Under the pieces are notes generated by a model that saw nothing but the letters and a program-made list of their open reading frames with translations, was not told the DNA's origin and ran no database searches. A stretch of DNA of 54,757 nucleotides from Bacillus sp. AZ43 (GTDB taxonomy: Bacteria > Actinomycetota > Actinomycetes > Mycobacteriales > Geodermatophilaceae): contig SPQJ01000028.1 of the NCBI GenBank assembly GCA_004570425.1, forward strand, positions 1 through 54,757, given 5' to 3'. This document shows, in pieces, positions 1-54,757 of this stretch. Both the position numbers and the translations under genes were made by a program. The number at the start of each line of letters is the position of its first letter. Position 1 is the first letter of the stretch.

Positions 1-414
1 TCCTCCCGGGGCGGACGGGGCCGGGGCCCCTCCCGCGCCGGTGGCCGCGGCCCCCGCCGCGCCCGCCTCCAGCTGCGGCACATCGACACCTGGTCGGCGA
101 TGAAGATCTCGCTGGTCCTGTCGATCGCGATGTTCTTCATCTGGATGGTCGCCGTCGGCGTCCTCTACGGCGTCCTCAACGCCCTCGGCGTCTTCGACAC
201 GGTCAACGACCTCTTCGGCCAGCTCGGCTCGGCCGACGGCGAGGAGAGCAGCGGCGACGTCGTCACCCCTGGTGTGGTGTTCGGCGGCGCGGCGGTCATC
301 GGCGCCATCAACATCGTCCTCATGACGGCGCTGTGCACCGTCGGGACGTTCATCTACAACCTCTGCTCCGACCTGGTCGGCGGCCTCGAGCTCACGCTGT
401 CCGAGCGGGACTAG
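1..414 (+). CDS. DUF3566 transmembrane protein (5' partial)
   Basis: The frame is open from the first base of the window and ends at TAG 412-414, so the N-terminus lies upstream. The visible part begins with a low-complexity Arg/Gly/Pro stretch and then the DUF3566 domain, recognisable from RLQLRHIDTWSAMKISL followed by two hydrophobic membrane segments separated by an acidic loop. The family is an actinobacterial membrane protein of unknown function encoded just after gyrA (Rv0007 in M. tuberculosis), and the tRNA-Ile and tRNA-Ala that follow keep that order. An internal ATG at 100 would give 104 residues, but the domain clearly extends upstream of it. Confidence 0.9.
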   Translation, partial: SSRGGRGRGPSRAGGRGPRRARLQLRHIDTWSAMKISLVLSIAMFFIWMVAVGVLYGVLNALGVFDTVNDLFGQLGSADGEESSGDVVTPGVVFGGAAVIGAINIVLMTALCTVGTFIYNLCSDLVGGLELTLSERD

Positions 415-547
415 TAGAGGGACCTCGTCCTCCTCAGCCCTCGCACGCTCGGGGCGAGCCTCCGGACGAGGCCGGCCTGCGCGGGACCCTCCGGGCCCCG
501 CTCGGCGCGAGGTTGCCCCCCGTTCCAGGCACCACAACGGGGCCAGG

Positions 548-553
548 TAGTCT
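548..553 (+). promoter_or_regulatory. -10 box (TAGTCT) of tRNA-Ile
   Basis: TAGTCT fits the TANNNT -10 consensus and lies 13 bases before the first tRNA base, giving a short precursor leader. No convincing -35 hexamer was found at the usual spacing. The 415-566 gap holds nothing else recognisable. Confidence 0.5.
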
Positions 554-566
554 GTTCGAGGTTCAC

Positions 567-640
567 GGGCCTGTAGCTCAGGCGGTTAGAGCGCATCCCT
601 GATAAGGATGAGGCCGGAGGTTCAAGTCCTCCCAGGCCCA
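567..640 (+). tRNA. tRNA-Ile (anticodon GAU)
   Basis: A 74-nt cloverleaf. Acceptor arms GGGCCTG (567-573) and CAGGCCC (633-639) pair fully with discriminator A640. The anticodon loop reads CTGATAA with GAT as anticodon, and the T arm carries GTTCAAGTC. CCA is not encoded. Ile(GAU) followed by Ala(UGC) after gyrA is the usual actinobacterial arrangement. Confidence 0.97.
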
Positions 641-709
641 CCCGTGTGTCCTCGCCGGTTGCACCAGCCGCCGGCGCCGAGCGCCGCAGCGGTCGAGGAG
701 GTACTCCCC

Positions 710-853
710 GTGCTGAAGAAGCTGGCCCTGGCGGCGGTCGCCGCGGGCGCGCTCGCCGCGGTGCGCAAGCGCTCCGGGGGAAAGGTCGAGGCCGACCTCT
801 GGCACGAGGCCACCCAGGGCCCCGGCGCCGTCAGCAAGCCCACCGAACGCTGA
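710..853 (+). CDS. DLW-39 family small protein
   Basis: A 47-residue protein starting at GTG 710, preceded by GAGGAGGT (696-703). It has a short hydrophobic/Ala-rich N-terminal helix (LALAAVAAGALAAV) after two lysines, then a basic patch and the signature VEADLWHEAT that gives the family its name. DLW-39 proteins are tiny, conserved in Actinobacteria, of unknown function, and found between the Ile and Ala tRNA genes, exactly as here. It probably acts as a single-pass membrane peptide; this is inferred from hydrophobicity only. Confidence 0.85.
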   Translation: MLKKLALAAVAAGALAAVRKRSGGKVEADLWHEATQGPGAVSKPTER

Positions 854-875
854 GCCCGGGGCGACCAGCCCTCCC

Positions 876-948
876 GGGGACGTAGCTCAATTGGCAGAGC
901 ACCGCCTTTGCAAGGCGGGGGTTAGGGGTTCGATTCCCCTCGTCTCCA
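876..948 (+). tRNA. tRNA-Ala (anticodon UGC)
   Basis: A 73-nt cloverleaf. Acceptor GGGGACG (876-882) pairs with CGTCTCC (941-947), with one G-U pair; discriminator A948. The anticodon arm CCGCC TTTGCAA GGCGG gives TGC, and the T arm has GGTTCGATTCC. CCA is not encoded. Confidence 0.97.
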
Positions 949-964
949 CCCCTTCTCCCTCCGG

Positions 965-1576
965 TCAGCCGGCCGCGAGCGGCCGCCCGTAGGTGACGAC
1001 GGCCCGCACGGCCCCGGGCGCGGCGTCGGCCAGCGCACGGTCCGGCCGGGCGCCGAGCGCGTCGTTGACCGTGGAGAAGGCGATCCGCAGCGCGGCGTAG
1101 AGGGTCAGCGCCACGACCTGGGCGTCGTCGAAACCGGCGTCGCGCAGCGCCTGCACGTCCGCGGGGGTCGTCGCGCTCGGGTCCCGCACCAGCCGGCGGG
1201 CCCAGCGGGCGAGGGCGGCGTCACCGGGCTCGAGCCCGCTGTCGTCACCCCGGAGCACGGCGGCCGCCACGTCGTCGCCCACCTGCCCGGCCAGCCGGCT
1301 GCCCCACGCCAGCGAGCAGTGGGGGTCCCCGAGTGCCCCGGCGCACGCCGCCACCAGCACCCCGCGCTGCCGGAACGACAGGCCCGCCGCGGCCGCCGCC
1401 TGCCGGACGAGGTCCATGAGGGCGTCGTGCGCCTCGGGCTGGTGGGCCCACGCGTGCGACAGGTTCATGACGTAGCCCGACTCCTCGCGGTCGTCGGCGA
1501 ACAATCGCTCGGCGGCCTCCGACGGGGCGTGGGGACCCAGGAAGCCGCGATCGGGGCGGCTCGCGTCCTCGGACAT
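965..1576 (-). CDS. carboxymuconolactone decarboxylase / AhpD-like protein
   Basis: 203 residues, all-helical, resembling the CMD/AhpD peroxidase-related family. The block around residues 87-107 (LVAACAGALGDPHCSLAWG) corresponds to the CxxC region of AhpD. Here the first Cys position is Asp and the downstream His is Trp, leaving one aligned cysteine (HCSLAWG). It is therefore probably not a canonical disulfide peroxidase; a different redox or binding role is possible. Start ATG at 1576 has no Shine-Dalgarno; a TAGGTT box ends 6 bases upstream, suggesting a leaderless mRNA. It lies convergent to nothing close and diverges from the acyltransferase gene. Confidence 0.75.
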   Translation of the reverse strand: MSEDASRPDRGFLGPHAPSEAAERLFADDREESGYVMNLSHAWAHQPEAHDALMDLVRQAAAAAGLSFRQRGVLVAACAGALGDPHCSLAWGSRLAGQVGDDVAAAVLRGDDSGLEPGDAALARWARRLVRDPSATTPADVQALRDAGFDDAQVVALTLYAALRIAFSTVNDALGARPDRALADAAPGAVRAVVTYGRPLAAG

Positions 1577-1582
1577 GCGCGG

Positions 1583-1588
1583 AACCTA
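1583..1588 (-). promoter_or_regulatory. -10 box (TAGGTT), leaderless-type
   Basis: On the minus strand TAGGTT is followed by six bases and then the ATG of the AhpD-like gene. No purine-rich ribosome binding site intervenes, so transcription probably starts at or next to the start codon. Confidence 0.45.
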
Positions 1589-1723
1589 GCCCCGGAGCGG
1601 CCGGGGTGGACGGAACCGCCCCACCCGGCCCTCCGGTCACAGCCCTTTCAGACGGTCCGTCATCGAAAGGTTGCGGACAGTTAATGTCCGGCTCCGGAGC
1701 GACGGAGGGACGGTGAGCCGGGC

Positions 1724-2848
1724 ATGACGGGGTCCCTGACCCACGCCGAGTACCTCGGCATCCGCCGCTTCGGCGTGCTGGACGGGCTGCGGGCGCTCGC
1801 CATCATCCTGGTGTTCACCGCCCACCTGCGCGGCGATCTCTGGCCGGCGCTGCACGGCGCCACCGGCGTCACGCTGTTCTTCGTCCTCAGCGGATACCTG
1901 ATCACCACGCTGCTGCTCCGCGAGGAGGACCGGCACGGGTCGGTCGACTTCCGCTCGTTCTACGTGCGGCGCACCTTCCGCATCTACCCGATGTTCCTGG
2001 GCACCATCGCGCTGTACTGCGTGCTGATCCTCGGCCTGGGCATGGACGCCGACCGGCGCTCCCTGTGGGTGGAGAACCTGCCCTACATCGTCTGGTTCCC
2101 CGAGCACCTGCCCTACGTCCGGTCCACCGACGCCTACCCGCCCTTCAGCGGCGCCTGGTCCATCGGGATCGAGGAGAAGTTCTACCTGGTGTGGCCGGTG
2201 CTCGGCTTCCTCCTGCTGGCCCGCTGGAAGGCCGCCCGCGTCCCGGTGCTCGCCGCGGTCGCCGCAGGCTCCTCCCTCACCGGGTTCGTCCCCGACCTCG
2301 TCTTCCTCGCGCCCTACCAGCACCTGGCGTTCGGGGCGATCGCCGCCGTCCTGCTCCACCGCGAGCGCAGCTACGCGGCGGTCGCGGTCCTGGGCCGGCC
2401 GCCGGTCCTGGCGGCGGTGGCCGCCGTCGTCCTGGTGCTCCAGTTCGCCACCGGCACCGCCGTCTACATCTACGGGGACCTGTACGGGGTCCACGGCGCG
2501 GTCATCGCCCTGCTGGTCGCCGGCCTGGTCACCACGCGGTCGCCGCGCGTCGGGTGGCTGAGCAGCCGGCCGATGGCCTTCCTGGCCGCGATCTCCTACA
2601 CCTTCTACCTGGTGCACGGGTTCTTCCTGAACGCCGTGGAGATGGTCGTGCCGGAGGCCTGGGGTCGCCTCGGGTCCCTGCTGTGCGCCGCCCTCGGCTT
2701 CGGCCTGGCGGTCCACGGCTCGTGGATCGTGCACCGGTGGTACGAGGAGCCGATGCGCCGGTACGGGGTGGCGCTGGCCCGGCGCATGGAGGCGCGCCGC
2801 GCCGTCCCCGCCGAGGTGCCCGCCCCCCGGGAGCCCGTCGCGGTCTGA
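1724..2848 (+). CDS. acyltransferase 3 family membrane protein
   Basis: 374 residues. The N-terminal signature VLDGLRALAIILVF (residues 18-31), followed by AHLRGD and TLFFVLSGYLITTLLLRE, is diagnostic of acyltransferase 3 (OafA/NodX-like) enzymes; YVRRTFRIYP and IGIEEKFYLVWP are further family blocks. About ten hydrophobic helices are visible. Such enzymes transfer acyl groups to cell-surface glycans or lipids; the substrate here is unknown. The His of FTAHLRG is the usual conserved active-site histidine. The gene is an insertion relative to the mycobacterial gyrA-ppiA order. Start ATG 1724 was chosen because the family N-terminus follows directly. Confidence 0.88.
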   Translation: MTGSLTHAEYLGIRRFGVLDGLRALAIILVFTAHLRGDLWPALHGATGVTLFFVLSGYLITTLLLREEDRHGSVDFRSFYVRRTFRIYPMFLGTIALYCVLILGLGMDADRRSLWVENLPYIVWFPEHLPYVRSTDAYPPFSGAWSIGIEEKFYLVWPVLGFLLLARWKAARVPVLAAVAAGSSLTGFVPDLVFLAPYQHLAFGAIAAVLLHRERSYAAVAVLGRPPVLAAVAAVVLVLQFATGTAVYIYGDLYGVHGAVIALLVAGLVTTRSPRVGWLSSRPMAFLAAISYTFYLVHGFFLNAVEMVVPEAWGRLGSLLCAALGFGLAVHGSWIVHRWYEEPMRRYGVALARRMEARRAVPAEVPAPREPVAV

Positions 2849-2863
2849 TGCGCCGTTCGGTGG

Positions 2864-2869
2864 CAGAGT
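2864..2869 (+). promoter_or_regulatory. -10 box (CAGAGT), leaderless-type, for cyclophilin
   Basis: CAGAGT is followed by six bases and then the GTG start at 2876, with no ribosome binding site between. It fits the (T/C)ANNNT-N6/7-RTG pattern repeated in this window. Confidence 0.4.
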
Positions 2870-2875
2870 GGAGCC

Positions 2876-3409
2876 GTGACTGAATCGACTCCCGCCCGCC
2901 GCGCGGTACTGCACACCAACCACGGCGACATCACCGTCGACCTGTTCCCGGACCACGCGCCGAAGACGGTCGCCAACTTCGCCGACCTCGCCGAGGGCGC
3001 CCGCGAGTGGACCCACCCCGAGACGCGTCAGAAGACCACCGACAAGCTCTACGACGGCACGATCTTCCACCGGGTCATCTCCGGCTTCATGATCCAGGGC
3101 GGTGACCCGCTGGGGCAGGGCTTCGGCGGCCCCGGCTACCAGTTCGGCGACGAGTTCCACCCCGAGCTGTCCTTCGACCGGCCCTACCTGCTGGCCATGG
3201 CCAACGCCGGCCCGGGCACCAACGGCTCCCAGTTCTTCATCACCGTCGGCCCGACCCCGCACCTCAACCGCCGGCACACGATCTTCGGCGAGGTGGCCGA
3301 CCAGGCCAGCCGTGACGTCGTCGACCGGATCGCCACCGTGCCCACCGGTCGCAACGACCGCCCCGTCGAGGACGTCGTGATCGAGTCCGTCGAGGTGCAG
3401 CGCAGCTGA
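2876..3409 (+). CDS. ppiA: peptidyl-prolyl cis-trans isomerase, cyclophilin type
   Basis: 177 residues of cyclophilin fold, catalysing proline isomerisation during folding. Family blocks are LHTNHGDITVDLFPDHAPKTVANF, visible near the N-terminus, then FHRVISGFMIQGGDPLGQG (catalytic Arg in FHR), NGSQFFIT and HTIFGEV. No signal peptide is visible, so it is cytosolic. Position after the tRNA pair corresponds to ppiA (Rv0009). GTG start at 2876 gives the conserved N-terminus. Its TGA overlaps the next gene's inferred CTG start by three bases. Confidence 0.95.
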   Translation: MTESTPARRAVLHTNHGDITVDLFPDHAPKTVANFADLAEGAREWTHPETRQKTTDKLYDGTIFHRVISGFMIQGGDPLGQGFGGPGYQFGDEFHPELSFDRPYLLAMANAGPGTNGSQFFITVGPTPHLNRRHTIFGEVADQASRDVVDRIATVPTGRNDRPVEDVVIESVEVQRS

Positions 3410-4278
3410 CCGAGCACCAGCCGGCGCCCCCCACCACCCGCTGCTACCGGCACCCGGACCGGCCGACCGGCATCGCGTGCACGCGCTGCGGCCGGCCGAT
3501 CTGCCCGGAGTGCATGATCCCGGCCTCCGTCGGGTTCCAGTGCCCGGAGTGCGTCCGGGAGGGCAACGCGTCCGTCCGCGCTCCGCGTCGGGTGAGCGCG
3601 TGGCGGTCGGCGGGGCGCCGCTGGGGCACGGTCACCGTCACGCTCATCGCGATCAACGTCGCGATGTTCGCCGTGACCGCCCTGTCGGCGGTGCGGGCCG
3701 GGAACTCGCCGGCCGACAACTACCGGTCGCCGGTCTTCGACGCGCTGTCGCAGTGGCCGTACGGCGTCTCCCTGTTCGGGGAGTGGTGGCGGGTCCTCAC
3801 CGCCGCGTTCCTGCACATCGGGCCGGTCCACCTCGTCATGAACATGCTGGCGCTGCTGGTCTTCGGCTCGGAGCTGGAGCGGGCGCTGGGCCGGGCCCGC
3901 TTCCTCGGCCTGTACCTGCTGTCCGCGCTGGGCGGTGCGGTCGCCATCCAGCTGTTCGGTGACCCCCGGGTGCCGGTCGCGGGCGCGTCCACGGCGATCT
4001 ACGGGCTGATGGGCGGTCTCGGTGTCCTGCTGCTGCACCGGCGCCAGGACCTCCGCGGCCTGCTGACCCTCCTGGCGATCAACGTGGTCATCAGCTTCCT
4101 GCCCGGCATCTCGCTGCTCGGCCACCTCGGGGGGCTGGTCGCCGGTGCGGTGGTCGCCGGGGTGCTGGTGCTCGCCCGGCGGCGTCCGGCCGCGCAGGTG
4201 GCCGCGCTCGGCCTGCTGGCCGCGGTCATGGTGACCGTCGCGCTGGCCGTCCCCACCGTCGCGGTGCTCGGCATCTAG
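3406..4278 (+). CDS. rhomboid intramembrane serine protease with N-terminal zinc ribbon
   Basis: 290 residues if started at CTG 3406. The first 50 residues carry a Cys/His pattern (CYRHP, CTRCGRPICPEC, CPECV) like a B-box/zinc ribbon. Six or so membrane helices follow, with rhomboid blocks HIGPVHLVMNMLALLVFG (oxyanion/HxxxN), GASTAIYGLMG (catalytic Ser of the GxSxxxxG box) and GHLGGLVAGA (catalytic His). Rhomboids cleave membrane proteins within the bilayer. No ATG, GTG or TTG exists upstream in frame; the first ATG (3514) cuts through the zinc ribbon, so CTG overlapping the cyclophilin stop (CTGA) is the likely start, implying translational coupling. The stop overlaps the convergent PH gene by 4 bases. 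Confidence 0.85.
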   Translation: MTEHQPAPPTTRCYRHPDRPTGIACTRCGRPICPECMIPASVGFQCPECVREGNASVRAPRRVSAWRSAGRRWGTVTVTLIAINVAMFAVTALSAVRAGNSPADNYRSPVFDALSQWPYGVSLFGEWWRVLTAAFLHIGPVHLVMNMLALLVFGSELERALGRARFLGLYLLSALGGAVAIQLFGDPRVPVAGASTAIYGLMGGLGVLLLHRRQDLRGLLTLLAINVVISFLPGISLLGHLGGLVAGAVVAGVLVLARRRPAAQVAALGLLAAVMVTVALAVPTVAVLGI

Positions 4279-4703
4279 CCCGCCGACGGGTCCAGCTCGC
4301 GCAGCGCCCGCGCCACGTCCCCGGGGTCGGCGCCCAGGTCCCGGCGGCCCAGCACCACGAGCTCCCCGGCGTCGTCGGGTCCGGCGGCGGTGTCGAGCTC
4401 GAGCGTCCTGCCGCGCAGCCCGAACCGCCGCGTCTCCCGGACCCGAACCCGCAGCCCGTGCCACGGCAGGTGCGTGCGGCCGGTCACGGTCCGGACGTCG
4501 ACGCCACCCGGCCCCGCGGCCAGCCGCGGCCGGGCGACCACGTCGCGGGCGGCCAGGGCCAGGAGCAGGACCGCACCGGCGCCGACCAGCGTCCGGCCGG
4601 CCACGTCCAGGACGGCGGGCCGGAGGAACGCCGCCGCCAGGGCCAGCCCGGCCCCCAGCACCGCCATCGCGGCCGTCTCACCGGCCCGGGGTGACCACTG
4701 CAC
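4275..4703 (-). CDS. PH-domain (bacterial) membrane protein
   Basis: 142 residues: two hydrophobic segments near residues 12-30 and 33-52, then a beta-rich domain with the actinobacterial PH-like pattern (GGVDVRTVTGRTHLPWHGL). This corresponds to Rv0010c, which also sits between ppiA and crgA. Function is unknown; these proteins are membrane-anchored and may bind lipids or partners. It is convergent with the rhomboid gene (4-bp stop overlap). Start ATG 4703 precedes the first helix. Confidence 0.75.
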   Translation of the reverse strand: MQWSPRAGETAAMAVLGAGLALAAAFLRPAVLDVAGRTLVGAGAVLLLALAARDVVARPRLAAGPGGVDVRTVTGRTHLPWHGLRVRVRETRRFGLRGRTLELDTAAGPDDAGELVVLGRRDLGADPGDVARALRELDPSAG

Positions 4704-4789
4704 CGACCCAGACTGCCAGGGACGTGGTGGCCCTACGATCGGTCAGGGCTGACCGTTCGGCGCCCGGACCGTCGTCGAGGAGTTCGACC

Positions 4790-5950
4790 ATGCGTGATGC
4801 CGTCATCTGTGCCGCCGTCCGTACGCCGGTGGGCAAGCGCGGGGGAGGTCTGTCCGGCGTGCACGCCGTCGACCTCTCCGCCCACGTCCTGACCGCGCTC
4901 GCGGAGCGGTCGGGCATCGACCCGGCCGTCGTCGAGGACGTGTTCTGGGGCTGCGTCAGCCAGGTGGGCGAGCAGACGTTCAACATCGGCCGCAACGCGG
5001 CACTGGCCGCCGGCTGGCCCGAGAGCGTCCCGGGCACCACCATCGACCGGCAGTGCGGCTCCTCCCAGCAGGCGGTCGCCTTCGCGGCCGCCACGGTCGT
5101 CAGCGGGCAGGCCGACGTCGTGGTCGCCGGTGGTGTGGAGTCGATGAGCCGGGTGCCGATGGGCGCCGCGCGCGGCGACGGCTCGGCCGGCATGCCGCTC
5201 GGCCCGCGCTTCCTGGGGCGCTACGACGGCGTCTACCCGAACCAGGGCATCGGCGCGGAGATGATCGCGGAGCGCTGGGGCTTCTCCCGCGCCCAGCTGG
5301 ACGAGTTCTCCCTCGCCTCCCACGAGAAGGCGGCCAAGGCGCAGGCCGACGGGGCGTTCGACGAGGAGATCGCCCCCGTCACGACCCCGGACGGGACCGT
5401 CGTCTCCGCCGACGAGGGCATCCGCCCCGGCGGGACGCTGGAGAAGCTCGCCGCGCTCAAGACGCCGTTCAAGGAGGACGGCGTCATCAGCGCGGGGAAC
5501 GCCAGCCAGATCTCCGACGGCGCCGCCGCGCTGCTGGTCACCACCAGCGAGAAGGCCGCGGAACTGGGTCTCACGCCGCTGGTGCGCATCCACACGACGG
5601 TGATGGCCGGCGACGATCCGGTCATCATGCTCACCGCGCCCATCCCGGCCACCCGGAAGGTGCTGGCCCGGTCCGGCCTGTCCATCGACGACATCGGCAT
5701 CTACGAGGTGAACGAGGCCTTCGCGCCGGTCCCCATGGCCTGGCTGGCCGACACCGGCGCCGACGCCGCCCGGCTCAACCCGAACGGCGGGGCCATCGCC
5801 CTCGGCCACCCGCTGGGCGGCTCGGGTGCCCGGATCATGACCACCCTGATCCACCAGATGCAGGCCCGCGGCATCCGCTACGGCCTGCAGACCATGTGCG
5901 AGGGCGGCGGCATGGCGAACGCGACCGTGCTGGAGCTCCTCGACGCCTGA
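4790..5950 (+). CDS. thiolase / acetyl-CoA C-acyltransferase
   Basis: 386 residues, the normal length of a type II thiolase. Catalytic residues: nucleophile Cys89 in DRQCGSSQQ, His in NEAFAP and in ALGHPLGGSGARI, and C-terminal Cys in TMCEGGGMA. It either thiolyses 3-ketoacyl-CoA (beta-oxidation) or condenses acetyl-CoA. Start ATG 4790 is set by GAGGAG (4777-4782) and by the family N-terminus RDAVICAAVRTPVGK; an upstream ATG (4691) would add an unrelated extension. It is monocistronic and followed by a strong hairpin. It is an insertion between the PH gene and crgA relative to mycobacteria. Confidence 0.93.
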   Translation: MRDAVICAAVRTPVGKRGGGLSGVHAVDLSAHVLTALAERSGIDPAVVEDVFWGCVSQVGEQTFNIGRNAALAAGWPESVPGTTIDRQCGSSQQAVAFAAATVVSGQADVVVAGGVESMSRVPMGAARGDGSAGMPLGPRFLGRYDGVYPNQGIGAEMIAERWGFSRAQLDEFSLASHEKAAKAQADGAFDEEIAPVTTPDGTVVSADEGIRPGGTLEKLAALKTPFKEDGVISAGNASQISDGAAALLVTTSEKAAELGLTPLVRIHTTVMAGDDPVIMLTAPIPATRKVLARSGLSIDDIGIYEVNEAFAPVPMAWLADTGADAARLNPNGGAIALGHPLGGSGARIMTTLIHQMQARGIRYGLQTMCEGGGMANATVLELLDA

Positions 5951-5966
5951 CCCGCACCGTCTCCAC

Positions 5967-5998
5967 AGGGCGGCCACCCCGCGGGGGGTGGCCGCCCT
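5967..5998 (+). terminator. rho-independent-like hairpin after thiolase
   Basis: A perfect 13-bp GC-rich stem (5967-5979 with 5986-5998) and a 6-base loop begins 17 bases after the thiolase stop. There is no U tract, as is common in high-GC actinobacteria. Confidence 0.7.
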
Positions 5999-6121
5999 GC
6001 GTCGTCCTGCGGACGGAGCCGGACCGACCGGTCCGTCCGCGGAGGCCCTGTGCGCGGTGTACGCGCAGGTCAGAGGGGGTACCGGGCAGGCGGGTCAGCG
6101 TCCCGCCCCTGCAGCCATGTC

Positions 6122-6330
6122 GACAGATCCACAGCTGGATGCACAGCTGGGGACAGACTCACACGGGTGTAGTTACTCGCGTGGTGCTCACGTCACACGT
6201 GTCCCATCGGCGGCGTTCCCGCAGGTCAGCGCGGTGTGGACCCGGTCCGTCCCTCCACACTCGGTGGACAACCCTGGGGGTAGGACGTCATGTCGACCTG
6301 TGGACGGCGCGGTCGTCTGTGCACAACCTC
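6122..6330. other. noncoding region with DnaA-box-like motifs
   Basis: Part of a 456-base gene-free stretch (5951-6406). It contains four matches to the actinobacterial DnaA box in TGTGGACAA orientation: GGTGGACAA (6263-6271, 8/9), TGTGCACAA (6318-6326, 8/9), TGTGGACCC (6235-6243, 7/9) and TGTGGACGG (6299-6307, 7/9). There is also the palindrome ACACGTGT (6195-6202) and repeated CACAGCTGG-like words at 6131-6150. The base composition is less GC-rich than the flanks. No coding frame with family similarity was seen. It may be a DnaA-binding or other regulatory region. Confidence 0.35.
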
Positions 6331-6351
6331 CACGACCGGCCGCGAAAACGG

Positions 6352-6387
6352 CCGAGGCCCCCGTCCCGGAGGGGACGAGGGCCTCGG
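6352..6387 (-). terminator. intrinsic terminator of crgA
   Basis: CCGAGGCCC (6352-6360) pairs with GGGCCTCGG (6379-6387); after one mismatch the stem continues with six inner pairs and a GGAG loop. Read on the minus strand it is followed by a TTTT run (6345-6348), and it starts about 20 bases after the crgA stop. Confidence 0.8.
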
Positions 6388-6406
6388 AGGACCTGCTGCG
6401 GCGAGG

Positions 6407-6679
6407 TCAGCGCCAGCGCATCGACATGACCAGGCCGGCCACCATCGCGCCGAAGCCGATGGCGAAGTTCCACGCTCCCAGCGAGACCATGACCGGGATC
6501 CGGTCGCCGGCGACGTAGTAGACGACGATCCACAGCAGGCCGATGAGCATGAGCGCGACCATCACCGGCGCGTACCACCGAGGGCTGGGCTGCACGGCGC
6601 GCGCCTGGCCGGAGCCGGCCTGCAGGACACCCTCCGGGGGCGTGTAGGCCGACTTCTTGCGCACCTTGGACTTGGGCAC
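6407..6679 (-). CDS. crgA: cell division protein CrgA
   Basis: 90 residues with two transmembrane helices (about 37-56 and 66-86) after a basic N-terminus (MPKSKVRKKSAYTPP), the CrgA pattern; the WYAPVM and WNFAIGFG blocks are typical. CrgA is a small membrane protein that recruits septal wall-synthesis proteins to FtsZ rings in mycobacteria and affects sporulation septation in Streptomyces. It diverges from the DUF881 gene, as in other Actinobacteria, and has its own terminator. Confidence 0.95.
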   Translation of the reverse strand: MPKSKVRKKSAYTPPEGVLQAGSGQARAVQPSPRWYAPVMVALMLIGLLWIVVYYVAGDRIPVMVSLGAWNFAIGFGAMVAGLVMSMRWR

Positions 6680-6809
6680 CGTGCGTACTCCCTTCCGTGG
6701 GCCGGGTTGTCACCACCGGCCGGAACCGCCCCCAGCCTAAGCTGCGGGGGACGGCAGGACCCCGGCACATGCCGACGCCGGTGTCGTCGTCACCCGAGAG
6801 GAGGCGCCC

Positions 6810-7574
6810 GTGCGCCGGACGCTGCTGCGCCGCCCCGTCCTGCGGGGGCGGTCCCTGAGCGCGTGGGGCGCCCTGGTGCCGGTGGTGGCGCTGCTCGCCG
6901 GCCTGCTGTTCGCGACGTCGGTGCAGACCGCCCAGGGCACCGACCTGCGCGGGGGTGAGATCACCGAGCTGTCCGAGCTCATCGACCAGCGGCGGTCGGT
7001 CACCGACCGGCAGTCCGACCAGCTCGGCGCGCTGCAGCGGCAGGTGGAGGAGCTGACCGAGCAGGCGGCGTCGCGCGACACCGACGTCGCGGCGGCCCAG
7101 AGCGCCGGGGACGCCGGTGCGCTGTCCGCCGCGCTCGTCCCCCTCAGCGGCCCCGGGGTGGTCATCACGCTGGACGACGCCCCGACCCGGCCCGACGGCA
7201 GCCTGCCGGTCAACGCCCGGGCCGACGACCTCGTGATCCACCAGTCCGACGTGCAGGCCGTGGTGAACGCGGTCTGGGCGGCGGCGGCCGACGGGGTGGC
7301 CATCATGGACCAACGGCTGATCGCGACCAGCGCTGTGCGCTGCGTCGGCAACACCCTGCTCCTGCAGGGCCGCACCTACTCCCCGCCGTTCGTCGTGGCG
7401 GCGGTCGCCGATGCCGCCGCCGTCCGCGCGCAGCTGGCCGCCTCGCGGCAGGTGGCGATCCTCCAGGAGGCGGTGGACGCCTACGGGCTGACCTTCACCG
7501 TGCGCGAGCGCTCGGTCGTGGAGCTGCCTGCCTACGATGGACCCCTGGACCTGCGGTACGCATCCGCGGGATGA
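6810..7574 (+). CDS. DUF881 family membrane-anchored protein
   Basis: 254 residues: an N-terminal transmembrane helix (about 18-38), a coiled-coil stretch (about 55-95, ELSELIDQR, LQRQVEELTEQ), then the DUF881 domain (LSGPGVVITLDDAP, NAVWAAAADGVAIMDQRLI, VRCVGNTLLLQGR). Function is unknown; the gene corresponds to Rv0012 between crgA and pabA/trpG. Start GTG 6810 follows GAGAGGAGG (6796-6804). It overlaps the possible ATG of the next frame, consistent with coupling to pabA. Confidence 0.88.
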   Translation: MRRTLLRRPVLRGRSLSAWGALVPVVALLAGLLFATSVQTAQGTDLRGGEITELSELIDQRRSVTDRQSDQLGALQRQVEELTEQAASRDTDVAAAQSAGDAGALSAALVPLSGPGVVITLDDAPTRPDGSLPVNARADDLVIHQSDVQAVVNAVWAAAADGVAIMDQRLIATSAVRCVGNTLLLQGRTYSPPFVVAAVADAAAVRAQLAASRQVAILQEAVDAYGLTFTVRERSVVELPAYDGPLDLRYASAG

Positions 7575-7585
7575 GAGGAGGGACC

Positions 7586-8254
7586 GTGAGCGCCGTGCTG
7601 CCCGCCGAGCGTCCCGTCCTCGTCGTCGACAACTTCGACAGCTTCGTCTACAACCTCGTGCAGTACCTGGGCCAGCTGGGTGTGCGCTGCATCGTCCGGC
7701 GCAACGACGCGGTGGACGTCGACGAGCTCGCCGACCTCGACGTGGCCGGCGTGCTCCTGTCCCCGGGCCCGGGGACGCCGGCCGGCGCGGGCGTCACCGT
7801 GCCCATGGTGCGTGCGGCCGCCGAGCAGGGGACGCCCGTGCTGGGGGTCTGCCTCGGGCACCAGGCCATCGCGGAGGCCTACGGCGCCGTGGTGGTCCGC
7901 GCGCCCGAGCTGCTGCACGGCAAGACCAGCCAGGTCGTCCACGACGGCGAGGGCGTCCTGGCGGGCCTGCCCTCGCCCTTCACGGCCACCCGGTACCACT
8001 CGCTGGCCGTCGACCCGGCCACCGTGCCCGCGGAGCTCGAGGTCACCGGTACGACGCCGTCCGGGATCGTGATGGCGCTGCGGCACCGGGAGCTGCCCAT
8101 CGAGGGCGTGCAGTTCCACCCGGAGTCGGTCCTCACCGAGGGCGGCCACCGCATGCTGGCCACCTGGCTGGCCTCCTGCGGGCTGGCGCCCGACCCGGCC
8201 GTCGTCGCGGCCGCCACCGCCGCCGCCGAGCGGCTCTCCGCGGCCACCGCCTAG
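7586..8254 (+). CDS. pabA: aminodeoxychorismate/anthranilate synthase glutamine amidotransferase subunit
   Basis: 222 residues, class I glutamine amidotransferase. Catalytic triad: Cys89 in GVCLGHQ, His178 and Glu180 in FHPES. N-terminal VVDNFDSFVYNLVQYL is the TrpG/PabA signature. It releases ammonia from glutamine for folate (PabB) or tryptophan (TrpE) synthesis; this locus usually encodes the dual or PabA form. An ATG at 7571 overlaps the DUF881 stop, but GAGAGGAGGGA (7574-7583) directly precedes GTG 7586, so GTG is preferred. No partner pabB/trpE is present in the window. Confidence 0.92.
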   Translation: MSAVLPAERPVLVVDNFDSFVYNLVQYLGQLGVRCIVRRNDAVDVDELADLDVAGVLLSPGPGTPAGAGVTVPMVRAAAEQGTPVLGVCLGHQAIAEAYGAVVVRAPELLHGKTSQVVHDGEGVLAGLPSPFTATRYHSLAVDPATVPAELEVTGTTPSGIVMALRHRELPIEGVQFHPESVLTEGGHRMLATWLASCGLAPDPAVVAAATAAAERLSAATA

Positions 8255-8268
8255 CCGGCGGCCCCCCG

Positions 8269-10164
8269 CTAGTCCGGCGGCGGGTTCAGCAGGATCGTGA
8301 TCTCGGCGTCCGGCGACTGCTGGCTGCCGGCCGGCGGCTCGGTGCCGATCACCTGGCCCGTACCCACGCCCGGGTCGTTCTCGTCGCTGTCGAGGTACTG
8401 GAACCGGGTGAAGCCGGCGTTGCGCAGGTTCGCCTCCGCGGCGGCGGCCGACTGCCCCCGCACGTTCGGCACGGCGACCTGGCCGACGCCGCCGGAGATC
8501 TGCAGGACGATGCGCGTGTCCGTGCCCGCCGGGCTGCCGGCCCCGGGCGTGGTGCTGACGACCGTCCCGGGGGCGGCGTCGGAGTCGACCTCTTCGGTGG
8601 TGATCTGACCGGCGCCGAAGCCGGCCTCGGTCAGCTGCGTGCGCGCCTCGGCCTCGGTGCGGCCGGTGACGTCCGGCAGGTCGACCGTGCCAGTGGACAG
8701 GCCCAGGGTGATCGTCGTGTCCGGCGACGCGGACTCACCGACCTCCGGGGTCACCGACGAGACGGAGCCCTCCTCGGCGAGGGAGTCCTCCTGGCGGGTG
8801 TTGATGCTGCCCGTGAAACCGGCGCGGTCGAGCGCGTCGCGGGCCGCGTCCTCGTCGAGCCCGATGACGTCCGGCACCGTCACCGCGTCGGGGGCGACGC
8901 CCACGACCAGATCGACGGCCGAGCCCTCGTCCCGCTGAGCGCCGGATGCCGGCGTGGACTCCAGGACCGTGCCGACCCGGGCCGGGTCGTCGGTCTCCCG
9001 GGTGGTCACCTCGCCGACCGTCAGCCCGGCGTCGGTGATCGCCTGCCGGGCCTCGGCCTCGGGGAGGCCGACCAGCGGGGGCACCGCCACCTGGGCCGTC
9101 GCGGGCGGGGGGTCGTCCCCGCTCATCGCGACGGCGACGGCGATCGCGCCGCCCAGCAGGAGGACGGCGACCACGGCGACGATCGCGATGATGCGGCGCT
9201 TGCGGCGCTTGGCCTCGTCGTCCTCCCAGCCGTCGTCGTCGCCGTACGTGCCGTAGCCGCCGGGCGGGGCGCCGATGATGGCCGTCTTCTCGGCGTCGCC
9301 CATGACCGGGGTCGCCTCGACCCGCTGGCCGGCCAGCGCCCGGAGCAGGTCGTTGCGCATCTCGGCGGCCGACTGGTACCGGTTGGCCGGGTTCTTGCTC
9401 ATGGCCTTCAGCAGGATGGCGTCGAGCTCCGGCGGGATGGCCGGGTTGATCGACGAGGGGAGCCGCGGGTCCTCGCGGACGTGCTGGTAGGCCACCGACA
9501 CCGGGGAGTCGCCGGTGAACGGCGGTGCGCCGGTGACCAGCTCGTAGAGCAGGCAGCCCAGCGAGTAGACGTCGGAGCGGGCGTCGACGCTCTCGCCGCG
9601 CGCCTGCTCGGGGGAGAGGTACTGCGCCGTGCCGATGACGGCGGCCGTCGAGGTCATCGTCGCGGCGGAGTCGGAGACCGCCCGGGCGATGCCGAAGTCC
9701 ATGACCTTGACCGAGCCCTGGGGCGTGATCATCACGTTCCCCGGCTTCACGTCGCGGTGGACGATGCCGTTGCGGTGGCTGAAGTCCAGGGCGCCGCAGA
9801 TGTCGGCCGACAGGCTCATGGCCCGCTCGGGGGACAGCCGGCCCTCGCGGCGCAGCACGTCGCGCAGGGTCTCCCCCTCGACGTACTCCATGACGATGTA
9901 CGGCGTGGCGCCGGTGCTGGTGCGGTCCTCGCCGGTGTCGTAGACGGCGACGATCGCCGGGTGGTTCAGCGACGCGGAGGCCTGGGCCTCGCGCCGGAAG
10001 CGCACCTGGAAGGACGGGTCGCGGGCCAGGTCGCTGCGCAGGACCTTGACGGCGACCTCGCGGCCCAGGCGCAGGTCGCGACCCCGGTGCACCTCGGCCA
10101 TGCCACCCCGGCCGAGGACGCCACCGATCTCGTAGCGCTCGCCGAGCACCTGCGGCGTGGTCAT
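8269..10164 (-). CDS. pknB: Ser/Thr protein kinase PknB with four PASTA domains
   Basis: 631 residues. Kinase domain about 11-275: Gly loop GRGGMAEV, Lys40, HRD loop with Asp138, DFG 156-158, and activation-loop T171/T173 numbered as in M. tuberculosis PknB. After an acidic/basic juxtamembrane region, one transmembrane helix (about 325-348) leads to four extracellular PASTA domains (about 358-424, 425-490, 491-557, 558-631) that bind muropeptides or lipid II. PknB controls peptidoglycan synthesis and division. It is the last gene of the fhaA-to-pknB operon, separated from pknA by 154 bases in which nothing is seen, so an internal promoter is possible. Convergent with pabA. Confidence 0.97.
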   Translation of the reverse strand: MTTPQVLGERYEIGGVLGRGGMAEVHRGRDLRLGREVAVKVLRSDLARDPSFQVRFRREAQASASLNHPAIVAVYDTGEDRTSTGATPYIVMEYVEGETLRDVLRREGRLSPERAMSLSADICGALDFSHRNGIVHRDVKPGNVMITPQGSVKVMDFGIARAVSDSAATMTSTAAVIGTAQYLSPEQARGESVDARSDVYSLGCLLYELVTGAPPFTGDSPVSVAYQHVREDPRLPSSINPAIPPELDAILLKAMSKNPANRYQSAAEMRNDLLRALAGQRVEATPVMGDAEKTAIIGAPPGGYGTYGDDDGWEDDEAKRRKRRIIAIVAVVAVLLLGGAIAVAVAMSGDDPPPATAQVAVPPLVGLPEAEARQAITDAGLTVGEVTTRETDDPARVGTVLESTPASGAQRDEGSAVDLVVGVAPDAVTVPDVIGLDEDAARDALDRAGFTGSINTRQEDSLAEEGSVSSVTPEVGESASPDTTITLGLSTGTVDLPDVTGRTEAEARTQLTEAGFGAGQITTEEVDSDAAPGTVVSTTPGAGSPAGTDTRIVLQISGGVGQVAVPNVRGQSAAAAEANLRNAGFTRFQYLDSDENDPGVGTGQVIGTEPPAGSQQSPDAEITILLNPPPD

Positions 10165-10318
10165 CGGAGGTCCTCTCGGGCGGGGCGTGGCGTCGTCCGG
10201 GCGCGGGCCTCGGCGAGCGGGTGGGCACCCCGCCGGGCGGGGCGTGCCACGGGCAGGGATCCGTGCGCGAGCCTATCCGCTGGACCGGCCGATCCCCGGG
10301 AGCCGGAGGCGTGTGCGG

Positions 10319-11995
10319 TCACGGCGTCTCGGGGGCCCCGGCCGCGTCGGGGTCGGTGCCGGGCGGCGGTTCCTCGTCGCCCGGAGGCTCCTCCTCGCCG
10401 GGCGGCGGGCCGCCGGGCTGGCCACCCGCCGTGGTGGTCGTGCTCGCGCTGGACGACGTCTGAGGCGTCGAGGGGGGTGGCGTCGAGGCGGACGTCGTGG
10501 CGCGGGACGTCGTGGCCGGCGGGGCGGACGTCGTCGGCTCCGGCTCCTCCTCCGCGGGCGGGTAGGCCTCCTCGGCCACGAACAGCGTCACGTTCGCGCC
10601 GGGCTGCACCGTGGCCCCCGAGGGGTCGAGCGCGGCCACGTCCCCGGCCTCGAGCTCCTGCTCGGCGCCGGCGAGCTGGTCCTCGTCGGCCTCCTCCACG
10701 CGGACGACCAGCCCGGCCGCCTCCAGCTCGGCCCGCACCTCGTCCGCCGGGCGGCCGACGTACCGGGCGGGGTCGAGCACCACCGCGGTGGGCGAGGCGG
10801 AGGTGGACCCCGACGCGGTGGTGCGGTCGGCGGCCGGTTCGCGCCCCTCGTCGTCCTGGGGGAGGAGGAAGAAGGCGAGCGCACCGAGGGCGAGGACCAG
10901 TGCCACGGCCGCGGCCACCCACGCCCACTTCCGCCGTCCGCCCCGGGTCCGGGACGGCTCGTCCTCGGGGTACCAGTCGTCGTCGGCGGCCGCGGCCTGG
11001 AGGGGCGGCATGGGCCCGGCCGGCCCGGTCGGGGGGCCGGCGCCGAGGACGGCGGTGGCGCCGGTGGCGGGGATGACCTGCGTCGTGGAGTCGGCCAGCC
11101 CGGCTCCGGCGACCACCTGGGTCGGTGCCGTGCGGGGCCCGGCCGGGGGGACCAGCGTGCCGCCGGCCGCGACGCGGCGGATCGCCTCGGCGAAGGCGCC
11201 GCCGTCCGGGAAGCGGTCCGCGGGGTCCTTGGCCAGCGCCCGCTCGACGAGCAGGCGGACCGCGGGCGGGACGTCGGCCGGCAGCGGCGGCGGCGGGCGG
11301 TTGATGTGCGCGAGCGCGATGGCCACCTGCGAGGCGCCGTCGAACGGCCGGGCGCCGGTGAGGCACTCGTAGGCCACCACGCCGAGGGAGTAGACGTCGG
11401 AGGCCGCGGTGACCTCCATGCCCTGCGCCTGCTCGGGGGAGAGGTACTGGGCGGTGCCGACGACCATGCCGGTGCGGGTCAGCGGGGTGGTGTCGCGGGC
11501 CTGGGCGATGCCGAAGTCGGTCAGCTTGACCACGCCGTCGGGCCGCACCATCAGGTTGCCGGGCTTGATGTCGCGGTGCACGACGCCGGCGCGGTGCGCG
11601 GCGGACAGGCCGTCGGCGGACTGCTCGAGCACGTGCAGCGTCCAGTCGACCGGGAGGTGACCCTCGTCGTGCAGGATCGTCACCAGCGGCTGGCCCTCGA
11701 CGTACTCCATGACGAGGAAGGCGAGCTGCTGGGTCCCGGTGTCGTCGAGGGTCTCGCCGTAGTCGTAGACCGACGCGATGTTCGGGTGCGAGAGCGCCGC
11801 GGTGTGCCGGGCCTCGTTGCGGAACCGGGCGAGGAAGCTCGGGTCGTTCGTGTACTCGGTCTTGAGGACCTTCGCCGCGACGATGCGGTCCAGCACGCGA
11901 TCGCGCGCCTTCCAGACCTCGCCCATCCCCCCGACGGCGATCGGGGCGGTGATCTCGTACCGACCGGCGAGGAGGCTGCCGGTGGACAGAGCCAT
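10319..11995 (-). CDS. pknA: Ser/Thr protein kinase PknA
   Basis: 558 residues. Kinase domain about 13-275: Gly loop VGGMGEV, Lys42, catalytic Asp142 in HRDIKPGN, DFG 160-162. A linker precedes a transmembrane helix near residue 365, then one PASTA-like domain (YVGRPADEVRAELEAAGLVV) and a Pro/Ser/Thr-rich C-terminal tail. PknA works with PknB in regulating cell shape and division. Its ATG overlaps the pbpA stop by one base (TGATG), indicating coupled translation. M. tuberculosis PknA lacks an extracellular PASTA, so the PASTA-like domain here differs from that model. A close paralog lies at 37571-39157. Confidence 0.95.
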   Translation of the reverse strand: MALSTGSLLAGRYEITAPIAVGGMGEVWKARDRVLDRIVAAKVLKTEYTNDPSFLARFRNEARHTAALSHPNIASVYDYGETLDDTGTQQLAFLVMEYVEGQPLVTILHDEGHLPVDWTLHVLEQSADGLSAAHRAGVVHRDIKPGNLMVRPDGVVKLTDFGIAQARDTTPLTRTGMVVGTAQYLSPEQAQGMEVTAASDVYSLGVVAYECLTGARPFDGASQVAIALAHINRPPPPLPADVPPAVRLLVERALAKDPADRFPDGGAFAEAIRRVAAGGTLVPPAGPRTAPTQVVAGAGLADSTTQVIPATGATAVLGAGPPTGPAGPMPPLQAAAADDDWYPEDEPSRTRGGRRKWAWVAAAVALVLALGALAFFLLPQDDEGREPAADRTTASGSTSASPTAVVLDPARYVGRPADEVRAELEAAGLVVRVEEADEDQLAGAEQELEAGDVAALDPSGATVQPGANVTLFVAEEAYPPAEEEPEPTTSAPPATTSRATTSASTPPPSTPQTSSSASTTTTAGGQPGGPPPGEEEPPGDEEPPPGTDPDAAGAPETP

Positions 11996-13440
11996 CAGTC
12001 CTCCAGCCCCTCGAGGTAGGCGCGCATGACGTCACCGGCGATGGGGGCGGACCGCTCGCCGCCGGTGCCGCCGCCGTTGGCCACGAACACGGCGACCGCG
12101 ATCTTCGGGTCGTCGGCCGGGGCGAAGCCCATGAACCAGGTGTGGTCGGCGACGTCCGGGCTGACCTGGGCGGTGCCGGTCTTGCCGGCCACCTCCACGC
12201 CGTCGATGCGGGCGGCGCGGCCGGAGCCCCGGGCCACGACGCTCACCATCATCTCGGTCAGCTGGTCGGCGACGTCGGCGGAGATCGGCTCCCGCCACTC
12301 CTCCGGGCTGGTCGAGTCGATCACGGTCAGGTCGGGGGCCTGGATCTCGTCCACCAGGTACGGCGTCATCTGCACGCCGTCGTTGGCCACGGTGGCCGCC
12401 ACCAGCGCCGCCTGCAGCGGCGTCATGCGGACGTTGCGCTGGCCGATGGAGGCCTGCGCCAGCGCCGCCTCGTCCTCGACGTCGCCGATGCTGCTGCCCT
12501 CCACCCGGAGCGGGACGTCGAAGGTCTCGCCGTCCATGCCGAAGGCCTCCGCCATCTCGCGGACCCGGTCCTCACCGAGCTCGATGCCGAGCTGGGCGAA
12601 GGCGGTGTTGCAGGAGATGGTGAGCGCGTCGATGAGCGGCTGCTCGCCGCTGGGGCTGCAGGCCGAACCGTTGAAGTTCGGGATCGTGCGCGTGCTGTTG
12701 GGGAGCGGGAACTCCTCGGGGGCCGGGACCACCGTCTCCGGCGTGTACCCGTCCTCGAGCGCCGCCGCGGAGACGATGACCTTGAACAGCGAACCCGGCG
12801 GGTAGTTGTCGGCGATGGCCCGGTTGAGCCGCGGGTCGCGCTCGGCGGCCTCCAGCTCCTCCGCATAGGCCCGGATGTCGTCGGGGTCGTGGCTCGACAG
12901 CCGGGTCGGGTCGTAGGACGGCGTGCTCGCCATGCCGAGGATCGCGCCGGTGGAGGGGTCGAGCGCCACCACCGCGCCGGTCACCCCCTGGAGGCCCGCC
13001 ATGGCGGTCTCCTGGACGGCGGGGTCCAGGGTGAGCACGACGTCACCGCCGGCCGGGTCGCGTCCGGTGAACAGGTCGGCCAGCCGGCGCAGCGCCAGGC
13101 GCCCGTCGTTGCCGGAGAGGACGTCGTTCTCGGCCCGCTCGATCCCGGAGTTGTTGTAGATCAGCGAGTGGTACCCGGTGACCGCCGCGTACAACTCGCC
13201 CTGCGGGTACTGGCGGAGGTACTTCAGCCGGCCGTCGGTCGGCACCGACTCGGCCACCGCGTTGCCGGCGACGACGATCGCCCCCCGCTCGCGGTCGTAC
13301 TCGGCGGCCAGCATCCGCGTGTTGGAGGAGTTGTTGCGCAGGCCGTCGGCGCGCACCACCTGGATGACGTTCACGTTGACGATCAACAGGGTGAACAGCA
13401 CCAGCACGCTGATCGCGACCTTGCGGAGCGGGGCGTTCAC
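11995..13440 (-). CDS. pbpA: penicillin-binding protein 2-type transpeptidase PbpA
   Basis: 481 residues: N-terminal transmembrane anchor (about 8-27), dimerisation region, then transpeptidase domain with SxxK Ser217/Lys220, SxN S276-C277-N278 and KTG K420-T421-G422. It cross-links peptidoglycan and partners the SEDS polymerase RodA encoded just upstream; the two genes overlap by 4 bases (ATGA). Class B architecture without glycosyltransferase. It corresponds to Rv0016c and is a likely output target of PknA/PknB signalling. Confidence 0.96.
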   Translation of the reverse strand: MNAPLRKVAISVLVLFTLLIVNVNVIQVVRADGLRNNSSNTRMLAAEYDRERGAIVVAGNAVAESVPTDGRLKYLRQYPQGELYAAVTGYHSLIYNNSGIERAENDVLSGNDGRLALRRLADLFTGRDPAGGDVVLTLDPAVQETAMAGLQGVTGAVVALDPSTGAILGMASTPSYDPTRLSSHDPDDIRAYAEELEAAERDPRLNRAIADNYPPGSLFKVIVSAAALEDGYTPETVVPAPEEFPLPNSTRTIPNFNGSACSPSGEQPLIDALTISCNTAFAQLGIELGEDRVREMAEAFGMDGETFDVPLRVEGSSIGDVEDEAALAQASIGQRNVRMTPLQAALVAATVANDGVQMTPYLVDEIQAPDLTVIDSTSPEEWREPISADVADQLTEMMVSVVARGSGRAARIDGVEVAGKTGTAQVSPDVADHTWFMGFAPADDPKIAVAVFVANGGGTGGERSAPIAGDVMRAYLEGLED

Positions 13441-14852
13441 TGCTGCACCACCTCCGTGGGCGCGTCGCCCAGGCGGGGCGGGGGCGCCCCCTGCGGGGTG
13501 GCCGGCCGGCGGGCGGCGTCGCTGATCCGCACCAGCAGCGCCACGAGCACGAAGTTGGCCACCAGGGACGAGCCGCCGTAGGCGAGGAACGGCGTCGTCA
13601 GGCCGGTGAGCGGGAGCAGGCCGGTGACACCGCCGAGGACGACGAAGACCTGCCAGGCCACCGCGAAGGCGAGCCCGGCGGCCAGCAGCTTGCCGAAGGC
13701 GTCCCGCACGATCAGGGAGGTCCGCAGGCCGCGCTCGACGAGGATCAGGTACACGACGATCACCGCCACCAGGCCGAACAGGCCCAGTTCCTCGCCGACG
13801 GCCGAGGCGATGAAGTCGCTCTTCGCCACGGGGACCTGGTCGGGGCGACCACCGCCGAGCCCGGCGCCGAAGATCCCGCCGGTGCCCAGGCCGAACAGCG
13901 ACTGGACCAGCTGGTAGCCGGCGCCGTCCTGGTAGGCGAACGGGTCCAGCCAGGTGTCCACACGGGCACGCACGTGCCCGAACGCCTGGTAGGCGATGAG
14001 CGCGCCGCCGGCGAACAGGCCGACGCCGATGAGCAGCCAGCTGGAGCGCTCGGTGGCGATGTAGAGCATCACCACGAAGATGCCGAAGAGCAGCAGCGAG
14101 CTGCCCAGGTCGCGCTCGAAGACGAGCACCAGGATCGACAGGATCCAGGCCAGGAGCACGGGGCCGAGGTCGCGGCCGCGGGGCAGCTCGATGCCGGCGA
14201 CCCGGCGGCTGGCCAGGGCGAGGACGTCGCGCTTGTCGACCAGGTAGGCGGCGAAGAAGACGACGAGGCAGATCTTGGCGAACTCACCGGGCTGGATGGA
14301 GAAGCCGGCGACCCGGATCCAGATCTTGGCGCCGTTGACCTCGGAGAGGGAGGCCGGGAGCAGCGCGGGCAGGGCCAGCAGCGCCAGCCCGGCCAGCGCG
14401 AGGGTGTAGGCGTACCGGGAGAGCGTGCGGTGGTCGCGCACGACGACGAGGAACGCCACGAACAGCGCCACCCCGAGCGTCGCCCAGACCAGCTGGACCG
14501 GGGCGTCCTCCCGCGTCACGGTGCTCTCGACCTGCTCGGCGGCGAGGTCGAGGCGGTGGATGACGGTCAGCCCGAGGCCGACGAGCAGGGCGACGGCGGG
14601 CAGCAGCAGCGGGTCGGCGTAGGGCGCCCACTTGCGGACGACGAGGTGCGCCACCACCCACAGCGCGGCGATCCAGGCGCTGAACCCCGCCATCTCGGGG
14701 CGGAGGGAGCCGGTGAGCGTGAGGTCGACGATGCACTGGGCGACGACGGTGATCAGCAGCGCGAAGCCGAGCAGCGCCGCCTCGGTGCCCCGCCGGGTCG
14801 GGACGCTGGTCCCGGCCGCGGGTGCCCGCGGGTCGGTCGTCGGCCCGGCCAT
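13437..14852 (-). CDS. rodA: SEDS family peptidoglycan polymerase RodA/FtsW
   Basis: 471 residues with about ten to twelve transmembrane helices. SEDS blocks include GAKIWIRVAGFSIQPGEFAK, YQLVQSLFGLGTGGIFGAGLG and the C-terminal TPFLAYGGSSLVANF. SEDS proteins polymerise lipid II into glycan strands together with a class B PBP. The start at ATG 14852 overlaps the pstP stop (TGATG); a longer open frame upstream is the shadow of pstP and lacks membrane character. Position between pstP and pbpA supports rodA rather than ftsW. Confidence 0.95.
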   Translation of the reverse strand: MAGPTTDPRAPAAGTSVPTRRGTEAALLGFALLITVVAQCIVDLTLTGSLRPEMAGFSAWIAALWVVAHLVVRKWAPYADPLLLPAVALLVGLGLTVIHRLDLAAEQVESTVTREDAPVQLVWATLGVALFVAFLVVVRDHRTLSRYAYTLALAGLALLALPALLPASLSEVNGAKIWIRVAGFSIQPGEFAKICLVVFFAAYLVDKRDVLALASRRVAGIELPRGRDLGPVLLAWILSILVLVFERDLGSSLLLFGIFVVMLYIATERSSWLLIGVGLFAGGALIAYQAFGHVRARVDTWLDPFAYQDGAGYQLVQSLFGLGTGGIFGAGLGGGRPDQVPVAKSDFIASAVGEELGLFGLVAVIVVYLILVERGLRTSLIVRDAFGKLLAAGLAFAVAWQVFVVLGGVTGLLPLTGLTTPFLAYGGSSLVANFVLVALLVRISDAARRPATPQGAPPPRLGDAPTEVVQQ

Positions 14853-16255
14853 CAGCGGCTCTCCCGGCAGTTCTCGCCGGGGACGGGCGAGGGGGTGGTC
14901 CGCGTCGGGCTCGTGGTGGCCGCGCTGCCGTCGGTGGGCTCGGCGCCGGGGACCGGGGTCTCGGTCGGCAGGGCCGGGTCCGTCGGCGCCGGGGCGGGGG
15001 TCGTCGGCGTGGCGGTCGAGGGGTCCTCGCGGTCGGCCGTGCGGCAGAGCGGGAGCCGCTGGTCGCGCAGGGCCGACAGGATCCGGTCGGCGTCGTCGGC
15101 GTCGTCGGCGGTGATGCCGCCGCGGACGCGGCTGCGGGCCGCCTGCGTGAGGTCGGTGACGGCCATGTCGGTGGCCCGGTCGAGCTCGTAGAAGTCGAAG
15201 CCGACGATCGACACGTCCAGGCCGCGGAACACGGCCACCCGGCCGTCGTCCTCGCTGCCCTCCACACCGACGAACCAGTGCCCGAGGGCCCAGACGTACG
15301 TCCCGGCCGCCCCCGCCACGAGCACGACGAGAGCCACCACCGCCACCAGGAGAAGTCGCAGCGGGCGACGGCGGGCGGAGGCGCCGTCGCCCGGAGGCGG
15401 TGTGGGTGGCGAGGAGGGCGGGGGCTGCGGGTCGGCGAGCGCGGCGCGGCCGGCGGCCGAGCGCGGGTCGACCTGGCGCTGGCCGACGTTGTCGCCGGCC
15501 GCCCCGTCGATGACCGGGTCCAGGCGGCCGCGGCCACCGGTGTCCTCGACGACGTCGGCCACGATCACCGTGATGTTGTCCGGCCCACCGCTGCGCAGGG
15601 CCAGCTCGATCAGCCGGTCGGCCGTCGACTGCGGGTCCGGGTCCTTGAGCGCCTCGGCGAGGGTCTCCTCGCTGACGACGCCGGAGAGACCGTCGGAGCA
15701 GAGCAGGTACCGGTCGCCCGCGCGGGCCTCGCGCATGGTGAGCGCCGGTTCGACCTCCTGGCCGTTGAGGGCGCGCAGCAGCAGCGAGCGCTGCGGGTGG
15801 CTGTTGGCCTCCTCGGCGGTGATCCGGCCGTCGTCGATCAGCGTCTGGACGAACGTGTCGTCGTGGGTGATCTGCGACAGCTGGCCGTCGCGCACGAGGT
15901 AGGCGCGGGAGTCGCCGACGTGGCACAGCGCCAGCCGGCCGCCGGCGAACAGGATCGCCGTCAGCGTGGTGCCCATGCCCTCGAGCTGAGGGGACTCGCG
16001 GATGACCTCGCGGAGGTGCTCGCTGCCGTCGAACACGGCCTGCCGCAGCGCCTGCAGCATGTCGCCGGACGGGGTGTCGTCGTCCAGGTGCTCGAGGGCG
16101 GCGATGACCACCTTGCTGGCGACGTCGCCGGCGGCGTGGCCGCCCATGCCGTCGGCGACGGCGAGCAGGCGGGGGCCGGCGTAGACGGAGTCCTGGTTGT
16201 TGCCGCGGATCAGCCCGCGGTCCGAGCGCGCCGCGTACCTCAGGACGAGGCTCAT
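14852..16255 (-). CDS. pstP: PP2C family Ser/Thr phosphatase PstP
   Basis: 467 residues. Cytoplasmic PP2C domain about 1-235 with metal-binding motifs (RGLIRGNNQDS, VADGMGGHAAGDVAS, LLCSDGLSGVV, GGPDNITVIV). A Pro-rich linker leads to one transmembrane helix (about 301-322) and an extracellular domain of about 110 residues followed by a Thr/Pro-rich tail. PstP dephosphorylates PknA, PknB and their substrates. It lies within the kinase operon and overlaps rodA. ATG 16255 gives the family N-terminus. Confidence 0.95.
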   Translation of the reverse strand: MSLVLRYAARSDRGLIRGNNQDSVYAGPRLLAVADGMGGHAAGDVASKVVIAALEHLDDDTPSGDMLQALRQAVFDGSEHLREVIRESPQLEGMGTTLTAILFAGGRLALCHVGDSRAYLVRDGQLSQITHDDTFVQTLIDDGRITAEEANSHPQRSLLLRALNGQEVEPALTMREARAGDRYLLCSDGLSGVVSEETLAEALKDPDPQSTADRLIELALRSGGPDNITVIVADVVEDTGGRGRLDPVIDGAAGDNVGQRQVDPRSAAGRAALADPQPPPSSPPTPPPGDGASARRRPLRLLLVAVVALVVLVAGAAGTYVWALGHWFVGVEGSEDDGRVAVFRGLDVSIVGFDFYELDRATDMAVTDLTQAARSRVRGGITADDADDADRILSALRDQRLPLCRTADREDPSTATPTTPAPAPTDPALPTETPVPGAEPTDGSAATTSPTRTTPSPVPGENCRESR

Positions 16256-16328
16256 GCATCCACCTCGCTGGCGCTCGGGGGGCGCACGCGCCCGGTTGCT
16301 GTCCTTCCGTCGGAGCCGGCACGTGTTC

Positions 16329-16793
16329 TCACGTACGCAGCTCCAGGGCAGTCTGCCCGATGCGGATCGGCTGACCGGGGGCGACCAGCAACGGGCCCTG
16401 GACGCGCTGCTGGTCGAGGTAGGTCCCGTTCGTGGAGCCGAGGTCCTCCACGTACCACTGTCCGCCCCGGTTGGTCAGCCGCGCGTGCCGCGAGCTGGCG
16501 AAGTCGTCGGTGAGGACGAGCGTCGAGTCGTCGGCGCGGCCGATGAGGATGGGCTGGTCGCCGAGGGTGATCTTCGTGCCGGTCAGCGGGCCGGCGGTCA
16601 CCACCAGGGTCTTGGGGCCGCGCTGGCCCCGCTTGCGACCGGTGGCCGCGGCGGCGCGGGGCGGCACGGACGCCACCCGGCCGGCGCGGCCGCCGAAGAG
16701 GTCGGCCCGGACGACCCGGAAGGCCGCGAAGATGAACAGCCAGAGGAGCAGCAGGAACCCGAAGCGGAAGACCTGCAGGACGATCTCGCTCAC
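16329..16793 (-). CDS. fhaB: FHA-domain membrane protein FhaB (FipA)
   Basis: 154 residues: N-terminal transmembrane helix (about 9-27), a basic linker, then a C-terminal FHA domain (about 65-154) with phosphothreonine-binding residues GRADDS, SSRHARL and STNGTYL. FHA proteins read phosphorylation by PknA/PknB; FhaB links the kinases to division proteins. GTG start 16793, 20 bases after the fhaA stop. Confidence 0.94.
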   Translation of the reverse strand: MSEIVLQVFRFGFLLLLWLFIFAAFRVVRADLFGGRAGRVASVPPRAAAATGRKRGQRGPKTLVVTAGPLTGTKITLGDQPILIGRADDSTLVLTDDFASSRHARLTNRGGQWYVEDLGSTNGTYLDQQRVQGPLLVAPGQPIRIGQTALELRT

Positions 16794-16812
16794 CGGAGGA
16801 CACCGCCCGGGG

Positions 16813-17646
16813 TCACGGGCCGTCCTGGCGGTAGACCAGCACCGAGTGGCCGATCCGGATGACGTCGCCGTCGTTGAGGACGTGACGGTTGACCCGGCGG
16901 CCGTTGACCAGCGTGCCGTTGGTCGAGCCGAGGTCGACGACGGTCGCCGACCCGCCCTCCAGGACGACGTCGACGTGCTTGCGGCTCACGCCGGTGTCGG
17001 GCAGGCGGATGTCGGCCTCGGTGCCGCGGCCGATGACGTTGCGGCCGGTGGACAGCTCGTGCCGGGTGCCGGGGCCGTCGACGACCAGGACGTGGGTGAC
17101 GCCGGGGCGACTGCCGGCCCGGCCGGTGAACGACGGGCCCTGCGCGCCGGTGTCCGTGGCGCTCCGGCCGCGCAGCGGGGGCAGGGGCGGCAGCGGGGGC
17201 AGCGGCGGGTGCGCGCCCGTCGGGGGGCGCGGGGGAGCGGCCACCGCGAAGTCGTCGCGGGCCGGCGGGCGCGCCGGGTCGGCGACCTGGGAGCTGACCT
17301 CGAAGACGCCGGTGGGGAGGTCGGGGTCCTGCTCGAGGTGGACGGTCACCTTGTCGAAGACCTGGTAGCCCTCGTCGTCGATGTGCTCGGCCACCATGTC
17401 GGCGAGCTCGCCGGCCAGCTGGTCGGACCACTGCCCGAGGTGCTCGAAGTCGGTGCGGCCCAGGGTGACCACGTAGACGTTCGGCGCGAGCACTCGGCCC
17501 TCGCCCATCACGGAGCGCTGCTCGTCGGCTTCGCGCTGGAGGGCCTTGGCGATCTCGGCCGGGTGCACCTTGCCCTTGAAGATGCGGGCGAAGGCCAGCC
17601 CGACCATGCCCTCGAGGCGTCGCTCGAAGCGCTGCAGCACACCCAC
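16813..17646 (-). CDS. fhaA: FHA-domain protein FhaA (DUF3662-FHA)
   Basis: 277 residues: N-terminal DUF3662 domain (about 1-120; VGVLQRFERRLEGMVGLAF, FKGKVHPAEIAKALQREAD), a Pro/Ala-rich linker, then a C-terminal FHA domain with RGTEAD, SRKHVDV and STNGTLV. GTG at 17646 follows GGGAGC (17651-17656, minus strand) and gives the normal family N-terminus; a longer frame to 17745 adds an unrelated extension. FhaA binds phosphorylated MviN and kinases in mycobacteria. It is the first gene of the operon. Confidence 0.93.
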   Translation of the reverse strand: MGVLQRFERRLEGMVGLAFARIFKGKVHPAEIAKALQREADEQRSVMGEGRVLAPNVYVVTLGRTDFEHLGQWSDQLAGELADMVAEHIDDEGYQVFDKVTVHLEQDPDLPTGVFEVSSQVADPARPPARDDFAVAAPPRPPTGAHPPLPPLPPLPPLRGRSATDTGAQGPSFTGRAGSRPGVTHVLVVDGPGTRHELSTGRNVIGRGTEADIRLPDTGVSRKHVDVVLEGGSATVVDLGSTNGTLVNGRRVNRHVLNDGDVIRIGHSVLVYRQDGP

Positions 17647-17816
17647 AGTCGCTCCCTTGCGCTCGGTCGGTCGTCCCGCTGTCCCCACGGTGATCGTAGC
17701 CGGGTGGTGCCCCACATACCGGCCGGTAACCCGCGGGTCGGTCACATGCGCCCCGCCTGACCCGACACCGACCGGGCAACGACCGACCCCCCGGCCGGGT
17801 CACGGCGTCCGGCTGC

Positions 17817-17822
17817 TAATCT
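17817..17822 (+). promoter_or_regulatory. -10 box (TAATCT) of tRNA-Leu
   Basis: TAATCT matches TANNNT and lies 12 bases before the tRNA. The 17647-17834 gap must also hold the divergent fhaA promoter, which I could not assign. Confidence 0.5.
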
Positions 17823-17834
17823 CGTCGGGCGCCA

Positions 17835-17917
17835 GGGCAAGTGGCGGAATGGCAGACGCGCACGGTTCAGGTCCGTGTGTCCGAAAGGACGTGGGGGTTC
17901 AACTCCCCCCTTGCCCA
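17835..17917 (+). tRNA. tRNA-Leu (anticodon CAG)
   Basis: An 83-nt class II tRNA. Acceptor GGGCAAG (17835-17841) pairs with CTTGCCC (17910-17916), discriminator A17917. The anticodon loop TTCAGGT gives CAG, a long variable arm is present (GTGTCCGAAAGGACGT), and the T loop has GGGTTCAACTCC. CCA is not encoded. A leucine tRNA closes the corresponding mycobacterial region too. Confidence 0.97.
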
Positions 17918-17932
17918 CCCAGTTCGACCAGC

Positions 17933-17962
17933 ACCCCGTTCCCGGTCCGCCGGGGGCGGGGT
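17933..17962. terminator. hairpin between tRNA-Leu and DUF1707 gene
   Basis: A 13-bp stem with two G-U pairs (17933-17945 with 17950-17962) and a TCCG loop, followed on the plus strand by a T/C-rich stretch. It can serve both the tRNA and the convergent DUF1707 gene. Confidence 0.6.
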
Positions 17963-17977
17963 TCTCTGCTCTCCGGG

Positions 17978-18430
17978 TCAGCCGAGGCGCCGGGGCTCGT
18001 CGTCGTCCTGGTCCTCGTCGTCCTCCCGGTCACCCGTGAGCCGGCCGGCCAGGAGGACCGCGCCCCACGGACCGATCACCCACACCGGCCAGAAGTACAG
18101 GAGCTCCCAGGTGGCCAGCGAGGTGATGGCCCAGATGGCGAGCACGATCAGGGAGGTGCTCGCCCAGGCCCGCCAGTCCTCGTCCCGCATCCACTCCCAG
18201 CGGCCGCGGGACGCCACGGCGGCCTCCGGGACGGGCACGGGCGACCGCTCGGGCGCCGGCAGGTCGGCCGTCAGCTCGGCGAGTTCGCCGTAGGTCTTGG
18301 CGGCGTAGGCCCTGCCCAGGCGCTCCTCGTACTCGGCGACGGTGAGCCGCCCGGCGGCCATGTGCTCGCCGAGGACGGTGGCGACGGCGGTCCGGTCGGT
18401 GTCGGCGGCGCGCAGGTGGGGCTCGGGCAT
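17978..18430 (-). CDS. DUF1707 domain membrane protein
   Basis: 150 residues. The first 55 residues are a DUF1707 (SHOCT-like) domain: LRAADTDRTAVATVLGEHM, GRLTVAEYEERLGRAYAA, TYGELAELTADLP. A linker follows, then two transmembrane helices (about 90-108 and 110-128) like the 2TM domain, and an acidic tail. Function unknown; DUF1707 proteins are small actinobacterial membrane proteins, sometimes linked to envelope stress. Start ATG 18430 follows GAGAGACC on the minus strand. Confidence 0.85.
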   Translation of the reverse strand: MPEPHLRAADTDRTAVATVLGEHMAAGRLTVAEYEERLGRAYAAKTYGELAELTADLPAPERSPVPVPEAAVASRGRWEWMRDEDWRAWASTSLIVLAIWAITSLATWELLYFWPVWVIGPWGAVLLAGRLTGDREDDEDQDDDEPRRLG

Positions 18431-18524
18431 CGCTGGTCTCTCCTGGTGCGGGAGTGCTCAGTCTCGTCGGGGGATCGGCCTCGGTCCACTGCCGGACGGC
18501 ACAGGTTCCACGTGGAACCCCGCC

Positions 18525-19682
18525 TCAGCGCACGGCGGCGTCGCGGGCCAGCGACTTGCCGATCACCATCCGCTGGATCTGGTTGGTGCCCTCGAAGATC
18601 TGCATGACCTTGGCCTCGCGCATGTACCGCTCGGCGGGGAACTCCCGGGTGTAGCCGGCACCGCCGAGCACCTGGACGGCGTCGGTGGTCACCTTCATGG
18701 CGGCGTCGGTGGCCACCAGCTTGGCGATGCTGGCCTGCCGGCCGTACTCCTTGCCGGCGTCCTTGCGCCGGGCGGCGACCAGGTACGTGGCGCGGGCGGA
18801 CTCCACGGCGGCGGCCATGTCGGCCAGCAGGAACGCCACACCCTGGTGCTCGACGATCGGCCGGCCGAACGCCTCCCGCTCCCCGGCGTACCGGACGGCG
18901 AGGTCGAGGGCGGACTGCGCCAGCCCGACGGCGACCGCGCTGACCCCGAGGCGGCCGGAGTCGAGCGCCGCGAGCGCGATCGACAGCCCGCGGCCGCGCT
19001 CGCCGACGAGCCGGTCGGCCGGCACCGGGACGTCGTCCAGGCGGATCGCGGCCGTGGTCGACCCGGTCAGGCCCATCTTCTCCTCGGGCTTCGCGGGGGA
19101 GAAGCCGGGCAGGTCGGGCGTGAGGTGGAAGCAGGAGATGCCGCGTTCCCCGTCGTCCGGGGTGCGGAGGAACGTCGAGTAGAAGTCGGCGTGCCCGCCG
19201 TGCGTGACCCAGGCCTTCTCCCCGCTGGCCAGCCAGCCCGTGTCGCCGGCCTTCGCGCTGGCCCGCATGGCGGCCGGGTCGGAGCCGGCGTGCGCCTCGG
19301 ACAGGCAGTAGGCCCCCAGCAACTGCCCGCCCACCATGTCGGGCAGCAGCTCGCGGCGCTGGGCGTCGGTGCCGAAGCGGTCGATCGGGAAGCAGGCGAG
19401 CGTGTGCACGCTGACGCCGAGCGCGACGCTGGCCCAGCGGGCGGCGAGCTCCTCGACCACCTGCAGGTAGACCTCGTAGGGCTGCCCGCCGCCGCCGACG
19501 TCCTCGCCGAAGGGCAGCCCGAGCAGGCCGGCGTCGCCCAGCACCCGGAAGACCTCGCGCGGGAAGCGCTCCTCGCGCTCGTACTGCGCGGCCTTCGGCG
19601 CGAGCTCGGCGTCGGCCAGCTCGCGGGTCAGCGCGATGAGGTCGGCGGCCTCGGGGGTGGGCAGTTCGCGGTCGACCGGCAC
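18525..19682 (-). CDS. acyl-CoA dehydrogenase
   Basis: 385 residues, normal for a FAD-dependent acyl-CoA dehydrogenase introducing a trans-2 double bond in beta-oxidation. Blocks: LSEAHAGSDPAAM, KMGLTGSTTAAIRLDDVPVP, GRPIVEHQGVAFLLADM, VLGGAGYTREFPAERYMREA and IFEGTNQIQRMVI, which contains the catalytic Glu in the position used by short/medium-chain enzymes. GTG start at 19682 follows GAGGAGC. It diverges from the GNAT gene. Chain-length preference cannot be read reliably. Confidence 0.93.
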   Translation of the reverse strand: MPVDRELPTPEAADLIALTRELADAELAPKAAQYEREERFPREVFRVLGDAGLLGLPFGEDVGGGGQPYEVYLQVVEELAARWASVALGVSVHTLACFPIDRFGTDAQRRELLPDMVGGQLLGAYCLSEAHAGSDPAAMRASAKAGDTGWLASGEKAWVTHGGHADFYSTFLRTPDDGERGISCFHLTPDLPGFSPAKPEEKMGLTGSTTAAIRLDDVPVPADRLVGERGRGLSIALAALDSGRLGVSAVAVGLAQSALDLAVRYAGEREAFGRPIVEHQGVAFLLADMAAAVESARATYLVAARRKDAGKEYGRQASIAKLVATDAAMKVTTDAVQVLGGAGYTREFPAERYMREAKVMQIFEGTNQIQRMVIGKSLARDAAVR

Positions 19683-19741
19683 GGTGCTCCTCGGGTCAGG
19701 CGGTATCGAGGACGGTACGTCGCGCTTGGGAGGATCCTCGC

Positions 19742-20197
19742 GTGCAGATCACCCCGGCGGAGTGGGACGACGCCGTCGTCCAGCGCCTCGCCGCCGAGCA
19801 GCAGGCCGAGATCCGGGCGCGGTACGGCGGCAAGGAGGAACCGGGCACCCACCCGTCGGCAGCCGACGTCAGCGTCGTCCTGGTGGCCTGCGACGACGAC
19901 GGCAGCCCGCTGGGCTGCGGGGCCCTGCGCGCCCTCGGGGACGGCGTCGCCGAGGTGAAGCGGATGTACGTCGTCCCGTCGGCGCGGGGCCGCGGCGTCT
20001 CCCGCGCGGTGCTGCGCGGGCTCGAGGACGCCGCCCGCGACCGCGGCTGGACGACTCTGCGGCTGGAGACCGGCCCCCTGCAGCCGGAGGCCGTCGGGCT
20101 GTACACCTCGGCCGGCTACCGGCCGATCGCGGCGTTCGGCGCCTACGTCGGCGATCCCGATGCCCTCGACTCGCTCTTCTTCGAGCGCGACCTCTGA
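19742..20197 (+). CDS. GNAT family N-acetyltransferase
   Basis: 151 residues with the GNAT fold: AEVKRMYVVPSARGRGVSRA is the strand beta-4/motif A acetyl-CoA pyrophosphate-binding loop (RGRGVS), and AVGLYTSAGYRPI is motif B. GTG 19742 is preceded by GGGAGGA (about 19729-19735). Substrate unknown. The stop faces the HNH gene with an 7-base gap. Confidence 0.88.
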   Translation: MQITPAEWDDAVVQRLAAEQQAEIRARYGGKEEPGTHPSAADVSVVLVACDDDGSPLGCGALRALGDGVAEVKRMYVVPSARGRGVSRAVLRGLEDAARDRGWTTLRLETGPLQPEAVGLYTSAGYRPIAAFGAYVGDPDALDSLFFERDL

Positions 20198-20204
20198 CCA
20201 CGGC

Positions 20205-21431
20205 CTACGGGGCCGGCCCGCGGATGCGGATCTCGGTGCCGTCCGGGCGGTAGGTGTGCCAGTCGGCCGTGCCGGGGTCGCGGGCGACCCGGAAGCCGCC
20301 CTCGTGGACCGCGGTGTGGTGCCGTTCGCAGATGAGCGCCCCGGTGTCGCACGACGTCTCGCCACCCCAGGCCCAGTGATCGACGTGGTGGACGTCGCAC
20401 CAGGCGGCCGGGGCGTCGCACCCGGCGAAGACGCAGTGCACGTCGCGGACCTCGATGGCGCGCCGGATGCCCGCCGGGAACAGGCGGTGCTCCCGGCCCA
20501 CGTCCAGGGGCAGGCTGTTCGGGCCGGTGAGGATGCGGGACACCCCTGCATCGCACGCGAGCCGGCGCGCGGTCTCCGCCGGGATCGGCCCGCCGAAGGC
20601 CAGCTCCGCGGCCCCCGGCACGCTCCGCTCGGCGGCCAGCGTCATCCAGTCGACGGTGACCCGTACGTGCGGGCGTTGCCCGCGGACGTCGGGGAGCGCG
20701 CCGCCGTGCAGCGCCTGACGGCACAGTTCGACGAGGGCGTCGCCCAGACGTTCGGCATGGGTGCGCCGGTCCCCGGCGGGGCGGTGCCCGTTCATGACCG
20801 ACTCCAGGGCGGTGTGCACCATCTCGGCGCCGACCGGGTCCAGGTGCCCGGACAGGTAGTGGCGTCCGCCCACCGAGCTGCCCATCCGGAAGACGCGGGC
20901 CAGGCCGGCGGCGTCGTCGAGGGTGCCGTCCGGATCGATGCCCGCGACCCATCGGCGCACGGCCTGGGCGGTGTCCTCGGGGCCCAGGGCCAGGGCGGCG
21001 CCGGTGAGGATGCGGTCGGTCTCCCGCAGGGCGATGCCGTGCTCGTGGGCCGCAGCGACCCTGGCCGGTGTCACCGCGCCGGTCACCACGCCCACGTGGG
21101 CGGGGGTCACCGCGCCGGTGGCGTAGGCAGCGGTCAGCGCGGGCAGGTCCCGCAGGCGCCGGCCGCCCCGCACCAGCACGGCCGCCTCGCGACCGGAGAT
21201 CCGGCAGTGCCCGGTCAGCCACCTCTTCATCGACGCCATGCCGTCACCGGCATGCACGGTCCGCGCCTCCCCCGCTCCGACGGCGGCGGTCTGGAGCGCC
21301 GACACCCGGTTGATCGCCACCTGGGCGAGGGTGATGACGTCGCGCAGCTGCTCGTCCGACAGGTCTGCAGGGTCGAAATCGGCGGGGTCGAGGGCGGCGA
21401 GCTGCTCGAGCACGGAGACCCAGGAGGACAC
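20205..21431 (-). CDS. DUF222 / HNH endonuclease domain protein
   Basis: 408 residues. N-terminal DUF222 helical domain (about 1-270) and a C-terminal HNH nuclease (about 300-390) with CVFAGCDAPAAWCDVHHVDHW and LICERHHTAVHEGG, containing the zinc cysteines and HH catalytic pair. This family is multicopy in many Actinobacteria and often associated with mobile introns or repeats; the role is not established. GTG 21431 is chosen because GAGGAGG (21443-21449) precedes it; an extension to 21596 would overlap the divergent epimerase. A short internal duplication (GAVTPAHV / GAVTPARV) is seen near residue 110. Confidence 0.88.
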   Translation of the reverse strand: MSSWVSVLEQLAALDPADFDPADLSDEQLRDVITLAQVAINRVSALQTAAVGAGEARTVHAGDGMASMKRWLTGHCRISGREAAVLVRGGRRLRDLPALTAAYATGAVTPAHVGVVTGAVTPARVAAAHEHGIALRETDRILTGAALALGPEDTAQAVRRWVAGIDPDGTLDDAAGLARVFRMGSSVGGRHYLSGHLDPVGAEMVHTALESVMNGHRPAGDRRTHAERLGDALVELCRQALHGGALPDVRGQRPHVRVTVDWMTLAAERSVPGAAELAFGGPIPAETARRLACDAGVSRILTGPNSLPLDVGREHRLFPAGIRRAIEVRDVHCVFAGCDAPAAWCDVHHVDHWAWGGETSCDTGALICERHHTAVHEGGFRVARDPGTADWHTYRPDGTEIRIRGPAP

Positions 21432-21594
21432 GACCCGGCACCTCCTCGAACCGTCGTCGACCGAACGCTTGTACGGAAGGTAGGCCGTCCGGACGGGCGG
21501 GAACCGCAGGTGAGAAGGGCTGTGGAAACGGCCGCGCTGTCCACAGGGACCGGCTCCGGTCGGCGACCCGGTAGGCCTGTGGTGAGGTGGGCGC

Positions 21595-22509
21595 ATGCCC
21601 GAGACCTGGCCCCGGACCGCCCCGGACGAGGTGGAGCTGACCGCCGGGGACGCCGTCCTCGCCGTCGACCTGCGCGGGGGGACGTTCCGCCGGCTGACGG
21701 TCGGCGACTGGGACGTCCTGGACGGCTACGACTCCGGCACCGTCGCTCCCGGCTGGCGCGGCGCGGTGCTCGTCCCCTGGCCGAACCGGATCCGCGAGGG
21801 CCGGTGGAGCTGGGACGGCGAGGACCTGCAGCTCGAGGTCCAGTCGCCCGCGGAGCCGCACGCGATCCACGGCCTGGTGGCCTGGCAGCCGTGGACGGTC
21901 CTCGACCGGGGTGAGCGCTCGGTAACGGTCGGCACGACGGTCGAGCCGCACCCCGGCTACCCGTTCCGGCTGGCCGTCGCCGTCGACACCGAGCTGACCG
22001 GCGACGCGCTCACGTGCACCGTCCGGGTCATGAACGCCGGTGACCGCCCCGCGCCGTTCGGCGCCGGCGTCCACCCCTACCTGTCCGTCGGGGCAGACGC
22101 GTCCGGCGGCATCGGCGACGCCGAGCTCCAGCTGCCGGCGCGGACCGAGCTGCTGCTCGACGGCGGCCTCCCCACCGGTGGGCGGGTCCCGTTCGACGGC
22201 GCGGTCGGCCGCATCGGTGACCGCGTCCTCGACACCCCGCTCACCGACCTCGTCCGCGACGCGGACGGCTGGGCACGGACACGGCTCCGGGGACCGGCCG
22301 GCGAGCTGGTCCTCGCCGTCGACGGGTCCTGGCCGTGGCTGCAGGTCTACAGCGGCGACACGCTGCCGGAGGGGCAGCGTCGCCGCAGCCTCGCCGTCGA
22401 GCCGATGACCTGCCCGCCGAACGCCCTGGCCGACGGGGTCGACCTCGTCGTCCTGGAGCCGGGGGAGCGGTGGTCGGGCACCTGGTCCCTTTCCTGGACG
22501 GCGACCTGA
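21595..22509 (+). CDS. aldose 1-epimerase family protein
   Basis: 304 residues of galactose-mutarotase fold. Visible blocks: VPWPNRIREGRWSWDGE (sugar-binding Asn/Arg), EPHAIHGLV (catalytic His), FGAGVHPYLSVG (second His) and SLAVEPMTCPPNAL (catalytic Glu base). It interconverts alpha and beta anomers of hexoses. The stop overlaps the next gene's ATG by one base (TGATG), so the two are probably co-translated. Confidence 0.9.
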   Translation: MPETWPRTAPDEVELTAGDAVLAVDLRGGTFRRLTVGDWDVLDGYDSGTVAPGWRGAVLVPWPNRIREGRWSWDGEDLQLEVQSPAEPHAIHGLVAWQPWTVLDRGERSVTVGTTVEPHPGYPFRLAVAVDTELTGDALTCTVRVMNAGDRPAPFGAGVHPYLSVGADASGGIGDAELQLPARTELLLDGGLPTGGRVPFDGAVGRIGDRVLDTPLTDLVRDADGWARTRLRGPAGELVLAVDGSWPWLQVYSGDTLPEGQRRRSLAVEPMTCPPNALADGVDLVVLEPGERWSGTWSLSWTAT

Positions 22510-23225
22510 TGCGCGTCGTGGAGCTCTGGCGCTACCCCGTCAAGTCCCTTCAGGGCGAGCGCCTGGACGCCGCCGAGCTGGGCGCCGACGGGCTGACCGG
22601 CGACCGGCACTGGGCGCTCTTCGACCGCGACACCGGCCTGGGTCTCACCGCGCGCCGGGTGCCGGAGCTGCTGTTCGGGGCCGCCCGCCTGCGCCCGGAC
22701 GGCGGGGTGGAGGTGGTGCTGCCCGACGGGACGGTGACCACCGACGAGGCGGCGATCTCCGACTGGCTCGGCCGGCCGGTCGAGCTGCGGGAGGCGCGGG
22801 AGGACGACGGCGAGGGCCCGACCTACGAGGCGCCGGTCGACGACCTCGACGACCTCGCGGAGTGGCAGCAGTGGCAGGGTGCGCCCGGCCCCTTCCACGA
22901 CAGCCCGCGCATCCGGGTGTCGCTGGTCTCCACCGGCACCCTCGGCCACTGGGACCGCCGCCGGTTCCGCGCCAACGTCGTCCTCGACGGCGAGCGGGAG
23001 GACGACCTGGAGGGCACGCAGGCGCGCCTCGGCGCGGCCCGGGTGCTGATCGGCCGCGGCATCGCCCGCTGCGTCATGACCACCCGCCCGCAGGCCGGCG
23101 GCATCGCCCGCGACACGTCGGTGCTCAAGACGATCCACCGCGAGCGCGGCGGGCTGCTCGCCGTGCGCGCCGCGGTCCTCGAGCCCGGCGTGGTGCGCAC
23201 CGGCGACGAGCTCCGCCCCGCCTGA
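22509..23225 (+). CDS. MOSC domain protein
   Basis: 238 residues: MOSC N-terminal beta-barrel (about 1-75; ELWRYPVKSLQGE, DGLTGDRHWALFD) and MOSC domain (about 95-235; FHDSPRIRVSLVSTGTL, RFRANVVLD, ARCVMTTRPQAGG with the conserved Cys). MOSC proteins are related to the C-terminus of Moco sulfurase and to YcbX/mARC molybdenum enzymes that reduce N-hydroxylated compounds. No ferredoxin domain is present. ATG 22509 is set by the overlap with the epimerase stop. Confidence 0.9.
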   Translation: MRVVELWRYPVKSLQGERLDAAELGADGLTGDRHWALFDRDTGLGLTARRVPELLFGAARLRPDGGVEVVLPDGTVTTDEAAISDWLGRPVELREAREDDGEGPTYEAPVDDLDDLAEWQQWQGAPGPFHDSPRIRVSLVSTGTLGHWDRRRFRANVVLDGEREDDLEGTQARLGAARVLIGRGIARCVMTTRPQAGGIARDTSVLKTIHRERGGLLAVRAAVLEPGVVRTGDELRPA

Positions 23226-23241
23226 GACGACACTGGTCACC

Positions 23242-23457
23242 GTGCGCACCATCGCGATCCGCCCGGGCGAGGAGAGCATCCGGCTGGGCCAGCTGCTCAA
23301 GCTCGTCGACGCCGTCCCGACCGGTGCCCAGGTGAAGGACGTGCTGTTCTCCGGCGCCGTCCGCGTCAACGGCGAGCCCGAGGACCGGCGCGGCCGCCAG
23401 CTCCGTCGCGGCGACGTCGTCGCGATCGAGGGGATGGAGGACGTCCGCATCGGCTGA
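23242..23457 (+). CDS. small S4-domain RNA-binding protein
   Basis: 71 residues made almost entirely of an S4 fold: RLGQLLKLVDAVPTGAQVKD, LFSGAVRVNGEPE, GRQLRRGDVV. It resembles YbcJ-like small RNA-binding proteins. GTG start 23242, 16 bases after the MOSC stop, probably the same transcript; a GACACT box also lies 7 bases upstream. RNA target unknown. Confidence 0.85.
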   Translation: MRTIAIRPGEESIRLGQLLKLVDAVPTGAQVKDVLFSGAVRVNGEPEDRRGRQLRRGDVVAIEGMEDVRIG

Positions 23458-23485
23458 GCGCCCGGTCGTCTGCCACGCTGGCGGC

Positions 23486-24673
23486 GTGACCCGCGCGCCG
23501 TACCTGTCCTCCCGCCTGCAGGGCTTCGGGACGACGGTGTTCGCGGAGATGAGCGCGCTGGCGCTGGCCACCGGATCGGTCAACCTCGGCCAGGGCTTTC
23601 CCGACTACCCCGGCCCGCCCGAGGTCCTCGACGTCGCCCGCGCGGCCATCGGCACGGCCGCCGACCAGTATCCGCCCGGGCCCGGCATCCCCGAGCTGCG
23701 CGCCGCTGTCAGCGAGCACGTCGAGCGCTTCCGCGGGCTCGCCTACGACCCCGACACGGAGGTCCTGGTGACCGCCGGGGCGACCGAGGCGCTGTCGGCC
23801 GCGCTGCTCGCGCTGCTCGAGACCGGCGACGAGGTCGTGCTGTTCGAGCCGATGTACGACTGCTACGCCGCCGGGATCGCCATGGCCGGCGCCGTTCCGC
23901 GCCCCGTCCCGCTGCGCCCGCCCGCGGAGGGCGCCGGCCCGTGGACCTGCGACCCGGACGAGCTGCGCGCGGCCATCACCCCGCGCACCCGGATGCTGCT
24001 GGTCAACACCCCGCACAACCCCACGGGGAAGGTCTTCACCGCCGAGGAGCTCGGCGAGCTGGCCGCGCTCGCGATCGAGCACGACCTGCTGGTCCTCACC
24101 GACGAGGTCTACGAGCACCTGGTGTTCGACGGCGCGGCGCACGTCCCGATGGCGGGCCTCCCCGGCATGCGCGACCGCACGATCATGGTGAGCAGCGCCG
24201 GCAAGACGTTCAACGTCACCGGCTGGAAGATCGGCTGGATCTGCGGCCCGCCGCCGCTGGTCTCCGCCGTCCGGACGGCGAAGCAGTTCCTCACCTACGT
24301 CAACGGCGGGCCCTTCCAGCCCGCCGTCGCCGCGGGCCTGGCGCTGCCCGACGGGTACTTCGCGGAAGCGGCCCGCGACCTGCAGTACCGCCGCGACGTC
24401 CTGGTCCAGGGCCTCGCCGACGCCGGCCTGCCCGTGATCAGCCCGCAGGCCACCTACTTCGCGACCGTCGACGTCCGGCCGGTGCAGCCCGACGGCGACG
24501 GGCTGGCGTTCTGCCGGTCGCTGCCCGAGCGCGCCGGCGTCGTCGCCGTCCCCACCGTGGTCTTCTACTCACCGGAGCACGCGCACCTGGGGCGGCACCT
24601 GGTCCGGTTCGCGTTCTGCAAGAGCGACGCCGTGCTCGGCGAGGCCGTCGAGCGGCTGAGGAGGCTGGGATGA
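23486..24673 (+). CDS. PLP-dependent aminotransferase class I/II (YbdL/kynurenine-type)
   Basis: 395 residues, fold type I aminotransferase. Family blocks: NLGQGFPDYPGPPEVLD, NTPHNPTGKVF (Asn), TDEVYEHLVFDG (Asp/Tyr), SSAGKTFNVTGWKIGW with the Schiff-base Lys, and VRFAFCKSD near the C-terminus. These signatures match methionine/glutamine-type transaminases (YbdL, kynurenine aminotransferase, glutamine transaminase K). Its stop overlaps the omega-amidase-like gene (ATGA), suggesting they act in sequence: transamination with glutamine or methionine producing a 2-oxo acid amide that the amidase hydrolyses. GTG 23486; CACGCT lies 6 bases upstream. Confidence 0.92.
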   Translation: MTRAPYLSSRLQGFGTTVFAEMSALALATGSVNLGQGFPDYPGPPEVLDVARAAIGTAADQYPPGPGIPELRAAVSEHVERFRGLAYDPDTEVLVTAGATEALSAALLALLETGDEVVLFEPMYDCYAAGIAMAGAVPRPVPLRPPAEGAGPWTCDPDELRAAITPRTRMLLVNTPHNPTGKVFTAEELGELAALAIEHDLLVLTDEVYEHLVFDGAAHVPMAGLPGMRDRTIMVSSAGKTFNVTGWKIGWICGPPPLVSAVRTAKQFLTYVNGGPFQPAVAAGLALPDGYFAEAARDLQYRRDVLVQGLADAGLPVISPQATYFATVDVRPVQPDGDGLAFCRSLPERAGVVAVPTVVFYSPEHAHLGRHLVRFAFCKSDAVLGEAVERLRRLG

Positions 24674-25431
24674 GGATCGCGGCGGTGCAGCACGACATCG
24701 TCTGGGAGGACCGCGACGCCAACTTCGCGAGGCTCGCGCCCCAGGTCGCCCGGGCCGTCGGCGCGGGCGCGGAGCTGGTGCTGCTCAGCGAGACCTTCAG
24801 CACCGGGTTCTCCATGACCGAGGGGATCGGCGAGCCCGAGGGCGGCCCGTCGGCGCAGTTTCTCCTCGGCCAGGCCGCCGAGCACGGCGTCTGGGTGGGC
24901 GGCAGCTGCCCGGAGATCGCCGAGGGGGAGCAGCTGCCCTACAACTCGTTCGTCCTCGCGGGGCCGGAGGGCACCGTGCACCGCTACCGCAAGCTGCACC
25001 CCTTCACCCACGCCGGCGAGCACGAGCGGTTCCGGGCCGGGGAGAAGCCGGCGACGATCGAGGTCGGCGGCCTGCGGATCACCCCGTTCATCTGCTACGA
25101 CCTGCGCTTCGCCAACGTGTTCTGGGAGGCCGCCGCGCACACCGACGTCTACCTCGTGCCCGCGAACTGGCCCAGCCCGCGGCGTCTGCACTGGCAGACC
25201 CTGCTGCAGGCCCGCGCCATCGAGAACCAGGCCTACGTCGTCGGCTGCAACCGGGTGGGGACGGCGGGCGACGGCACCGAGCACGCCGGCGACAGCCGGA
25301 TCGTCAGCCCGATGGGCGAGCTGCTGGCCACCGCGGCCGGCGTCGAGACGATCGTGCTCGCCGACGTCGACCCGGCCGAGGTGACCGCCACCCGTGACCG
25401 GCTCCGGTTCATCCCCGACCGCCGAGGTTGA
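24670..25431 (+). CDS. carbon-nitrogen hydrolase, omega-amidase (YafV) type
   Basis: 253 residues, nitrilase superfamily. Catalytic triad Glu in LLSETFSTGF, Lys in YRKLHPF, Cys in FICYDLRF; ANWPSPRRLHWQTLL and ARAIENQAYVVG are typical of the omega-amidase/YafV branch. Such enzymes hydrolyse 2-oxoglutaramate or 2-oxosuccinamate. ATG 24670 overlaps the aminotransferase stop by 4 bases, so the pair is co-translated. Known glutamine transaminase/omega-amidase coupling in methionine salvage supports the assignment. Confidence 0.9.
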   Translation: MRIAAVQHDIVWEDRDANFARLAPQVARAVGAGAELVLLSETFSTGFSMTEGIGEPEGGPSAQFLLGQAAEHGVWVGGSCPEIAEGEQLPYNSFVLAGPEGTVHRYRKLHPFTHAGEHERFRAGEKPATIEVGGLRITPFICYDLRFANVFWEAAAHTDVYLVPANWPSPRRLHWQTLLQARAIENQAYVVGCNRVGTAGDGTEHAGDSRIVSPMGELLATAAGVETIVLADVDPAEVTATRDRLRFIPDRRG

Positions 25432-25463
25432 ACCGGCCCCTCCCATCGGCCGCACCGGGGCCC

Positions 25464-25469
25464 TAGCGT
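25464..25469 (+). promoter_or_regulatory. -10 box (TAGCGT), leaderless-type, for NhaA fusion
   Basis: TAGCGT, then seven bases, then GTG 25477, with no ribosome binding site. Confidence 0.45.
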
Positions 25470-25476
25470 TCCCGGG

Positions 25477-28092
25477 GTGAGCACAGTGACCGGGGCGAGC
25501 CGGACCCGATCCGCCCACCTGCCGGCGCAGCTGTCGGCCCCGGTGCGGCGGCTGATGAGCTCGGGCGTCGCCGGGGCGGGGCTGATGGTGGTGGCCACCG
25601 TCGTGGCCCTCGTCTGGGCCAACTCCCCGTGGGGCGCGGCCTACGACGAGCTCTGGCACAGCGAGTTCGCCGTGCGGTTCGGCACGAACGAGATCGCGAT
25701 GGACCTGCAGCACTGGGTCAACGACGGCCTGATGGTGTTCTTCTTCTTCCTCATCGGGATGGAGGTCCGCCGCGAGCTCTCGATGGGCGAGCTCGTGCAG
25801 CGCAGCCGGCTGACCGCGCCCGCGCTCGCCGCCGTCGCCGGCCTGGTCGTCCCGGCGCTGATCTACCTGGCGATCAACGCCGGCGGCGAGGGTGCCGTCG
25901 GCTGGGGCATCCCGATGGCCACCGACACCGCCTTCGTCCTGGGTGCCCTGGCCGTGTTCGGCCAGCACGCGCCCATCCAGCTGCGGGTCTTCCTGCTCTC
26001 GCTGTCGGTGGTCGACGACATCGGCGCGCTCAGCGCGATCGCGATCTTCTACTCCGAGGAGATCGACCTGGTCGCTCTCGGCATCGCGGCGCTGTGCGTG
26101 CTGGCCTTCATCGGGCTCTCCCGCATGCAGGTGTGGCGCGGGCCGGCCTACTTCGCCGTCGGTGCGGTGATGTGGGTGGCCATGCACGCCTCCGGCGTGC
26201 ACGCGACGATCGGCGGCGTCGTCCTGGGCCTGCTGGTCAGCGCCTACCCGCCGCGCCGGGCCGAGGTCGAGCGCGCCGGCTCGCTGGCCCGCGCCTTCCG
26301 CCAGTCGCCGGAGGCGGCGCTGGCCCGCGAGGCCAAGCTGTCGGTGGAGCGCGCCATCTCCCCGAACGAGCGGATCGGCGCGGTCCTCGTGCCGTGGAGC
26401 AGCTACGTGGTGGTGCCGGTGTTCGCGCTGGCCAACGCCGGCGTCCGCATCGACGGCGACCTGCTGGAGCGGGCGCTCACCTCGCCGGTGACGATCGGTG
26501 TCTTCCTCGGCCTGGCCGTGGGCAAGCTGCTCGGCGTCGGGCTCGCCGCGACCCTCGTCGTGCGGCTGCGGCTGGGCGCCCTGCCGCCCGGCGTGAACCT
26601 CGGCAGCGTCTGGAGCGGCGCGGCCCTCACCGGCCTGGGGTTCACCGTCTCGCTGTTCGTCACCGACCTGGCCTTCGACGACGAGCGCCTCCGCGAGGAG
26701 GCGACCGTCGGCATCCTGGCCGCCGCGGTCGTCTCGACCGTCCTGGGCGCGGTCTTCTTCCGCCTGCTGGGTCGTGGCGGCGGGCGTCCGGAGCGGCCGC
26801 TGCTGCTGCAGCCGCCGGTCGACCCGGCGGTCGACCACATCCGGGGCCGGGCCGACGCGCCGCTCACGCTCGTCGAGTACGGGGACATGGAATGCCCCTT
26901 CTGCGGTCGCGCCACCGGCGTCGTGGCCGAGCTGCGGGAGCGCTTCGGCGACGACCTGCGCTACGTCTTCCGGCACCTGCCGCTGGTCGACGTCCACCCG
27001 CACGCGCAGCTGGCCGCGGAGGCCGTCGAGGCCGCCGGCGCGCAGGGGAAGTTCTGGCAGATGCACGACAAGCTCTTCGCCCACCAGGACGCGCTCGAGG
27101 GGCCCGACCTGCTCGACCACGCATCGGCCCTGGGGCTGGACCTCGAGCGGTTCGCCCGGGAGCTCGGTGACGGCACCCACGCCCAGCGGATCCGGGACGA
27201 CGTCGCCGGCGCCGAGGCCAGCGGGGTCGAGGGGACGCCCACCTTCTTCGTGAACGGCGTCCGGCACACCGGCCGGGCCGGCACCGACGAGCTCGCCGCG
27301 GCCCTGCTCCGCAGCGACCCGCGCGGCACGCCCGTGGAGCGGTCCGTCGCCGAGCCGGCCCCGCGGGTCCGGCCGCCGTCGCCGGTGACCCCGCCGGCCC
27401 GGCTGCCCGCCGTGGAGGGGCTCGAGGAGACGGTCGATCCGACCGGCGGGTCCCCGCGGCTCGACGAGCGCCAGCTCGCCGTCCTGCGCCGGGCCGGCCG
27501 CCGGCGCCGGACCACCGCCGGGGAGGTGCTGGTCCAGGGCGGCGCCAGCGAGTGGGACTTCGTGGTGGTCCTGGAGGGCACCGCCGCCGTGCTCGAGGAG
27601 CCCGATCCCGCCTCCGGTCACCCGCCGCGGCCGGTGACCGTCGTCGGCCCGGGGCGCTTCCTCGGCGGGCTCAACATGCTCGCCGGCCAGCGCGCCGTCC
27701 GGACGGTGGTGGCGGCGACGCCGGGCGTCGTCGTCACCCTGAGCGTGGAGCGCCTGCGGGAGGTGATGGCCGGCGACCGGGAGCTCGCCGACGTGATCAT
27801 GCGGGCGTTCCTGCTGCGCCGGGCGATGCTGATCGGCAAGGCGTCGGGGATGCGGGTGGTGGGCGACCCGGCCTGGCCGGCCAGCAGCCGGCTGCGGGCG
27901 GTGCTCGACGAGCACGGCGTGACCTACGACTGGCTGGACCCCGCCGAGAACGAGGCGGCGCGGGCGATGCTCGCCGAGAACGACGCCCTCGACGAGGAGC
28001 GTCCGGTCGTCGTCGCCCCGGACGGCCGGGTCCTGGTCGACCCCGACCGCGAGCAGCTGCTGCGGGCCGCCGGGGTGGACCGGGTCGGTTAG
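25477..28092 (+). CDS. nhaA: NhaA Na+/H+ antiporter - DsbA - cyclic-nucleotide-binding - glutaredoxin-like fusion
   Basis: 871 residues in one frame. (1) NhaA, about 20-430: LQHWVNDGLMVFFFFLIGME, PMATDTAFVLG, LSVVDDIGALSAIAIFY (ion-binding Asp pair) and SGVHATIGGVVLGL. (2) DsbA-type thioredoxin, about 445-615, with active site CPFC (Cys473, Cys476) and EGTPTFFVNG with the cis-Pro. (3) Cyclic-nucleotide-binding domain, about 660-790: GEVLVQGGASEWDFVVVLEG, GPGRFLGGLNMLAGQRAVRT. (4) A glutaredoxin-like tail, about 793-871, without cysteines, resembling the segment linking cNMP and reductase domains in some actinobacterial thioredoxin reductases, but the reductase is absent. NhaA-DsbA fusions are known; the two further modules are unusual. 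A cytoplasmic sensor role for redox and ligand is inference. GTG 25477. Confidence 0.9.
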   Translation: MSTVTGASRTRSAHLPAQLSAPVRRLMSSGVAGAGLMVVATVVALVWANSPWGAAYDELWHSEFAVRFGTNEIAMDLQHWVNDGLMVFFFFLIGMEVRRELSMGELVQRSRLTAPALAAVAGLVVPALIYLAINAGGEGAVGWGIPMATDTAFVLGALAVFGQHAPIQLRVFLLSLSVVDDIGALSAIAIFYSEEIDLVALGIAALCVLAFIGLSRMQVWRGPAYFAVGAVMWVAMHASGVHATIGGVVLGLLVSAYPPRRAEVERAGSLARAFRQSPEAALAREAKLSVERAISPNERIGAVLVPWSSYVVVPVFALANAGVRIDGDLLERALTSPVTIGVFLGLAVGKLLGVGLAATLVVRLRLGALPPGVNLGSVWSGAALTGLGFTVSLFVTDLAFDDERLREEATVGILAAAVVSTVLGAVFFRLLGRGGGRPERPLLLQPPVDPAVDHIRGRADAPLTLVEYGDMECPFCGRATGVVAELRERFGDDLRYVFRHLPLVDVHPHAQLAAEAVEAAGAQGKFWQMHDKLFAHQDALEGPDLLDHASALGLDLERFARELGDGTHAQRIRDDVAGAEASGVEGTPTFFVNGVRHTGRAGTDELAAALLRSDPRGTPVERSVAEPAPRVRPPSPVTPPARLPAVEGLEETVDPTGGSPRLDERQLAVLRRAGRRRRTTAGEVLVQGGASEWDFVVVLEGTAAVLEEPDPASGHPPRPVTVVGPGRFLGGLNMLAGQRAVRTVVAATPGVVVTLSVERLREVMAGDRELADVIMRAFLLRRAMLIGKASGMRVVGDPAWPASSRLRAVLDEHGVTYDWLDPAENEAARAMLAENDALDEERPVVVAPDGRVLVDPDREQLLRAAGVDRVG

Positions 28093-28919
28093 CCGCGGCG
28101 GGGGCCGCCGTCCTGGTCGAGCACGATCTCCTCGCGCTGGACCTGCCCGGTCACGGTCTCCTGGCCCTCGACCAGCTCGGTGCGCAGGCGGACCCGCTCG
28201 GTCGGGACGACCTCCACGCTCACCACCGGCCGTTCGGTGTGCAGGATGATCTCGGCGGGCAGGCCGGTGGCGTCCGCGGCCCGGCCCTCGTCGGCGACGA
28301 GCGTCTCGCCGGGTCCGTCGTCGGGGGCGTCGACGGGCACGTGCTCGACCCGGATCTCCTCGCGCCGGACCGGCACGGTGATCTGGACCTCCTCGGTGAC
28401 GACGTACTTCACCAGCCGTGCCCGGGTGGTCGCGACGCGCTCGGTGCCCACCCGCAGCTGCTCCTCGCTGCGGACCATCGCGCCGTCGTCGGCGGGTGCC
28501 GGCGGGCGGGCGGCGGCGGGCATCTCCACGGTGGGCTGCGCCTCCCGGGCCGCCGCCGGGGACGCGTCCGATGCCGCCACCGCGGGCTCGGCCGCCGGTG
28601 GCGCCGTTCCCGTGCCCGCGCCGTAGTGCCTGCGGAGCTGCTCCTCCTCGTCGGGGCTGAGGTGCTCGCCCGCGAGGTGGGGCGCGCTCTTCACCGTCTC
28701 AGCGGCCACCGGCAGTCGCAGCGTGCCGTCGGTGAACGTCGCCTCCAGCGCGGGGACGACGGACTGCCGCGTGCCGAACAGCCCCGTCGTGACCGCGACC
28801 CACGACGGCGCACCCGTGCGGTCGTCGAGGTAGAAGTGCTCGACGGTGCCGATCTTCCGGCCGTCCGCGTCGTAGGCCGTCGACCCGATCGCGGCGGACA
28901 CCTGGCGTTCGTCCAGCAT
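28089..28919 (-). CDS. PRC-barrel and DUF2382 (YsnF/AvaK) stress protein
   Basis: 276 residues: PRC-barrel about 5-85 (IGSTAYDADGRKIGTVEHFY, WVAVTTGLFG, LPVAAETVKSAPH), an Ala-rich linker, then a DUF2382 domain about 155-270 with repeated RVATTRARLVKYVVTEEV, VPVRREEIRVEHVP and VPTERVRLRTELV strands. Such two-domain proteins are common in Geodermatophilaceae and linked to general stress, without known biochemistry. ATG 28919 follows GAGGGAGC; the longer frame to 28994 adds a non-family extension. Stops of this gene and the NhaA fusion overlap by 4 bases. Confidence 0.88.
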   Translation of the reverse strand: MLDERQVSAAIGSTAYDADGRKIGTVEHFYLDDRTGAPSWVAVTTGLFGTRQSVVPALEATFTDGTLRLPVAAETVKSAPHLAGEHLSPDEEEQLRRHYGAGTGTAPPAAEPAVAASDASPAAAREAQPTVEMPAAARPPAPADDGAMVRSEEQLRVGTERVATTRARLVKYVVTEEVQITVPVRREEIRVEHVPVDAPDDGPGETLVADEGRAADATGLPAEIILHTERPVVSVEVVPTERVRLRTELVEGQETVTGQVQREEIVLDQDGGPRRG

Positions 28920-29004
28920 GGCTCGCTCCCTCGCGCCGGCGCTCCGGCGAGCGCACTCCCCGAGGCGTTCCCCGGCGCGGTCGCCGCCGAACATGCGGCC
29001 CCGC

Positions 29005-29010
29005 TACCGT
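29005..29010 (+). promoter_or_regulatory. -10 box (TACCGT), leaderless-type, for CYTH-CHAD gene
   Basis: TACCGT, seven bases, then ATG 29018. The 98-base divergent space to the PRC-barrel gene contains no other clear signal. Confidence 0.45.
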
Positions 29011-29017
29011 CGGCGGG

Positions 29018-30538
29018 ATGGACGCCGGGCACCTGGAGATCGAGACGAAGTACGACGTCGACGACACCTTCGCCCTCCCCGCCCTGGACGGGCTGGACGG
29101 CGTCGCGACGGTGGACGGGCCCGTCGAGCACGCGCTCGAGGCGGTCTACCACGACGCGTCCGACCTCCGGCTGCTCCGGGCACGGGTGACCCTGCGCCGC
29201 CGCACCGGCGGTCCCGACGAGGGCTGGCATCTCAAGCTGCCGGCCGGGACGGCGCGCCGCGAGCTGCACGCGCCGCTGGGCCGGGCGGTGAAGAAGCCGC
29301 CGCGGGGGCTGCTCGGCCCCGTGGCGGGCGTCCTCCGCGGCGCCGCGACGGCGCCGGTCGCGACGCTGCGCACCCGCCGGGTCGTGACCTCCCTGCGCGA
29401 CGGGCAGGGCCGGCTGCTCGCCGAGGTCGCCGACGACACCGTCGTCGCCACCGTGCCCGGTCCGGGCCCCGGGGAGCCGGCCGAGGTGTCCACGTGGCGG
29501 GAGGTGGAGGTCGAGCTGGGCGGGGGCGACGAGGAGCTCGCCGCGGCCGTCGGGCTGCGGCTGATGGCCGCGGGTGCGCGTCCGTCGGACTCCGCGTCGA
29601 AGGCGGGGCGGGTCCTCGCCGGCCGGCTGCCGGCCGAGGAGCGACCCCGGCCGCGGAAGAAGGGGCCGCGGGCGGGGGAGTTCCTGCGGGCGGCGCTCCG
29701 CGACCAGCTGGCCGCGCTGCAGACGGCCGACCTCGCGCTGCGCACCGAGCAGCCCGGCGCCGTCCACCAGGTCCGCGTCGCCGCCCGCCGGCTGCGCAGC
29801 ACCCTGGCCGCCTTCCGGCCGGTGCTGGACCGGGAGGTCACCGAACCGCTGCGGGACGAGCTCTCCTGGCTCGGCGGGCAGCTCGCCGAGGCCCGGGACG
29901 CCGAGGTGGCGCTGGCCCACCTGCGGGAGCTGGTGGCCGGGGAGCCCGCCGAGCTGGTTCTCGGACCCGTCGCCACCCGCCTCCAGCAGGCCGAGCTCCG
30001 CGAGCAGCGGGCGGGCCTGGACCGGGCGCTCGGCACCCTCGCGGACCGGCGCTACCTGCGCCTGCTCGACGCCCTGCACGACCTGGTCGGCGACCCGCCG
30101 TTCACCGACCGCGCCGGCGAACGCCTGGAACCGGTGCTGCGCGACGTCGTGCGCCGGTCGGTGCGGCGGCTGCGGCGGCAGGTCTCCGCCGCCCGCGACG
30201 CGGGGGAGCACGACCGGGGGGAGGCGCTGCACGCGGTCCGGGTCGCGGCCAAGCGCGTCCGGTACGCCACGGAGATCGCGGTCGCGGAGGTGGGCGGCAC
30301 GAAGGCGGTGGCCCGGGCGGCCAAGCGGATGCAGAAGGCGCTCGGCGAGGTGCAGGACACCGTCGTCACCCGGGAGCTGTGCCGGCGGATGGGCCTCGTC
30401 GCCTTCGCCGAGGGCGAGAACGCGTTCACGTTCGGCCGGCTGCACGCACTGGAGCAGGCGCGCGCGGAGCGGGCCGAGGAGGCGTTCTGGGCGCTCGAGG
30501 CGCAGCTGCGCCCGGTGCTGAAGGACGCCGCGCGGTAG
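29018..30538 (+). CDS. CYTH-CHAD domain protein
   Basis: 506 residues. CYTH (triphosphate tunnel metalloenzyme) about 5-200 starts with the ExExK signature EIETKYDV (Glu7, Glu9, Lys11) and continues with basic and acidic tunnel strands (RARVTLRRR, WHLKLP, WREVEVEL). CHAD about 220-500 has the conserved His/basic repeats VHQVRVAARRLRS and LHAVRVAAKRVRY. CYTH domains hydrolyse inorganic triphosphate or make cAMP; CHAD binds polyphosphate granules. A polyphosphate-related triphosphatase is the best guess. No ppk gene is nearby. Confidence 0.9.
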   Translation: MDAGHLEIETKYDVDDTFALPALDGLDGVATVDGPVEHALEAVYHDASDLRLLRARVTLRRRTGGPDEGWHLKLPAGTARRELHAPLGRAVKKPPRGLLGPVAGVLRGAATAPVATLRTRRVVTSLRDGQGRLLAEVADDTVVATVPGPGPGEPAEVSTWREVEVELGGGDEELAAAVGLRLMAAGARPSDSASKAGRVLAGRLPAEERPRPRKKGPRAGEFLRAALRDQLAALQTADLALRTEQPGAVHQVRVAARRLRSTLAAFRPVLDREVTEPLRDELSWLGGQLAEARDAEVALAHLRELVAGEPAELVLGPVATRLQQAELREQRAGLDRALGTLADRRYLRLLDALHDLVGDPPFTDRAGERLEPVLRDVVRRSVRRLRRQVSAARDAGEHDRGEALHAVRVAAKRVRYATEIAVAEVGGTKAVARAAKRMQKALGEVQDTVVTRELCRRMGLVAFAEGENAFTFGRLHALEQARAERAEEAFWALEAQLRPVLKDAAR

Positions 30539-30544
30539 CCGCCT

Positions 30545-30565
30545 GCCCGCATCCGGCGTGCGGGC
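30545..30565 (+). terminator. weak hairpin after CYTH-CHAD gene
   Basis: GCCCGCA (30545-30551) pairs with TGCGGGC (30559-30565) across a 7-base loop, 6 bases after the stop. There is no T tract. Confidence 0.4.
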
Positions 30566-30581
30566 CTGGGAGAGTGGGCCC

Positions 30582-30620
30582 GTGACGGACGGCGGCTGGA
30601 CGGTGCGCCGGTGGCGCTGA
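30582..30620 (+). CDS. possible 12-codon leader ORF
   Basis: GTG 30582 opens a 12-codon frame (MTDGGWTVRRWR) whose TGA ends 10 bases inside the phosphoesterase gene. GAGAGT lies 6 bases before it, like the leaderless starts elsewhere. It may couple translation to the next gene or be chance; no conservation can be tested here. Confidence 0.2.
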   Translation: MTDGGWTVRRWR

Positions 30621-31840
30621 TCGCCCTGCTCGGCTTCGCCACTGTCGTGCTGCTGGCGATGCTCCTGCTGCACGGCTACCTGTGGCTGCGGCTCGTCCGC
30701 GGCACCACCCGGCCCGGGCGGCTGCGCCGGCGGCTGACCCTGCTCACCGTCGTCCTCGCGCTGCTGCCGGTGCTGGCGATCAGCCTGCGCCGCACGCTGC
30801 CGCTCGGCGCCGCGGCCCCGCTGGACTGGCTGGCCTACTGCTGGCTCGGCGTCGCCTTCTACGCCTTCCTCGCGCTGCTGGCGCTCGAGCCGGTGCGGCT
30901 CGTCCTCCGGCTCCTCGAGCGGCGGCGCGCACCCGTCCCGGTCACCGTGCCGCCGGCCCCCGTCGAAGACGCGAGCCGGCGCGAGGACGAGGTCCCCTCG
31001 CCGGCGCGGCGGCTGTTCATCGCCCGCTCGCTGGCGGTCACCGCGGGCGCGGTCGCGCTGGGCACCGCGGGCACCGGCGCGTACTTCGCCAACTCGCCGC
31101 CGGTCGTCCGCCGCGTCCCGGTCACGCTGGCGAACCTGGATCCCGCGCTGGACGGGCTGCGCATCGTCACCTTCTCCGACGGGCACCTGTCGGCGACCTA
31201 CGGCGGGCGCCGGTTCGAGCGGCTGGTCGAGCTCGTCAACGAGCAGCGCCCCGACGTCGTCGCGATCGTCGGTGACCTGGTCGACGGCGACGTCCCGGAG
31301 CTCGCCGACGAGGTGGCGCCGCTGGCGGACCTGGTCAGCGAGCAGGGCGTCTTCTTCGTCACCGGCAACCACGAGTACTTCGTCGACACCCGCGCGTGGA
31401 TGCGCCACCTGCCCACGCTCGGGGTCGACGTGCTGCGCAACGAGCGGGTGTCCATCCGGCGCGGGACGGCGTCCTTCGACCTGGCCGGGATCGACGACCG
31501 GACGGCGGAGAGCTCGGGCCTGCCCGGTCACGGTGCCGACCTCGACGCCGCGCTCGACGGCCGCGACGACGGCGTCCCGGTGGTCCTGCTGGCCCACCAG
31601 CCCGTCCAGGTGCAGCAGGCCCGGGCGGCGGGGGTGGACCTGCAGCTGTCCGGGCACACCCACGGCGGGCAGCTGTGGCCCTTCGACTACGCCATCCGGC
31701 TCGACCAGCCCGCGGTCGAGGGCCTCTCCCGGCACGGAAACACCCAGCTCTACGTCACCTCGGGCGCGGGGTACTGGGGGCCGCCCATGCGGATCGGGGC
31801 CCGCCCGGAGGTCACCGTCGTGGAGCTCCGGGCGCCCTAG
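30611..31840 (+). CDS. membrane-anchored metallophosphoesterase (YkuE-like)
   Basis: 409 residues: three hydrophobic helices in the first 100 residues, then a further membrane or Tat-like segment after RRLFIARSLAVTAG, and a calcineurin-type phosphoesterase domain about 165-405. Metal ligands: Asp/His in FSDGHLS, GDLVDGD, GNHEYF, LLAHQP and SGHTHGGQLW. The first motif has Gly where Ile/Leu is usual (SDGH for SDxH), which keeps the ligands. Likely a periplasmic-face phosphodiesterase of unknown substrate. GTG 30611 is the only fitting start. It converges with the TetR gene with a 4-base stop overlap. Confidence 0.87.
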   Translation: MALIALLGFATVVLLAMLLLHGYLWLRLVRGTTRPGRLRRRLTLLTVVLALLPVLAISLRRTLPLGAAAPLDWLAYCWLGVAFYAFLALLALEPVRLVLRLLERRRAPVPVTVPPAPVEDASRREDEVPSPARRLFIARSLAVTAGAVALGTAGTGAYFANSPPVVRRVPVTLANLDPALDGLRIVTFSDGHLSATYGGRRFERLVELVNEQRPDVVAIVGDLVDGDVPELADEVAPLADLVSEQGVFFVTGNHEYFVDTRAWMRHLPTLGVDVLRNERVSIRRGTASFDLAGIDDRTAESSGLPGHGADLDAALDGRDDGVPVVLLAHQPVQVQQARAAGVDLQLSGHTHGGQLWPFDYAIRLDQPAVEGLSRHGNTQLYVTSGAGYWGPPMRIGARPEVTVVELRAP

Positions 31841-32409
31841 CGGCGGTGCTCCAGCGCGTCGAACGCCTCGTCGACCAGTTCCTCGATCTTGCGCTCGCCG
31901 TTGCCGTCGGCCCAGGCGAGCACGCCCGTGGTGAAGGCGGCCAGGTAGGCGTTGATCAGGGCCGCCTCACCCGGGCCCGGGGCGGGGACCCCGGCGGAGG
32001 GCAGCGCGCCGGCGACCAGCTCGGCGGTGGTCCGCTCGAACTCCGCGGCCCGCCGGCGCAGCGACGGGGTGGTGGCGATGATCCGCCAGCGGACCAGCTG
32101 CGCCCCCATGTCCCACTGCGCGAAGAACATCGGCGCCGCCCGCCGGATCCGCTCGCCCACCGTCAGCTCGGCCGGCTGGGTGGCGAGCAGGGCCGCCACG
32201 TCGTCGGCCGTGGGCAGCTGCATCACCAGGTGTTCCTTGGACGGGTAGTGCGCGTAGAACGTCGGTACCGAGACGCCCGCCTCGCGGACGATCTGCGCCA
32301 CGGTCACGTGGTCGAAGCCGTCGCGCTGGAACAGCTCCAGCGCCGCGTCGTAGATCCGCTGGTGGGTGGCCGCCCATCGGCGTGCGCGCCAGTCCGGCGA
32401 CTCGGTCAC
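31837..32409 (-). CDS. TetR family transcriptional regulator
   Basis: 190 residues. N-terminal HTH about 17-62: IYDAALELFQRDGFDHVTVA, VREAGVSVPTFYAHYPSKEHL. The C-terminal ligand-binding domain is helical and not recognisable by ligand. GTG 32409 is preceded by GGAGG on the minus strand. Neighbours are convergent (phosphoesterase) and upstream pfkA in the same direction after a 169-base gap, so the target is probably its own promoter or a distant gene. Confidence 0.88.
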   Translation of the reverse strand: MTESPDWRARRWAATHQRIYDAALELFQRDGFDHVTVAQIVREAGVSVPTFYAHYPSKEHLVMQLPTADDVAALLATQPAELTVGERIRRAAPMFFAQWDMGAQLVRWRIIATTPSLRRRAAEFERTTAELVAGALPSAGVPAPGPGEAALINAYLAAFTTGVLAWADGNGERKIEELVDEAFDALEHRR

Positions 32410-32578
32410 GCTGTCCTCCGTTGCCCCGTCGGCCCGGACCGGCCACCGAACCGAGGGTTACGGGGCGATGGCGGAGGGCCAGTGCCCGCCATTGTGCGCC
32501 ACCGGTCGGTCGGACAGGGCCACACTCCGCCGCAACATGCCGCAGGCCGCCCGCGGAAACCCCCTGGTGAGGCCGCCG

Positions 32579-33607
32579 TCAGCCGGTGAAGGCGGTGGTC
32601 TCGGCCAGCCGTGCGGGGGTGACGGTCTTCAGCCGCGCGACGGCCTTCTCCAGCGGCACCAGCTCGATGTCGGTGCCCCGCAGCGCCACCATGGCGCCGT
32701 GGTTCCCCTCGTGCGCGGCGATGGTCGCGTGCAGGCCGAAGCGGGTGGCCAGCACGCGGTCGAACGAGGTCGGCGTCCCGCCGCGCTGCACGTGCCCGAG
32801 CACCGTCGTCCGGACCTCCTTGCCGGTCCGCCGCTCGAGCTCGGCCCCGAGCTGCTGGGCCACGCCGGTGAACCGGCGGTGGCCGAACTCGTCGACGCCG
32901 CCGTCGCGCAGCTCCATCGTCCCCGGCCGCGGCGAGGCACCCTCGGCGACGACGCCGATCACGTGCGAGTCCCCGCGCTCGAAGCGCTCGGTGACCAGCC
33001 GGCAGACCTGCTCGACGTCGAAGGGCTCCTCGGGCACGAGGGTCAGGTGCGCGCCGGACGCCAGGCCGGCGTGCAGGGCGATCCAGCCCGCGTGCCGGCC
33101 CATCACCTCCACCAGCAGCACCCGCTGGTGGGACTCGGCGGTCGTGTGCAGCCGGTCGATCATCTCGGTGGCGATGCTGACCGCGGTGTCGAAGCCGAAG
33201 GTCAGGTCGGTCTCGTCGATGTCGTTGTCGATGGTCTTCGGGACGCCGACCACCGGGACACCGGCCTGCGAGAGCAGGTGGGCGGCGGTGAGCGTGCCCT
33301 CGCCCCCGATCGGGATCAGCACGTCGACGCCGTGGGTGGCCAGCACGTCCTTCATCTGCGGGAGCTCCGCGCTCAGCCGCTCCGGCGCCACCCGGGCCGA
33401 GCCGAGGGTCGTCCCGCCGCGGGTGAGCAGGCCGTCGACGGCCGCGACGTCCAGGGGGGTGGTGCGGTCCTCCAGCAGGCCCCGCCAGCCGTCCCGGAAG
33501 CCGACGACCTCGCTGCCGTAGTGGTTGGCGGCGGTCCGGACGACGGACCGGATGACGGCGTTGAGGCCGGGGCAGTCGCCCCCGCCGGTGAGGACACCGA
33601 TGCGCAA
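32579..33607 (-). CDS. pfkA: ATP-type 6-phosphofructokinase
   Basis: 342 residues, the length of actinobacterial group III PFKs. Blocks: [15 protein letters not shown] at the N-terminus, [44 protein letters not shown]. The glycine in GGEGT (Asp in PPi-dependent enzymes) points to ATP as donor. TTG 33607 is chosen: it is preceded by GAGGGAG and gives the family N-terminus ([10 protein letters not shown]), while a longer frame to 33715 runs through the operator region. It converts fructose 6-phosphate to the 1,6-bisphosphate. It diverges from a HutC/DasR-type GntR gene that likely regulates it. Confidence 0.93.
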
Positions 33608-33619
33608 CGGGCTCTCCCT

Positions 33620-33644
33620 CGTATGGTCGAGACCCGACCATACG
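33620..33644. promoter_or_regulatory. inverted repeat upstream of pfkA
   Basis: A perfect 10-bp inverted repeat CGTATGGTCG (33620-33629) / CGACCATACG (33635-33644) with a 5-base spacer. It contains GGTC-GA-GACC (33625-33634), which shares its half-sites with the DasR-type site GGTC-TA-GACC. It starts 13 bases before the pfkA start. Confidence 0.6.
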
Positions 33645-33660
33645 TCATGACGTCCTGACG
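33638..33660. repeat. 23-bp direct repeat, copy 1
   Basis: CCATACGTCATGACGTCCTGACG, matching copy 2 (33712-33734) at 20 of 23 bases; positions here give the site, which includes the 12-bp palindrome ACGTCATGACGT (33642-33653). It overlaps the right arm of the pfkA-side inverted repeat. Only positions and palindrome should be taken as the motif core. Confidence 0.6.
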
Positions 33661-33711
33661 AATGCCCCGCCGGCGCACCGTGTCCCGGTAGGTGGGACGC
33701 GGTGTGACGTC

Positions 33712-33734
33712 CCATACGACATGACGACCAGACG
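33712..33734. repeat. 23-bp direct repeat, copy 2
   Basis: Second copy of the element at 33638, differing at three positions, each T in copy 1 and A here (33719, 33727, 33730). The copies are offset by 74 bp, about seven helical turns, so they would lie on the same DNA face. It is flanked by GGGACG/CGTCCC arms (33694-33699, 33708-33713) and AGACGTCT (33730-33737). Confidence 0.6.
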
Positions 33735-33747
33735 TCTTGCCGTCCCG

Positions 33748-33753
33748 TACCTT
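33748..33753 (+). promoter_or_regulatory. -10 box (TACCTT), leaderless-type, for GntR gene
   Basis: TACCTT, six bases, then GTG 33760. This places the promoter immediately after repeat copy 2, a good position for repressor binding. Confidence 0.45.
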
Positions 33754-33759
33754 TGCGTC

Positions 33760-34500
33760 GTGGTCACCTCCGTCTCCGGGCCCAAGTACCTGGCCGTCCG
33801 TGAGCACCTCCGCCGACGGGTGGCCGCCCTCCCGGAGCTGACGCTGCTGCCTCCGGAGCCGGTCCTCTGCGCCGAGTACGGGGTCAGCCGGATCACCCTG
33901 CGGCGGGCGGTCGACGGTCTGGTCGCCGACGGGCACCTGGTCCGCGAGCAGGGGCGCGGCACCTACGTCACCCGCCCGGCCATCCGGCACGAGTACCGCG
34001 AGAGCTTCGTGCACCGGATCGCCGGGTTCAGCTCGGTGATGAGCGAGCAGGGTGCCCAGGTGGGCACCGAGGTCCTCGCCCAGCGCGTGGTGCCGGTCCC
34101 CGCCCCGGTCGCCGTCGAGCTCTCCCTCGACGGGACCGCCGACGTCGTGGAGCTCGAGCGGCTACGCAGCGTCGACGGCGAGCCCAACCACGTCGCGCAC
34201 AGCTTCCTGCCCGCCCACCTCTACCCCCGGGCGGCGGAGGCGGACTTCAGCGAGGGGTCCCTCTACGACTTCCTGCGGCGGGAGTACGACGCCGACCTGG
34301 CGCACGCGCGGATCGTCGTCGACGTCGGCACCGCCTCGCCCGGCGAGGCCGAGCTGCTCCGCGTGGTCGCCGGGTCGCCGCTGCTCGTCGTCCGGACGAC
34401 GGTGCGCGACAGCGAGGGGCACCCGCTCGTGCACAGCTACTCGCGGCTGCGGCCCGACGTCAGCCAGGTGGAGTTCGAGGTCTCCGTGGGCGGTCGCTGA
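33760..34500 (+). CDS. GntR family regulator, HutC/DasR-type (UTRA domain)
   Basis: 246 residues from GTG 33760. Winged HTH about 5-72 ([46 protein letters not shown]) and a C-terminal UTRA effector domain about 90-240 ([49 protein letters not shown]). UTRA regulators usually bind small sugars phosphates or amino-acid catabolites. An ATG at 33721 in frame lies inside repeat copy 2 and adds 13 non-conserved residues, so GTG with the TACCTT box upstream is preferred. The stop overlaps the SRPBCC gene (TGATG). Sugar-phosphate control of pfkA is inference. Confidence 0.9.
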
Positions 34501-34967
34501 TGGCCGCCACCACGGCCACCGGTGCGCGGGACGTGCCGCAGCCCCCGTCGCAGGTGTGGCGGGCGCTCGCCGTCCTGGAGCCGTACTGCTCGGTGTGCGA
34601 CGTCTCCTACGTCCTCGACGGGGCGGCGGGCCGGCCCGGGGTCGGGACGACGTTCGTCTGCGCGCCCGGTCGGCTGGACGGCGAGCCCGCGGCCGGCGCG
34701 CCGCAGGGGGAGATCGTGGAGTGGGACCCGCCGCGGGTGGTGACCACCCGCCTGCGCCTCACGCCCGAGACGTGGACGACGCGGATCGAGCTGGCCGCCA
34801 CGACCGACGGCGGCACGCGGGTGGGCATCACGATCACCCACGAGCCGACGAGCGGGGGTCGCGTGGTGCGGCGGCTGCAGCGCAGCTCGCTGCGGCGCCT
34901 GGTGCAGCGCACCGTGGACGCCGAGCTCGCCAAGGTGCCCGCCCACGTGGAGCGCGCCGCCGGCTGA
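34500..34967 (+). CDS. SRPBCC (START-like) family protein
   Basis: 155 residues of helix-grip fold: N-terminal strand and helix with VPQPPSQVWRAL, central GVGTTFVC, GEIVEWDPPRVVTTR, and TRVGITITHEPTSG before the long C-terminal helix. It is like polyketide cyclase/AHSA1-type proteins that bind hydrophobic ligands; ligand unknown. The ATG overlaps the GntR stop by one base, suggesting an operon. Confidence 0.82.
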   Translation: MAATTATGARDVPQPPSQVWRALAVLEPYCSVCDVSYVLDGAAGRPGVGTTFVCAPGRLDGEPAAGAPQGEIVEWDPPRVVTTRLRLTPETWTTRIELAATTDGGTRVGITITHEPTSGGRVVRRLQRSSLRRLVQRTVDAELAKVPAHVERAAG

Positions 34968-35091
34968 ACGCCCGTTCGGGGGATACGTGCATCGATGTCC
35001 GGCCGGAGGGTACGGAGTCCGCCGTGCACCGGCGTGCGCAACCGGCGAGTGCCGGTATGGGGGCCACGCCGGTCGAACGAAGGAGAACGCT

Positions 35092-35364
35092 GTGCAGATC
35101 CTCGGCCTCATCGTGGTCGGCCTCATCATCGGCGCGCTCGCCCGGCTCATCAAGCCCGGCCGGCAGCGGCTGAGCATCCTCGCCACCCTCCTGCTGGGTG
35201 TCGTCGGCGCCCTCATCGGTGGCGTCGTCGCCAGCCTGCTCGGCACGGGTGACATCTGGGAGCTCAACGTCATCGGCTTCATCGTCGCCGTCGTCGCAGC
35301 CGTGCTGCTGATCGGCGTCGCCGAGGGCGTGTCCGGCGGCCGTTCGCGCGGCGCCGTCCGCTGA
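35092..35364 (+). CDS. GlsB/YeaQ/YmgE family stress-response membrane protein
   Basis: 90 residues, three transmembrane helices with the family glycine pattern (GLIVVGLIIGALARLIKPG, LLGVVGALIGGVVA, LNVIGFIVAVVAAVLL). The family (transglycosylase-associated protein) is stress-induced and of unknown mechanism. GTG 35092 is set by AAGGAGAA (35080-35087). Confidence 0.9.
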   Translation: MQILGLIVVGLIIGALARLIKPGRQRLSILATLLLGVVGALIGGVVASLLGTGDIWELNVIGFIVAVVAAVLLIGVAEGVSGGRSRGAVR

Positions 35365-35391
35365 CCCGCTCCCGGGGGACGCGGACGGGCC

Positions 35392-36030
35392 TCAGAGCTC
35401 GACCGTGTCCCCCGGGACCAGCCGGCTGAACGGCGTGGGGGTGCCCGGTCCCCGCTCGCCCAGCAGCCCGCCGACGACGCCCAGCCCGGCGTCGTTGAGC
35501 AACCCGTCGTGCACGGCGTACGCCTGGTCGGCGTGCACGGCCCGCACGTACTCGATGAGGTCCGCGGTCCGCGACCACGGTGCGTGCATCGGCACCAGCA
35601 GCGTCGCCACCGGCTCGTCCGGCACGGTCAGCGCGTCCCCGGGGTGGAAGACCTGGCCGTCCACCAGGAAACCGATGTTGGCGATCCGCGGGATCTCCGG
35701 GTGGATCTCCGCGTGCAGCTCGCCGTGGACGCGCACGTCGAAGCCGGCCACGGTGATCGCGTCGCCGTCGCCCACCACGTGCAGCCGCCCGCCGAGACCG
35801 TCGAGCCGGGCCGCCACGGACCCGTTGGTCCACACCTCCAGCGCCGGATCGGCGTCCAGCGCCGCGCGCAGCCGCTGCGGCTCGAAGTGGTCGGGGTGCT
35901 CGTGCGTGATCAGCACCGCGTCGGCGCCGTCGAACGCGGCGGGGTCGGTGAACGCGCCCGGATCGATCACCAGCCGCCGCTCCCCGTCACCGAGGACGAC
36001 GCACGCGTGACCGTGCTTGGTCAGGTCCAT
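35392..36030 (-). CDS. MBL-fold metal-dependent hydrolase
   Basis: 212 residues. Metallo-beta-lactamase fold of the UlaG/YtnP-like branch: TKHGHACVVL, VIDPGAF, ITHEHPDHFEP (HxHxDH-type ligands), GFLVDGQVFHPGDAL and PMHAPWS. Substrate unknown. ATG 36030 begins the domain; the much longer open frame upstream (to 36741) is the shadow of the enoyl-CoA hydratase gene and intergenic DNA. Confidence 0.88.
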   Translation of the reverse strand: MDLTKHGHACVVLGDGERRLVIDPGAFTDPAAFDGADAVLITHEHPDHFEPQRLRAALDADPALEVWTNGSVAARLDGLGGRLHVVGDGDAITVAGFDVRVHGELHAEIHPEIPRIANIGFLVDGQVFHPGDALTVPDEPVATLLVPMHAPWSRTADLIEYVRAVHADQAYAVHDGLLNDAGLGVVGGLLGERGPGTPTPFSRLVPGDTVEL

Positions 36031-36147
36031 GCGGGGCATCCTGCCCCGTGGCCCCGGCGCGCCGCAGACCCACCGGCCTCCCCCGTCGGGGGGAGAGGAG
36101 CGGGCGATCCCGTAACCCCCGGGGCCCGACCTGCCGACGTCCCTCCC

Positions 36148-36375
36148 ATGATGCTGCAGACGACGACCCGATTCGCCGCCGCGCGCAGCCGCGCGCACGG
36201 GCCGACCGCCGCGCTGTGGCACGCCGTCGAGGTGCACCGCCGGCCCGAGGAGGTCGACGGCGCCTGCGAGCTCACTCTCTGCGGCTCGCTGGCCCGGGTC
36301 TCGACCGAGGAGTCGTGGCCGGTCGCCGCCCGCGACGTCTGCCCGGCCTGCGCGCTGCTGACGCAGCCTCACTGA
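36148..36375 (+). CDS. small hypothetical protein with CxxC motif
   Basis: 75 residues from ATG 36148 (a second ATG follows at once). A central WHAVEVHRRP segment, CELTLCGSLARV and VCPACALL give four cysteines that could bind one zinc. Function unknown; small Cys proteins of this style occur in Actinobacteria. No clear ribosome binding site is seen. A strong hairpin follows at 36448. Codon use fits the neighbours, with G/C in third positions. Confidence 0.55.
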   Translation: MMLQTTTRFAAARSRAHGPTAALWHAVEVHRRPEEVDGACELTLCGSLARVSTEESWPVAARDVCPACALLTQPH

Positions 36376-36447
36376 CGCGGCCCCACTGACGCCCTGTCGC
36401 CGGGTGGGGGAGCTCTCGCCCCGACGGCAGGTGCACGCGTGCAGGAC

Positions 36448-36476
36448 CGACGCCCCGCTCACCGAGCGGGGCGTCG
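36448..36476. terminator. bidirectional hairpin
   Basis: A perfect 13-bp stem (36448-36460 with 36464-36476) and a 3-base loop between the small CxxC gene and the convergent enoyl-CoA hydratase-like gene (7 bases from its stop). Confidence 0.75.
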
Positions 36477-36482
36477 TCGCGT

Positions 36483-37259
36483 TCAGCGACCGGTGAAGCT
36501 CGGCGTCCGCTTCTCGAGGAACGCCGCGACCGCCTCGCGGTGGTCGGCGGTCAGGCCGAGCCGCGACTGCAGCCGCGCCTCCAGGGCCAGGGTCTCCTCC
36601 AGCGTGTCGGTGGCCGCCGTCGCCAGCACCGACTTCATCGCCCGGTAGGCCGCCGTCGGGCCGTTCGCCAGGCGCTCGGCGAGCGCCCGGGCCTCGCCCG
36701 CGACCTCGTCGGCGGGGACGACGCGGTGCACGAGGCCCCACTGCTCGGCCGTCTCGGCGGTGAAGGGCTCGGGGTCGAGCAGCAGCTGCGCGGCCCGCGA
36801 GCCTCCGACGCAGTGCACCAGCCGGGAGGCCAGGGCCGAGTCGCTGGACAGGCCCACGCCGGTGAACGCGGTGGTGAACTTCGCGCCGGCCGCCGCCACG
36901 CGGAGGTCGCCGGCGAGCGCGATCCCGAGCCCGGCGCCGGCGCAGGCCCCGTTGATCCCCACGACCACCGGCACCCGCAGCGCCGACAGCGCCAGGATCA
37001 GCGGGTTGTACTCGTCCTCGACGACCGACAGCGACGTCGCGGCGTTCCGCTCGAGCGACTCCAGGTGCTCGGCGAGGTCCTGCCCGACGCAGAACGCGCG
37101 GCCCGAGCCGGTCAGCAGCACCGCCCGCACCGCCTCGTCGGCCGCGACCTCGCGGACGGCGGTCAGCAGCTCGGTGCGCACGGCGTGCGACAGGCCCGGC
37201 CGCAGGAGCGTCAGGGTGGCGACGCCACCCGCGTCGGTCCGGCTCACGGTCTCGGGCAT
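36483..37259 (-). CDS. enoyl-CoA hydratase/isomerase family protein, PaaG-like
   Basis: 258 residues of crotonase fold. Oxyanion-hole segments are GRAFCVGQDLAEH and INGACAGAGLGIAL. In the catalytic loop it reads KFTTAFTGVGLSSDSALASRL, aligning with the PaaG block (AF..GLxPDSG) rather than with hydratase Glu residues, so the two hydratase glutamates are absent and the isomerase Asp is kept. It may be a ring-opening or double-bond isomerase like PaaG. ATG 37259. It lacks other paa genes nearby. Confidence 0.87.
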   Translation of the reverse strand: MPETVSRTDAGGVATLTLLRPGLSHAVRTELLTAVREVAADEAVRAVLLTGSGRAFCVGQDLAEHLESLERNAATSLSVVEDEYNPLILALSALRVPVVVGINGACAGAGLGIALAGDLRVAAAGAKFTTAFTGVGLSSDSALASRLVHCVGGSRAAQLLLDPEPFTAETAEQWGLVHRVVPADEVAGEARALAERLANGPTAAYRAMKSVLATAATDTLEETLALEARLQSRLGLTADHREAVAAFLEKRTPSFTGR

Positions 37260-37570
37260 CGCCGTCGCTGTCTCCTCGCTCGATCGATCGGGGGAGTGAT
37301 CACCCTGTCATGGCGGGTGGGGGTGTCCGCCGACCCGGGGATGCCGGTATCGGGGCGGACACGCACCGGAGTCGGCACGCCGAACGGGCCCCGGTGTGAT
37401 CAGCGGCGCACCCGCGGACCGGACGGTCCCCGTCGCCCGGCCGTTACTGATGTGTAGCGACGTCCCGATCGGGACAGTCAGGGACCGGAGGATCCGCGTC
37501 GGGCGCATCGTCCGGGCGGCATCGTGGCGGCCTTCACGCAGCAGGGCCGGACAGGGCAGGAGTCACCTCG
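37260..37570. other. 311-base intergenic control region
   Basis: Divergent space between the PaaG-like gene and the second kinase. It contains an inverted repeat GTGTCCGCC / GGCGGACAC (37323-37331, 37354-37362), and a perfect 14-bp palindrome GTCCCGATCGGGAC (37462-37475). Nothing looks coding. An AGGGACCGG word follows the palindrome. Operators for either gene are plausible. Confidence 0.45.
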
Positions 37571-39157
37571 GTGGTCGAACCAGGACGTCGGTGCCTGGGT
37601 GACCGGTACGAGCTGCACCAGCTGGTCGCCGCGGGCGGGATGGGCCAGGTCTGGCGGGCCGTCGACCTGGCGCTGCACCGCACCGTCGCCGTCAAGGTCC
37701 TGCGCAGCGAGTACACCGGCGACCCGACCTTCGTCGCGCGGTTCCGGGCCGAGGCCCAGCATGCCGCCTCGCTGAGCCACCCCAACATCGCCGCCGTCTT
37801 CGACTACGGCGAGGAGATCGCCCAGGACGGCACCGACGAGACGCTGGCCTACCTGGTCATGGAGCTCGTCGAGGGGGAGCCGCTGTCCGCCCTCGTCGCC
37901 CGGGAGGGCCCGCTGGGCACGGAGACCACTCTCTCCCTGCTGCGGCAGACCGCCTTCGGTCTCGGCGAGGCGCACCGCGCCGGGATGGTCCACCGCGACG
38001 TCAAGCCCGGCAACATCCTGGTCCGCCGCGACGGCAGCGTGAAGATCACCGACTTCGGCATCGCCTGGTCGGCCCGCAGCGTCGCGCTGACCCGCACCGG
38101 CCAGGTCATCGGCACCCCGCAGTACCTCTCGCCCGAGCAGGCGGAGGGGCGGCCCGCCACACCGGCCAGCGACGTCTACGCGCTCGGGCTGATCGGCTAC
38201 GAGTGCCTCACCGGCCGGCCGGCCTTCGAGGGCGACAACGCCGTGACCATCGCGCTCAAGCAGGTACGGCAGGACCCCGAGCCCCTTCCCGGGGCGCTCC
38301 CGCCCGAGGTGCGGACGCTCATCGGCCGGGCCATGGCGAAGGACCCCGCCGTCCGGTTCCCGGACGGCGGCGCGTTCGTCGCCGCGATCGACGACGTGCA
38401 GGCCGGCCGCCCGCTCCCGGCGGCTCCCCCCACGGTGTCCGTGCCCGGAGCCGGCGCGCTGCCCTCGCCGCGTCCGGCGGGCCCGGACACCCTCCGGACC
38501 GGCGCCGTGACCCGGGCGCCGGCCGCGCGCCGCAGGAACCGGCTCGCCATGGTGCTGCTCCCCGTCCTCGGGCTGCTCACCGGGGCGGCCGTCGCGATCG
38601 GCCTGCTCCAGGCCCTCGCCGACGACGCGCCGCGCTCCACCGCCGAGGCGGCCGAGCAGCGGGAGAGCGGCAGCATCGTGCTCGACGCGGAGGAGTACAT
38701 CGGCCGCCCGGTCGACGACGTCGTCCGCCGGCTCACCCGCCTCGGGCTCGACGTGCAGCCGCGCAGCGAGGTCCGCGACGACGTCGTCCCGGACCAGGTG
38801 ACCGGTGTGGACCCGGCCGGCCGGCCGCTCTCCCCCGGTGACACCGTGGTCGTCACCTACGCCGTCCGGGACCCGTCGGGTGACGGCGCGAGCCCGCGGC
38901 CGGCCGTCACCGGCGCCGCCGGGGGCGGCGGGACGACGGCGGTGGAGGAGTCCGGCGGACCGCCCGCGGAGGTCGACGGCACGGCGCCGGAGTCCACCCG
39001 CCCGCCGGCCGGCCCGTCCACCACGCTCCCGGCCGAGCCGACGACGTCGGAGCCGGCGCCCACGTCCGGCCCCACCCAGTCGCCGGGCGAGGACGAGCCC
39101 AGCACGCCGTCGACGCCGCCCAGCTCGTCGACACCGCCCCCGGGCACCACCGGCTGA
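37571..39157 (+). CDS. PknA-like Ser/Thr protein kinase (second copy)
   Basis: 528 residues with the same layout as PknA at 10319: kinase about 13-275 (AAGGMGQVW, Lys42, HRDVKPGN with Asp143, DFG 161-163), a transmembrane helix about 322-345, one PASTA-like domain (EYIGRPVDDVVRRLTRLGLDV) and a Pro/Thr/Ser-rich tail. Identity to PknA is visible over the whole kinase domain (for example FVARFRAEAQHAASLSHPNI against FLARFRNEARHTAALSHPNI), so it is a diverged paralog. It sits next to a SpoIIE-type phosphatase rather than wall-synthesis genes. GTG 37571. Confidence 0.93.
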   Translation: MVEPGRRCLGDRYELHQLVAAGGMGQVWRAVDLALHRTVAVKVLRSEYTGDPTFVARFRAEAQHAASLSHPNIAAVFDYGEEIAQDGTDETLAYLVMELVEGEPLSALVAREGPLGTETTLSLLRQTAFGLGEAHRAGMVHRDVKPGNILVRRDGSVKITDFGIAWSARSVALTRTGQVIGTPQYLSPEQAEGRPATPASDVYALGLIGYECLTGRPAFEGDNAVTIALKQVRQDPEPLPGALPPEVRTLIGRAMAKDPAVRFPDGGAFVAAIDDVQAGRPLPAAPPTVSVPGAGALPSPRPAGPDTLRTGAVTRAPAARRRNRLAMVLLPVLGLLTGAAVAIGLLQALADDAPRSTAEAAEQRESGSIVLDAEEYIGRPVDDVVRRLTRLGLDVQPRSEVRDDVVPDQVTGVDPAGRPLSPGDTVVVTYAVRDPSGDGASPRPAVTGAAGGGGTTAVEESGGPPAEVDGTAPESTRPPAGPSTTLPAEPTTSEPAPTSGPTQSPGEDEPSTPSTPPSSSTPPPGTTG

Positions 39158-39281
39158 CGGCGCCCCGCCGTTCCCGGCCCCGCGTGCCGCGGCGTGGCAG
39201 ACTTCCGGGACCCGGACGGACCGGCCGTGACAGAGAGGGACGCCGCGCCGCGGCGTCGGGCCAGGCCCGGGGGACGGACAG

Positions 39282-41081
39282 GTGAGCGAGCCGCCCGCCG
39301 GCTGGTCGGACATCGACCACGGGGCGATCTTCCGCGCCATGCCGACGCCCTACCTCGTGATGACGCCCGACCTCGTCATCGTCGACGCCAACCCGGCCTA
39401 CCTGCGGACCACCGGCCGCACCCTCGACGACATCGTGGGCAGACCGGTCTTCGAGGCCTTCCCCGGCTCGCCCAACGAGACCGATCCCGACGGCGGCGTC
39501 GCGAAGGTGCGCGGCTCGTTCCAGCGGGCACGCGACACCGGCCGCATCGACACCATGGAGCTGCAGGAGTACGCGATCCCGGACGGCCGGGGCGGGTTCT
39601 CGCAGCGCTTCTGGAGCCTGATCAGCATCCCCGTCCTCGATGCCGGCCGGGTCTGCCGGTACGTCATCCAGCGGGCGGAGGACATCACCGACTACGTCCT
39701 CGACCAGCGCGGCGCGGGCAGGGCCGGCCGTGACGGCATGGAGTGGCACCGGCGGGTCCTCGAGGTGGAGTCGGACCTCTACGCGCGCGGGCTGGAGCTG
39801 ACCGCCGCGCGGGAGGCGGAGCTGGCCACCGCGCGCCGGCTGGCCGCGCTGGCCGGGGTGGCGCTCGACCTCGCCGCGGCGGACAGCGTGGGCGAGCTCA
39901 CCCGCATCGTCACCGTCAGCGGTCTGGAGGCCCTGGGCGCGCACGGCGCCGCGCTGGCCGTCCGCGACGGCGACGAGCTGGGGATGGTCCTGACCGAGGA
40001 TCTCGGCACCGAGGCGCAGGCCCGCTTCGCCCGGCTCCCGCTCCACGGCCCGCTGCCCGCCAGCGTCGCCGCCCGCACCGGGCGCTCCGTCGTGCTCCCC
40101 GACCGCGCCGCCTGCCTCGTGTTCGCCGACGAGATGGCCGACGTCCTCGCGGCGACCGGGACCGAGGCCTGGGTCGTGTTGCCCCTGCAGGCCGGGAGCC
40201 GGGCCCTGGGCTCGCTGAGCGTGGGCTGGACCGAGCGCAGGGTCGTCACCTCGCAGGACCTGGAGCTGCTCGAGGCCTTCGCCGCCCAGTGCGCCCAGGT
40301 CCTCGACCGGATCCGCACCCGGGAGGCGGAGCGGGACGCGCACGCCGCGGTGCGGGGCATGGCCGAGGCGCTGCAGCGCAGCCTGCTCACCGAGCCGCCG
40401 CAGCCCGAGGGCCTGGAGATCGTGGTGCGCTACGTGCCCGCGGCCGAGCAGGCGCAGGTCGGTGGCGACTGGTACGACGCGTTCCTCGTCGGCGACGACA
40501 GCACGGCTCTGGTGATCGGCGACGTCACCGGTCACGACCGGCACGCCGCCGCCGCGATGGCCCAGGTGCGCAACGTTCTGCGGGGAGTCGCGCACAGCCA
40601 GCCGGAGTCACCGGCGCGGGTCCTCGCCGCGCTCGACCGGGCGATGGGCGATCTCTCCGTGGGCACGCTGGCCACGGCCGTGCTCGCCCGGGTCGAGCGG
40701 CGGTGCGACGGCGGGGCTCCCGGCGAGCGCCTGCTCCGCTGGTCCAACGCCGGTCATCCGCCCCCGCTGCTGGTCGAGCCCGACGGCGCCGTCAGCCTGC
40801 TGGAGCGCACCCCCAACCGGCTGCTGGGGGTGGGCCCCGACGCCGTGCGGGTGGAGCACGCCTGCCTGCTGCCGCCCGGCTCGACGCTGCTGCTCTACAC
40901 CGACGGGCTCACGGAGCGGCGGGGCGCGTCGCTCGACGAGGGGCTGGCCTGGCTGGCCCGCGAGGTGGCGGACCTGCGCGACCTGCCGCTCCCGGAGCTG
41001 TGCGACCGGCTGCTCGCCGTCCTCCCCGACGCTCTGGACGACGACGTCGCCCTGCTCGCGCTCCGCGTCCGCGAGGACTGA
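39282..41081 (+). CDS. PAS-GAF-SpoIIE (PP2C) phosphatase
   Basis: 599 residues: PAS about 10-140 (IFRAMPTPYLVMTPDLVIVD, LDDIVGRPVFEAFP), GAF about 185-345 (LAGVALDLAAADSVGELT, VLPLQAGSRALGSLSVGW), then a linker with ALQRSLLTEPP and a PP2C/SpoIIE domain about 375-597 with VGGDWYDAF, GDVTGHDRHAAAAMAQ, SNAGHPPPLL, LLLYTDGLTE and DDVALLALR. This layout is typical of actinobacterial partner-switching phosphatases acting on anti-sigma antagonists. No anti-sigma factor lies beside it. GTG 39282. It follows the second kinase by 124 bases. Confidence 0.92.
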   Translation: MSEPPAGWSDIDHGAIFRAMPTPYLVMTPDLVIVDANPAYLRTTGRTLDDIVGRPVFEAFPGSPNETDPDGGVAKVRGSFQRARDTGRIDTMELQEYAIPDGRGGFSQRFWSLISIPVLDAGRVCRYVIQRAEDITDYVLDQRGAGRAGRDGMEWHRRVLEVESDLYARGLELTAAREAELATARRLAALAGVALDLAAADSVGELTRIVTVSGLEALGAHGAALAVRDGDELGMVLTEDLGTEAQARFARLPLHGPLPASVAARTGRSVVLPDRAACLVFADEMADVLAATGTEAWVVLPLQAGSRALGSLSVGWTERRVVTSQDLELLEAFAAQCAQVLDRIRTREAERDAHAAVRGMAEALQRSLLTEPPQPEGLEIVVRYVPAAEQAQVGGDWYDAFLVGDDSTALVIGDVTGHDRHAAAAMAQVRNVLRGVAHSQPESPARVLAALDRAMGDLSVGTLATAVLARVERRCDGGAPGERLLRWSNAGHPPPLLVEPDGAVSLLERTPNRLLGVGPDAVRVEHACLLPPGSTLLLYTDGLTERRGASLDEGLAWLAREVADLRDLPLPELCDRLLAVLPDALDDDVALLALRVRED

Positions 41082-41087
41082 GGGGCG

Positions 41088-41804
41088 TCAGGTCCCGCGG
41101 CGGGGGCCGATCCACAGCGCGCCGCCGAGGGCACCGAGCGCCGCGGTGAGCACGAACCCCCGGTCGGTGTCGACGACGGGCAGGACCACGAGCAGCCAGA
41201 ACACCGCCAGGCCGACCAGCCCCGCCGCCGCGATCCGCCACGCCGGTCCGGTGCGCAGCCGGTTCCCGGTCGCGAAGAACGCCGCGAACGCGGCCAGCGC
41301 GAGCACTCCGCACAGCGTGGCGAAGCCGGACCAGAGCGGGATGCGCTCCCAGTAGGACTCGGCGTCGCCGCCGCGCATGCTCAGGCCCAGCTCCAGCAGG
41401 GCGAGCGACAGCACGGTCAGCCCCACCCCGATGAGGGCCGCCCGGTCGCGGGGGGCCCGGGCGCGGGCGGTCGACGGGCCGGCCCCCGCGGCCTGCTCCG
41501 ACTCGAGCGTCTGGGGCCAGACCGGCCCGGGCGCCGTGGCCGGCGCCGGCTCCGGATCCGCCGCCGGTGCGGGCCGGGGCGGTGGGGGGTTCGCGGCGCC
41601 GGGAGGTGCCGGGACGAAGTCGACCGGACCGGTGGCCACCGGCGCCTCCACCGGCTGGACCGGCGCGGGGGGCGTGGCCCCCGGGTGCGGCGGCAGCGGC
41701 TGCTGGGCCGGCGTCGCCGCGGCCGGCTGCACCACCGGGATCTCCTGCGTGCTGGACGGCGCGCCGCCGTTCTCGGCCGGCGCCTGAGGGTCGGACGAAC
41801 TCAC
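41088..41804 (-). CDS. membrane protein with long Pro/Ala-rich N-terminus
   Basis: 238 residues. Residues 1-115 are a disordered Pro/Ala-rich cytoplasmic stretch; four transmembrane helices follow. No named family recognised. GTG 41804 is preceded by AAGGAGGAG on the minus strand. A longer frame continuing to 43169 is the shadow of cinA. Convergent with the SpoIIE phosphatase gene (6-base gap) and divergent from cinA. Confidence 0.75.
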
Positions 41805-41911
41805 GGCTCCTCCTTCGCATCCCGCTGGCCGGCCCGGCGGGCCAGCCTTCCCCCGCACGGTATCCGCGCCGTCCCCGTGTCCTCGCGAGGCGCCCCGCCG
41901 GGGGCCGCCCC

Positions 41912-41917
41912 TAGGGT
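41912..41917 (+). promoter_or_regulatory. -10 box (TAGGGT), leaderless-type, for cinA
   Basis: TAGGGT, seven bases, then GTG 41925, without a ribosome binding site. Confidence 0.45.
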
Positions 41918-41924
41918 CGGCGGC

Positions 41925-43208
41925 GTGGGTACGCGCGCGGGCATCGTCGTCACCGGGACCGAGGTGCTCACCGGCCGCGTCGCCGATCGCAACGGTCCGT
42001 GGCTGGCCGAGCAGTTCCGCCTCCTCGGTGTCGACGTGGGCCACGTCGTCGTGGTCGGCGATCGTCCCGAGGACCTGCGGGCGGCGCTGTCGTTCTTCGC
42101 CGGGACCGACGTCGCCCTCGTGGTCACCTCCGGGGGCCTGGGCCCGACGGCCGACGACCTGACCGCCGAGGTGGTCGGCGACTTCCAGGGCCGCCCGTCG
42201 GAGGTCGACGTCGAGCTCGAGCGGCGGATCGCCGCCGTCGTCGAACGGCTCACCGCCCGCCGCGGGTGGCGGACCGATCCCGATGCGGCCGCGGCGGGCA
42301 TCCGGAAGCAGGCGCGGGTGCCGCGGGGCGCGACGGTCCTGGAACCGGTGGGCACCGCGCCGGGCCTGGTCGTCCCGCCGGCGGAGGGACGGAGCGGGCC
42401 GACGGTGCTGGTGCTGCCCGGCCCGCCCGCGGAGCTGCAGGGCATGTGGGCGGCGGCCGTGGCCGCCGGGCCGACGCGCGCCGCCCTCGCCGGGGCGGAG
42501 GAGCTCCGCCAGGAGACGATCCGCCTGTGGGGGACGCTCGAGGCGCAGCTCGCGGTCACCCTGCGCCGGCACGAGACGGAGCTCGCCGGGCTGGAGATCA
42601 CCACCTGCCTGCGCGACGGCGAGCTGGAGATCGTCACGCGCTTCCCGCCGGCGGCCCAGCCGGCCTACGACCGGCTCGCGGCCGTGATCGGGGAGGAGTA
42701 CGCCGCCACCGTCTTCTCGACCGGGCCCACGCTGGACGAGCTGGTGGCGCACGGCTTCGCCTCCTCCGGCCTCACCGTGGCGACGGCGGAGTCGTGCACC
42801 GGCGGTCTGCTGGCGGCCCGGCTCACCGAGCGGCCCGGCTCGTCGGCCTGGGTGCTGGGCGGGGTCGTCGCCTACGCGAACGCGGCGAAGGAACAGCTCC
42901 TGGACGTGCCCGCCGCCGTCCTCGGGGAGCACGGCGCGGTCAGTCCGGAGGTGGCGGCCGCCCTCGCCGAGGGCGCGCGTGACCGCTTCGGGGCGGACCT
43001 CGGGGTGGGGATCACCGGTGTGGCCGGCCCGGGTGGCGGTACACCGGAGAAGCCGGTCGGCACCGTGCACCTGTGCCTCGCCCGCGACGAGGGCCGGGAG
43101 CTGCGTTCCCTCCGTCTCGCCGGCTCGCGCGGCGCCGTCCGGGAACGGTCGGTGACGATGGCGATGCACCTGCTGCGCCGGGCGCTGCTGGGCGGGCCTC
43201 CGGCCTGA
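41925..43208 (+). CDS. cinA: CinA family competence/damage-inducible protein
   Basis: 427 residues. N-terminal MoaB/MogA-like (COG1058) domain about 1-175 ([46 protein letters not shown]), and C-terminal CinA amidase about 265-425 ([54 protein letters not shown]). The C-terminal domain is a nicotinamide-mononucleotide deamidase in NAD recycling; the N-terminal domain may be an ADP-ribose pyrophosphatase. GTG 41925 gives the family N-terminus. recA is not nearby. Confidence 0.94.
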
Positions 43209-43219
43209 CCGCGCCCGGC

Positions 43220-43375
43220 TCAGTCGACCGTGACGTCGGTGAACGGCAGCAGTGGCTCCACCTCGGGGAAGACGACGAAGAGCAGCAGCGCGCAGACCGC
43301 GAGGACGAGCACGAGGGCTGCCAGCGCCTTGGCGCCGGTGTTCCCGGGCAGGTGCCGCCAGATCCAGCTGTACAT
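43220..43375 (-). CDS. small membrane protein paired with sortase E
   Basis: 51 residues: MYSWIWRHLPGNTGAKAL, one transmembrane helix (about 16-38) and the tail PLLPFTDVTVD. I recognise this as a conserved actinobacterial small protein that in Streptomyces lies beside the class E sortase near crgA-pabA; function unknown. ATG 43375 is preceded by GGAG on the minus strand. It lies 41 bases after the sortase stop, in the same operon. Confidence 0.85.
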   Translation of the reverse strand: MYSWIWRHLPGNTGAKALAALVLVLAVCALLLFVVFPEVEPLLPFTDVTVD

Positions 43376-43416
43376 GGGAGTTCTCCGGTCTCGGGTGCGG
43401 TCGGGCGGGGGCCGGG

Positions 43417-44277
43417 TCAGCCGGCCAGCGCCGGCGGGCCGTCCGGGGCGGACGCCTTGCTCACCGGCGCGCCGTCGAGCCGGGCGTGGACGATCAGCCG
43501 CTGGGCGGCGGAGTACTTGGGGTGGCAGGTGGTGAGCGTGAGGTACGCGCCGGACGTCGGCCCGTCCACGCCCCCGCCGGGCGTCGGCGAGATGACCGCG
43601 ACGTCCTCGGGCCGGACGATCCGCTGGCCGGGGATGCCGCTGGGGTCGGTGCGGAAGTCGCCCGTCGCCGCGTCGCCCAGCACCCGGTAGACGTACCAGT
43701 TCTGCTCGGTCTCGACCACGATCGCGTCGCCGGGCCGCATCCGATCCAGGTCGAGGAAGGGCGAGCCCCGCCCCACGCGGTGGCCGGCCACGGCGAAGTT
43801 GCCCTCCTGCCCGGGCATGGCGGTGTCCAGGTAGTGGCCGGGGCCCTGGGCGAGCTGGACCTGCGCGGTGCCCTCGACGACGACCCGCTCGTAGTCGTCG
43901 CCCAGCCGCGGGATGTGCAGCACGGCGAAGGGCTGGCCCAGGTCGACGTCGATGGTCTCGGGCGCCGGAGCGGGCGCGGGAGCCGGAGCCGGAGCGCCCT
44001 CCGACGGCGGCGCGGTCGGGGCCGGGGCCGTGACCGTGGGGGCGTCCGCCCACTGCTGCTCGATCTGCTCGGCGAGCTGGTCCTGCTCGCGGTCGGCCAG
44101 GAAATCGGTCACGTAGAGCTCGTAGACGACGAACAGCAGGGCGACGAGGCCGATCGTGATGAGCGTCTGGCCGATGCCGCGGGCGAGCGTCCTGAGGCGG
44201 TCGGCCCACCGCCGCGGCGGCGTCTCCGGTCGTGCCTCGGCCGGCGGCTGCTCGACATCGACTGCGCTGCTCACCAC
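43417..44277 (-). CDS. srtE: class E sortase
   Basis: 286 residues: N-terminal cytoplasmic stretch, transmembrane helix about 38-58, a Pro/Ala-rich linker, then the sortase barrel about 108-270. Catalytic His166 in VAGHRVGRG, Cys251 in TLTTCHP, Arg260 in AAQRLIVHARL. TLTTC is the class E signature. It joins proteins with a LAXTG signal to the envelope. The substrate encoded immediately upstream (44415-45440) ends in LAYTG. GTG 44277. Confidence 0.95.
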   Translation of the reverse strand: MVSSAVDVEQPPAEARPETPPRRWADRLRTLARGIGQTLITIGLVALLFVVYELYVTDFLADREQDQLAEQIEQQWADAPTVTAPAPTAPPSEGAPAPAPAPAPAPETIDVDLGQPFAVLHIPRLGDDYERVVVEGTAQVQLAQGPGHYLDTAMPGQEGNFAVAGHRVGRGSPFLDLDRMRPGDAIVVETEQNWYVYRVLGDAATGDFRTDPSGIPGQRIVRPEDVAVISPTPGGGVDGPTSGAYLTLTTCHPKYSAAQRLIVHARLDGAPVSKASAPDGPPALAG

Positions 44278-44414
44278 GGTTCCTGTTCTGCCTGAGGTGT
44301 GGGGGTCGGGCGTCGCCCGCCGGACCTGGGTCCGGACGGGCGACCCCCTGGGTGGAGCCCGGCCCGCCGCCCGTCATGGTCCGGACGGCGGGCCGGTGGT
44401 TCGGACGGCCTGGT

Positions 44415-45440
44415 TCAGACGGCCTGGGTGCTGGTCTTGCGACGGCCGGCCAGCGTCAGGGCGCCGCCCGCGCCGAGGGCGAGGAGGCCCAGGGTGAGCG
44501 GGGCGGTGGTCTCAGCTCCGGTGTAGGCGAGCTGGCCCTTGGGCTGGGCGGAGGTGTTCATCGGCGCCCGGTGGTAGGTCGGGGCGGCCTTCTTGGTGTG
44601 CGCCGCCGGGGCCGCGGCCTTGTGGTCGCGGTGGTGGTCGGCGTGCGGGTGGCCGTACTCGTCGCAGTGGTAGGCGGCGCCGCCGATCGAGGCGTTGCTC
44701 GATCCGCAGATGTCACCGCTGTCCACGTTGATGTTGTTGGTGACGCTGCTGTCGATCGTGATCGAGCAGTAGACGTCGCCCTCCTTCGAGTAGCAGTACA
44801 GCTCGGGGTCGTTGTCGCCGGTGTTGTTCTCGACGATCACGACGTTGCCGGTGTTGCTGTTGCCACCCTCGGCGTCGTTCTCGAGGTCGATCTCGGTGTC
44901 GTTCTCGATCTCGGACTCGTTGCCGCTCTCGGCGTCGTTGCCGAAGGGGAACTTGCCCTTGTCGCCACCGTTGGCCTCGGCGTACTGGTCGACGTCGTTG
45001 TTGTTGACCACGTCGGGTCCGCTGGCGGCGTCGCCGTCGATGGAGCCGTTGCTCGAGTTCTTGATCGAGCCGCTGTCGACGTCGAGGTTGTTCGTGGCGG
45101 AGCTGTCGATGACCAGCTCCACGTGGACGTCGCCCTCCTTGCTGCCGGCGGCGATGCCCGGGTCGTTGTTCCCGGTGTTGTTGGTGACGACGACCTTGTT
45201 GCCGGTGTTGCTGTTGCCGCCCTCGGCGTCGTTCTCGACGTCGATCTCGGTGTCGTTCTCGATGTTGCTGTAGTTGCCGGCCCCGGCGCCCGAGCCGGCA
45301 CCGCTGCCGCCGTTGGCTTCGGCGCCCTGGTTGACGTCGTTGTTGTTCTCGACGTCCGCGCTGGCCACCGCCTGGCCGAGGAAGAGCATTCCTCCGGCCA
45401 TACCGGCGATGGCGAGTCCGTTCCTCACGGATCGATTCAT
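44415..45440 (-). CDS. LAXTG surface protein with two internal repeats
   Basis: 341 residues: signal peptide about 1-28 (GQAVASA cleavage), two homologous Asn/Asp-rich repeats (29-141 and 143-258), a His/Ala linker (259-300) and a class E sorting signal LAYTG (304-308) with hydrophobic helix and RRK tail. Shared repeat blocks: NNNDV, EANGG, IENDTEID, ENDAEGGNSNTGN, KEGDV, DSS-TNN-VDSG. The second repeat has four cysteines (216, 225, 245, 259) not found in the first. Anchored to the wall by the adjacent sortase. No named family; a beta-rich adhesin or amyloid-like surface protein is possible. ATG 45440 follows AAGGA. Confidence 0.88.
   Translation of the reverse strand: MNRSVRNGLAIAGMAGGMLFLGQAVASADVENNNDVNQGAEANGGSGAGSGAGAGNYSNIENDTEIDVENDAEGGNSNTGNKVVVTNNTGNNDPGIAAGSKEGDVHVELVIDSSATNNLDVDSGSIKNSSNGSIDGDAASGPDVVNNNDVDQYAEANGGDKGKFPFGNDAESGNESEIENDTEIDLENDAEGGNSNTGNVVIVENNTGDNDPELYCYSKEGDVYCSITIDSSVTNNINVDSGDICGSSNASIGGAAYHCDEYGHPHADHHRDHKAAAPAAHTKKAAPTYHRAPMNTSAQPKGQLAYTGAETTAPLTLGLLALGAGGALTLAGRRKTSTQAV
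44667..45014 (-). repeat. internal repeat copy 2 (codons 143-258)
   Basis: Encodes residues 143-258 of the LAXTG protein. It shares long near-identical DNA words with copy 1, such as the segment coding ENDAEGGNSNTGN, showing a recent tandem duplication. Confidence 0.85.
45018..45356 (-). repeat. internal repeat copy 1 (codons 29-141)
   Basis: Encodes residues 29-141 of the LAXTG protein, next to copy 2. Its Gly/Ala-rich stretch (SGAGSGAGAG) replaces the KGKFPFGNDAESG stretch of copy 2. Confidence 0.85.
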
Positions 45441-45600
45441 CGTGCGTTCCTTAGGATGGGTGCGCGCCATCGGGCCCTGAGAAAGTGCGATGACGCGCTG
45501 GTGATGGGTGACGTCGGGGCGGCTGCGCAGCCTCACTGGGTCGTGATGTGCCCCCCGTGGCACACCTGGGACGACAGGAGCTGCTGCGCGAGCGGCCGCG

Positions 45601-46632
45601 TCAGTCCGGCCGGGTGGCGGGGTCGGTCGCCGTGGTGGCGGGCGACCCCGCTTCCGTCGCCGGCACCGTGGTGTCGGTCGCGGCGAGGGAGAACTCCAGC
45701 GGGGCGCCGAGCAGCGCCGCCGCGACGGCGCCCTTCGGCGTGCCCGGGCCGGCGCCCTGACCGCTGCAGCCGGCACCGCCGACAGTCGTCGACGGAGCCG
45801 TCGGGGCGGTGGGGGCCGGGGTCTGCGGTGCGGGAGGCGCGGGCTCCGGAGCCGGGCCGGCCGGTGCCACGACGTGCTCGGCCAGCAGGGCCGTGGTCGG
45901 AACGGTGCCGGTCGGGGCGGGCGCCACGAGCGCCTTCCGGGGTGCGGTCCGGTCGGCGGCCGCGGGGGCAGCCGGCTGGGCGGTGGCCGGGGCGCTCTCC
46001 GCCACGGTGGGGGCGGGCGCGGGGCAGATCGGGACGTCGCCGGCCGTGGACGAGGGAGCGACGTCGGCCGGGCGATCGCACGCCTCGCCCGCGGTGGCGG
46101 CGGCGGTCGTCGCCGTGCAGGACTCGGCACCTCCGGACGAGGAGGCCACGACCGTGGTCACCGTGGTGGTCCCGTCACCGTCGCCGGTGGAGGTCGACAG
46201 CACGGTGACGGAGCCGCCGGTCGAGGAGGACGTGGTCACCGTCGTGGTGCCCGGAGGCGGTCCGGCGTCGGCGGCCGGCTCCCCGTCCGGCTTCGCCGCT
46301 GTCGTGGGCGGCGGCGTCGGGGCCGGGGACGACGTCGGCGTGACCTCGCTCTGGGTGACCGTCGTCGTGGAGGTCGTCTGGTTCGAGGCGGTGCCCGACG
46401 AGCTCACCGAGACCGTCGACGTCTGGGTCGTCGTGGTGGTCGAGGTCGCCTGCGCCGGGGCCTGCGCGGTGGACGCGACCGGCTCCTCGGCCCGGGCACT
46501 GGCCTCGGTGCCGACGGCGATGCAGGCGTAGGCGCCCGCACCGAGGAAGCACGCGGCGGCGGTCCGGCGCAGCCAGGTCCACCGGGCAGCCGACGGCACG
46601 AGGCCGTCAGCGGTCGGGGTGGTCCTGGTCAT
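45601..46632 (-). CDS. secreted Thr/Ser/Pro-rich protein
   Basis: 343 residues: an N-terminal helix about 27-45 as signal peptide (CFLGAGAYACIAVG, EASARAEE), then a low-complexity Thr/Ser-rich region (about 60-175), a central Cys-containing stretch (ESCTATTAAATAGEACD, VPICPAPAP) and a Pro/Ala-rich C-terminal half ending ATRPD. No LAXTG signal. No named family. It is the first gene of the sortase cassette (same strand, 160 bases before the LAXTG gene) and ATG 46632 has a TAGCGT box 7 bases upstream. Low complexity makes coding less certain, but the signal peptide and context support it. Confidence 0.7.
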   Translation of the reverse strand: MTRTTPTADGLVPSAARWTWLRRTAAACFLGAGAYACIAVGTEASARAEEPVASTAQAPAQATSTTTTTQTSTVSVSSSGTASNQTTSTTTVTQSEVTPTSSPAPTPPPTTAAKPDGEPAADAGPPPGTTTVTTSSSTGGSVTVLSTSTGDGDGTTTVTTVVASSSGGAESCTATTAAATAGEACDRPADVAPSSTAGDVPICPAPAPTVAESAPATAQPAAPAAADRTAPRKALVAPAPTGTVPTTALLAEHVVAPAGPAPEPAPPAPQTPAPTAPTAPSTTVGGAGCSGQGAGPGTPKGAVAAALLGAPLEFSLAATDTTVPATEAGSPATTATDPATRPD

Positions 46633-46639
46633 GGGGCGG

Positions 46640-46645
46640 ACGCTA
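46640..46645 (-). promoter_or_regulatory. -10 box (TAGCGT) of the Thr-rich gene / sortase cassette
   Basis: On the minus strand TAGCGT is followed by seven bases and ATG 46632. It may drive the whole four-gene cassette. Confidence 0.45.
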
Positions 46646-46766
46646 GGAAGAGCCGCCGATCCTGACCAGGAAGTGCTGCACCGCTAAGAAAGGTGCGGCG
46701 TGTCACACGCGCTCCCTCGAATGGGGGATTGCGGAGAGTGACCGAAATCGAGCCGTTATCGTCTCT

Positions 46767-46783
46767 GGTATCACGGTGATACC
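46767..46783. promoter_or_regulatory. 17-bp operator-like inverted repeat
   Basis: GGTATCAC, a single G, GTGATACC: a perfect 8-bp inverted repeat 43 bases upstream of the RHH antitoxin-like gene. This is the form of site bound by ribbon-helix-helix antitoxins for autoregulation. Confidence 0.65.
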
Positions 46784-46825
46784 TGCTCGACTCGGAGCCG
46801 GAACACCACACGGGGGTGGCCAGGC

Positions 46826-47038
46826 ATGGCGATGACGCTCCGGTTGAGCCCGGCACAGACCGAGGCGCTCCGCCGCCGGGCCGTGGCGGAGGGCGCGTCG
46901 ATGCAGGACGTCGCCCGGCGCGCGGTGGAGGCCTACATCCGGGCCCACGAGCCCGAGGTCCCTCTCGCCGTCGTGATCGACGAGGAGCTGACCCGGTTCA
47001 CCGGGGCGGTGGAGCAGTTGGCCCGATGGCGGGACTGA
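46826..47038 (+). CDS. ribbon-helix-helix (CopG-like) antitoxin-type protein
   Basis: 70 residues from ATG 46826 (an ATG two codons later also fits). N-terminal strand MTLRLSP, then helix-turn-helix segments TEALRRRAVAEGASMQDVARRAVEAYIR, the FitA/CopG-type RHH fold, and a C-terminal tail that would bind the toxin. It overlaps the downstream Doc-like gene by 13 bases and has an inverted repeat upstream. Confidence 0.82.
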   Translation: MAMTLRLSPAQTEALRRRAVAEGASMQDVARRAVEAYIRAHEPEVPLAVVIDEELTRFTGAVEQLARWRD

Positions 47039-47394
47039 GCCTCGAGGACCTGCTGGAGGTGGCCCGGCGCGCGGTGGGTCCGCACGTGCGGGTCCGGGAT
47101 CCCGGGCTGCTGGCCGCGGCTTTGGCGCGCGTCGACGCGCGGGCCCACGGCAAGGAGGTCTACGGGAGCGTCGAGGAGCAGGCCGCCGCGCTGCTCCACT
47201 CCCTCGCCACGACCGCTCCGCTCGTCGGGGGCAACCGGCCCTTCGCGTGGGCCGCCACCGCCGTGTACCTCGCGCGACGCGGACGGCCGTCCACCCTCGG
47301 CGACGCCGACGCGGTGTCCCTCGTCACCGACGTGGTGACGGGCCGGGTCGAGGACGTCGCGGTGATCGCCGGGCGGCTGTTCGCCACGCCCTGA
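47026..47394 (+). CDS. Fic/Doc-like toxin component
   Basis: 122 residues: helical Doc-like protein with EEQAAALLHSLATTAPLVGG and NRPFAWAATAVYLARRG. The region aligned with the Doc motif HPFxxGNKR reads APLVGGNRPFAWAA here, so the catalytic His is Ala and the KR pair is RP. Similar degenerate proteins are annotated as Fic-family toxin components in Streptomyces. ATG 47026 lies inside the antitoxin gene, the usual coupled arrangement. Enzyme activity is doubtful. Confidence 0.7.
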   Translation: MAGLSLEDLLEVARRAVGPHVRVRDPGLLAAALARVDARAHGKEVYGSVEEQAAALLHSLATTAPLVGGNRPFAWAATAVYLARRGRPSTLGDADAVSLVTDVVTGRVEDVAVIAGRLFATP

Positions 47395-47428
47395 GCCGCC
47401 CGGGGCCGGTGTCGTCGGCTCCCGGCCG

Positions 47429-47434
47429 TACGGT
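47429..47434 (+). promoter_or_regulatory. -10 box (TACGGT), leaderless-type, for aidB-like gene
   Basis: TACGGT, seven bases, then ATG 47442, with no ribosome binding site. Confidence 0.45.
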
Positions 47435-47441
47435 GCCGACC

Positions 47442-49061
47442 ATGGGCTCGACGCACGAGGTGACCAACCAGGTCCCGCCGCTCTCCGGCCACGACCCGAT
47501 CGCGGGTGACGCCGCGCTCGCCGAGGCGTGCCTGCGGCACGCCGACGCCGCCACGCTGGGTTCGCTGGCCGACCTCGGCCGGCTCGCCGGCAGCGAGCAG
47601 GCCCTGGAATGGGGGCGGCTGGCCAACGAGAACCCCCCGCGGCTGCGGACCCACGACCGGTACGGCCACCGGATCGACGAGGTGGAGTTCCACCCCGCCT
47701 GGCACGAGCTCATGCGCACCGCGGTGGGCAACGGGCTCGCCGGCGCGCCCTGGTCAGATCCGTCGCCGCACGCGCACGTGCGCCGCGCCGTCGGCTACCT
47801 GGGCTGGACGCAGGTCGAGATGGGGCACGGCTGCCCGGTCACCATGACCTACGCGGCCGTGCCCGCGCTGCGCCGCACGCCGGAGCTGGCCGCCCGGTTC
47901 GAGCCCGGCCTGACCAGCCGCGAGTACCGCTTCGGCCTGGCCGAGCCGACGGGCAAGCCGGGCCTGGTGGCCGGCATGGGGATGACCGAGAAGCAGGGCG
48001 GCTCCGACGTCCGCGCCAACACCACGCGCGCCGTCGCGCAGCCCGACGGCTCGTACCGGCTGACCGGGCACAAGTGGTTCACCTCCGCCCCGATGAGCGA
48101 CCTCTTCCTGGTGCTCGCGCAGCTGGACGAGGGGGTCTCGTGCTTCGTCGTGCCGCGGGTGCTGCCCGACGGCAGCCGCAACGTGTTCCACGTGCAACGT
48201 CTGAAGGACAAGCTCGGCGACCGGTCCAACGCCTCCAGCGAGGTGGAGTTCGACGGGACGACGGGCTGGCTGGTCGGCGAGGCGGGGCGCGGGGTCCCGG
48301 CGATCATCGAGATGGTCAACATGACCCGGCTGGACTGCGTCCTCGGGTCGGCCGCCACCGTGCGGGCGGCGCTCACCCAGGCGATCCACCACGCCCGCCA
48401 CCGCCGCGCCTTCGGCGCCCTGCTCGTCGACCAGCCGCTCATGCAGAACGTGCTGGCCGACCTGGCCGTCGAGAGTGAGGCGGCCACCGCCCTGGCGATC
48501 CGCCTCGCCGCCGCGGTGGACGCGCGCGAGCACGCCTTCCTGCGGCTGGCCGGCGCCGCGGCCAAGTTCTGGGTGTGCAAGCGCACCCCGGGCGTGGTGG
48601 CCGAGGCCATGGAGGTGCTCGGCGGCAACGGCTACGTCGAGGACTCGGGGCTGCCGCGCCTCTACCGGCAGTCGCCGCTGAACTCGATCTGGGAGGGCTC
48701 GGGCAACGTGATGGCGCTCGACGTGCTCCGGGCGATGGGGCGTTCCTCGGACACCCTCGCCGCGGTGACCGAGGAGATCGACCTCGCCCGCGGTGCCGAC
48801 GGCCGCCTGGACGCCGCCGTGAAGCGGTTGCAGGCCGAGCTGGGCGACCCCGAGGCGCTGCCCTTCCGGGCGCGCCGGATCGCCGGTCTGCTGGCGCTGT
48901 GCCTGCAGGGTTCGCTGCTCGTCCGGCACGCTCCCGACGCGGTCGCGGACGCGTTCTGCGCCTCTCGCCTGGGCGAACACGCCGCCGGCGTCCTGGGCCT
49001 CCTCCCGCCCGCGACGCAGGCGTCGAAGATCATCGAACGGGCGTCGATCGCCCCTGTCTGA
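47442..49061 (+). CDS. aidB: AidB-type acyl-CoA dehydrogenase-like flavoprotein
   Basis: 539 residues, close to E. coli AidB (541). Blocks: GHGCPVTMTYAAVPAL, GMTEKQGGSDVRANTT, SGHKWFTSAP-like GHKWFTSAPMSDLFLVL, RLKDKLGDRSNASSEVEF, EVLGGNGYVEDSGLPRLYR and NSIWEGSGNVMALDVLR, typical of the AidB branch, which binds FAD and DNA and is induced by alkylation damage in E. coli. No ada gene is nearby. ATG 47442. Confidence 0.9.
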   Translation: MGSTHEVTNQVPPLSGHDPIAGDAALAEACLRHADAATLGSLADLGRLAGSEQALEWGRLANENPPRLRTHDRYGHRIDEVEFHPAWHELMRTAVGNGLAGAPWSDPSPHAHVRRAVGYLGWTQVEMGHGCPVTMTYAAVPALRRTPELAARFEPGLTSREYRFGLAEPTGKPGLVAGMGMTEKQGGSDVRANTTRAVAQPDGSYRLTGHKWFTSAPMSDLFLVLAQLDEGVSCFVVPRVLPDGSRNVFHVQRLKDKLGDRSNASSEVEFDGTTGWLVGEAGRGVPAIIEMVNMTRLDCVLGSAATVRAALTQAIHHARHRRAFGALLVDQPLMQNVLADLAVESEAATALAIRLAAAVDAREHAFLRLAGAAAKFWVCKRTPGVVAEAMEVLGGNGYVEDSGLPRLYRQSPLNSIWEGSGNVMALDVLRAMGRSSDTLAAVTEEIDLARGADGRLDAAVKRLQAELGDPEALPFRARRIAGLLALCLQGSLLVRHAPDAVADAFCASRLGEHAAGVLGLLPPATQASKIIERASIAPV

Positions 49062-49182
49062 TCCTGCCCGGGACTGACTACTCTCGACGTCATCCACGGA
49101 CACCGGCAGCGATGCCGGAACGGTTCCGTGTCGTCATCTCCGCCATGGGCGGAGCGGCCACCAGCGGACGAGAGCGGGCAGC

Positions 49183-51303
49183 GTGCACCCAGTCGGCGAC
49201 GGCCCTCTCCCCGAGGGGTCCGACGTGCTGGCCGGCGTCCCCGACGCGGTCTACCGCCTCGACACCGACGGCCGGTTCACGTACCTCAACGCCGCGGCCG
49301 AGGTCCTGCTCGAGCACCGGGCCGCGGAGCTGCTCGGTCGTCGCGCGATCGATCTCTTCCCCGCGATCAAGGGGTCGATCGCGCAGGAGCAGGTCCGTGA
49401 GGTGCTCGACGAGGGGCGGCCCCGCCAGTTCGAGTACTACTACGAGCCGCAGGACCGCTGGTACGAGGTCCGGGCGTTCCCGGACCCGGACGGCGTCGCC
49501 GTGCTGCTCCGCGACGTCGACGCGCGGCGCCGCGCCGACCTGGAACGCGAGGCCGCGCTCCGCGAGCTGACGGCCGTCCTCGAGGCCCTGCCGTCGGCCA
49601 CCGTGCTGGTCGACGAGGGTGGCCGGATCCTGGTCACCAACCGTGCCTGGGTCGCCGACGGCGAGCTCCTGCGCAGCGGCGGTGTCGAGCCGGGCGGCGT
49701 GGGCGACCTGTACCTCGACTGCATGGCCCGCGGTCTCACCTCCGGCCACCACGCCGCGATCGCCGCGGGCATCACGCGGCTGCAGGCCGAGGACCCGTCC
49801 GACCCGCCGGGCTCCTTCGACCACGAGTACGCGACGCAGCTCGGGTCGTTCGCGAGGTGGTTCCACCTGCAGGCGGCCCGGGTCCCGTCCTCGCGGCGCG
49901 TCGTGGTGACCCACACCGACGTGACGGAGCGGGTGCGCGGCGAGCAGGCGCTGGCCTGGAAGGCCGGGCACGACGAGCTCACCGGTCTGCCCAACCGCGC
50001 GACGCTGCTCGACATGACCGCCGACGCGCTGGCGGTCGGCGCGCCCGGCGCCCCGGGAACGGCGCTGCTGGTCCTCGACCTCGACGGGTTCAAGACCGTC
50101 AACGACTCGCTGGGCCACCAGTTGGGCGACCGGCTGCTGCGGCAGGTGGGGGAGCGGCTGGCCGAGCAGGTCCGGCCCGGGGACGCCGTGGGGCGGCTCG
50201 GCGGGGACCAGTTCGTCGTCCTCGCCCGCGAGTGCGACCAGGCCGAGGCGGCCGCCCTGGCGTTCCGCCTGCAGTCGACGTTCACGTCCCCCTTCACCGC
50301 GTCCGGCATCTCCGTGCCGCTGTCGGCGAGCATCGGCGTGGCCGTGTCGCGGCCCGACGTCCGGGACCCGCACCAGCTGCTCAGCGACGCCGACGCGGCG
50401 ATGTTCGCCGCCAAGAGCTCCGGCCGGGACCGCGTGCACCTGTTCTCGCCCGGGCTCCGGGAGGCCGCGCGCTGGCGGCTGGAGGTGGCGACCCGCCTGC
50501 GCGGGGACGCCATCGACCAGCTCGTCGTCCACTACCAGCCGGTGGTCCGCCTGGACACCGGCGAGGTCGAGGGCGTCGAGGCGCTGGTCCGCTGGCAGCA
50601 TCCCGAGCGGGGGCTGCTCCCGCCGGACTCCTTCCTGTCGGTGGCGGAGGAGACCGGCCAGGTCATCCCGATCACGCGGTGGCTGCTGCGCGAGACCACC
50701 CGCAAGGCCGCCGAGTGGGCCGAGCAGGGCCTGCCGCTGCGGATGTCGGTGAACGTGAGCGCCCGCCACTTCTCGGCGGAGACCCTGGTGCGCGACGTCC
50801 GGACGGCGCTGCGCGACTCCGGCCTGCCGGCCGACCAGCTGGTGCTGGAGCTGACCGAGACGAGCGTGGCCGAGGACCCCACCCGCGCCGAGGACCAGCT
50901 GACCGTGCTGCGCAGCTTCGGCGTCCGGGTCGCGATCGACGACTTCGGCACCGGCTGGTCCTCCCTGGCCCAGCTCTTCGCCCTGCCGATCGGCACGCTG
51001 AAGATCGACCGCTCCCTGCTCAACGCGGCCGAGCGCGCCGTCGCGGGGGAGACCGGCGCCGTCCTCACCGCCATCGTCGAGCTGACCCGGACCCTGGGCA
51101 TCAAGTCCGTGGCGGAGGGCATCGAGACCCCCGAGCACCTGCGGATGGTGCGGGCGGCCGGCTGCGACCACGGCCAGGGCTGGCTGCTCGGTCAGCCCAT
51201 GCCGGCCGAGGAGGTCCCCCGGTTCGTCCGGTCGGTCCAGGCGGCCGGCGGGGACCTCTGCGCGCTCGCCATCGCCGGGTCCGCCGCCTCCCGCGCCGGG
51301 TGA
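49183..51303 (+). CDS. PAS-PAS-GGDEF-EAL cyclic-di-GMP enzyme
   Basis: 706 residues: PAS about 12-115, second PAS-like about 125-240, GGDEF about 258-420 and EAL about 440-690. The GGDEF active site reads GGDQF (340-344), with RxxD I-site at Arg331-Asp334 five residues before it. The EAL site is intact: EALVRW (466-468 EAL), NVSARHF, ELTETS, DDFGTGWSSL, KSVAEGIE. The degenerate GGDEF suggests little cyclase activity, so net phosphodiesterase action with GGDEF as allosteric module is likely. GTG 49183. A PilZ receptor gene lies 1 kb downstream. Confidence 0.93.
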   Translation: MHPVGDGPLPEGSDVLAGVPDAVYRLDTDGRFTYLNAAAEVLLEHRAAELLGRRAIDLFPAIKGSIAQEQVREVLDEGRPRQFEYYYEPQDRWYEVRAFPDPDGVAVLLRDVDARRRADLEREAALRELTAVLEALPSATVLVDEGGRILVTNRAWVADGELLRSGGVEPGGVGDLYLDCMARGLTSGHHAAIAAGITRLQAEDPSDPPGSFDHEYATQLGSFARWFHLQAARVPSSRRVVVTHTDVTERVRGEQALAWKAGHDELTGLPNRATLLDMTADALAVGAPGAPGTALLVLDLDGFKTVNDSLGHQLGDRLLRQVGERLAEQVRPGDAVGRLGGDQFVVLARECDQAEAAALAFRLQSTFTSPFTASGISVPLSASIGVAVSRPDVRDPHQLLSDADAAMFAAKSSGRDRVHLFSPGLREAARWRLEVATRLRGDAIDQLVVHYQPVVRLDTGEVEGVEALVRWQHPERGLLPPDSFLSVAEETGQVIPITRWLLRETTRKAAEWAEQGLPLRMSVNVSARHFSAETLVRDVRTALRDSGLPADQLVLELTETSVAEDPTRAEDQLTVLRSFGVRVAIDDFGTGWSSLAQLFALPIGTLKIDRSLLNAAERAVAGETGAVLTAIVELTRTLGIKSVAEGIETPEHLRMVRAAGCDHGQGWLLGQPMPAEEVPRFVRSVQAAGGDLCALAIAGSAASRAG

Positions 51304-51371
51304 TCGGCCGCCGGACGGGGCGCCGGGCGACCGCCCCGGCGGGGCCGCCGCGGGCGCGGCAGACTGCACCC

Positions 51372-52106
51372 GTGCCCGACAGTCTCGACGCCGAACTCGC
51401 CACCCTCACCGACGAGGAGCCGGCGCCCGCCGGCACCACGGCCCTCCCCGCCGCGGCGGCGGAGGACGGCCGGCAGCGACCGGCGCTCGACCTGCTCATC
51501 TGGGACGCCCCGAACATCGACATGACCCTGTCGACGGTCATCGGGGCGCGGCCGACCGCGGCGTCCCGCCCGCGGTTCGACGCCATCGCCGCCTGGTTCG
51601 TCGAGGGGGCCGGCGACCCCACGCTGCCCGACGCGCCCGACGTCGAGGCGTGCGTCTTCGCCAACATCCCCCCGCAGCCGGGGACGCTGCAGCGCTGGGT
51701 GGAGGCGCTCCGCGGCTTCGGCTACTCGGTGTTCGCGCGGCCCAAGTCGCAGCCCGACGACGACATCGACCAGGACATGCTCGACCACATCGCCGTGCGC
51801 CAGCACAGCCACCGGCTGCGCCGGCTGGTGGTGTTCTCCGGCGACGGGCGGAACTTCGCCGAGCCGCTGGAGCGCCTGGTCCGCGAGGGCGTCCAGGTCG
51901 TGGTCGTGGCCTTCAGCGAGGTCGCCGGCTACGCGATCAGCTCCGAGCTGCTCGAGTTCATCGACATCGAGGACGTCCCGGGTGCGTTCGTGGAGCCGCT
52001 GGACCGGGTGCGGCTCGACGCGCTGCCGCCGGACGGGGCGTGGCTGCGGCCGACCCGGAGCCTGCGGGACTTCGTCAGCAGCTTCAACGCCCGCAAGGAC
52101 CGCTGA
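51372..52106 (+). CDS. NYN-domain protein
   Basis: 244 residues. After a 40-residue Ala/Pro-rich N-terminus, a PIN-like NYN domain: LLIWDAPNIDMTLSTVIG (Asp/Asn), QPDDDIDQDMLDHIAV (Asp cluster), RRLVVFSGDGRNF (SGDG), EVAGYAISSELLE. NYN domains are predicted RNases. The context between GGDEF-EAL and PilZ genes does not define its role. GTG 51372; CAGACT ends 6 bases before it. Confidence 0.85.
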   Translation: MPDSLDAELATLTDEEPAPAGTTALPAAAAEDGRQRPALDLLIWDAPNIDMTLSTVIGARPTAASRPRFDAIAAWFVEGAGDPTLPDAPDVEACVFANIPPQPGTLQRWVEALRGFGYSVFARPKSQPDDDIDQDMLDHIAVRQHSHRLRRLVVFSGDGRNFAEPLERLVREGVQVVVVAFSEVAGYAISSELLEFIDIEDVPGAFVEPLDRVRLDALPPDGAWLRPTRSLRDFVSSFNARKDR

Positions 52107-52322
52107 CCCGGCCCTGCCCCTTCCGGGTGGCCGACGGTCGCGCCGTCATCACTCCACGTCCACGATCGATGACAATGAGTTGCGTCCGCGCGGTGACGCC
52201 GTGCGGCGCGTCGGGGCGGGCGGCGTGAGCGTGCCGCGGCGCGCGAGTTACCGTCCCCACCGCGGGGTGCGGACCGGGCCGGACGGCCCGGGGTGCTCCG
52301 CGGTACAGATCGGAGAGGACCC

Positions 52323-52985
52323 ATGACAGGCGTTCCCGGGGTGGACCACCCGGAGGAGCAGACCGAGGCCGAGATCACGCTGACCGGCCGCGGTGTCTCG
52401 GTGAGCTCGCGCGTGGAGGTCGTGCACGACGGCCACGTCACGGTGCGGCCGTCCGTCAGCGAGTTCGTCGACCAGGTCGTGGTCAAGGTCGGCGACGCGG
52501 TCGAGGTCTTCTGGACGTCGGAGGACTCCCAGCGGTCGCTCCCGGCGGAGGTCACCGACGTCGAGTCCGGCGCCGTCGTCCGCTGGCGGCTGCGCGCGAC
52601 GGGTCCCGCCGAGATCAGCCAGCGACGCAAGGCGGTGCGCGGCCGGATCACCGTCCCGGTGATCGCCGAGTACTCCGCGATCGAGCTCCGGGGCGAGACC
52701 GCGGACATCAGCGAGGCCGGCCTCCGTGCCGAGTTCCAGGGTCTGGGTGCTCCGCCCGAGGCCGGCATGAAGCTCGACCTCACGGTCGAGCTCGAGGACG
52801 GTGTCATCCGCACCAAGGCCGAGGTGGTGCGGACGCAGGCGCGCGGCGCCCACTGGGTCATGTCCATCCGCTTCCTGAACCTGCAGGAGAAGGACCAGGA
52901 CCGCGTCCGCAAGCGGGTGTTCCAGGCGCTGCGCGAGGAGCGGGCCCGCAAGGCCGACGACGCCCCGCCCGGCCTGCGGGGGTAG
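52323..52985 (+). CDS. PilZ domain c-di-GMP receptor (YcgR-like)
   Basis: 220 residues: an N-terminal YcgR-N-like beta domain (about 15-100) and a PilZ domain (about 103-205) with the binding motif RRKAVRG and DISEAGLRAEF, the RxxxR and D/NxSxxG pattern. It would sense c-di-GMP, probably through the nearby GGDEF-EAL protein. ATG 52323 is preceded by GGAGAGGA (52311-52318). The 216-base gap upstream shows no gene. Confidence 0.9.
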   Translation: MTGVPGVDHPEEQTEAEITLTGRGVSVSSRVEVVHDGHVTVRPSVSEFVDQVVVKVGDAVEVFWTSEDSQRSLPAEVTDVESGAVVRWRLRATGPAEISQRRKAVRGRITVPVIAEYSAIELRGETADISEAGLRAEFQGLGAPPEAGMKLDLTVELEDGVIRTKAEVVRTQARGAHWVMSIRFLNLQEKDQDRVRKRVFQALREERARKADDAPPGLRG

Positions 52986-53051
52986 TCGCCGCGGGGCGGC
53001 TCGCGGGCAACTCGGGGGTAGCGCACCGGCCTGCGGGGCAGTTCTCTCCGT

Positions 53052-54757
53052 GTGAGCGCTCCGACCCTCCGGCTGCCCGACGCCCTCGCGGCGCTGCGCG
53101 ACCGGCTGGCCACGACGCCGCTGGGGCTGGCGACCGCGGGTCGCGACGACGCCCGGCGGACGGCCCGCGCCGTCCGCGACCAGATCGACGACTACCTGCT
53201 CCCGCGGCTGGGTGACCTCGACGCCCCGCTGCTGACCGTCGTCGGTGGCTCCACCGGAGCCGGCAAGTCCACGCTGGTGAACAGCCTGGTGGGTGGCAGC
53301 CCGGTCACCACGGCGGGCGTCCTCCGGCCGACCACGCGGGCCCCCGTGCTGGTCTGCGCGCGGGCCGACGCCGCCGCGTTCGCCGGCGACCGCGTCCTGC
53401 CCGGCCTCGCCCGCGTCACCGGCGGCCCCGGTGGTCCGGGCACCGTCCAGGTCGTGGCGCGGGACGACGTGCCGCCCGGGCTGGCGCTCATCGACGCCCC
53501 CGACGTCGACTCCGTCGTCGAGTCCAACCGCGAGCTGGCCGGCCAGCTGCTGGCCGCCGCGGACCTGTGGGTCTTCGTCACCACGGCGGCCCGCTACGCC
53601 GACGCCGTCCCGTGGGACGTCCTGCGCCAGGCGCAGGAACGGGGGACGGCGCTGGCCGTCGTCCTGGACCGGGTCCCGCCGGAGGCGGCCGGCGAGGTGG
53701 CCGCCGACCTCGCCGCCATGCTGCGGCGGGCCGGGCTGGCGGGCGCGCGGCTGTTCGTCGTCGAGGAGGGCCCGCTGGCCGACGGGCGTCTGCCCGAGGG
53801 CCAGGTGGGACCGCTGCGGGCGTGGTTGCACGAGCTGGCGGCCGACCAGGGGGCCCGAGCCGCCGTCGTCCGCCAGACCCTGACCGGGGCGCTGGACAGC
53901 CTCGAGCAGCGGGTGTCGGCGGTGGCCGCCGTCGTCGACGAGCAGACCGTCGCGGGGGAGGCGCTCCGGGCCGCGGTCGCGGCCGCGTACACCGCCGCCT
54001 ACGACGGCATCGACGACGGCGTGCGCAGCGGGACGGTGCTCCGCGGCGAGGTGCTGGCCCGCTGGCAGGAGTTCGTCGGCACCGGCGAGTGGATGCGGGC
54101 CCTGCAGGGCCAGGTCGGCCGGCTGCGCGACCGCGTGGTGAGCGCGTTCACCGGCCGGCCCGCACCGGTCGAGGGGCTGCAGGACGCCCTGGAGAGCAGC
54201 GTGGAGCGGCTGCTGCGGGCCGAGGCGGAGCGCGCGGCCGAGCGGACGGTGACCGCGTGGCGCTCGCTGCCCGGGGGGACGGCGCTGCTCGCCGGCGACG
54301 AGCGGGACCTCGAGCAGGTCTCGCCCGACTTCCCGGAGGCGGCCGCGGCGCAGGTGCGCGACTGGCAGGGTGCGGTCCTCGACCTGGTCCGCGACCAGGG
54401 GGCGGACAAGCGGTCCCGGGCCCGCCTCCTGTCCTGGGGGATCAACGGCGCCGGTGCCGCGGTCATGATCGCCGTCTTCGCCTCGACCGGCGGCCTGCTC
54501 GGCGGCGAGGTCGCGGTGGCGGGTGGCACCACCATCGTCGGCCAGCGGGTCCTGGAGGCGGTCTTCGGCGACGCCGCCGTCCGGTCGCTGGCCGACCGCG
54601 CCCGGGAGGACCTGCAGCGCCGGGCCGACCGCCTGCTCCGGTACGAGCAGGCGCGGTTCGACGAGCGGGTGGACGCCGCCGCCCCCGACCCGGACGCCGC
54701 GGCGGGACTGCGCGCCGCCGTCGCCGACCTGACCGCCGCCCGGCGGGCGGCCGCGTG
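53052..54757 (+). CDS. dynamin-like / YfjP family GTPase (3' partial)
   Basis: The frame from GTG 53052 has no stop to the window end, 568 codons so far. P-loop GGSTGAGKST (about residues 63-72), switch region LRPTTRAPV and LIDAPDVDSV with Asp/Pro of G3, and G4-like VLDRVPP. A helical stretch about 300-460 and a hydrophobic hairpin near residue 470-495 (WGINGAGAAVMIAVFASTGG, GEVAVAGGTT) suggest membrane association, as in bacterial dynamins such as DynA/DynB of Streptomyces. A second GTPase gene often follows. C-terminus unseen. Confidence 0.85.
   Translation, partial: MSAPTLRLPDALAALRDRLATTPLGLATAGRDDARRTARAVRDQIDDYLLPRLGDLDAPLLTVVGGSTGAGKSTLVNSLVGGSPVTTAGVLRPTTRAPVLVCARADAAAFAGDRVLPGLARVTGGPGGPGTVQVVARDDVPPGLALIDAPDVDSVVESNRELAGQLLAAADLWVFVTTAARYADAVPWDVLRQAQERGTALAVVLDRVPPEAAGEVAADLAAMLRRAGLAGARLFVVEEGPLADGRLPEGQVGPLRAWLHELAADQGARAAVVRQTLTGALDSLEQRVSAVAAVVDEQTVAGEALRAAVAAAYTAAYDGIDDGVRSGTVLRGEVLARWQEFVGTGEWMRALQGQVGRLRDRVVSAFTGRPAPVEGLQDALESSVERLLRAEAERAAERTVTAWRSLPGGTALLAGDERDLEQVSPDFPEAAAAQVRDWQGAVLDLVRDQGADKRSRARLLSWGINGAGAAVMIAVFASTGGLLGGEVAVAGGTTIVGQRVLEAVFGDAAVRSLADRAREDLQRRADRLLRYEQARFDERVDAAAPDPDAAAGLRAAVADLTAARRAAA

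Follow-up and report, generated by a model that had tools for sequence, protein, structure and literature searches.

The regulation of NhaA antiporters has mainly been studied with respect to pH. In Actinomycetota, fusions are widespread in which NhaA is followed by a DsbA domain of the CPFC type, after which the protein terminates. Another group, the CNB-Grx-flavoproteins, annotated as thioredoxin-disulfide reductases, combines a cyclic nucleotide-binding (CNB) fold with a cysteine-poor glutaredoxin (Grx)-like module and a FAD/NAD(P) module. Control through C-terminal domains has been described for other antiporters: KefC is inhibited by such domains and requires KefF for full activity (excerpts of PMC11150392), and the autoinhibited SOS1 possesses a CNB-like domain that lacks the cyclic-nucleotide arginine and was judged incapable of cNMP binding, together with a separate C-terminal autoinhibitory tail (excerpts of PMC10372031).

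The protein analyzed here is encoded in a window of 54,757 nucleotides (the whole stretch of DNA that was analyzed, contig SPQJ01000028.1) from the soil actinobacterium AZ43, a member of the Geodermatophilaceae. It shares its first two modules with the NhaA-DsbA fusions but continues into a CNB-Grx tail that these do not have. The two tail modules are homologous to those of the CNB-Grx-flavoproteins and occur in the same order; however, the FAD/NAD(P) module following there is lacking and an antiporter is placed in front instead. The individual parts are already known and the combination is new. In the titles and abstract openings of open full-text papers we found nothing on the NhaA-DsbA-CNB-Grx architecture or on these flavoproteins.

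Gene and reading frame

The fused gene (25477..28092, plus strand) is a single uninterrupted frame from a GTG start codon at 25477 to a stop codon ending at 28092 and encodes 871 amino acids. Codon-position GC content follows the same pattern throughout, with values of 0.95-0.99 at the third position in each block. Upon comparison with seven orthologues, differences are highest at third positions in the NhaA, DsbA, CNB and Grx modules; the exception is the Grx module compared with the most distant row, L067, for which positions 2 and 3 tie, and in the linker a third-position excess is not consistently present. A frameshift or assembly artefact is ruled out by codon-position GC, by the third-position differences and by orthologue architecture, because the same arrangement is present in at least 56 of 112 genomes of the family (Blastococcus, Modestobacter, Geodermatophilus) among the matches listed. 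The continuous 871-codon frame put forward in a preliminary description of the sequence is thus confirmed, and the four modules and their order, NhaA-DsbA-CNB-Grx-like, were recovered by Pfam and profile searches and in relatives. A long minus-strand frame (24565-27915) overlaps the gene in this GC-rich DNA and is regarded as a by-product.

The antiporter and DsbA-like modules

Residues 26-427 (25552..26757, plus strand) form the antiporter module. Na_H_antiport_1 (PF06965) scored 437.8 bits (cut-off 23.5) in a Pfam search of the 871-residue protein and TIGR00773 reached 331.1 bits against a curated cut-off of 254, and neither the CPA1 transport domain PF00999 (Na_H_Exchanger) nor an RCK/TrkA_N regulatory domain gave a match to this protein at E ≤ 1. 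T149, D150, D180, D181 and K350 show no variation across the 35 aligned fused proteins, and the latter four align with D133, D163, D164 and K300 of E. coli NhaA, which we take to be the numbers of its catalytic residues. Judged by its sequence, the module is almost certainly a genuine Na+(Li+)/H+ antiporter of the NhaA type. A gap between two aligned stretches marks an insert relative to E. coli NhaA (approximately residues 255-291, 26239..26349, plus strand), presumably in cytoplasmic loop VIII-IX; the loop (257-299) is basic with 9 K/R.

The adjoining DsbA/BdbD-like thioredoxin module (residues 453-610, 26833..27306, plus strand) was found by Pfam with 71.8 bits for Thioredoxin_4 (cut-off 23.2) and 58.4 bits for DSBA (cut-off 25.6). 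It contains the CPFC redox motif (Cys473/Cys476, 26893..26904, plus strand) and Pro588, taken as the cis-proline from its position. Each of these three residues is kept in 34 of the 35 aligned fused proteins, and the Promineifilum copy L120 lacks both catalytic cysteines. The only cysteines of the protein are residues 207, 473 and 476, in agreement with the site and the numbering proposed before, and the tail is therefore Cys-free, as had likewise been stated.

E. coli NhaA has 12 transmembrane segments and its C-terminus lies inside, on which basis we place the C-terminal arm in the cytosol. Hydropathy of the antiporter body indicates 11 membrane segments, and a further membrane-type helix at 222-239 in the predicted model brings the total to 12. 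Alternatively, the C-terminus could lie outside, with the fusion coupling oxidative folding to ion exchange, and it is true that the solved DsbA relative found in the model comparison is BdbD, an exported protein. We consider this arrangement improbable given the inward-ending topology of a 12-segment NhaA, the failure of hydropathy analysis to detect an additional transmembrane segment ahead of the DsbA domain and, as weak topological evidence, basic residues downstream of the last one; moreover, an external CNB fold would be odd.

The CNB-Grx tail

A variable, proline-rich linker (residues 617-663, 27325..27465, plus strand), delimited by codon-position comparison and the predicted model, in which residues 617-642 have a pLDDT below 50, leads to the CNB-fold module (residues ~664-789, 27466..27843, plus strand). 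The latter matches cNMP_binding (PF00027) with 31.5 bits at a cut-off of 27.5 and CNB chains of the PDB with a best E value of 5.5e-5, and is predicted to form a beta-roll and a C-helix. Its phosphate-binding cassette, RFLGGLNMLAGQRAVRT (residues 727-743, 27655..27705, plus strand), is degenerate: alignment to MlotiK1 (1vp6) puts Gly731 at the glutamate site and Ala740 at the arginine site. Among 35 aligned fused proteins the former site is occupied by Gly in 20, Glu in 14 and Ala in one, and the latter is never Arg (0/35). Related flavoproteins retain the glutamate in 25 of 26 rows and, as judged by eye, lack the arginine in all but one (L191).

These replacements make gating by a nucleotide unlikely, so that the control by nucleotide state suggested in the preliminary description was not borne out. 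An antiporter opened by binding of cAMP or cGMP to the CNB domain, as in SLC9C1, would fit with the PF00027 score, with the joint presence of both modules in SLC9C1 and with the 14 proteins retaining the glutamate, that of AZ43 not being among them; nevertheless, with an arginine at the cassette site in none of the fused proteins and in a single flavoprotein row, we regard this possibility as very remote.

The terminal mycoredoxin/glutaredoxin-like module (residues 790-868, 27844..28080, plus strand) has the predicted order beta-alpha-beta-alpha-beta-beta-alpha. HMM searches treat the two tail assignments differently: the CNB domain passes the Pfam cut-off, whereas Glutaredoxin (PF00462) stays below it with 17.8 versus 22.9 bits and the catalytic cysteine is absent. 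Here, the assignment is made firm by a 17-row profile of the domain, which matches mycobacterial Rv3198.1 (2lqo) with an E value of 4.7e-9, and the kinship is at the level of the fold only. Since the structure comparison hardly covered residues beyond 791, the Grx-like fold rests on this profile match and the model. With a pTM of 0.49 for the whole-protein model, no pose in which the tail docks on the DsbA domain can be claimed.

Distribution and evolution of the fusion

Architecture counts per genome were taken from match ranges. Among the matches listed, 54 of the 56 family genomes show the fused gene as one match and two in pieces (G008, G032); that of G014 is one match but with an in-frame stop. 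Outside the family the architecture is rare. Modules of tail-less loci are 42-54 (NhaA) and 51-68 (DsbA) percent identical to those of AZ43, with 43-44 percent for DsbA of L077 and L078.

For a tree of the antiporter bodies, long NhaA and DsbA matches were required and 78 of 143 rows were kept by similarity, leaving out repeats and the more distant NhaA-DsbA proteins L077 and L078. Bodies carrying tails form three separate clades rather than one. Constraining them to a single group is rejected with an AU p of 2.8e-61 (35 chosen of 78 rows), which contradicts a single fusion followed by plain vertical descent. On this sequence-based tree, the tail state changes at least three times by gains, losses or exchange.

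The CNB-Grx alignment omitted 13 named sources, namely the copy of the window and 12 loci that either repeated one already included or gave pieces, split or weak matches; removal of rows more than 93 percent identical reduced it from 95 to 76. Another 15 near-duplicate NhaA rows were removed by hand for the CNB+Grx and CNB-only trees, and L104 was included in the former without a Grx part. In the unrooted CNB+Grx tree a single branch (89/86) splits 26 NhaA tails from 26 flavoprotein rows, which together with the sequence comparison upholds the earlier notion that the last two modules resemble the N-terminal part of "thioredoxin reductases" with a cNMP domain. In the CNB-only tree the NhaA tails fall into two groups. 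With the tails on one side in one tree and in two groups in the other, repeated gain, loss and exchange cannot be told apart. In the CNB-only tree, nine CNB rows of histidine kinases form a separate group (100/99), which rules out derivation of the tail from a CNB-histidine kinase.

It could be argued that NhaA serves housekeeping Na+ export and that the CNB-Grx pair is a functionless passenger. The tail indeed evolves faster than the body (amino acid identity to L067 is 55 percent for NhaA, 70 for DsbA, 40 for CNB and 26 for Grx), close relatives of the antiporter bodies occur without tails, and the protein of Solirubrobacterales L104 stops after the CNB module. On the other hand, third-position excess is evident in the tail among close orthologues, and the tail is kept in at least half of the family genomes, among the matches listed, and in three separate body clades. 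We therefore consider a neutral relic unlikely.

Flavoprotein and histidine kinase genes

The flavin reductase, noted earlier as missing, is absent in cis: Pyr_redox has no match in the 871-residue protein and the frame ends after the Grx-like module. It is not missing from the organism, as response regulator (REC)-Grx-flavoproteins are encoded on other contigs of the AZ43 genome. In all five loci checked for this arrangement (L097, L098, L099 and L101 from named Geodermatophilus species and L068 from a genome with the same genus label, g3), the fused gene is followed by genes for a REC-Grx-flavoprotein and a CNB-histidine kinase, with a 4-base overlap at both joints. Among the matches listed, the fused gene occurs in 22 g3 genomes, and in 8 of these a flavoprotein gene adjoins it on the same strand; these make up all 8 cases in the 56 family genomes, and label g1, that of AZ43, contributes 0/8. 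Independently, in a group identified as Jiangella from matching loci (f22 g56), a tail-less NhaA-DsbA gene has the same flavoprotein downstream in 10 of 11 genomes among the matches listed, at most 1.6 kb past the DsbA match and on the same strand.

Of the 56 genomes with the fused gene, 51 have a flavoprotein match at E ≤ 1e-100, versus 26 of the 56 without it, among the matches listed; the five lacking one among these matches are G043, G096, G100, G102 and G103. This co-occurrence is confounded by shared ancestry; inside g2 it amounts to 6/6 versus 6/17 (p 0.014) and inside g1 to 8/8 versus 5/8 (p 0.2). REC-flavoproteins also occur commonly in the absence of a fused NhaA (178 of 394 genomes of the class at E ≤ 1e-90, among the matches listed) and are therefore not dedicated partners. 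The thioredoxin-reductase CxxC is absent from all 39 flavoproteins, which rejects a classical thioredoxin reductase as the missing partner.

The flavoprotein might still reduce the CPFC site via the Grx-like domains, with the antiporter mainly anchoring a thiol oxidoreductase for other substrates. Such a conduit would be in line with the Grx-like module common to transporter tail and flavoprotein, with the gene overlap seen in some Geodermatophilus and with the single cysteine that many flavoproteins retain close to the lost CxxC site. However, cysteines are mostly missing from the Grx-like modules of both proteins and none of the 39 flavoproteins has the CxxC, so that no dithiol relay is visible, and the catalytic NhaA residues are strictly conserved. 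We deem this explanation distinctly unlikely.

Discussion

We infer that redox-controlled ion exchange is the best reading of the data. An NhaA-type antiporter with a redox-responsive cytosolic C-terminal arm, in which Na+/H+ exchange is under redox or phosphorelay control in analogy to KefC/KefF, has in our view about an even chance of being correct, and the arm probably has a regulatory function. The DsbA-CNB-Grx arm would reside in the cytosol, where the CNB-Grx pair may serve as a nucleotide-free autoinhibitory or docking platform. The antiporter would be switched between a resting and an active state by oxidation or reduction of Cys473/Cys476 in combination with a docked response regulator-Grx-flavoprotein, comparable to the action of KefF on KefC. 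A CNB-histidine kinase would phosphorylate this flavoprotein, and Na+/H+ exchange would thereby respond to a signal connected with redox state or NAD(P)H. Partner docking and kinase input are suggested by gene order in relatives and by analogy. The more detailed proposal of a new signalling unit, in which the phosphorylated REC-Grx-flavoprotein uses its Grx-like domain to dock onto the CNB-Grx arm and, together with the CPFC switch, gates exchange, is put forward only tentatively. If true, SOS1 control would have a bacterial parallel that dispenses with nucleotides and is combined with KefF-like flavoprotein control, and a two-component system would target a transporter instead of genes.

With its putative thiol switch and CNB-Grx arm and, in some relatives, an overlapping gene for a two-component flavoprotein, this conserved NhaA family provides a path, open to experiment, by which redox state or kinase signals may reach Na+/H+ exchange in actinobacteria living on stone and in deserts. 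The gene overlaps in some Geodermatophilus suggest a link between redox signalling and the control of salt or pH.

Parallels to E. coli KefC/KefF comprise a cation/H+ antiporter, inhibitory cytosolic C-terminal domains and a soluble NADH-binding protein (excerpts of PMC11150392). KefC differs in being K+-selective, in having an RCK domain rather than DsbA-CNB-Grx and in responding to glutathione and its adducts. To our knowledge, KefF is unrelated to the REC-Grx-flavoprotein. Sperm SLC9C1 likewise is a Na+/H+ exchanger with a CNB domain (excerpts of PMC10620091 and PMC6052114) but has a voltage sensor, responds to cAMP, occurs in animals and does not belong to the NhaA family. In the model comparison, SOS1 and SLC9C1 rank after NhaA and NapA, and alignments spanning antiporter and CNB domain of either yield an rmsd of ~11-14 Å. 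As far as the predicted model can tell, the resemblance lies in module order and general antiporter fold, not in arrangement. Plant SOS1, an antiporter with a cytosolic CNB-like domain missing the arginine (excerpts of PMC10372031), is a better analogue than a nucleotide-gated exchanger. It differs from the AZ43 protein by belonging to CPA1, by an alpha-CTD in place of DsbA, by the absence of a Grx-like domain and by activation through phosphorylation; since its autoinhibitory tail is a separate C-terminal element, we can only infer that the CNB domain acts as a brake. The parallel with the eukaryotic SOS1 and SLC9C1 suggests that CNB folds have been joined to antiporters more than once, with and without nucleotide binding.

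Results

The fused NhaA-DsbA-CNB-Grx gene lies at positions 25477-28092 of the window (+ strand) as an unbroken frame of 871 codons with a GTG start, and GC by codon position is even throughout. Pfam places Na_H_antiport_1 at residues 26-427 of the encoded protein (437.8 bits), Thioredoxin_4/DSBA second in order at residues 453-610, cNMP_binding, the cyclic-nucleotide-binding fold (CNB), at residues 677-765 (31.5 bits, cut-off 27.5) and, below threshold, Glutaredoxin (Grx) at residues 798-834 (17.8 versus 22.9). A 17-row profile of the Grx-like domain, drawn from NhaA tails and flavoproteins, matched the mycobacterial glutaredoxin-like Rv3198.1 (2lqo) across the domain with E 4.7e-9. In the AlphaFold model (mean pLDDT 78.9) the fourth module is arranged as beta-alpha-beta-alpha-beta-beta-alpha and preceded by the beta-roll and C-helix of the CNB module. 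Pfam, profile and model confirm the four modules in the order given in the preliminary description; its CPFC pair, Cys473/476, and Cys-free tail are likewise borne out, the only cysteines being 207, 473 and 476. The score against the NCBIfam NhaA model TIGR00773 also exceeds the cut-off (331.1 versus 254). The protein is almost certainly an NhaA exchanger.

The genes for a class I/II aminotransferase and a carbon-nitrogen hydrolase (23486-25431, +), overlapping each other by 4 bases, precede the fused gene, with 45 bases between the end of the hydrolase gene and the NhaA gene. Both are common neighbours in Blastococcus loci, as are PRC/DUF2382 and CYTH-CHAD genes. They are close to the fused gene in many of these loci; in L089 and L090 the neighbour spacing is altered and they are more distant.

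By match range and among the matches listed, 56 of the 112 family genomes, the window's own included, carry the four-module protein (54 as a single match, one of them with an in-frame stop, and two in pieces). This conservation rules out a frameshift or assembly artefact, and the single polypeptide described earlier stands. By genus the counts, again among the matches listed, are 8/16 and 6/23 in g1 and g2 (both taken as Blastococcus), 22/26 in g3 (taken as Geodermatophilus), 19/23 in g9 (taken as Modestobacter), 1/1 in g12 and none in the remaining seven genera. Of 394 genomes sampled across the class, only the window's own and G275, the sole carrier among 22 genomes of another family, gave a near-full-length DsbA-CNB-Grx match in one frame. 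When the best 80 of at least 268 confirmed loci in the named-genome collection were compared, 18 (L087-L103, L120) encoded all four modules, with L091 split over two frames; they stem from Blastococcus, Modestobacter, Geodermatophilus, Allosalinactinospora lopnorensis and a Promineifilum (Chloroflexota) MAG contig. Among close orthologues, third codon positions gather differences in all four modules, and the linker drifts.

Several copies are atypical. The Promineifilum copy (L120:4675-7281), the only one outside Actinomycetota among the best 80 loci, has a DsbA domain devoid of both catalytic cysteines and reflects either transfer or a binning error, binning of MAG contigs being judged by GC alone. 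A Solirubrobacterales MAG contig starting inside the gene (L104) encodes NhaA-DsbA-CNB without the Grx-like module. In G008, a single-contig genome of the window's genus, the syntenic fused gene (L084:3230-5876) is broken over three frames, through either sequencing error or pseudogene formation. Modestobacter caceresii (G085) has two four-module paralogues (L027 and L071/L102): one (69 percent) belongs to the window's type, the other (52 percent) to that of Geodermatophilus.

The preliminary description had proposed that ion exchange is gated by redox and nucleotide state. Alignment of the phosphate-binding cassette (MlotiK1, GEMALISGEPRSATV; window protein, GGLNMLAGQRAVRTV) does not favor the nucleotide part. 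At the Glu site the 35 aligned fused proteins have Gly (20), Glu (14) or Ala (1), and at the Arg site Ala, Pro, Val or Met but never Arg (0/35), so that the CNB module, judged by its residues, appears to be devoid of its ligand contacts. In plant SOS1 the same Arg is replaced by Tyr, and the authors of that study conclude that the domain is unable to bind cyclic nucleotides (PMC10372031). These replacements and the SOS1 precedent make gating of the antiporter by cyclic nucleotides less likely than any other reading considered.

The CNB-(Grx)-flavoprotein layout is common in Actinomycetota. CNB and flavoprotein modules were present in 25 of 30 loci retrieved (L169-L198), and 23 of the 25 had a Grx-like match in between, although a contig end or a frame break interrupts some of the 25; most CNB-Grx-flavoproteins bear the same Cys-poor Grx-like domain as the NhaA tails. 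An unrooted tree built on 52 CNB+Grx rows has a branch (89/86) that separates all 26 NhaA tails from the flavoprotein rows; adjacent to the tails are nine flavoprotein rows, of which eight come from the same class. The proposed kinship of the tail with the N-terminal part of CNB-containing "thioredoxin reductases" is upheld by this tree and the shared domain. A CNB-only tree splits the NhaA tails into two groups and sets the CNB domains of histidine kinases well apart (100/99). In the tree of NhaA-DsbA bodies, tailed proteins fall into three groups interspersed with tail-less ones, and a single tailed group is rejected (AU p 2.8e-61, 35 rows); on these trees, the pairing of tail and body has changed three times or more, whether through gain, through loss or through exchange.

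The flavin reductase reported as missing is absent only in cis. Contig C61 of the window's genome encodes a flavoprotein with receiver (REC) and Grx-like domains, followed by a CNB-histidine kinase and with a UBP-type zinc-finger frame alongside, and contig C54 a second flavoprotein (42 percent identical). In part of Geodermatophilus the flavoprotein-kinase pair directly follows the fused gene. In all five such loci examined (flavoproteins at L097:7341-9023, L098:7359-9053, L099:7338-9032, L101:7356-9050 and L068:5817-7511), the TGA of the fused gene overlaps the ATG or GTG of the flavoprotein gene by 4 bases, as does the flavoprotein TGA the kinase start. Such overlaps are a common sign of translational coupling.

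Among the matches listed, the flavoprotein adjoins the fused gene in 8 of the 22 g3 genomes with the fused gene (elsewhere in 13, no match at E <= 1e-100 in one) and in none of the family's 34 fused genomes outside g3, hence in 8/56 overall. An independent link is seen in the Jiangella group: in 10 of its 11 genomes (among the matches listed) the flavoprotein gene lies up to 1.6 kb downstream of a tail-less NhaA-DsbA gene and shares its strand, the eleventh having the two on separate contigs; the kinase is also present in all three Jiangella loci inspected. In Actinotalea (L122) flavoprotein and NhaA-DsbA genes are convergent. Altogether, a REC-flavoprotein is found within 6 kb in eight of the best 80 loci (four Geodermatophilus, three Jiangella, one Actinotalea).

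Across the family, flavoprotein matches at E <= 1e-100 among those listed occur in 51/56 fused genomes versus 26/56 others (Fisher p 4e-7). Relatedness inflates this difference, and the matches include partial ones as well as paralogues at 42-46 percent. For g2 alone the counts are 6/6 versus 6/17 (p 0.014) and for g1 alone 8/8 versus 5/8 (p 0.2), on the same basis. Flavoproteins are also common without a fused NhaA (178/394 class genomes at E <= 1e-90, among the matches listed). UBP-type zinc-finger frames are recurrent neighbors, both of CNB-Grx-flavoprotein genes (L079, L080, L081, L082, L083, L172, L173, L184, L186, L190) and of the REC-flavoprotein/kinase pair (L098, L122, L167).

The five Geodermatophilus flavoproteins and that of the window's genome (L167:8158-10440, - strand) lack CxxC. 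Since the motif occurs in 0/39 REC-Grx-flavoproteins and CNB cousins, many with a single Cys near the site, the database name thioredoxin-disulfide reductase is misleading; flavoprotein P0005 also stays below the NCBIfam cut-off for that enzyme (210 versus 343 bits). A classical thioredoxin reductase was rejected as the missing partner. The REC-Grx-flavoprotein and its overlapping CNB-histidine kinase are likely to form a two-component system with an enzyme as output.

Discussion

The earlier interpretation stands as regards modules and tail kinship, not as regards nucleotide gating. The DsbA-CNB-Grx arm of the NhaA exchanger is likely to be regulatory and would restrain or release transport, with the CPFC pair sensing the thiol redox state. 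By analogy and from gene order in relatives, we infer that the flavoprotein may dock on the arm, probably via the Grx-like module common to both, and that the CNB-histidine kinase would set its state through the receiver domain; the AlphaFold model of the window protein (pTM 0.49) lends no support to a docking pose. NhaA-DsbA antiporters are known. The protein described here adds a conserved tail and, in some relatives, a genetic link to a two-component flavoprotein; among the papers listed in a search of the open literature, none described this architecture.

Regulation of antiporters by appended domains has precedents. According to the respective studies, KefC is kept inactive by its C-terminal domains and requires soluble KefF for full activity (PMC11150392), SOS1 is autoinhibited and combines a nucleotide-free CNB-like domain with an additional C-terminal autoinhibitory tail (PMC10372031), and SLC9C1 is the cAMP-responsive case (PMC10620091, PMC6052114). 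Structure comparison of the AlphaFold model listed all three among antiporters, ranked after NhaA and NapA. Because alignments extending to the CNB domain have an rmsd of about 11-14 A, the modeled likeness to SOS1 and SLC9C1 is confined to module order, with loss of the cassette Arg as a further parallel to SOS1.
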